Assembly (NCBI GenBank): GCA_900088475.1
Contig: FLMG01003167.1
Coordinates: 1-39,887 of the forward strand
Direction of reading: 5' to 3'
DNA from: Hyphochytrium catenoides
Taxonomy: Eukaryota > Sar > Hyphochytriomycetes > Hyphochytriales > Hyphochytriaceae
Length of the DNA: 39,887 nt
The notes below the pieces were generated by a model, which searched no databases, was not told the DNA's origin, and saw only the letters and a program-made list of their open reading frames with translations. Made by a program: the position numbers and the translations under genes. The first letter of the stretch is position 1, and every line of letters begins with the position of its first letter. Below, one piece after another: positions 1 through 39,887 of the stretch.

Positions 1-508
1 CTTCTATCCCAGATACTCAGCAGAAGTGACTCCTGTCCTCTTCCCCCCATTCCCTCCGGTTAAGGGCCAGATGGTTAGACAGATCGCGGCAGAGATTTGG
101 CCCAGTTGGTGGTAGAAGATAGTGCTTGGTCGCTAATATTTATTCTAATCATGTTCCAGCCCGCCCACTATGCAGCGTCACAGGCACGAAAGCTCACTTC
201 CCTGCTCTTCTCTTGGCGGTGAAGCCTCTACGTTTTCAGTGTTCTGAACTTTCTCCTTGCAGCTCCCACTGTCTGCCCTCTCTCTCTCTCTTATGCTGGG
301 CTATCCGTCTCCTTGAGCTTAAGTAAAGAGGAGAGCATTGAGCTCGATCAATAGTATCGAGGGGAATAACCACGGAAGGGCCCGCCATGCTCTGCGCAAC
401 GGCGACCAAGACAATAGGGATCGCGTCTTGCTTAGGGTTGCGTGGTTTTGGGACATGATAGAGAGAACTGCTCGTGCTGCCTGCTTTAATTTTTAGATAA
501 AGCTCAGC
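1..508. other. No recognisable gene
   Basis: I see no convincing coding exon, RNA gene or repeat here. The stretch lies downstream of the small minus-strand gene that ends near 509 and may hold its 3' untranslated region. Short open frames are present but lack splice-consistent context. Confidence 0.5.
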
Positions 509-1343
509 CTACTTCCCTGAGGGTGCAGTCCTTTCTCTCGGGTTTGGCATAGGATTTCCATTCGTAACGACGTTAGAAAACTGGTTGGTAGCCATCAGGT
601 TTGCTGACACTTCTATCTGGGATCTTGTCATTACTTTTCAGCGTGCTTATTATGGACATAAGCCAGACCGCCATTGATGCTCCAGAAGCACCACTTATCA
701 TAGTACGTCTTTCTGGGCCGCGGCAGCATAGAGGAGAAAGCAGACTACATTCCTCCCGTTGAAGCACAGACATTATCAGTTCTTTAGGAAGAATTTATAT
801 TTGCCGGATAAGACACAGCTCCTTCCACCTCAGCCTTTGGCCTTCGCAATCCTTGTGACGATCTATCCTATTGGAAGAGTTGACGTCAACTTCCACGGCT
901 TTCGCCCACTGGAATAGGCGGCCAACCCAAGGACCTCAAGGCAGCAAGTTACCATTGGTTCCTGATAAACTCTCGCATCGCGCGGGCACGCCACTCTCCT
1001 CAAGAGAGCGTCGCGCCTCAGGCGGCCATAGCCGCTGTCTCTGCACCTCCGTAGAGAGTGCCGCAAAGCCAGCAGAGAGGAGCACTGTCCGGAGGATGAC
1101 GGGGACGAAGAGCATCAATGCGGCCCCGCGCTGAGGAAGAAGGAGCATGTCTTTTCACTCTCTGACAGCTCATTACATTCTCCGCGGTGTGTTTCTGATA
1201 ATTATCACTCAAAGTTACATAGTGTAAATTATATAGTTGACTCATACCTGCGCCATTGACGGAGGGATGTCAGATATGGTCCTTACTTTACATTGTGAGT
1301 GAATTCTGTTGTAAAGTCTGACAATTTGTTCAACTCGTTCCAT
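509..1343 (-). CDS. Unknown small protein with two membrane segments (4 exons)
   Basis: I do not recognise this protein. Minus-strand exons read 1343-1248, 1130-953, 712-635 and 516-509, with GT-AG borders and matching phases (0, 1, 1), giving about 119 residues. The first exon is hydrophilic and starts MERVEQIVRLYN. The second carries a hydrophobic stretch (residues about 35-57, starting GAALMLFVPVIL) followed by a basic, Arg-rich loop. The third has a second hydrophobic stretch (AVWLMSIISTL). The tiny last exon is the weakest part: if the donor at 634 is not used, the frame simply runs on to a stop at 573. The start is also uncertain, because an AG acceptor lies just upstream in frame, so a 5' exon may be missing. 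It is transcribed divergently from the large gene at 1737. A small membrane or organelle protein is likely; function unknown. Confidence 0.4.
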
Positions 1344-1480
1344 GTCAAGAACCAAGTTTCTGGGTGGGAAGAGTAAGAAGATCCAAGGTAGGAGCAAGGA
1401 GTTGAAGCTTGAGCCTGGCTGCCTGCCTCCTCTCCGGAACAATGTCACCAGCAGCAATCAGCAACAGGCACTGTGCGTCT

Positions 1481-1481
1481 C

Positions 1482-1528
<47 letters not shown>
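1481..1528. repeat. (CT)n microsatellite in a divergent intergenic region
   Basis: A nearly pure CT dinucleotide run lies between the two divergent start codons at 1343 and 1737. It may be part of a shared promoter or 5' leader, but similar CT tracts occur in introns throughout the window. Confidence 0.85.
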
Positions 1529-1736
1529 CGCGTTCCCTGCATTCCCCATTGTCTGTTGTCTCCCTTTCTCACTCTCTAAAGCCAAGAGCGGCTACAACGT
1601 ACTGACGTCAAGCTTCCGAATGCTCTACTACCCGCTGTGAGCGTTTGGGAAAGGATTGCGGAGGACGCCCAGTAGAGTATTAGGACGAAGGAAAGGAAGC
1701 AAGAGCTGGGGAAGACTGCTCGCAGATGCCGGTGCC

Positions 1737-4700
1737 ATGGTCTGTATGGCCAATGCGAGAGGAGTGTTCCCAAGGTCCCGCTGGCTGGTGATTGTGCTAC
1801 TAGTAGTCGGTGCTTCTTGCGTGGCCGCCTCTGTCGCATCGAAGCAGTCTCTCTCCTGCGCTGACTTCCAACAGTATTGTCAAAAGCATGAGGGGCGGCA
1901 AGAGAAAGAGAGCGACAACATTGACGGTCGCGGTTCTGCTCTTTGTCTTCTAGAGGGCAACGTTACAGTCAAGGTCCTGCTTTGTGATCTCTCCACGTAG
2001 CGGTCTCTCCCATCTCAGTTTCGCTTTTTCTCTCTCTCATGCCTTTCACTTTCTCCCACTTGTACGTCCCCTTTAACCATCATGATTCCTCCTCTCTTCT
2101 CTTCTCTTCTTATGTCCTCCTTTGTTCTGTCCTTGTCCCATCTCCTCTCTCTGCTCTCTCGTTTCCTCCTCTTCCTCCTCTCTCTCTCTCTCTTCCTCTC
2201 TCTCACGATATCTCTTGTTCTATCTTGCCTCAGACAGACGATCACTCTTTGACTTTCTCTTACCCGTTTGTCTCTTTCCGTCTGTCTCTTTCTCTTTATC
2301 TCTCTCCCTTTTCTTTCTCTCTCTTTCCTCTTTCCGCCCACTTACTCGTTCTGTTTCATCTCAATCATCCAACACCACCCGCTCGTTGAACTCCAAAGTG
2401 CGATGCTTCGTCCGCTTTCCCTGGCCTCTCTGTCTGCCAGCTCAGAAGCTCTCAGGCAGTGGTAGTTGGAGAAGACGCTAACATTATTGCGGACGCTCCA
2501 GAAGGGGTCGAAGGCTGTGAGCTGCTTATTGAGAGTGAAGGAGACATCCGGTTGCAGGAAGGCGCAGGGATAAAAGTAAATCTTAGACGAAGAATCATTG
2601 GTTAGCTAGTGCAGTTCTCCTTCTCTTGCGCTTTTTGCCTCGCGTTTTGGCCTCTCTTTTTGGTTTTCTCGTTCCTTTTTACTTAGAGGCAAAGGAAAGA
2701 GGGTCTTTTCGCAAGGGGCTGCTCTATCTGCTCGCATCCTGTTGCATTGCGCTCACTCTGTTTGCTGTTGAACAGGCGAGCTCAATAGACCTTAAGGGAG
2801 CGAATATTCTGCTTTCCTCTTTCTCGCTCGTTTCTTCCGACGGACTCGGACCCCTGGAGGGGAAGAGACCTGGCGGGAACTGCAAAGGAGGAAGCTACGT
2901 AGGCACAGGAGGGAGATGCTCTCCTCCCTCGCACCTCTCTTTGTCACCCTCCCTTTCTCACAAAGAGCTGGATACTATCTTCCCTCTTCCGAAGAGAAAC
3001 TTCACTGTCTTTTCCCATAAAAAGCAAGCGGCCAAGCCTTGGACTGTGGAAGAGGACTGGGAGAACGGAGAAGGATTAGGCAGCGGCACTGGGACCAGTA
3101 AGTCTTTCGCCTTTTACCCTGCTTCGCTCTGTATTTGCTCTCGACATTGGCGTTCTCCTTGCCCTCCCATCGTCTCTTCTGTCTCTTCCCGCGCCTTCTT
3201 TGAGGGCAGGTCGAGCTCTAGCTTAACGTGTAGCTCTTTCATCCACTTACCTTCCTAAACACCGTCCCTTGCTTTCTGGCGTTCTCGTGGTGCCAGAAGG
3301 AAGAGCCGATGGCAATCGAGGAGGGGGCAGGGTTAGACTTCAAGCTTCAAGAGAGATTCGCGTGGCTGACGGAGCATATGTCGGCGCACAGGGACAGAGA
3401 GCCAGCCCAGGGAGTGGAGCAGGATCAGGAGGGACGATTATCCTGTCGGCTCCTCTCTTAGAAGGTGCTATTTCGGCCACGTCCCTCTATCTACCTTCAG
3501 CAGAACTTCTAAGATTATTGATTGTTCTACACATCTCTCCTTCTCTTCTTCTGTCTTTCTCTCCTTTCTGTGAAGGTGCTGCTTTAGCCCTGTCCCTCTA
3601 TCTACCTTCAGCATAAAATGCTCAGATTATGTCGATTTTTTCGAGACAACTCTCCTTATCTTCTTCTGTCTCTCTCGCATCCTGCCCCCGCCAACCCTTT
3701 GTTGTTCTTACCCCTTCTCGACTCGCAGTGAACGGTACTTTGAGTGTGAGAGGCGGAGAGGTGTTCTGCAGTGACGATGGTAGGCAAGCCCTATCCTCTT
3801 TGCAAGTCTTCTACTCTTCTCCCTTACCCTACAATGGATGTTTTTCTGACAGCCTTGTCCCTGTTGAGCTGGGTCGGTCTTAAGGGTCCTTTTCTGTTGC
3901 TTACATTAATTGTTCTCGCCGAGTTGTACGGCTTCTCTCTTGCTGGCCATCCTGTCTCCCATCTCTCGCTTGAAGCACTATTTGCTGTGTCCATCGTGCT
4001 ACCGTCTTAGCTCTCGCTTGGTGGCTATCTCCAGAGCCTCGGGCTTCCTTTTAAGACTTTAACATTTACCCAATGTACCAGGTGCACTGTCTTGCCGACC
4101 TGGAGGAGGAGGAGGGGCGATGCTGCTCCGATCAGGGCGGGCCCTGGGCAAGGGAGCAGATCTTCATGCTTCTAACATCCTTTTGGATGGTGGGACAACT
4201 GGTTCTGAACTTCTTGCTACTGACCAGAGTGGTGGAAGTGCGGTGGAGATTAATGTCCCACCTCACCTCTTGGGTGCCCCAGGCGTCCTGGTGAGTCGTT
4301 TGCCAAGCGTCACCCCTTCTTTTCTATCTTTATGCTTACCTCCTCTTGAGTTACCTGTTCTCTCGTTGATCATCAGGTCTATATCTAGCCGCTACTGACT
4401 ATTACCTGTTGTGCCTATTTCGATTGGACAGCTGCTTTACCACGGGCCTTCCCTTGACATTACGGTAGGAAGGTCCGGCGCCTCTATCGAAGGTCCCGCC
4501 AGGCCTGCAACTGTCCTGGACCTGACTGCATTTTCGACAACCGGAGAAGGGCGTCTCAGACACTTTGTGGCAACATCTGCAGAAGTTGTAGTGAGTCTGC
4601 CATGTAGTCTCATATACATTTCCTTATGTCAATTTCTTTCTGTTGTCCTCAGTCTACTTCATCGTGGCGTCAGCTCATCAAAACGTTTGCAGTCGCCGTC

Positions 4701-7700
4701 TTTGGGGTTTAGTAGCGCTGGATCGGTGGCACTCCAAGACTCTGTGCTGGTGCTAACGTCGGGCGGGGTATTGAAGGCCGACTCTTGTTTCGTCGACGTA
4801 AGCCCCAGCTTGCCCCGCACTTCTTTCTCTCCTGACACGATTTCCCCCTTTTTAGCAAGAGAAGTTGAGCGCCGCGTTTCCCGTTAACCATCTCAGACTC
4901 TCTTGTCCCTTCTGCGAAAGGCCGACTGTTCTCGTCTTCTTATTGGAGTTGGATTTTTGTCTTCTTTGCCTTGTTCCGACCGAACCTGTTCCGTGTCCTA
5001 AAGCAAACGTTGCGATGCCTTCAGGGAAACAGCAGCATCCTGTTGACGTCGGACGGCAAGTTTGAGCTCTACTCCTCCTTTTCTCTTGACAAAAACGCGG
5101 AGGTATGATTGATGACTAGCTGACTTCCCTCTTCTTAGTGTCTGGCCCAACACTCTAGCTTTTGCCACAAGCCCAAGAAAACTCTAAATAAGGTCTCAAA
5201 ACGTATAATCTTCCTTTCTCCCCTTTGTCATGTTCGCGCCACCGTGGTCTGATGTTTGGCCAGCTGACGCTCGCAGCCCCAAAACTGTCAGGAGAACGTC
5301 TTCTCAGTGTCAGTTCTCCTCAAATAAGCATAGAAGGAGCAGGTAACTTCATCTGTGAGGGCACTAAATGCCTTACTAACTTGGAGATACCAGTCTCTGC
5401 CCCTCTCCTCATCCTGGAAGCAGACAAGAGTTTACATATAAACAATTCTGTGGTTAGTACTGCAGAAAGGTGCGCCTTCTTTCTCTTCACATTCTCTTCT
5501 CTCGTCAGTGTTGGCGGTATTATTCTGCTTGTTTCTTAATTTCCTAATATTAAGTGCAACTCCATAGGTGCTTGGAGTCCGTGGCACGGTCCGATGGCGC
5601 TTGCCATCACAACTTGACAAGCGGAGACTGGAAGGGAAGGTACATCTTGCCACCTCTCTGTCCGTTACGGGTCTGCTATCCATTGCACCAACATTCCGTC
5701 TTATCCCCTTCACTTGGCTCTTAGCATGAGATCCACTCACGCTCACGCTCATTCCTTTGCATGCCTCTCAGATCCAATGCAACTTTATGGGTCAAATCTC
5801 CAAATATCACTTTGGGGGCAGTGGCGAACGTCGAAGGAGCTATTGTTGCGATCTGTGCGAAAGAGCAAACTGAGCTTCTTCCTTCTTCTGTCGTCTCGTC
5901 TTCGGGAAAGGGATGTAAGCAGAACCATGGCCTAGGGAGAGCGCAGCTTATTGCTGCTGGAGTGAAGAATGATACCGCCATTTCGTCAGTTGCACCGTCT
6001 TATCTTCAGCTCGTAAAGTCCTGGCATCCGTTTAAAAGCTCCCTTTCTGCTCCCGAAATTGTGCCCGTCGGTGGTGGTGGAGGATACGGAGGAAAAGGAG
6101 GAAGAGCTAGCTATGAGCCAGGTGGAGAGGGAGACGTTTACGGGGAAAGAGATCTGCCTCTAGCTTATCTTGGAAGTGGTGGCGGATGCCTTGATGGTTC
6201 TCCCGAATCCCGCGGAGGAGGTATTGTTGCCATAGACTCCCCAATAATCGTTTTGGATGGAACTATCACTTCCGACGGTATGAGCGGGCAAAATGGGTAC
6301 GTGGGTGCTACGCTTTTGCGTTTTTCGGTCATCTGACCATCGCCACCTCTGATTGTTGGCTCATTCTCTAATGCGTTGATACGAATGCTGTCTAAAACAC
6401 GTAGGTGCGGAGGAGGATCAGGAGGGTCTGTCATGATTCTGGCCATGAAGAAGCTCTCGGGTGGAGGACGAATTTCTGCCTCGGGAGGCCAAGGCTCCAC
6501 TGGTATGCCAGGCAGGATGAGTTCTCTTCAGTGGCTGTCCTCTCTTAGGCTTACATTGCAGTCTTGCGATTAGATCAAGTTGATCCTCTTTAAGTGACAC
6601 TTTCTCCCTCTTCCCAAACTCTCTTCGAATGGATACAGGGCGAATGACTGCGGTAGGAGGGGGAGGAGGAGGCGGGCGAATCCTTCTGGGGGTCGGCGGG
6701 AGCCTTGCCTCTCTTCTCGCTTCTTCTGCGTCATACCTCCCCTCTCCTGCGGCATCTTTTTCTGGTGTATACGAGACCTTTGGAGGCGCTCTTCCTCTCT
6801 CTGTTGTTGTGACGAAGGCTGAGCCTGGACGGAATGGCACTGTTTATGGCTTCGATTGTCCTCCAGGGAGTGGTGGTCCCTTTTGCAAGGACTGTCCGGT
6901 GGGAACGTATAAGTCGGTCTATGGGTCAAAGGAGTGCATCCCTTGTACAGGGGCTCCGCGGCACTCCTTATACTCTGCTCAGGGGTGGGCCAGTAGTGAC
7001 TGCCCCTATACCTGCAATGAGGTAGATAGACTTCCTCTCACTGTACTCAACAGCCTCCGCTTTTCCATTTCTCGCACCTCTTTCTTTTAGCTTTAATCTG
7101 CTTGGCACGATTCAATTGCGACAGGCCACCGTCTGCTCCTGCACCAAAGCCATTCCATCCTCATTACGATTGTGGAATCATACCTGCGCCTCCGGGGTGT
7201 AGCCATTTGTATTGACAAGAAACTTGCGTTTGCTCTTTTACCGTAGGGATTCACGGGCACACTCTGTCTCACTCCTTTTTCGGAGCTAATGCGGCACTTT
7301 GGAGGCGTACTGGGCTTCGCTGGCGGAAGTATCCTAGCCGTATTTCTCATTTTAATTATCCTTGGTGCATGCGGCAGAAGAGCAGGTTAGGTGCTCAGGA
7401 CATCTTTGGCGTCTCCTCAGCACTGGCTGCCACTAAACACGCTATCCTATTGGCTGCTGACCGCGACTGACGAAACCATTACCTTTAGATGGGCAGCGGC
7501 TTCGTGTTGCTGTGGACGAGCGAGAAAGTCTCCTTATGAAAATCAGTGAGCCTCCATGGTAAGCAACTGCTGGTTACTGTCGCTGAAGAAACAAGGCCTT
7601 TCTTCTTTTGCGGCGACTCTTGCTTTATCCAGCACTTCCAGCGTCTTGTACACTAATGGCGATAAGGGATGACAGCTCTCCCACTTTGCCCTTTGACCGC

Positions 7701-10700
7701 ATCTTGCCACAGCCAGGACTCACTGCCTCCTTTCCCCTCTCTTTCTTAGGTACTCTACTATCTGTAACTTTTACTGGTTACCTAAGGTGCCTTATCCGAG
7801 ACTCACAGAGAGAGACCTTGAGAACCATCTCTACCGGCTTTATTTGTACGTAACTTCCTCATCCCCTTCCGCTCTTTACTGCCTCCTGTCACCAGTAGTA
7901 GTGAGCATTCTTCCTGCCTCTGTTTCTCTATCTGACCTTACCCAGAAGCCCGTGCTAGATATGCCATGGCTTTCGGTTGCGGATCGTTCCATAGTGTTCG
8001 TGTTCCAACTCTTCCGCCATATGGTCTCCTATTCCTCTACACGGTGGTTTTAGTTTTCCTTTCCTGTGATCTTCAGTTCTGGCGAAAACTCCCCTCATAA
8101 ACCATGGAGGCTGAGGCTACGGGTCCTCCCTGAGGTAGATTAAGCTTACTGGCCCTTGAGGCTGCTCTTTCTCTTCTTCTTCACTGATCAGTCTCCATCC
8201 CTTCTTCTTTTCCCATCATCGTTGCCAACAGTGTAACTCTTCTCCTCCATTTCTCCCTTTTACTTCCCTTCCGATGTTCAGCTCCCTCTCTCATGATCTA
8301 TGTCAGATTTGTAGCGAATCACTCCGAACGTTTCTTATGATCAATTTGGTTGCCTCTTTCAGATGGCCGAGTTTGTCTACGAGAGAGAGTTCCTGGAATT
8401 CGCACAGGAAGTAAATAGGCTTTGTGACTGGACGGGCTCTTATACCACCGTCAAAAGTAAGCCATTCAAAGTCGAGTGGGTGACGTAGAACGGGAATCTC
8501 AGACGTAGAGACTTGCTGGAAGTACATACAGGGTTGTGGAGCGACGGCAGGTCAAGTCGAGTGCAGACTCGACTGTAAGACTGTTAAGCCTTTCTGATGC
8601 TGATATTCGGGAGTGGTTATTCCTTATTCTCACCGGCTAACGAGTACTCTGCCGCCATCTCTCCCTCATACTACTATCCCTGTCCCTGTACGGGCCTGGC
8701 ACAGGCTTAGTACATTCTTTGACGGAGATCTTCTGCTACCCACTCAGCTTAGACTTGATCAAGTTTAGGAGGAAACTACGCGTGAACAGGCTGAAACGCT
8801 TTCTGGAGCAGTATGACTGTAGATTTCTACGAGGGGCAAGGGCACAAGCGCTGGCCAATTCTCGTAAGAAAGAAGCTTATAGTTGGCTGGTCTTTCTTTT
8901 GTGTCGTTCCTCCTTCTAATCTTGTTGCTCGTGGTGCCAGGGCACCCATCTGTCAGGTGGCTTGTGCAGCTCCTTCTTCATCAGTGCTTAGCTGCTTACG
9001 GGTGATTTTTTTGTGCAGTTCAGTTTGAGCAAGCTTGAGCGCTATCTTCCTATTCTCGCCTAGTCCTTCGCTAAGATTGAACTTAAGGACGAGATAGAGC
9101 CATTTTGTTACTCACCATTTTCACTTGTTTTGTTCATGTTAGTCCGCCTGGGCTTCAGCCAAGACCTGTCATTGGCGTACATTGACGTACTGGGGGACTT
9201 CTATGGGGTCAGCCCTTCCCATAGCTGCTTGAAAGGTGATGCGGGAGGGGAGCACCCCCACCCAAATCTTCCTCTTGTTCTACTTATCGCTGGAAGAGGG
9301 ACCTACTCCTCTCCATACTACCTCGATCCCAATGATCTGCTGGTCCGGGCAGTGCCACAGGTACGTGGGAGCAAACCGTCTGGGATAGGGCTGCAGAGAA
9401 GAAGGAGAGAGATTAGTTGCCCAGTGGTAGAGTATGGGTTAGCCTATGCTCTTCTTCACTATTGTTCGCTCTTGGCTAATATCTCTGCTATAGTGTTCTC
9501 AATTGACGCACTTCATCGATGAGATCTGGATCGACTTTGTCGCCGAGCTAAATTCTCTGCTTCGCCTGGTGAACCATCGCGAACTAGACTCAGGCTTGCT
9601 CGACGCCATTGCCTTGATCAGTAATACCAACAAGAGTAATATGCTAGGGGGCCTGGAGGTAGGGCCATTGACTGTAGAAGAGGACCTGGATGGCAACGGA
9701 AGAAGTAAAGATAGTAGCTCGTAACCTAATGGCCCAGGTAGCCGGATAGTAACGGGTTAAAAGAGAGAGAGGAATTCTTTTACAAGGAAAGACCGCTTGA
9801 CGGAGAAGACTGATTAGCCCCGGGAATCGCCCTTCGTTTGTCTCTTTTCTTCGTGTTTAGACTTTCCCCTTGGGGAGCTAACCCTCTCCATGCTTTTCTT
9901 TCTCTCTCTCTTCCCTGTTACACTTGGCTGCGGCTTCTCGCTCTCATAACTCTCGTCGGGATTTCTCGGCGTCGACCGGTCTCCTCTCCCGTTCCCTACC
10001 ACGGAAGATCCATTTGGGCAAGTTTTGGCCGAATCTGGACTATGAGATCAGCTCCTTACCGTACGAAGAGAAACTGCACAGGACTGAGGCACGAGGCCAG
10101 CTCGGGCTTCTCCTTACCTTTAAGGTTAGCCTACCGCAAATCCTTCTCTGTTAGCTAATGATGGCCTCCTTTTTCTTTATTGTCCCCTCATTCACTCCCG
10201 GCCAGTAGCCCCTTTTTTTGAACGTATCTCCGTCGAGCTCTATTCACCTTACCGGGTTCATTACATATGTAGAGACCTCATTGGCAGCTCAAATTGTAGA
10301 TCATACTCACTGTATCTTCTGACTGCATGACCCTTAGGATGCGTCCATGAGTCGTCGAAGAGGTAGCACTTACGGTGGCAGAACAGATTCGAAGGCTCTG
10401 GACAGGGTGCATTACGAAGAGGACGACCATTTAGGTTAGCGTTTTGCCTGCTTTAGCCCGTTTATTAAATTTATTCTCACTCTAGCTTTCCGTGGCCGAC
10501 AATGCTATACTCTCCACCATGTCTTCTCTGTGCCTGAGCTAGTAAGAGACTTAGATTCGGACCCTTTTCAAGTACTCCTTCTGTCTCTCCTCCCAGATTC
10601 AGCCTCCAAGCTCATTTTTCTAGCCATCTATCCTGTGGCCTTGTTATGTTTCTTTTCCTCCGCTGTAGTGCTGACTAACAGAACCATCTGCGCTGCACAC

Positions 10701-13023
10701 TTTAGATTACCTCTCAAGCTATCCCTATCGGGACAGGACGGGGTCTGTCAACTCTGATGCTCGTAAGAGGCAAAATTCTCTGTTCCTGCATCCTTCTAGA
10801 CTCCCCTCTCTCCGCCTGTTGACTTGTTAAGCTGTCTGTTCCATGAGTGCCTCAATTCCGTTATCTGGAAATGGTTTCTTTTATGGTCTAACTGATTCGT
10901 CTACTCGTGTCTCTCACTTGATCTGCAACCGGCTACCGCAATACCGCAAATGCGCGACGTCCCTGCTTGCCTCAATCTCTCTTCCCTTGTCGGTGTTATC
11001 CGACTTATAGCCGATGGAGGAGGGTTGACAGAGACGTTTAGAGCATCTACTGTGGATCCTCTCTCGGTAATTCATTTAGGATCCGAGATCCCATGGTCAC
11101 GGTTCTTGGAAGAGCCTCAAACGGCAGAGGAGCGAGGGTATGAACTCTCAACCACATTGCCCACGGTCTAGCTGCCTGGGAAAGATTCTACTTTGATCTG
11201 CCGTCGTCTGGTTTCTTCTTTTATGTCGTCCTCCGTTGAAAGCAAAGCTATTATAGCTCTAACTCTTATCCGTTCCACTCTCTGCTGATGCCATGAAGAC
11301 TCCATGTTATTAACAATCTTTCTCCCCGTCGCAGCTCTGCCATTAGAGAAGAAGCGCTCAGGAACCGCGCTTCCACTTCTGCGTCCCTCCCTCCATCCCT
11401 TGACTTCGCATCTTCTTTGCTGCTGAAAGGGGCAGCAGCTGTGCCTGACTCGAATCTTCCATTGGACTTCGGATTGCCAGTTCCTGGAGTGCTCCTAACG
11501 CCGACAACTGTGAAGCTGAAGACCCCGAAAAAAGCTGATGGGACGTTCTCCAGCTACCTACAGCTTCTAGTAAGTAGCAATGATTCTGCTGAGCGACAGC
11601 ATTGGAATTTCATCCGTATTGTCCCTACAAATGCAAAGTACTTTATAGAGTGACTTCTCAGTTGTCCTCTCTCAAATTCCTAATGGTTGGCTTCGTCGCT
11701 GCGAGAGAGTTCTAACCCTTATGCTGCTCCAGTGGACTGTCCACCTGCGGAAGGTAGTAACTGGCATTTTAGCGCTACGAAATGTACCACGAAGCCGGGT
11801 ACTTAAGGGCGAGGGAGCTGCATATACTCTTCTTCTGTCCCTCATTATCTTAGACTGTAGTATGACCTTCCTCCTGTTGATCCAACTGCAATGCGTAAGG
11901 GACGGGGTCACCATCAGCCAGTGCAGGTAAGAGACTCATTCCGTTTACTCTACTTCCTTGTGATCGCCCCTTACCCTTAAAAATGGCAATCCCGGCGACT
12001 GCCCAGTTACCACCGTTTATGTCCATTCTACTCCATTGTTGTGCCCTTTTCTCCATCGATATCCTTGGCGTGTTACCCCGTTCGGGTCGTCGCCATTGCT
12101 TTTTAAATGATTTAGGGTGATTTCTTTGTGGACTTGAAGCTTCGCTAAACAGATACTCCCATCGCACTCTTTCACCACAGTACGGCAACTATCGGGGCTG
12201 TTTCGCTAGTATATCCGGTAAGAAGGGGGAGATGTGATAGGACTTGGAGATAGGAAGAGTTCGAAGGATTTAGTTCAATAGCTTTATTTTGTCTATTGTG
12301 AGGCTTGTTCGGCCTTTCCAATCCCTTCGAGGCATCCTTGTGTCTTTTGCTCAACCATCTTCATCCTTTAGTTTGCAATATTTGTTGCTCCGGTCACGGG
12401 CATAATAGGGCTAGCAATTTCCAAACCTTGGGCCCTCAAGAAGGTAAGCTCTGGCGGCGTTGTATCAGAAGGGATGAAGTGAGCGACAGCCACCCCACTT
12501 AAACCTGGCAAAGATAGGCAGAAAGTCCACTGAGTAGCTTGTAATGGGTCTTACTTGGATGCAGTACGCAATATGGAACAGCTTATCCAAGATCAATGCT
12601 CTGGTTGCGGTGCTGGCAGGAATGACATTTAGGCGATACCTCTCGGTATGATGCTCTCGTTGCCTCTCCAACGCTCTCAGTGCCATGTTGGCGTTTGTCT
12701 ATAGCTACAGCGGATACTTTCGAAGCCTCCTCTTCGTGCTTGTACCAACGCTTGCCTGGCAACCATCTATCCCTCTGGGTCATCATCGGCCTTGATGCCG
12801 ACTGTGTCCATCTTGCTTAACGAAGATCACACTAAGCAACCGCTTGCCTTTTTTAATCGGCCTCATCTCAGGCCCCGCTTTATAGTGGATGGTTCCCAAT
12901 CGTGCCATGGCTCTTCTTGTTATTGAAGGTAAACCAAAGTCCCATCCTCGTGGAACTTCGAACTTGTAGGATGCCAGCCGTCGATCCATACTCCATCCAC
13001 AAACTACTGCGCCTAGGAATTAA
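1737..13023 (+). CDS. Large glycine-rich, ephrin-receptor-like membrane protein (about 34 exons)
   Basis: It resembles the plant glycine-rich/ephrin-receptor-like family (Arabidopsis AT4G32920, AT5G11700, AT5G47020; about 1,450 residues, role unclear). Exons: 1737-1973, 2441 or 2456-2575, 2776-3097, 3297-3464, 3729-3779, 4082-4290, 4432-4590, 4693-4797, 4856-4882, 5025-5102, 5264-5452, 5568-5639, 5725-6296, 6405-6502, 6639-7021, 7247-7385, 7489-7558, 7750-7845, 8077-8134, 8363-8456, 8705-8863, 9143-9360, 9494-9658, 10008-10124, 10338-10434, 10486-10571, 11011-11137, 11335-11569, 11733-11926, 12181-12217, 12372-12443, 12565-12645, 12872-12928, 12970-13023. Phases match throughout except around 10486-10571, which may be wrong or missing a partner. 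Product about 1,647 residues: signal peptide (1-31), an extracellular region of beta-strand-like repeats with Gly-rich blocks (to about 870), a Cys motif (CPPG, FCKDCPVGTY, near 873-905), a membrane segment near 950-974, a conserved cytosolic part (FRRKLRVNRLKRFLEQYDC; RGTYSSPYYLDPNDLL), then four or five C-terminal membrane segments. The start was chosen for the signal peptide. Confidence 0.85.
3461..3682 (+). repeat. Tandem duplication of a 5' splice site, about 111 bases per copy
   Basis: The segment from 3461 is repeated imperfectly from 3572. Both copies start GAAGGTGCT and share GTCCCTCTATCTACCTTCAGC, then CTTCTTCTGTC further on. The first copy contains the donor of the fourth exon of the large glycine-rich gene, so the donor itself is duplicated at an offset of 111 bases, a multiple of three, and the frame between the two donors stays open. 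Confidence 0.75.
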
Positions 13024-13978
13024 CCACAATCTCTGTACTCTGCCTTGTTACCCCTCCGTGAATCTCTTCTAGTTTTTGGAGGCCCATATTTTAAATCTCT
13101 TCATCGCCATCCTGGAGACACAACGGAAGAGAGTTGGTTGGCGCGGGCTAACGGCCGCCCTCATCTCTCCGACAACGTCACCTATAGGAAGTCCTGGCAG
13201 AAGGTCTACAACCTTCACATAAGAAATCTCTCCTCTCTTCTTAGTTCCTTGCGTGACACTCTTCTTTTGGCCCCATCCATGTAGTCCTTCCATGTAGTCC
13301 TTAGCACTTTTCACCGTGACCGCTAATAAGCAATGTTGCATAGACCTTCTCGCTTTCATCGGCCGGACTACCTGTCCATGCGCGCTTCAGACGCATCCGA
13401 ACAGGAACGCAGACAATCAGTTTCGGGGGTTCTCAGGAGGTGAAGGGGTACCTCGCCTAGACCAAGCAGACTGCGCTATCAAACAAGTGCTAGCAGAGAC
13501 TAACAAAGGCATTCAAGGATTGCACGCTTTTGCGGTTTTAGCGGAGAAACGATTTGATGTCACAAGGAAGATGGGCGCTACTAGTTACTCAGTTAGTACT
13601 CTAAACAGCCAATTAATCATGCGATTGACCTTCAACCATTATTTCTGCAATGCCCTCTCTATGACCTGAGCACTCTCTACGGCCCTTCTCGTTAGAACCT
13701 CGGTGGTCTCTTTTCTAGCTTATCCAGCTCTCTATAAACCTGGTGGTATGTGACTTTTGTGCCACATGTCATAATAAGTGTCTTTCTATGCGACGTTCTT
13801 CGGCGGCCCGCATCGCAGGATGCCTAACCGAGAGAGAGACTGGCAACTCTCTCTCTCCCTCTCCTTGTTGCTCTTTCACGTTTTGCCAAGCACGTTCTCC
13901 TCAGTCGTCTCTCTTCTTACGCTGCAGCTCTCTGCTTCTGGATGTTTTTGCAGTCTTCCTTGTGAGCCGGCCAATCCT
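13024..13978. other. Convergent intergenic region, no gene seen
   Basis: This lies between the 3' ends of the glycine-rich gene and the unknown minus-strand gene. Open frames of up to about 117 codons occur, but none shows family resemblance or coherent splice structure. Both 3' untranslated regions and terminators are probably here. Confidence 0.5.
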
Positions 13979-15903
13979 CTAGTTGATGAGCCTTGCTACA
14001 ATAGAAGACGGTCGAGCAGGCGGAACACTTCCCAAGGATGCCTCCATCAGAGCCCTAGTGAACCGGTGGAAGCAGATATGAGCAAATAGCGATGAGTCAA
14101 TGATGTGGACTGCTCGAGACGTGAAAAAGAGAAGGTTTGAAAGTGAGCAAGAAGCAAGACTATCTGCATATAACTGAGAGGGGTTGAAGAAGAAGAGCAC
14201 TTATTGAATAGCGCCTTTCTCTTAGCTCGTCGCCATTCCATAAAGTGATATTTCACGGGAGTTGAGCTCGACAGCAGCCTCTGAAGATATGGAAGCACCA
14301 AAGTGGATAGCGAAAGCTTGAAAGTTACCTTCCCGACTCCACAGACTCGGCAACCGACAGCAGCTTTTACTCCCTCAGCCATCACTGTTCCCCTTGAAAA
14401 GCTTGCCATGAACTCTCTCACTATCGCACGGAGAAAGGCTTCGATACTGGCCTCTCTAACCTTTAGAGTGATGTAGACATCTGCGTCCACTAAAGCACCC
14501 TGCAGCACGGAGGAGAGGTAAGAACTAGAGTGTCGACAGGGCAGAAGCAATAGTGACGTCGGCAGCATTGAAGATGTTCAACAGATGCAGCACATGGTCT
14601 CAAGCAATATTTCACAACCTGTGACCCACGAACCCTTGCAAGGCGGAGGGAAGGAAGATGAGCAATGAGTACGGCGGCAAGTAAGCAAGGAGACCAAAGA
14701 TCTACCGATTGTAGTCCGCTGAGAACAGCCTTCGCAGTGTCTTTAGGGGCCGTAGACTGCAACACTTGCACTCGTTCCTCGGAGTCTGAGGGGTCTACAA
14801 ATGCACAGAGTGCTCCAGTAGGGCAGGACGCCTCCGCAAAGAGGGGCATATTCTTAGCGTTGTGCTGTTGCTGGAGATAGAGGACATCCTACATAAACAG
14901 GAAAGAGAAGGTACCACAGGCATGGCAGGGAAAGTAAGAGGAGGGCATTGGCAGTGCAATGCAGGACGCTCCTGCTTGTTGACGAACGAAATTCAGCTAG
15001 GATAGATCACAGTGGTTCAACTATCAGAAGAAGTCGGCCCCCAACCGTCAAGATAAGCAGAAAGCTAAGGAGAGGACAAAGTTGCAAGGAGAGGACAAAG
15101 TTGCTCCCCTTTTATCAGAACGAGGGTTTGGAGGACCGAGATCGGGAAGCGTCAGTAAGCAGAACGGACAGTAAAGAGGAGGCTTAGCGGATATGGGAAA
15201 GGCAAGCGACAGCCTCCGTCACCTGAAGAAAGCAATCCTTTGTGATTCTCTCTTCCATCAGTGCAATAAGCCCTTTGCCTCCTTTGTTCAAGAGTTCCTT
15301 CTGATTCAACTCCGGCACTAGGACATCCGTAGCCTTTGCCGGTTGTCCCACGCCTTTCCTTCTAGCTGGGAGATCGGGTGAGGCAGCCTTAAGGATCATG
15401 CGCTAAGAAAAAAGAGTGCCAACAGCGATGACGAAAAGAGATTCAAGTCGGGGTTTAGTCTATGGTCGCACTTTCACTTGCAAAGATAAGCAAACAATTA
15501 GATTATTGATTGTACCTGGCCATATGCAGGTAGGCTGAGCCACCACCTCTGAAAGACACCACAGTGCTTTTCCCAGAAGACATAAAGCTCTTCTTTTGCG
15601 TTGAGCTCTGTCCCTAAATGAGTAGCGGCCTCGTCTACCGGCGCTTCAGACTCGTCCCTGGGCTCAGTACCGGCCGTCTTCTCACCCATGGTAAGCTGGA
15701 TAGTTTCAGGCACCTTGACTCTGGTACCTTGTGGTAGCGATGTAACAAACCTCAAGGGAGGCTACCGAGATGTGATTAAGCCGCTCTCCAAGGTCTTCTC
15801 GGCAATTGACCCCGTTAACTGAGCAGGTAAGCTCTATGATGCGTCCCACGGCATCTGCGATCTGAAGATCTGAAGCTTCATTGAGGCCAGCACCTGACCA
15901 CAT
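13979..15903 (-). CDS. Unknown ~353-residue protein (6 exons)
   Basis: I do not recognise this protein. Minus-strand exons: 15903-15751, 15713-15516, 15402-15223, 14870-14706, 14499-14329 and 14173-13979, all phase 0, with the stop at 13979-13981. The start is the first ATG of an open exon (MWSGAGLNEASDL). The N-terminal part is helical and acidic (ADAVGRIIELTC), followed by a charged linker and a Trp-rich stretch (VFWEKHCGVFQRWWLSLP, in exon 2). The last exons are rich in Ala, Leu and Ser (IEAFLRAIVREFMASF; LFFTSRAVHIIDSSLF). No signal peptide, clear membrane helix or catalytic motif is visible; a soluble helical protein is likely. The first intron is unusually short (37 bases, or 55 if the donor at 15768 is used), or it hides a frameshift. 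An extra small exon between 14329 and 14173 is possible. It is divergent from SPF45, with 442 bases between the start codons. Confidence 0.55.
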
Positions 15904-16345
15904 CTTCAAGCTCTGAACCTCGAGTCTGATTCTTATTGCACATCACCTAACGAGCTCTCCGAAGTTAACATTACACGACTGGCTTCGTCCTATCAAATAC
16001 GACGGACAGCTAAAGCCAAACCGAGGTTAAAATTACCCCCGAAGATAGCCCCATTATACATGGCTTCATTGAAAGATTAGTCTTGGTCTTTAGTTTCGGA
16101 CAGAAGATGAGGAGAGATGAAGTTTTTTTCTATTTCAAGAGCTCACAATGGTCCATGAGTTCTATGATGAGGAAGGATGGTGAGGGACAGTGGCAGCTGG
16201 GAAGTCTGCAGCGCTCTGCCCTCTATCAAGGCTGAGATTCGAGGCTGAGAGGCTCTGGCGCTTGGCATTGGCCACTTGAAGGCCCGATCGCTGGCTGATT
16301 GTTCTCTTTACGGAGCTTCAAAGGAGTTGGAGCTTTAGACTAAAA
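15904..16345. promoter_or_regulatory. Divergent intergenic region, probable bidirectional promoter
   Basis: This 442-base stretch separates the start codons of the unknown minus-strand gene (15903) and SPF45 (16346). Transcription of both genes must start in or next to it. I see no clear TATA box or other core element, so the call rests on gene layout alone. Confidence 0.35.
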
Positions 16346-18944
16346 ATGGATTTGTATGGGGACCTCATTCCCAATCGCCCGGGCAAGTCTGGGTATAGCT
16401 TCTCCTTGGTGAAGTCTTCCGAAGGTAGCCAATCGGCGGCTTCCCCTACTGGGAAAGCAGAGGCATCCCCGAAAAATGATGATAAGAGCGGTCAAAGCCT
16501 AGGGGGCAACTCTGCGAAGAAGGCGCCGTTCCCAGGTCCTGGCGGAGGTGAGTCGGCAGTCACATGTCACTGTGAAGACCGCTAGGCATATGTAGCACTA
16601 GCTAAACTCTTCTCTATGCGTATGTAGGCTGGTCAAGAACAATGATTGCGCCCAGAATAGTTCGTCGGGATAACATGGGACCGAAGAAGGCCGCCAAGAA
16701 CGCTGCCTCTAGCGTATCCACTATCGCAAAGGTGAAGCTGGAGTTAGGGATCTATCCTCTCCACTTCAATTTCTGCCATCAATGCAAGCTCTTGGTCTTC
16801 TTTAGCTCGTGGGCTAGCTTTATATTCCTGCTGGGAAGCACTTTGTCCTGACCTTTTAGCTATCTTTTCTCTTGCTCTTGATTGTTCCTTTTATCCCCTG
16901 TATCTCCCATCTGCTGCGAATTGATGTGCTGCTCCATAGACTTCTTCGGTCGCTAGCCCTCAGAGCGCGGCATCCGCGGCTGCACCAAAGGTCAGGAAGC
17001 TCTCTTTGTCCATATACATAACGGCGATGGGTGCCATCTGATCCGCAACTAGGCTTTGTGATGACTTCTCCTTCTTCTCGTCTACTTTCTTTATATAAAG
17101 CTTTCTCACGCTTCTCCTTTGTTCCGGTTGTCGATGCTGCGCCACAGGCACCACAGCCTACCGCTTTTCGTACATCTACGGCTCCTGTTCTTGCTCAGGG
17201 CGTTGCATCATTCGCGGACGGTAGCTTGGTTGATGAGTACGATCCCGCGAAACCGAATGACTATGATGAATACTGCCAGGTATCACATGATGAGCATCTT
17301 CTTTCTCCTTATACCTAACACCATCTACCCGACGACTTATCAGGAGCGACAGAAGAAGCTTCAGGATGAGAAGAGACAACAGGACTTGCAAAGAGAATTT
17401 GAGGAGAATGCTCGACAGGTACGGCATCCACGGCGTCGTGCAGGAGAGTTTGCATTTGGCAGGTCTGGCGTACGACTAAAGGCTACATTGTACCTGTGCA
17501 GCGCCAAAAGGAGTTGGAACAGATCAAGAGAGCACGAGAGACGGGAGAAGCTGTGCCATATGTCCCAGCACCGGTTGGCAGAGGCCGGGGAAGGGGTATT
17601 GGTCTGACTATGCCCGCATGGATGACCAAGAAAGAGTAAGTTCCTATCTCACAAGGTCCTTGCGCAGCCCTTCGTCCTGCAGTCTTCGGTCGATGTAACT
17701 CTCTTTGACTTGTATCATTCACAGTCCAGGAAAGGAAGCTCCAAGCCCCGCACCTGCTCCTCAAACCTCACGTTCTGGTTCCTCCGAGGGCCAGTTCGAG
17801 GATGCTCCGAAAGGGTTGGGCTATGAGTCGCCCAAACGAAAGCCCGTGAAAGGTGGGGGACTGAGCCTTGGCGCGAAAATGCTGCAGAAGATGGGATACA
17901 AAGAAGACGAAGGTACCGAGCATTCTTTATCATCTTTTCGTACGTCACTCGAGGGAGTCTTTGACCATGTTTACTTCTTGCTACTTTCTGGGGCCTCGCT
18001 GTATCTTTCTTCTCTCTATCTTGTTCTAATGGGTCTCGCCCCTCTTTTTCGCCGGTCTTTGCCGTCCCTCTTCCGGACGGGTCTGAACAGGCATCGGACG
18101 GCGTCATACCCCAACCTCTTCATCTAGGGATGAGCTGAGGGACGATGATGTTGACAGCTCAAGGGTCATTCTGCTTCAGGTAAAGCTCACTTCAGCTCCA
18201 CAAGGTTGAGTACTTCTCTATTGAGCAGTAGCGATGCTAAAAGGTTGAACTCTCTGCGTCCATCCAGATGACACTTTTCTTCATTCGGTAGTTCGATACT
18301 GCTTACAGTCTAAGTTTCTTCTTTCTTCGTTGGGCCCTGCCTTCCCTCTATTTTTGGTTTCTGATTCTCGTCATGCCACCCAGAACATGGTAGACCCTGA
18401 TGAGGTAGACGACGAGTTAGAGGGAGAAGTGAGAGAGGAATGCAGAAAGTTTGGTGCTGTGGGCAGATGTGTCATCACCCAGAACAGATCTGCTAGACCT
18501 GAAGAAGCTGTTAGAATATTTGTCCAGTTCCACGATAGAGAATCAGCATTGAAAGGTGGGACTCAACAATCAAGGCTGTTCTGCGGCTGCGTTGAAGTGT
18601 GTACCCCAATGCTCCTCTTATTTTTCTATTATGAGACAAATCCAGCCTAACGGTCGGGCTGCTGGGCTGCCTGTTAGTTCCGTTCCGCTGTGCCACTGGT
18701 ATCCGACCTTTGGTGGGCAACCATACCCCAAATGGTGGTGAACCTTTTTTTTGCCGCCTCCGCTCTGTGCTTTGACGTGGTTTGCGTCGTATGAAGCGCT
18801 ACTATGCTAATGTCTGCTATCTCTTCACGATGCTTCCAATCAAATGCAGCCCACGCGCATTTAAACGGGCGCTTCTTTGGAGGCAGAAAAGTGAAGGCAT
18901 CCTTTTATAGCGAGCGGAAGTTTGACAGAGACCAGCTTTCGTAG
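16346..18944 (+). CDS. RBM17: Splicing factor 45 (SPF45/RBM17, plant DRT111) homologue
   Basis: This is a nuclear pre-mRNA splicing factor that, in the known family, takes part in 3' splice-site choice and binds U2AF-ligand motifs of SF1, U2AF65 and SF3B1. Exons: 16346-16547, 16628-16731, 16964-16990, 17148-17279, 17344-17418, 17502-17635, 17725-17912, 18091-18179, 18384-18555 and 18850-18944. All phases agree, giving 405 residues (human about 401). In order: an N-terminus like the family's (MDLYGDL), the conserved [16 protein letters not shown] block, a charged coiled-coil-like stretch, a G-patch start ([19 protein letters not shown]), and a C-terminal UHM-type RRM ([19 protein letters not shown], then [10 protein letters not shown]) ending [14 protein letters not shown], which keeps the R-x-F signature of UHM domains. 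The G-patch is short after GIG. A different third exon cannot be excluded. Confidence 0.93.
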
Positions 18945-20760
18945 AGCGAGCAGATCAGCACGGCATAGGAGCATGCTGAGCCTGTTACTCGCCCAATGAA
19001 GTGTCTGGAGAACGGACGGAAAGTGTAGACAAGTTCCAGCGTGAGATATGGAACATTGGCAGGAGAGAGGAGGCTATTTCGAGACCGCCTGATGGACGCT
19101 GTTTACCCTTGTTTATAGTGGCTGTAAAGTGCAGACATGCTTGAAGACTTCCTGCTCCTCATCCGGTCTATCTCTTGCCAGTCCTAGCGACTATTTGGTC
19201 GTCCGCCTCGGCCCTAGGGTTGACCGAGTTAGAATGGAGACCTCTATGAAACACCTAGCTAGGACACTGTACTACTATTTAGAGAGCGTAGAATAAAGAT
19301 TCTGATGCCACGCTAGACTTGTCCATGGGCCTGCTACGGAACACTCTTTTACGTTATCAGGGCTGCGTCGCTCTGTCGCACCCACAGGACTACACTTAGC
19401 TCGATAGATGACGGGACTGACGGAGGGGAAGTGCACACAGAGAGAAAAGCGCTCACAGCAGGAGTGCTCTTTCAACTGTTGAGACGCTGAAGACCACGTA
19501 TAAAGATGAGGAGAGAAATCAGTGGAGGGAGTAGAGTCTAGTCTAGTCTGAATTGAAACAGCAAGGTTGAGAGACATGCAACATATATCGAAGCGGCGAA
19601 TAAGAAACAATGAGAAGTTACGAGGCAGAGAGAAGAGCAACTGTGCTTTGCTGATGATGAGAAGACACACAAGACGCCTGTGCATGGCTTATTCTCCGTT
19701 CTCCCGCTTCTCTGAAACGGCGAACAAGGATCACTGTACGCACTAATGCACGTTGCTGTCTCCTCGCCAACTAACGCGCAGTCGAGGAAGAAGTGAAAGC
19801 CAAATATCACCACGAAATGGTCAGCTCCCGTCTGTTCTTGACTTGGAAACAACATGCAACCGGCAGCATTGTTATAAGCATCAGCGGATCTAGGGCTTCA
19901 CACGTCGGAATGATGATATGGAGATCAGAGCTTGAAAAGGAAGAGGCTCCCCTCTGATGTCCCAGTTCAGTAAAGGCTACGGAACGAAGAGGAACACAAG
20001 GTAGCTTTGAGTAACAGTCCATAGAATTATAAAGGTATGCAGACCAGGAGGAGCTACCATTCATTGCAAGCTACGCTAGCTAGATCTCAAGTCATCGATA
20101 AGCTCAATAACGTCTCTAGAGAGAACGTCAGACACGCGGCATCATAATGGATCTGAGCTTCAGCAGGCGGGCGATGGAGATCAAAGGAAGAAGATTGTGG
20201 CGATCTGAGAGCATCACATGATGGTCATTGTGATTAGATCAGGGGGTGGAGCTCCCAAGGTATGGTCGGGGCATGGGGTCTGGCACTATTAAGCTCAGAG
20301 CATGGCCCCGTCACACCAAGGAGTGCGAGGTTATGCCTCTCTTGTCAGTACCGTTAACGGCTCTCAGGTATCTATGAGAGAGGACGGAGAGGCAGAGAGA
20401 GAGACAGAGAGAAAGAGAGAGAAAAGAGAAAGAGGGAGAGAGAAGAGGAGAGAGGTGGGAGGGGTAAGGGAAAGAGACAGAGAGAGGAAGAGAGAGAGAG
20501 AGACACGCAAGCGAGAGAGATGGCGAAAGAGAGAGTGCTTTTTACAGCTGTTGTGGCCTACTCTACTGAGGGAGGATTCTGATCGTGCTGATCGTGCTGA
20601 GCCGAGGAGCTACCAGGGTGCTGAAGACTTTTTAGAGGTCGTGCTAGGCAGCCACCTATCCTGCATCTCTCCCGACATACCTCCCCACACCTCTGTCTTG
20701 TCCTTCCCCTCCTTCCCCTTCCGCGATCGATTAACCCGTTCGCGGCTCAGGACAGCAAGA
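18945..20760. other. Intergenic region without a supported gene
   Basis: No convincing gene lies between SPF45 and HIS6. Minus-strand open frames of 85-136 codons between 19275 and 20064 have unremarkable composition and no splice-linked continuation. The right end carries a GA-rich tract and the HIS6 leader, in which a CAG acceptor-like site occurs about 12 bases before the HIS6 ATG, so a 5' untranslated intron is possible. Confidence 0.45.
20376..20537. repeat. GA-rich low-complexity tract upstream of HIS6
   Basis: About 160 bases consist mostly of GAGA repeats with scattered A, C and T changes. The tract lies 220-390 bases before the HIS6 start codon and is open in the HIS6 frame, where it would encode an Arg/Glu-rich stretch. 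I take it as untranslated or promoter sequence. Confidence 0.8.
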
Positions 20761-21193
20761 ATGAAGTTCCGTCCGTGCATTGACCTGCACCAAGGAGTCG
20801 TGAAGCAGATCGTGGGGTCAACCCTCACAGAGAGCAGTGGCGACTTGCAGACCAACTTTGAGTCTCAGAAGTCGGCGAGGCACTATGCAGAGCTCTACCG
20901 TCATGATCATCTCAAGGGCGGACACGTCATCATGCTGGGAAAGAGTAAGGAGAATGAGGAGGCGGCGCTGGAGGCTGTGAGAGCGTATCCTGGAGGGCTG
21001 CAAGTAGGAGGTTAGACTCCACTCTTCTTCCAGGCCATCCTTCTAGCCTACGTCTCCAAGCTTTACCCTGGGTCCATGCCGGACTTGTCTATCTTCCTGG
21101 CTTCCTTGTTTCTTCTTCTTCCATTGGAGAAGGCATCTTCATTTCACTCTATCGGCTTCTATCTCCCTCTTTCTCTTTGTTTCCCTCTCTCTA

Positions 21194-21234
<41 letters not shown>

Positions 21235-22698
21235 GTGCCTAACTCTCATTCTTGCTGCTCATCCTGTCTTTCTGCCTTGCTGCCTCGGGCCGTATGGCTC
21301 TCTCTTTTTTACCTGACAATTTTTTTCTTCTTCCTTCAGGCGGCATCACTCCCGATAACGCATTCAAATACCTTGATGCTGGAGCCAGCCACGTGATCGT
21401 CACCTCGTATGTCTTTAAGGATGGAAAGCTAGACTTTGAACTGCTAGACGGTCTCTCGGTCGCCGTAGGGAAGGAGAAGCTGGTAGCTCACAATCAACGC
21501 TTTTCTTGGTTGTCCTTCACTTCCTTCAGTTTCCGTGGAACTTCCTCTGTCTTCGCTCCTCAGTCCCGTTCTCTCCTCTCCCTTATCCAAGCCCGACAAC
21601 ACGTTTTCTGACTCGTAAGACGCAGGTCCTGGACCTGAGCTGCAGAAAGAAAAAGGCAGAGGATGGGACAGAAGCCTACTTCGTGGTCACAGACAGATGG
21701 CAAAAGTTCACGGACCTTCAGATCACGTGAGAGCTTTCCTTATTTCTATCCTGACCTCTGTACACTGCAATGCTGTCTGCTTTGCTTCTCTGTTTATGTT
21801 GATCCCAAGGCGCTAAGCTTGTCACCGCTGGGGCTTAAAATCCTCTAACATCGGATATCTCCTATCCTCGCCCTTTTGTAGTGAGGAGACGCTGCAGCGC
21901 TTAGCGCACTACTGCATTGAGTTTCTAGTGCATGGCGTAGACGTAGAGGGCATGCGAGTCGGGATCCAGGTATTATAGTGCCAAGCTCCTGTTGGCCACA
22001 CCAACTTTATTTGTCACTGTGGCATGTCTCTCCTTAGCCATAGAGATACTCATGTTGTACATGGAACCCTGTGGATGTGATAGCCTAGCTCTCAGGTGAT
22101 TGTGTGGTCTCTGACTCTCAAAGCTTGCAGGAAGACTTAGTGGAACTGCTAGGTCGATACTCACCGATAAGGACGACTTACGCAGGCGGAGCCAACTCTA
22201 TGGTAAGCTACATCTTGCCGGGCGTTGCAACTATCAGTGTCAAAGCTGTTTGGATGATAGTTCTTATGTTCGGCACAATTTCCACAGTTGCAGAATGCTA
22301 TGGAAGAGTCGTTGTTTTCGTCTGCTGATTTTCTAGGTCACCTGTATAATCCTTTGAGACTATCACCTTTAATGACCTTATTTTTATCAGGATGATCTGG
22401 AGAGAGTTAAAAGGCTAGGCAATGGCAAGGTGAGCCTCACACGCTTCATATTTGACTTTGCTTGGTCTCCAAAGTCATTCCATGTCATGCTTCGTCCCCA
22501 TCTCTCACCGATCCTTTTCCTAAGCCCTTCCATGTCATCTCTTACCCTCCTGACGATCTGAAGGAGCTCTCCGGCCAAATTTCACTTATTTTCTCTCAGG
22601 TGGACCTGACTATCGGAAGTGCTCTCGACATCTTTGGCGGGGATGTCAAGTATGCAGATGTGGTTGAGTGGCAGAGAAAAGAGGAGGATCAAGCGTGA
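20761..22698 (+). CDS. HIS6: ProFAR isomerase, histidine biosynthesis (HIS6/HISN3)
   Basis: The enzyme isomerises ProFAR to PRFAR, the fourth step of histidine synthesis. Exons: 20761-21010, 21340-21482, 21626-21726, 21882-21969, 22131-22202, 22391-22429 and 22600-22698, with all phases consistent, giving 263 residues (yeast and plant enzymes about 261-265 without targeting peptide). It is a TIM barrel. The first strand has RPCIDLHQG with the likely catalytic Asp8; the second acidic residue is probably Asp134 in VLDLSCRKK, by analogy with bacterial HisA. Also visible are the eukaryotic signatures [60 protein letters not shown] and [14 protein letters not shown]. The start at 20761 fits the family N-terminus exactly. 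In plants the pathway is plastidial; the same frame stays open upstream to an ATG at 20302, but that extension is GA-rich low complexity and not a convincing transit peptide. Confidence 0.96.
21199..21231. repeat. (CT)n microsatellite in HIS6 intron 1
   Basis: A pure CT dinucleotide run within the first HIS6 intron, about 110 bases upstream of its acceptor. It may reinforce the polypyrimidine tract; it is also a likely length polymorphism. Confidence 0.9.
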
Positions 22699-23031
22699 GA
22701 GGTGGTAGAATCATGACTGGCCACTCTCGGAACAAGGGCTCTCTCCTCCTCCCACAAAAGTGGCTTGAAGCCCAAGATTGGTGGACTTTCAGTCACCATA
22801 CCCACATCAAAGGAGCTGCGTCATATCCAGGGACAGACAAACTCTTTCTTTTTGTTTTGTGCCCCTTGACATCTGTTTATGACTGCTCTCGCTGTCCTTC
22901 GTACTCAGCCTGAGGAAATTCAGACTTACTGTTGTCTGATGCGGTGCTCTGCTAGACCTATGGTTTGACCTCTATATAGCCCTGAGTCTGCTACCTTTCT
23001 TAAGATATGGGGGGACTTTAAAAGACATCCC
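22699..23031. other. Convergent intergenic region
   Basis: This separates the 3' ends of HIS6 and of paralogue A. No gene is visible; it must contain both transcript ends. Confidence 0.55.
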
Positions 23032-26000
23032 CTAGCCTCTTGGCAAAATCTTTGTGCTGATCAGCTCTTGTGGTCCATGTCCTCCTGTTTTCACTGTGTT
23101 GTCGGCGGCTGAGTCCTCTGGTTCATACTCCACCTTATACTGCACACTAGACGATAGAGAAATAAAGCGTAGAGGAGAATATGCCAAGCCAACTAGGCTC
23201 TGAGCTGTGTAGAATAGGATGGTGAAGAGAGCGTCCAACGTCATACTCAAGGGAGAACGCTGAAGCAAAAGAAAGAAGACGTGTCGCTTCTCGTCTTCTC
23301 CAACATCAACTCCTGGGCGAGCTACCTCCAGAACCGTCGAAGGGGGACGAGGGTAACCGACTCCAGGGAGAATGAGGAAAAAGAGCCCGCAGTAGATTTC
23401 AACCATCAGTAACGCTGTCGTGTAGGGGACTAAGAGGCTTCTTCTCGAGACACCAAGCAGTAGGACCGTGTCCTGGAAGATGAGAGCTACGGAGACGGAA
23501 ATTCCAACGGAGACCATCAGCAGCCACCTGTGCGAGATAGACGAGGAGTGGGGGAAGACCATGGTTAGGGACGATATAACTTGCGCCACTACTATCAGAT
23601 ATCCAGGAATAATTATTAATGGGAAAGAGCGAGATCCCGTGAAAGAGGCCATTTTATGGGGGAAGAACCAAGGGGTCATTCCCGCAAAGTGTACCGGAAA
23701 ATGTTTGTTCGAGAGAGCACACTATTGAATGAGCTCAGTCGATGATGAGAGTAAACGGCGCAAAGACCACCGTGGGTCTCAGACGTCGGAAGAACAGACT
23801 GAGATATGTGTCAGCAAGTCATCAGAGGATGTCCAAGGGAGGAAGTAAAGGAGCAGCCGGCACTTCGTACCTCTCATCCCAATGCAGGAGCATTCCACTG
23901 ACGATAATGAACTCCACGAGAGAGAACATAACTATCCAGACGTCGAAGGAAGACAGGAGTCGAGCCAATAGCACTGGATGAGCTAGTGAGACGAGTAACA
24001 GATTTGTAAACAACGAGAGTGAGAAGAGCAGCAGGGAAGGTCCTGCTACTTGCTCTCTGTCAACGACTCCCGAGAGAATGAAACAATGCACGCAAAGGCA
24101 AGCGATTGTGGTGAGGATAAGGAAGGTCTCTTTGCCTGCCAGCCAGGGAGGCTCGGAAGAGCCTTGCTGCTTATTCACGGGAGACCCTATAATGTGCTCC
24201 TTTGCATCATCAGTCTGCAGTGGTGATGGTGTGATCTCGTCGCTTCGATGCGCAATAGAAGTTATGGTCGCTACTTTCTTGACTTCCTGTGCCATGTTGC
24301 TTCTCCCTTCCCGTACCCTGGCCTTCGCTCTAGCCCAGCGTTGTTTCATCCATCGAACGACAACTCTCCCAAGGTTATGATAGGCGTCCACACGAAACGG
24401 TTGAAGCTCTGCCTTAAGCTTATAAACCCTGCGGCCTCGGCGCCTAGGACGTTTATATAAAGTGACAAGATTAGTAAACCAATAACGGATGTGATGCAAC
24501 ATTGGCATCATCATGAGGTCAACAAAGATACCCGACCAGATGAGGAAGAATGATGGCCGCCGTGAACAGCTCAGACCGATTCAGGCGGCGCTGAGGAGGG
24601 GACGAGGAGGCACAGTGGCGAGCGAGAGGAATTAGAGTGATAAACAGAGCGAAAAGATCATCACTTACTGCTGCCGCCTAACCTCCTTCGCTCTCTTCGA
24701 CCCAATCTTCTCGGAGTCAACCGCCAGGCCAACCCTCCTTAAGCTCGTATTTTTCAGTGAATGACGGCGCGTCTGGGGCTCAACGCTTCTCCTATTCTCT
24801 GCTACAGCACCTAGGCGTATAGTCTCCTCCTTACTCATTCTCAGGACCTCTTTAGATGTTGAACATGACGCAGCAGCAACAGCAACCTTCGGTTCCTGAG
24901 CTTCTACACCTACTGCGGATTTGCTGACAACAACCACCGTCCCTAAGAGTTTGGCCCTCGTCCCAGTTATGTCTCCATTGCCTGCCACAACCCTCTTGGT
25001 GCTGTTGTCTCTATCATTCTTAGGTTCAGTGTTACACGGTATTGTTGCTTCAAGCTCCTCTTCCGTTCTAGTCCCTCGGTATGACTCTACTGGATCTTCT
25101 CGAACACTTGATGTCCCTGGTCCTCCTCCTATCTTTCTCTCGTCCCTCTGCTGTTCCATGCTCAGCGGCCACTTGATGTTTACAAAGTGCGACGTCCCTT
25201 TCTGAACACCTGCTGGTGGTCTAATCTTCTCTATACATTTCTTTAGCTGCTGACAATCCAGCAGCGCAATAACCAGAGTCGAGTCCGCTGCTATCAGCCA
25301 AGGCCTTACAGGGACGCGAAACAGAGTTATCTCTGTGGCCTCCATGAGTCCTTCATGGGGTGAGAGATACAGAATGTACGCTACCCTACATGATAAAGAC
25401 ATAGGGTTAGGGAGGGAGGAGTCATATGAGGACCCATGGCTATGGGACAGAGGGAAAGAGCTTGTGACTTCCACCACCAGCAACGCAAAGACATCGACGA
25501 TACAAGGCAGGGTGACGAAGCCAACTGGGAGAACAGGAAGAAGAGCGGTTATTAGAATGACGGGCACGTAGCTCATCATCTATGAAAAGATGCCAGACCA
25601 CCATCGGGTTTTACAAGGTTTTTTGAGGAGAGCTAGGATGTACCGCAGGAACAGGGCGATGGAAGTCGCAACTCCTATTAGAGCGATAACCGCGGTTGTC
25701 TTGTTAAGACCAATCGTAGGCATCGAGTCCATTAGCACCGGGTTCATAGCTCCCAGAAGGAAAGCCAGGACGTGAGCAACCGCACGGACGAGTTGTCCCT
25801 GGGAGCTAAAGTGATAACCGAAGAGGATCATACCTGGCAGGCTCTGGAACACAAAGAACCACACAGAGAACTGGCGGAACGTCCGTCGAAGTAGCCTGAG
25901 GTGGAGCTCGAGGACCAGTCCCATGCTATATATGGACATCCCTAGGGCCGTGGTATAGGATGCTAAAATTAGGCCGGGTCCCGCGTGCAGCTCTCTATGT

Positions 26001-26347
26001 TCCATGAGATAGAAAGCACCGATAAGAGCGAAGACGAGGCTGAGCCCGATAGTAAGGCCATAGAAAGGAGAATGAAGCATTCGATGGTACACTCGATGAG
26101 CTTTGCCTTGGAAGGCGATTTTGCTGACCGTCTGTCGAGCATCTAAACTTTCAGGAACATACTCAGGCGCCGGCTTGATCGTCCAGTACCTAACAGGTAA
26201 TATTAGAGACGGAACTGGTGGTCCTGGAAGGACTGCTGACGAGGAAGAGGGTCGTTGAAGGCTACTATGCGGTGTCGAAACATCATTGGCAGCAGCAGTA
26301 AGAGGAGAAGGTGGTGCAGAGACATCGCCCGATGGTCTCTCTGCCAT
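23032..26347 (-). CDS. Paralogue A: unknown ~12-segment membrane protein (4 exons)
   Basis: I do not recognise this family; B, C and D are its neighbours. Minus-strand exons: 26347-25644, 25385-24669, 24443-23871 and 23527-23032, joined by three phase-2 introns, giving 829 residues. It is the longest and most divergent member. A Ser/Pro-rich tail of about 50 residues precedes the family entry motif (YWTIKPAPEYVPESLDAR). Five membrane segments follow in exon 1. Exon 2 holds VPVRPWLIAADS at the sixth segment and then a long polar linker of about 190 residues. Exon 3 restarts with RRVYKLKAEL, a basic region and segments 7-9 (with LLSSFDVW). Exon 4 has segments 10-12, the motif FQDTVLL, an in-membrane Glu (ALLMVEIYCG) and SPLSMTLDALFT, ending in an acidic tail. 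A polytopic membrane protein is certain; transport is only inferred. Confidence 0.82.
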
Positions 26348-27122
26348 AGCTTGGTTGCCTTAAAGCTGAGCAGGGAGTAGGAGGCAGGGCTGCTAAATCA
26401 CATACACCGTGCAGCCTATCGAACAAAAGGTCATTGCACCGCCCAAGACAAGAAGATTGCCCAGCCATAAGCAGCTGTTATGGCGCTTGCTCGTCTCACG
26501 CGGTACCCAGACGGCATTGGTCACCACTCATCAAGCTCTCCTTATGCGTAATGCCGTTTTCTGGCTACATCTGCTGAGACCAGCAGTGCCGTCCACGGCA
26601 GGAGGCAGGAATGAGCAGGGAGAAGGGGTAAACAGCTGCTGGGTGTACCTGTAGGGAGGAGGAGGAGGAGCTTGAGGTGCGGCGATTGGCCTCCAATAGC
26701 AGGTGAGAGGAGGAGGAGAATGAAGAGAACAGAGAGAGAAACTCAGGTGGAAAGGCAAACAACGCTGATGTAACGCTCATCACTCCTGGGGTAGCACTCG
26801 GGTGGTATCTNNNNNNNNNNNNNNNNNNNNNNNNNNNNNNNNNNNNNNNNNNNNNNNNNNNNNNNNNNNNNNNNNNNNNNNNNNNNNNNNNNNNNNNNNN
26901 NNNNNNNNNNNNNNNNNNNNNNNNNNNNNNNNNNNNNNNNNNNNNNTTGTACCGTTGTTTTAGAAACTTTAGTGATGACCACCTTTACTTGACAATGCCT
27001 GAGGGCAGACCAACATAATAATAGAGGAAGATAGATATGTAAGGTCATCTTCATCTTGGGCAAGGATGAATTGATGATGTACATAGCTCAACGCTTATCG
27101 TGGGAACATCTCTTTCACGTAT
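26348..27122. other. Intergenic region with an assembly gap
   Basis: This lies between the start of A and the 3' end of the ankyrin gene. Bases 26811-26946 are N, 136 in all. The readable parts hold no convincing exon, although purine-rich GGAGGAGG tracts flank the gap at about 26650-26720. The promoter of A is probably in 26348-26810. Confidence 0.6.
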
Positions 27123-28463
27123 CTAATTGCTGATTGAGACGCCAGCCGTCTCATTCCTCGGCCCCTCCAGGGACCACCATGTCTCTGCCAGATGGGAGAC
27201 GAAGCAAGGATGCAGTGCCAGCTCATCAAGAACACGCTTGAATAAGAGGCCCAAGTAGCTGGTCTTCAGCTGTGACAGTGTGTCACGAAGAGCTATCATC
27301 TGCTGGATCGATTGACAGGCGGCCAGATGATGACCTGGGATGATCCCGTCCGTGGTGGCTCCGGCACGGACCAGAACCTTCGCGATCTCGATATGTTGAT
27401 ACACAGCGGCCACATATAGCGCGGAGAGCCCTGCGTTGTCTCTCTTGTTCACTTCAACGCCCTTCTCATGACACAAAAGTCTCTTGATAAAGCCTAGACC
27501 CTCGGCGTAATGGGCTGTCACGATAAGAATGGAGCCTCCGCTAGGGACTGTCACATTAGGATCTGCTCCGTGCTCTAACAGTCGCTCTGCCACTTGCCAC
27601 TGGCCAAATTTGACAGCCGTATAAAGCGCAGGATAGGGCTGGTTGCCGTTGACATCTGCATTGTGCGCAAGCAGTGCCTCTATCACCTGCCAATTTCCAT
27701 AGCGTGCAGCATAATTAAGAGGAGGAGTCCCATCAAATGCCTCTTCAGAAGAAATAATAGGAGAATGGGTTGCACCGTTTTCTATTAGAAGGACCGCGAT
27801 GTCACTGTGGCCAGCCACGATAGCTTCGCATAGAGTTTCTCGGATCACTCTGGCTCTTATAGAGGCCAAGGGCTTCCCCACACGATCATGAGAAAGCCGT
27901 TGTGTCGAGGCCTGTTCCTCCTCCGTCCCTTTGTCTCCATCATCGTCCCCAAGATGGAGTAGTAGCTTCTGCACAAGCTTGCGCTCTTCACGTACGAGAG
28001 AATCCCAGATCGAGATCTGTAAGCTCCGACAACAAGTCCATTGGACCTTGGTCGGGCAAGTCGATTGCATTTCAAAGGAAGAGAGGAGGGACCGACAGAC
28101 TCCGTGGCAGACGAAGAGCACATGGCGTTGGTCCTCCGCTACCAAACTACTCTCTTTTCTCATTTCCAGCGGCCATCTGGTCTGGCCTCTCACCTCATCC
28201 GACTCTATGCGACCTGTAACTCCATCAACGAGAGAAGAAGGAATTTGGATCTCTACCAAGAGAGGGCCAGAGTCTTTCTCTTCCCCAGAGGACCTCTTTT
28301 TGCCGAAAGCTGTAAGGACCCAGCTGTTCTCCCCACTTATCATGTCTGTCGTAGCAGCATGTCCTGCTCCGATCATCTCGCCAGTAGGTGCAACAAAAGA
28401 AGAGGAGCCTTGGCTTCCTCTTTGTTGATCTAAGCTTTCTTTCAGCGATGATTGGGCACTCAT
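27123..28463 (-). CDS. Ankyrin-repeat protein, intronless
   Basis: A single open frame of 446 residues. The start at 28463 is the first ATG (MSAQSSLKESLDQQ); the open frame continues upstream to 28535 but without an ATG. The N-terminal half is Ser/Glu-rich and lacks a recognisable domain. Ankyrin repeats occupy roughly residues 210-395: landmarks are AGHSDIAVLLIENGA, TPPLNYAARYGNWQVIEALL, ALYTAVKFGQWQVAERLLEH with GADPN, HYAEGLGFIKRLL and LSALYVAAVYQHIEIAKVLV with RAGA, so about five repeats. The C-terminal tail is helical (LGLLFKRVLDELALHPCF). Such repeats bind other proteins; the partner cannot be told. Absence of introns is unusual beside its 4- to 34-exon neighbours and may point to retroposition or a young gene. 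It sits between paralogues A and B, in the same direction as A. Confidence 0.85.
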   Translation of the reverse strand: MSAQSSLKESLDQQRGSQGSSSFVAPTGEMIGAGHAATTDMISGENSWVLTAFGKKRSSGEEKDSGPLLVEIQIPSSLVDGVTGRIESDEVRGQTRWPLEMRKESSLVAEDQRHVLFVCHGVCRSLLSSFEMQSTCPTKVQWTCCRSLQISIWDSLVREERKLVQKLLLHLGDDDGDKGTEEEQASTQRLSHDRVGKPLASIRARVIRETLCEAIVAGHSDIAVLLIENGATHSPIISSEEAFDGTPPLNYAARYGNWQVIEALLAHNADVNGNQPYPALYTAVKFGQWQVAERLLEHGADPNVTVPSGGSILIVTAHYAEGLGFIKRLLCHEKGVEVNKRDNAGLSALYVAAVYQHIEIAKVLVRAGATTDGIIPGHHLAACQSIQQMIALRDTLSQLKTSYLGLLFKRVLDELALHPCFVSHLAETWWSLEGPRNETAGVSISN

Positions 28464-28569
28464 GTCTCCTGAGGAGGCATAGAGATTGCACACAACAGAT
28501 AAAATCTGCCTCTGACGGCTACAAGATGGATGCAAACCTCAAGAGAAGTTCTAGCTGAGTTGATAAAAG

Positions 28570-28812
28570 ATGGTCTGGAGGCGACTCTCTGCAACAGCAG
28601 AAGACGACGCTATGACTTACTACTTCCACACAGCAGGAGAGCAAGGAAGAGTAGTCTTCCCACACTTTGGAGGGCTGTTAGATCTGACAGGTTGTCAGGT
28701 AGTAACGGTGGAACAGAATTTTCTTCATGGCGGCACCGTCGGACCAGAAGGGAAACAGCGGCTCCTTAAGCAAGTGAAACTAAGCCATGGGAAGAGGGCG
28801 GGGAGTAAATAA
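28570..28812 (+). CDS. Possible small 80-residue protein
   Basis: An open frame of 80 codons begins at ATG 28570, with another in-frame ATG at 28612, and ends at TAA 28810-28812. It lies divergently, about 107 bases from the ankyrin gene start. The part from residue 15 (MTYYFHTAGEQGRVVF) has a balanced, protein-like composition and ends with a basic tail. I know no homologue and it may be a chance frame or a 5' exon. Confidence 0.2.
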   Translation: MVWRRLSATAEDDAMTYYFHTAGEQGRVVFPHFGGLLDLTGCQVVTVEQNFLHGGTVGPEGKQRLLKQVKLSHGKRAGSK

Positions 28813-30819
28813 CTCTGTCTCTTCGTACCCTGGCGCCGTCGTCTCTTGCTGGTGGTCTGCTTGTGGCAGTGACAGCTTTTGAAGGGAAGCACAGCTCCAA
28901 CAACATTTCATAATATGCTGGGACTACCAAGGAATAAGGACGCTGTCAGACGGTGCTGCTTGTTATTATAGATTCTCTCTGTCATCGATCATCGTCGAAA
29001 GAGAAAGAGAAAAAGATCTTGCTCTATGATGATAAGCAATAGAGACAACAGCCATCTTGCTGTGCTCAGTTACAAAGTTATAGCTTGCTTCTCTTCCTTT
29101 ATTTTATCGTTCTTTATGCCCTCTCTCTTTTACTTCTTGTTGTTGAGAGGAGGAGGGGAAGGAACGACTACGACTGCTACTGCTTCCTGCCTTTTTCAAC
29201 TCCTTGCAATTGTAAGTTCGCCAGCTGTGGCAGCAATAAGGAACCGCAGCAGCAGCAGAAGAGAGATAGAAGGACACCACCTTCACGCACTCTGCTGCCT
29301 GCGAGGGGAACGTCCGGAGGGAAGAGAGAGAAGAAGTTATTAGAGACCCTGCAGTAAGCTTGGGAGCAAAAAGGAGCATCATGACAACAGCAGCAGGGGA
29401 GGAGGGAGAAGAGAATAATAAGGAAAGGAGGGAAGTTCCGACGACGATGAGCCGCCCCATCAGCAAGGACAGTGAGGGCTGATCACAATGGCACAGAAGG
29501 AAGAGGAGGACGCAGCCGCCTTCGGACAGCGAGGTTCTTGGCTATGATCATCAGCAAGGACAGTTAGGGCTGATCACAATGGCACAGGAGGAAGAGAGGA
29601 CGCAGCCGCCTTCGGACAGCGAGGTTCTTGGCTATGATCATCAGCAAGGACAGTTAGGGCTGATCACAATGACACAGGAGGAAGAGGACGCAGCCGCCTT
29701 CGGACAGCGAGGTTCTTGGCTATGATAACAAGTCGCTAGCTATGGTTGGTGGGAGGAAGAGCGAAGCAGGAGGAGAGAGAGAGAGGAGGAACAAACACGC
29801 CCCCTGCTCCTAGGCCTACGGCATCCTTCCATGAACTAACACGTCTAACAACAACAACAACTGGTGCTTGTGGGAACAAGAAACAAGAGCCGTGGCGTCT
29901 GTGTTCCCCACGTATCAGAGTTTAAATTCCCCACGTGTCCCTTCCACCTTTCTCGCTTTGTCCGTTACAAGAAAGAAGCTATCTCTTCCAGGGCCTCCCC
30001 AGGCTATTGTGACAGGCTTATTGCCGCCTCTTCCTTCCTTTCTGCTAGGAAGCAAGGAGATGAGGTGAGCCTAACACTGACTAGGCTGTAGGGTGACAGC
30101 AGGCTGCGCAGTCGTCAGGGAAGAAGAAAGGAGGAGGTCAAGGGAAGAGGTGGAGCAGCTTCAGAGTGGAGGAGGTGAGAAGCGACGATACATAAGGTGC
30201 TAAGCCTTCCCACTCTCTACTGCGCCGTTGGTGGTGGGCACGCATGAAGCACACTCCATCCATTAGTAGGGTGAAGAATGAGGGGAACACTGGGGAAGGC
30301 AGCCAGGGAAAGTCAAGCAAAGAGAACAGCAAGTGGACTTCTTTACCGATAGGAGTCGGTGCTGACACTGATAAGGTGAAGTCTTTCAGCTACTGTTGGT
30401 GCTGGTAGCGCTTAATAGGAGGAAACAAGTTGATGTAGATGGGTGCATCAGGTTATCGACAAATTGAAGCGCTGGCCGCGTCTACTTCCTCTGACCGGAG
30501 CTGAAGTTAGAGCTCTTATAGATGTCTCCGAAGCCTTTTGACGTACCGCCTCAAAGGGTGGTGCGAAAGTCTAGCTGTTATCTGCTCTGGATGACTAGAC
30601 GCAGATGACGCTTCCACACCTAAATAACCGTTAGCTTCACAGCCCGGTGAGCCACCGTCCCGTCGGCTTTGTAGGAGGTGACCCACGGAGATGCCAATGC
30701 CTGTTGTTGTGCCTCTGCTTCTCATGGGCTGATGGTGCCAGACACCCCGAATGGATGGTAGCTATGGTCGAATCTTTGTGCTGCACCTATTCATCATCCA
30801 CTACCGATAGTACCTAAAA
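28813..30819. other. Intergenic region upstream of paralogue B
   Basis: No supported gene over about 2 kb. It contains purine-rich stretches, a ~90-base minisatellite at 29458-29726 and several short open frames with low-complexity Ser or Arg runs. The promoter of B should lie near the right end. Confidence 0.45.
29458..29726. repeat. Minisatellite, three copies of about 90 bases
   Basis: Three head-to-tail copies start at 29458, 29549 and 29639, each opening CATCAGCAAGGACAG and ending GAGGTTCTTGGCTATGAT. Copies are about 91, 90 and 88 bases and nearly identical; differences are a TGA/TTA change, single-base changes and small indels in the GGAAGAG run. Each holds the palindrome TGATCA. Confidence 0.92.
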
Positions 30820-33363
30820 ATGACGCAATATTGGACGGTGAAGCCTGTCCCGGGATATCTGCCAGATATCCTGGACCCTCGGGAGTCCGTCGGTTCCCGC
30901 ATTCTTCCTAGCTGGGCCTTTAGCTTCTATACCAAGGTCCTCCGAAGGTCACGCCTCTACACTTTATTTATGTGCTCAACCCTGTTCGCAGGGATTATCA
31001 GCGCGTATATGATTTTTATTGACAGTGGATCGGCGCACTCTACGGAGAAAACAGCGACAGGTGTCATCACACTTATCGCCACTTGCTGCTATATTTTAGG
31101 ACAGGTTCCAGAGATTCAACTGCGGCTTCTCCGGAGATTATTGACACATTTTGAAGCCTGGTTCCTCATTATTCAGGCACTCATCCCCGCCATACTTCTG
31201 GGCTACGCCAATGCTTCTCGGGGTCATCATATCCGCGCCGCAGCCTTCGTCGCTGCGATTCTTAGTCAGCTATACGGAATCTTAGTGGTGGATCTACGTC
31301 CCCAGATTGAGGCTTCCAAAGTGTCTGTTGCCGTTGCCATGGTACTTGCCCTAGAAGCTATAGTGGCTCTTGTTTGGTAAGATCGTCTTCATTTCATATA
31401 ATCGTCAGCAGCAAGAGGAATGTGCCTTTTTACTTACTTGGTTATCTGTCTCTCTCTCTCCTATAACATCACCTCGGTCCTTTCCTGTCTGCCTCTCAAC
31501 CTGTTGGCTTCAGCTTACCCTTCAGAGTGCATGTGCGTTGTCTCTTGATGTAAGTTACCTGATTCCGCTTATTCTTTTGAAGAGTTTGGTTCATCTACCT
31601 TCTTAGTTCTCCAGCCATCTCCGAATATCCTCGGGTCAGCTGACACCATCTTCTTACCTTGTCTCTGTAGGATTGGTGGCAAGCTCTACTTAGACACTTA
31701 TGACGGCTTGAGAGAAACAGAGATGCAACTGTTTCAAGTCCCTATCCGTCCTTGGCTGATAGCCGCAGATTCTCTGTTCATCTCCGCTGCTCTTCATGCA
31801 CAACAGCTGACAAAGTATGTAGTTATGGTGCGGAGGTTCCGCACAGGGCAAGGATCCACTCCGTTAACTTTTGCAATGACAAGATGGCCTCTCATGATAG
31901 AGGAAGATCTTGCTACTTGGCATGACGAGGTGACAAACTTCAAACCTAGGGCCGCGGAAAGGACGCAGCAGAATGCCCAATGTCCCAAGTCAAGTGATAA
32001 AGAGAAAGAGTCACCACAGCATATACAAGTGGCGAGCCTTACTCTCCCGGGCCCGTTTCCGCCAGATCAAAGAAGCAGGTATTATGCTCTTCGGAAGAAT
32101 GATGAACGTAGGCAATCAGGCGTCCGTTCGTAAGGCTTTGCTGAGGGCCGGCGGATAGAGTAACGTCATGGGGTCTTTCATGCAAGTCTTGAGTTTTGCA
32201 AGTGGGCAAGCTCCCTAGCATGAGTAAAGACATTAGGAATGTCCGAAATGGCTGAGCGCTTAACCTCTGTCCTCTATAATGCAGGATACGCCGTGTGAAA
32301 GGCACCCGAAAGATCTATAGAATCCGACCGAAGCAGCCGGTGCTGGTGGGTCTCGATAGCTACGATGACATGCTAAGGCTGATCATAGAGAAGTTACAGC
32401 TATGGCGAAAGCGAGGCTCCTTCTCCTCAAGCAAACTGAGAAGCCAAAGAACTTGCCCCGCGTCTGAAGGAAATGACGAAGGTCATCGAAGAAGAGATGG
32501 CCAGAAGCAAGTGGCTGCCTGCTGGTGGGCATTTTGTGTGAGCAGAGAGCATTACCTCTCCTTCCTTGCTTTCTTTGGAGTCATTATGCAAGGCGTCGCC
32601 TTAGCCCTTGGTGGCCCTACCTTATGGCTAGCAGTAGGCCTTCTTTTAAGCTGCACGGGAAATCTACTGCTGATTCTTCGCGCTCATCCTCGGCTTGTCT
32701 GGAGACTTGTCACCTCGTTTGACTTCGTGGTGATCTTTCTCTCTTCAATGGAGTTCGTGACCTTCACCTGTATCTTGCTGGAATGGGATTTGAGGTAAGA
32801 TAAATCTTCCTTCCTTTCACATAAACCTCCTCGACTTGCCCGACTACAAGAATTCTCTTCACTGCCTCTCTCAAGCATCCATCTACTACATCGCTTAACC
32901 CCTAAGTACCTCCTTTGCCCACCCCATTTACAGGACTCTTGCCATGTTCTCCGTGCTCTTCACGGTCATAGCTTCTCTTACCATTCAGGATGCAGTCATC
33001 ATCAACCCGGCATGGCGGCGTCAACGCCTTTTGATCCTCCACTTGTTAGGGTTATTAGCGGTGGAGATCATTTGCGGTCTATCGCTAGTCTTTCTCACTC
33101 CAAAGAAGGCCTCCTCCTCCTCCTTGCCTTCGCTAACTGGGACAAAGACCTTAGAGGATATTATATATCGTTCTCCACTCAGTATGGGGTTAGACGCCTT
33201 AGCTACTGTCATCCTCTACACTGTTCGAAGCCTTTATAATGCGCTTCGGTCACCTCGTCGGCTGGTGGCAGTTCACTCAGATATTGAGTATGAGTTTGAC
33301 TACATCGAAGATCGGAAAGGAACCTCAAGAGTCCCAAACGCTGAAGACCAAGGCGGTAGCTGA
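30820..33363 (+). CDS. Paralogue B: unknown ~12-segment membrane protein (4 exons)
   Basis: Exons 30820-31376, 31671-32078, 32285-32794 and 32934-33363, all introns phase 2, give 634 residues. It is the shortest complete member and shows the two-half layout best. First half: entry motif YWTVKPVPGYLPDILDPR (4-21); segments near 47-67, 79-97, 111-130, 138-159 and 168-188; LRLLRRLLTHFEAW before segment 3; Asp158; then IRPWLIAADS with Asp219 in segment 6. A polar linker (about 235-400) contains TRWPLMIEE and the second entry motif KIYRIRP (331-337). Second half: segments near 412-431, 434-454, 467-487, 493-513, 524-546 and 575-592; HPRLVWRLVTSFDF; Asp511 (TIQDAVII); Glu536; SPLSMGLDAL with Asp579. 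The ATG at 30820 directly precedes the entry motif. No signal peptide. Membrane location is clear; transport of some solute or ion is inference from the 6+6 layout and buried acids. Confidence 0.85.
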
Positions 33364-35220
33364 CATCTTTCCACTATAAAGCAGGCAGCAGGGTGCGGGA
33401 TATGCTCCACATAATGGAACCCTATAAGTCTTTTGTCACTGGCTTGCATCATAAAGCGACTCTTATCAGATATATATCTATAGCACTGCGTTGACGTCCA
33501 ACGTTTTTTCTGCAGAAGCTTCCTCCAGCACAACCATCATAAGTGCGCGGCTGCATCTCTTATTTTCTGGCGCATACTAAGGCGAGAGGTGCGGAAGAGA
33601 AACAGAAGCAGCGTCAACTGCCCATCACTGTGCTCCACAAAGAAAGAAGGGAGGCTGGCGTTATTCCTGTCTCTTGTTGTCAGAATTTGGATAGTCAACA
33701 ATAGTCACCGGGAGCCCTCGGTGTTGCTAGGATACTCATCACGCAAGAGGACGTCACAAGCGCAGCGGAGGGCTGCTAAGGTAGTCTGTGTAGCGGAGTG
33801 GATATCTTAAAGGGGAACCTTCATACCCAACTTCTGATCCTGCCCTAAGTTCTATCTGCCTCCAACAAATTCACTTCTATATCAACGACTACTCCTCATT
33901 GCCTCCTCATAGTGCCGAGATGCAAGATGAGGACCACCTGGAGCTTGAACATGGCAGCGACGACAATGGCTGGTTGCACCAGACAATAGGGCCAATGAAT
34001 AGGGAATCTGTGTCTTCGTCTTCAAGTACTAATAATGCAAAGCGCTGATGGTATGCAGTCAACCTCTCATTGTACCTAAAGCGCGCACGAAGATCTGTGG
34101 AGCTGCTCAAGCTGCAGCAGAGCTTCGTCCTCAGTCTTCAAGGTAGGCCCTTCCGCATCAGCATCAAGCTCAAGAAGAAGAAAGATGAGCGCTCTTCTAC
34201 ATTTCAAATATCTTTGTGATAACTGCAGGAAACCCCCTGGTTGGGTGGGCGAAGATAGGCCACCATCTCTGCGCAATAGATAATGAATGGCTTACAGCGC
34301 CGATGGGGGTGGGTAGGTCGATGAGGACGAGATAGATTGTCCCCCCCTCTGACGTGTAGACAAACCTTTAACCCCTCCAGCTACATCAGTAATTTAACGA
34401 GAAAGGTTCTTAATACGAATCATTGTAGGGGATGCTGATCAAGGATAGCACCCTTGTCCGTTACTGCATGAGAGGGCTGCAGCAGGTCCAGGAAGTGCGC
34501 CAGCAGTGCCGCTGCTGCGGAGAGCATTAGGATGAGCCTGGCGGCTCGGGTCTTGAGACACTTATCTTCTTTGTCTGTTCCCTCAGGATAATCCTCTAAC
34601 TTTTCCTCCCTCTCTCATGGTACTATGTGCCACTTCTCCAGCAGCGGTGATGACGCCCCCTGTTCTCACCGGCGAGGGAGGATGCTCATACATTGGGCAA
34701 ACAATCTGGCCGCAGAAGGCAAGGCGATCGTTGGATTGCGCTGACCCCATCTCCGCCCTCCGACCGACGAATGATTCTCCTTCTTTCCCCTCTCTCTTCT
34801 TCAGTGGTGAACTGCTGCTGATAGGTCAGCCGCCAATGACGGTGTACCCGCGGATGCTAGGTTACTAGAGGCTGCTAATGTTCTACCCCACGGAAAGGAC
34901 AAAGCTACTCGTAGTACCATCTGAACAATGACGCCGCCGTGGACGGAATAGGTCAGCCGTCCGTCATCAAATGCTGCCATAACATCAAGCAGTAGTGAGA
35001 CACGAGCTCATGATGGGCGAAGTTAGGGAAACTGCCATTTATCGCATTATTGTGAGATGACAATAACTACATTGCGGATGCTTGCCAAACTTCCAGGAGC
35101 CATGATGATGGTGATGAGATGAATGGTGAACACGGTTCTACTCCGCCGGTTGGACAGTAAAAAGGAGTAAAAGTGCGGTCAAGGAGTTAAAGGACCGGCT
35201 TGTGATAGTGTGACCAGGCG
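33364..35220. other. Intergenic region between B and C
   Basis: About 1.86 kb without a convincing gene. No remnant of the A-D family is apparent on either strand. Short open frames of up to 83 codons have no recognisable features. The 3' region of B and the promoter of C must lie here. Confidence 0.45.
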
Positions 35221-37696
35221 ATGGAGGATAACATTAAGGCATCAATGGGGACCACACCCGATCCTGGCCCATTTAAATCGTTGGATTGTGGGAGATTCTG
35301 GGTTTTGAAGCCCGTTCCTAATTATCTTCCGGATGTGATAGATCCTCGCTGCACGACTGGCGCCACCTTGCTGCCAGAAGCCATGATGACATTCTATGCA
35401 AAGTCATTGAAGAAGAATAGACTGTATCACCTGGTGACAGGCTTGGCTCTCGCCATCGGGTTACTCACCTGCCCATTTACTGTCTTGGACACAGAGGGTG
35501 CCGTAACCACAGTGTCTACAGCCCTAGGCACAGTCACGGCGACTTCAGTAATCTTCCTTACAATGTGTCAGGTACCAGACCTCCAGTTGCAGCTTCTTCA
35601 AAAGCTATTCTCGCAGTTTGAGGGATGGTACCTGGCGATGGAGTCTCTGCCTCCTTTGCTACTCTTTTCTATCTCAAGCAGTCGCAGGGGCCACTATGCC
35701 CGTGCCGCTGCTTTCTCTGCCTGCTGCATCTGTGTCATCTCTAGCATTTTTGCCATGGACTTACTACCGCAGTTGGTGCGCTCCAAGGTCATAATCTGCT
35801 TTGTGATACAGGGAAGTGTGGTCTGCTCACTCGCAATGCTCTGGTAAGAAGAATACCTTCCACTACCTTATGACCTGATCTGATGAGTATTGGGAGAAGA
35901 GAACCACATTCATTGTTGCTTATGCCCTGGGCCGTCACTTCTTCATCTTCAAACGTGCCAATCTCTGTTTGACCACACTGTTTACTCTTTGACTGCCAGT
36001 ATACAGCTATCCCTCTGTCTTCCGGATCATGGAACCTCGGTTGCCAACTTCAGCAATCCAGCCTTCCTTTTTCTTATGTATCGCAGTCTGACCGTGTCCC
36101 CTCTAACCCACCATCGTGTGCTGTAGGGTGGCTGGTCTACTCTATACTGATGCCTATGAAGGCATGGCGGTGACCCAGATCAATGTTTTCAACGTTTCCA
36201 TCCATCCGTGGCTCATCGCAGCAGATTCACTGGTCATCTTAGCCTTACTTTTGATGCGGCACCTAAAGCGGTATATCAACATGTTGCGTAAGCGTGAGGC
36301 AAGAGGAGGAGCGCTGCGATTCAATATTGTGACTTGGCCCTTGATGGTAGAGCTGGCACAGGAGAGGCCGCCAACCAAACTATTGGTAACTCCTCTATCT
36401 CAGAAGGATGTCGTCAGTAGTAAGGAAGATATCGGGAAATGTCGGGCGGTGGTAAAGAGCACTGAATTGGCCTCCGAGGAGGGTGTCACATCCGGAGGCC
36501 TGGAAGGGCAGCAATCAGCTTCCACCAGGTACGTAATAGCAAAGACTACAATGGAAGAGGGGCAAAGCCCTGTTAAAGCCCTTTTAATGCAGGTCTGAGA
36601 GTAAAAAGAGCAGTCGAAAGCTCTACAAGCTTCATCCTGTGCGAAGCAAGCCTGTCTTCCTTGACACTTTCGACGATATCCTAGGCTACCTGCATCGAAA
36701 GAGTTCCTTCTTTCAGGCCTGGAAGTGCCGATGGCCGACCTCAACTGACGGAGATGTCGGCATGAAGAATGAACAGGCAAATGAGCGACAAAGAGACGAA
36801 GGCGCTGAAGCTCGGCGCATGGAGCCGTTCTCCTTCCTTAACAACAACCAGTCATGTCCCATCGATATGCCCTTGAAGAAGCCCTTATTAGCAGGGCTTG
36901 AGCCAATGCTCTCTGCCATAGCGGTGATGGGGATCGCTCTTCAAGGGTTTACCGTTGCCTTCCAAACGTCAGAAGCCTGGATGGCGCTTTTCTTCTCCAT
37001 CACTTTTGTCGCTGACGTTTTACTCATGTCCCGATCGCACCCAAAACTTCTGCCAAAGCTAGTTCGTTCCTTCGACTTTATTGTCGTTGCTGCCTCTCTC
37101 TTGGAGTTCTTCATCTTCAGCGGCCTCTTGATGGGCTGGGATTATAGGTAGGTATATGTCCGTTTCTAGCTTGTTATTCCATTCTTCTGCCGCAACCTCT
37201 GATGATGCTTTGCAACTTCAAATCACTGCTTGTGGTCAGGGCTTTAATGGTCGCATCGCTTACAACCACCCTGGCATCATCAGTGATTATGCAGGACACT
37301 GTCCTAGTTACTCCTCCGACGCGAAGGAGACGCTGGCTGGTCCTTCATATGGTGGCCCTTCTCCTGATAGAGATCTCTTATGGCTGGTATATTATATTCC
37401 GCGCCTCCGCCAGCATCAAGCCCTGGCTGGAAGGTCCTCTCGCTAGTAGTATCGGGCGTTCTCCTCTCAACCTTGCGCTGGACGCCTTGGTCACTCTCAC
37501 GATTTACACAGTGAGAAGCCTTTATAATGCTGCAAAATCGCCCCACCTTTTGGTGGCCATAGTGTCGGATATCCAGTATGAGATTGTAAGCCTGGGCCGA
37601 CAGCCAACAGGGTGTCGGCAGCCAAAGGAGGAAGACAAAAACCTGATTAAACAAGCTGTAAGCAAGAAGCTCGCACCACTAGAGGAAGAAGAATGA
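35221..37696 (+). CDS. Paralogue C: unknown ~12-segment membrane protein (4 exons)
   Basis: Exons 35221-35843, 36127-36528, 36593-37147 and 37240-37696, all introns phase 2, give 678 residues. The ATG at 35221 leaves a polar tail of about 22 residues before the family entry motif (FWVLKPVPNYLPDVIDPR). First half: LLQKLFSQFEGW before segment 3, the ISSSRRGHYARAAAF loop, AMDLLPQL after segment 4, and SIHPWLIAADS at segment 6. The linker carries TWPLMVEL and the second entry motif KLYKLHP with FLDTFDDIL. Second half: HPKLLPKLVRSFDF, MQDTVLVTPP, the in-membrane Glu in LLLIEISYGW, and SPLNLALDALVT, ending in an acidic EEEE tail. Introns are only 64-283 bases. It follows B in the same direction and is the closest relative of D, for example in FSQFEGW and DLLPQ. 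Confidence 0.85.
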
Positions 37697-38790
37697 TCAA
37701 GCATCGGTCTGGCCAATAAAAGAGGAAGAAAGGTGAACACCCATTGCATTGCCGTCCCTAATCTATAAATTCACGCTTGCCTTGGGACTTCGCACTTAAA
37801 GCTCATCATGTTCATACAATGTAATTCTTCCTTATGAATAGAATAGAAGTGAAGAAGGAGCGCGAGATTGCGCCCTCTACTTTTGGCCCCCATAAAGGCT
37901 CATATCAGAGCTGCCTCAATCATAAGAAAGAAGAAAGAACAGAGTCGACAGATCTGATTATGCAGGAACTTTCGCGGTGGGAAGAACTAGGGGCAGGTAT
38001 TAAGAGGCGCCCAATTATGTGTAGCAGACCAGCATAGGGCAAACACATTGCAGCCCCTCTTCTTTCGCCCCAAGACGGACAGTAATAGTCCACCTATCTT
38101 CTGCTGCGACTGGACTCACCAGCTGCAGAACAACAGGGTATCCTGAGCCATACTTCTGTCGTCTAGCGACAGAGGAACAGCCGATAGGAACAGGCATCCG
38201 ATTCCTATGGTGCAGACAACTGCATGGGATGTTCTAGTACTTACATTAAGAGCATGGGGAATGAGCTGCGGACGTCGAACAGAGTTGCCGGGCCAGCAAG
38301 GATGGGAAGGTCCTTCGCCAGGCACTCGGTTCTGGGTCATGAGTCACCTGATCTCCTTCCATCGTTCTATCAGGCTGCCATCGTGGCTCCCTCTTGTGAT
38401 CCTCTCTCCCCCCTTTTCCTCCTCTGCTCTTTCCTCTTTCCCTTTTCCTCTCCTCTTGTCTCTTTCCTCTCCTCTCTCCTCTCCTCTTTCCTCATCTCTG
38501 TCTCTTCTCGTCTCCCTTCTTCTTCCAAGCTCTCTGCTCCTGCCTCCTCCCTCCTCTGTAGCATTAGGTTGGGCCCATAAGTCTATCGTCATCTGGTTGA
38601 CGGGAGCTCTTTCCTTTCGCTCTCACTGTCCCGCTGCTGACAGATAAAGGATCAACATACACGTATCCGGCATTTATACCACACAGAATTCCATATTCCG
38701 GATCTCGAGCTCAGTTATCTAGGATAAATGATTTGGAGTGGCTGTGGGCCGTTACACGTTGGAACCCTCTCCTTTCCCTCTTCCAAAGCT
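37697..38790. other. Convergent region between C and D, with a CT-rich tract
   Basis: It separates the stop codons of C and D. Bases about 38384-38560 are CT-rich low-complexity sequence (TCCTCTCC-type repeats). I looked on the minus strand for the missing second half of D and found no membrane-segment exons, SPL-x(3)-DAL motif or QD-T/A motif. Confidence 0.55.
38384..38560. repeat. CT-rich low-complexity tract
   Basis: Imperfect CTCTTTCCTCTCCT-like repeats; on the minus strand they would read as Arg/Glu-rich low complexity. Probably non-coding. Confidence 0.8.
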
Positions 38791-39887
38791 CTAACCATCA
38801 CTTTCTTTCTCCTTCCTCGTCTTGCGCCCTTCTCTCTCCCGCGCCCATAGGTCGTCGTACGCGTCCAGTACCAGGGGTTCTCCATGGCTTATCGGCTTTA
38901 GCTTGAATATCTTTCTTCTAAGGGTTGGCCGTGTGTAGCTCCTGACGTCATGAGCGAACGGGCTGCTTAGATATGCCAGAAGTTGGGATAATAGAAGGAC
39001 AAAGGACTCAAAATCCAACCCAATCAGCACATAATACCTGGAGTCTGCAACCGAAACCGTCGTGGTCATATCTTTCCTTCTGATTGCCTGGCCATGGTCT
39101 CCAGACACTTTGTGGAGGGCAGCTTCCTTGCCATTACTGCTGTCATTTGCTGCCGCCGCCGAAGCAGACCCGGTGTATGGTACGTAATAACAACGTCCTT
39201 CTTTAGTTCCCCACGCTGTCTGTCCTCCTATCTCCTCAATCATGAGTGGCCATTTCACGACGTTAAACCGCAGCGCACCGCCTTGCACTGCACGTTTGTG
39301 GGCCATGACGATGTACCTCTTGAAATGCCTCATAAGGATAATGGACATGACAAGCATACAATCTGCAGCTACCAGCCAGGGCCGAATAGGCACTCGCAGC
39401 AGAGTGAACTCGGTGTTCTCTATGCCCTCAAAAGCTCCCATATAAAATAAGCTTGCGACCCTGGAGATAGATGACGAGTTATAAGCCTGTGTAGCCTATT
39501 CGCTCACTCCTCGACGATGGTTTAGCAAAGCATATGTAGGACAAAGCAAAGGGAGGGATATCATCCTGACCCCCAAAAGGCAGCTAAGCGGGGAAAAGAC
39601 TGCAAGAAGAACAGCCTATCTTACCATAAAAGTCCCAAGACACAAAAGAAAGAGCCCTGTATGACCATGAAGACGAAGACCTTGGAGGACAGCATTTGCG
39701 GAAGCAGGTCTGCTGCCAACGCCCCGGATATTCCCGCAAGGCAAAAGACCATATACGAAGCTGCCCGTGCATGGTTTCCCCTGGAAATATTCCAATAGAC
39801 AAAGAGAAGCATCGGAGGGAGAGACTCTAACACCAGGAACCACCCTTCGAACTGCGAAAACATCTTGTGAAGAAGATGCATGTGAAG
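38791..39887 (-). CDS. Paralogue D: half-length member of the A-C family, partial at window edge
   Basis: Minus-strand exons: 39887-39625 (continues off the window), 39460-39038 and 38941-38791. The visible 88 codons of the first exon match C closely (LLHKMFSQFEGWFLVLESLP, GNHARAA, AADLLPQM), so segments 1-2 should lie outside the window. Exon 2 has VPIRPWLVAADC at the sixth segment, FKRYIVMAHKRAVQGGALRF, the conserved KWPLMIEE, and a polar linker. Exon 3 begins like the second half of its relatives (RRKIFKLKPIS, LVLDAYDDLW) and then turns into a short charged tail that stops at 38791, where A-C go on to six more membrane segments. Introns are phase 2 as in the family. The second intron (39037-38942, 96 bases) is open in frame. 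Either a half-length protein or a copy that lost its 3' part. Confidence 0.75.

Follow-up and report, generated by a model that had tools for sequence, protein, structure and literature searches.

The final 17 kb of the window, by which we mean the whole stretch of 39,887 nucleotides analysed here (contig FLMG01003167.1 of Hyphochytrium catenoides, C545 in our labelling), raise the question of whether four clustered open frames that resemble one another and nothing familiar are real genes and, if so, what kind of membrane protein they encode. The original prediction, made from the letters of the DNA, was of four strongly diverged paralogues (A to D) belonging to no known family. We found that A–D are almost certainly members of a real orphan membrane-protein family. 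The best match to them outside the window has an E value of 5.8e-33, which excludes chance resemblance, and an origin as chance open reading frames was rejected. The relevant features of the window are as follows.

20761-22698, + strand: HIS6-type histidine-pathway isomerase gene in seven exons, with stramenopiles and plants among its named matches
26347-23032, - strand: paralogue A, complete spliced model of 829 aa, four exons (26347-25644, 25385-24669, 24443-23871, 23527-23032)
27123-28538, - strand: ankyrin-repeat frame between A and B, a single open frame of 471 codons (Ank_2, E 1.2e-19)
30820-33363, + strand: paralogue B, complete spliced model of 634 aa, four exons (30820-31376, 31671-32078, 32285-32794, 32934-33363)
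35221-37696, + strand: paralogue C, complete spliced model of 678 aa, four exons (35221-35843, 36127-36528, 36593-37147, 37240-37696)
36197-36232, + strand: motif at the predicted start of transmembrane segment 6 (TM6) of C, SIHPWLIAADSL, its Asp kept in 19/19 exon-2 copies examined
37457-37531, + strand: RSPLNLALD-type motif and predicted TM12 of C, putative pseudo-symmetric partner of the TM6 motif, with Asp in 19/19 exon-4 copies examined
39887-38791, - strand: paralogue D, incomplete, exon 1 (39887-39625) cut by the window end, exon 2 39460-39038, exon 3 38941-38791, 278 aa seen

There are also 136 N bases at 26811-26946, upstream of A, and a 90-base tandem repeat in three copies with 96% matches at 29458-29726.

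Both internal motifs by which the four genes had been recognised are present in all of them: the RPWLIAAD type reads RPWLIAAD in A and B, HPWLIAAD in C and RPWLVAAD in D, and the WPL type reads WPLSME in A, WPLMIE in B and D and WPLMVE in C. The N-terminal entry motif was found in A (RYWTIKPAPEYVP), B (QYWTVKPVPGYLP) and C (RFWVLKPVPNYLP), the corresponding part of D lying beyond the window. All visible introns, two in D and three in each of the other genes, are GT-AG and in phase 2. The shared intron positions that had been predicted were found for introns 1 and 3, each of which falls at one alignment column in the three complete genes. Across the A–D alignment 31 columns are invariant, of which 28 are in exons 1 and 2, the regions best covered by D. 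As for the claim of four members in 17 kb, A, B and C are complete, but D is not. Its 5′ side is truncated by the window end, its frame terminates in exon 3 before the second-half segments and comparison with C gave no exon-4 match; D is without the second half of the protein. Four copies is also too few for the family as a whole.

Searching the assembly (42.5 Mb, 1105 contigs) with gene C gave 72 exon-by-exon matches, its own exons counted, and the exon profiles of A–C sorted the genomic matches into at least 21 loci on 8 contigs. The largest cluster is on contig C131 (9 loci), followed by the window (4), C1065 (2), C104 (2) and C137, C702, C1019 and C159 (1 each). Using C104a, the most divergent member, as query added no more than a 54-residue fragment on C119. 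Two of the 21 loci are contig-edge pieces (on C1065 and C131) which are possibly one gene, giving perhaps 20. The piece at the start of C1065 is a cut exon 1 (L047) and that at the start of C131 consists of exons 3-4 (L039); these two contigs may adjoin.

Four-exon open models could be built for 15/21 loci, namely A–C and twelve outside the window; in four of the latter the model starts where the profile match does, and an in-frame ATG follows within a few codons. Six loci fall short of a four-exon model: D, the two edge pieces, C104b, which lies near a contig end and has exons 2-4, C159a, whose exon 1 was left unmodelled, and C702a, whose exon 1 is split in two. All 15 models agree in the alignment column of intron 1 and in that of intron 3, and intron 2 falls inside a variable linker; phase 2 was imposed on the site listing for the twelve outside models, where column agreement alone counts as evidence. 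Together with the four exons and these fixed introns, the family is defined by the RPWLIAAD-type and RSPLSLALD-type motifs, the Asp of which was found in 19/19 exon-2 and 19/19 exon-4 copies, respectively. Residue counts are of copies passing E 1e-3 per exon and leave out those of the 21 loci without the exon concerned. The Pro of the WPL-type motif was likewise found in 19/19, and a Gln-Asp in TM10 has Asp in 18/19 and Glu in one.

The strong divergence within a common layout that had been described for the window extends to the whole family, with pairwise identities among the 15 four-exon members of 19-47%, except for C131f and C131h at 81%. This recent pair (dN 0.108, dS 0.337, dN/dS 0.32) is the single unsaturated one and is under purifying selection; C131i and C1065a gave a dN/dS of 0.19 with a dS of 2.3, near saturation, and two further pairs tried were saturated. 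On a tree of the 15 members, in which 4/12 inner branches are well supported, C groups with C131b (94/91), B is sister to that pair (92/94) and A branches apart. The well-supported branches taken alone are compatible with a single origin of the window copies, but the tree does not unite A, B and C. The family is genome-wide, and a purely local expansion in the window is not supported. The many divergent and partly clustered copies, the single exon plan and the recent duplicate resemble, in a general way, the expanded multigene membrane families which occur in protists. A difference is that this family has no sequence match in Pfam, NCBIfam, the PDB or a set of 5.8 billion proteins.

This last point rests on several searches. 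Neither C as a single query (E 0.01) nor a profile of nine of the 15 members (E 0.1) matched anything among the 5.8 billion proteins, with both searches scoring solely the 7994 candidates which shared most 5-residue words, a step that remote kin may escape. As a positive control the neighbouring HIS6 protein had 7998 matches with an E value of 1e-30 or below, including those of Heterosigma, Ectocarpus, Nannochloropsis and Phytophthora, and these named eukaryotes indicate that the database covers eukaryotes. The top identity among the best 120 of the 7998 matches was 68%; there is thus no near relative of this organism among those listed. The family, which may or may not extend to near kin, is unseen in the sampled lineages. 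No Pfam family scored above its cut-off when 3 and then 9 members were scanned, NCBIfam gave chance-level matches alone (9 members) and PDB profile matches were at chance level (E 0.29 or worse). Of 36 pattern matches in viral contigs, from a collection which may omit records very near this genome, 0 were confirmed. A confident full-length profile match to a characterised family, which the original prediction had named as evidence against itself, was found in none of Pfam, NCBIfam and the PDB. The reading of A–D as an unknown family is supported for the collections searched. In a literature search, judged from listings, the motif strings appeared in no paper and no relevant paper on a comparable family was found.

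Some sub-threshold matches were seen in one member each and were taken as chance: in Pfam YscD-like (B, E 0.011), cytochrome b561 (0.073), NikA-like (0.18), PsbN (0.19) and DUF6732 (0.66), and in NCBIfam MmpA (E 0.036). A tree with 121 rows did not place the HIS6 protein used as control. The light-harvesting family Chloroa_b-bind had no match in the whole genome, from which the organism is probably not photosynthetic.

We examined the predicted membrane anatomy of the proteins, for which about twelve segments had been claimed. The mean hydropathy of 15 members has twelve clear peaks arranged as two sets of six and a weak thirteenth after TM12, and the proteins very probably have about twelve transmembrane helices. 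In C the peaks are at residues 78, 111, 142, 172, 200 and 244 and at 455, 480, 511, 536, 573 and 610, with TM1-5 encoded by exon 1, TM6 by exon 2, TM7-9 by exon 3 and TM10-12 by exon 4. The halves are joined by a linker of 175 alignment columns, rich in Lys and Arg. The N-terminus and loops 2-3, 6-7, 8-9 and 10-11 carry a surplus of basic residues, whereas loops 1-2, 5-6, 7-8, 9-10 and 11-12 carry one of acidic residues, a mostly alternating positive-inside pattern which fits a topology, predicted from hydropathy and charge, with both ends cytosolic. The exceptions to this model are outer loop 3-4, which is basic, loop 4-5, which is weakly basic to nearly neutral, and the inner C-terminal tail, which is net acidic. 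An AlphaFold model of exon 1 alone, from four alignment rows, was uninformative (mean pLDDT 46.6).

This anatomy bears on whether A–D could belong to an expanded family of chemosensory or other receptors, which would bind outside ligands and signal through the long, variable and basic cytosolic loop. In favour of this are the many clustered copies, diverged to 19-47% identity save for one recent duplicate pair, and the cytosolic linker, which is the part most variable in length and sequence, with predicted outer loops 1-2 and 11-12 variable too. However, the common receptors have seven spans, whereas here there are twelve, perhaps thirteen, hydrophobic peaks and a 6+6 repeat. Predicted outer loop 5-6 and the start of TM6 are also among the best conserved regions, which argues against ligand diversification there; this argument is a soft one, as outer loops 1-2 and 11-12 vary. 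A receptor role is on these grounds unlikely.

The repeat itself was spotted by eye before any test, from the likeness of loop 2-3 (consensus PElHl-LLrrLF-QFE) to loop 8-9 (RaHP-LL-kLlrSFDF) and of RPWLIAADS to RSPLSLALD. When loop 2-3 was slid along the second half its best site was loop 8-9 (offset 369, z 5.6 against 3.2 for the runner-up), and the best site of the RPWLIAADS segment was RSPLSLALD (offset 367, z 5.1 against 3.6). These were 2/4 first-half segments to hit the expected partner; for the N-terminal entry motif the expected partner came third, and the TM4-loop-TM5 segment scored best at 602-624, its expected site at 540-563 being third. Among the 36 helix pairs the top two are TM3-TM9 and TM6-TM12, and by its diagonal sum the in-order pairing comes ninth among 720 orders, with 4/6 in-order pairs unremarkable (TM1-7 0.41, TM2-8 1.39, TM4-10 0.84, TM5-11 -0.33). 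Profile-profile alignment of the halves with hhalign gave a score of 25.1, which 2/300 column shuffles reached; the program's own probability was just 2-3%. From these comparisons, the protein probably arose long ago when a six-helix unit was duplicated in tandem to give TM1-6 and TM7-12.

A duplicated unit of this kind invites comparison with the major facilitator superfamily (MFS; MFS_1, PF07690), whose members have twelve helices as 6+6, both ends cytosolic, a long central loop and paired loops 2-3 and 8-9. The family is predicted to share this gross plan, with parallel 6+6 duplication, ends inside, a long central cytosolic loop and conserved loops 2-3 and 8-9, and it could be a very divergent branch of the MFS or a similar known 12-helix superfamily that is invisible to sequence methods. 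The profile evidence runs against this. With thresholds of E 1 in Pfam (3, then 9 members) and 0.1 in NCBIfam (9 members) no MFS family was matched, but Pfam MFS_1 does match above its cut-off elsewhere in this genome. Aligned by hhalign with seven MFS proteins of this genome, the family gave a probability of 1.0 (0.8 and 0.1 for its halves), whereas one MFS subset aligned with another gave 98.1. The MFS loop 2-3 motif is of the type G-x3-D-R-x-G-R-R, and by eye it is absent from the family, whose loop has the other consensus given above. We know of no counterpart of the family's Pro-Trp and Asp motif at TM6 or of its TM12 partner. MFS membership is thus not supported by profile and a hidden MFS-type ancestry seems improbable; the family may all the same function in the manner of an MFS carrier.

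We tentatively favour, at somewhat short of even odds, a duplicated protein with a function like that of a secondary carrier. Such a carrier would be expected to have two related six-helix halves, conserved acidic residues where the last helix of each half begins on the outer side, and conserved cytosolic loops in mirrored positions, as predicted here. The two six-helix bundles would face each other, with both termini cytosolic and the halves joined by the long, variable, basic cytosolic loop. The TM6 Asp, on the outer side where that helix begins, and its mirror residue at the beginning of TM12 would lie in the transport path and bind an ion or substrate, conserved loops 2-3 and 8-9 would form a paired hinge or gate, and individual copies would vary in their substrate or setting. 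The role is inferred from anatomy, and the conserved Asp residues could be structural.

A further explanation is a membrane enzyme or scramblase-like protein, working for example on lipids or sterols. It draws on two tandem cytochrome P450 genes which lie between family members on C131, at about 26991-31540 (L041, L042). In eukaryotes, however, the proximity of genes counts for little, and in the window 0/5 frames scanned is a P450, the identified neighbours being the HIS6 and ankyrin genes; nor did any Pfam enzyme family exceed its cut-off in the nine members scanned. We consider this explanation very unlikely.

What is newly described here is a protein family with two-times-six segments, mostly alternating charge, a putative internal duplication and an Asp at both TM6 and TM12. 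That it forms a new superfamily of secondary carriers, one with a distinct fold made of a tandemly duplicated six-helix unit with an Asp-bearing gate in each half (RPWLIAAD, RSPLSLALD), and that it then multiplied to some twenty copies within a single, little-sampled lineage of eukaryotes, is a bolder proposal to which we give a low probability. The presence of about twenty open, nameless genes with one exon plan points to a function on which this organism relies. If the 6+6 repeat and the paired aspartates hold, the family would be a compact test case for the origin of a carrier by duplication, one in which the candidate residues for testing are already named.
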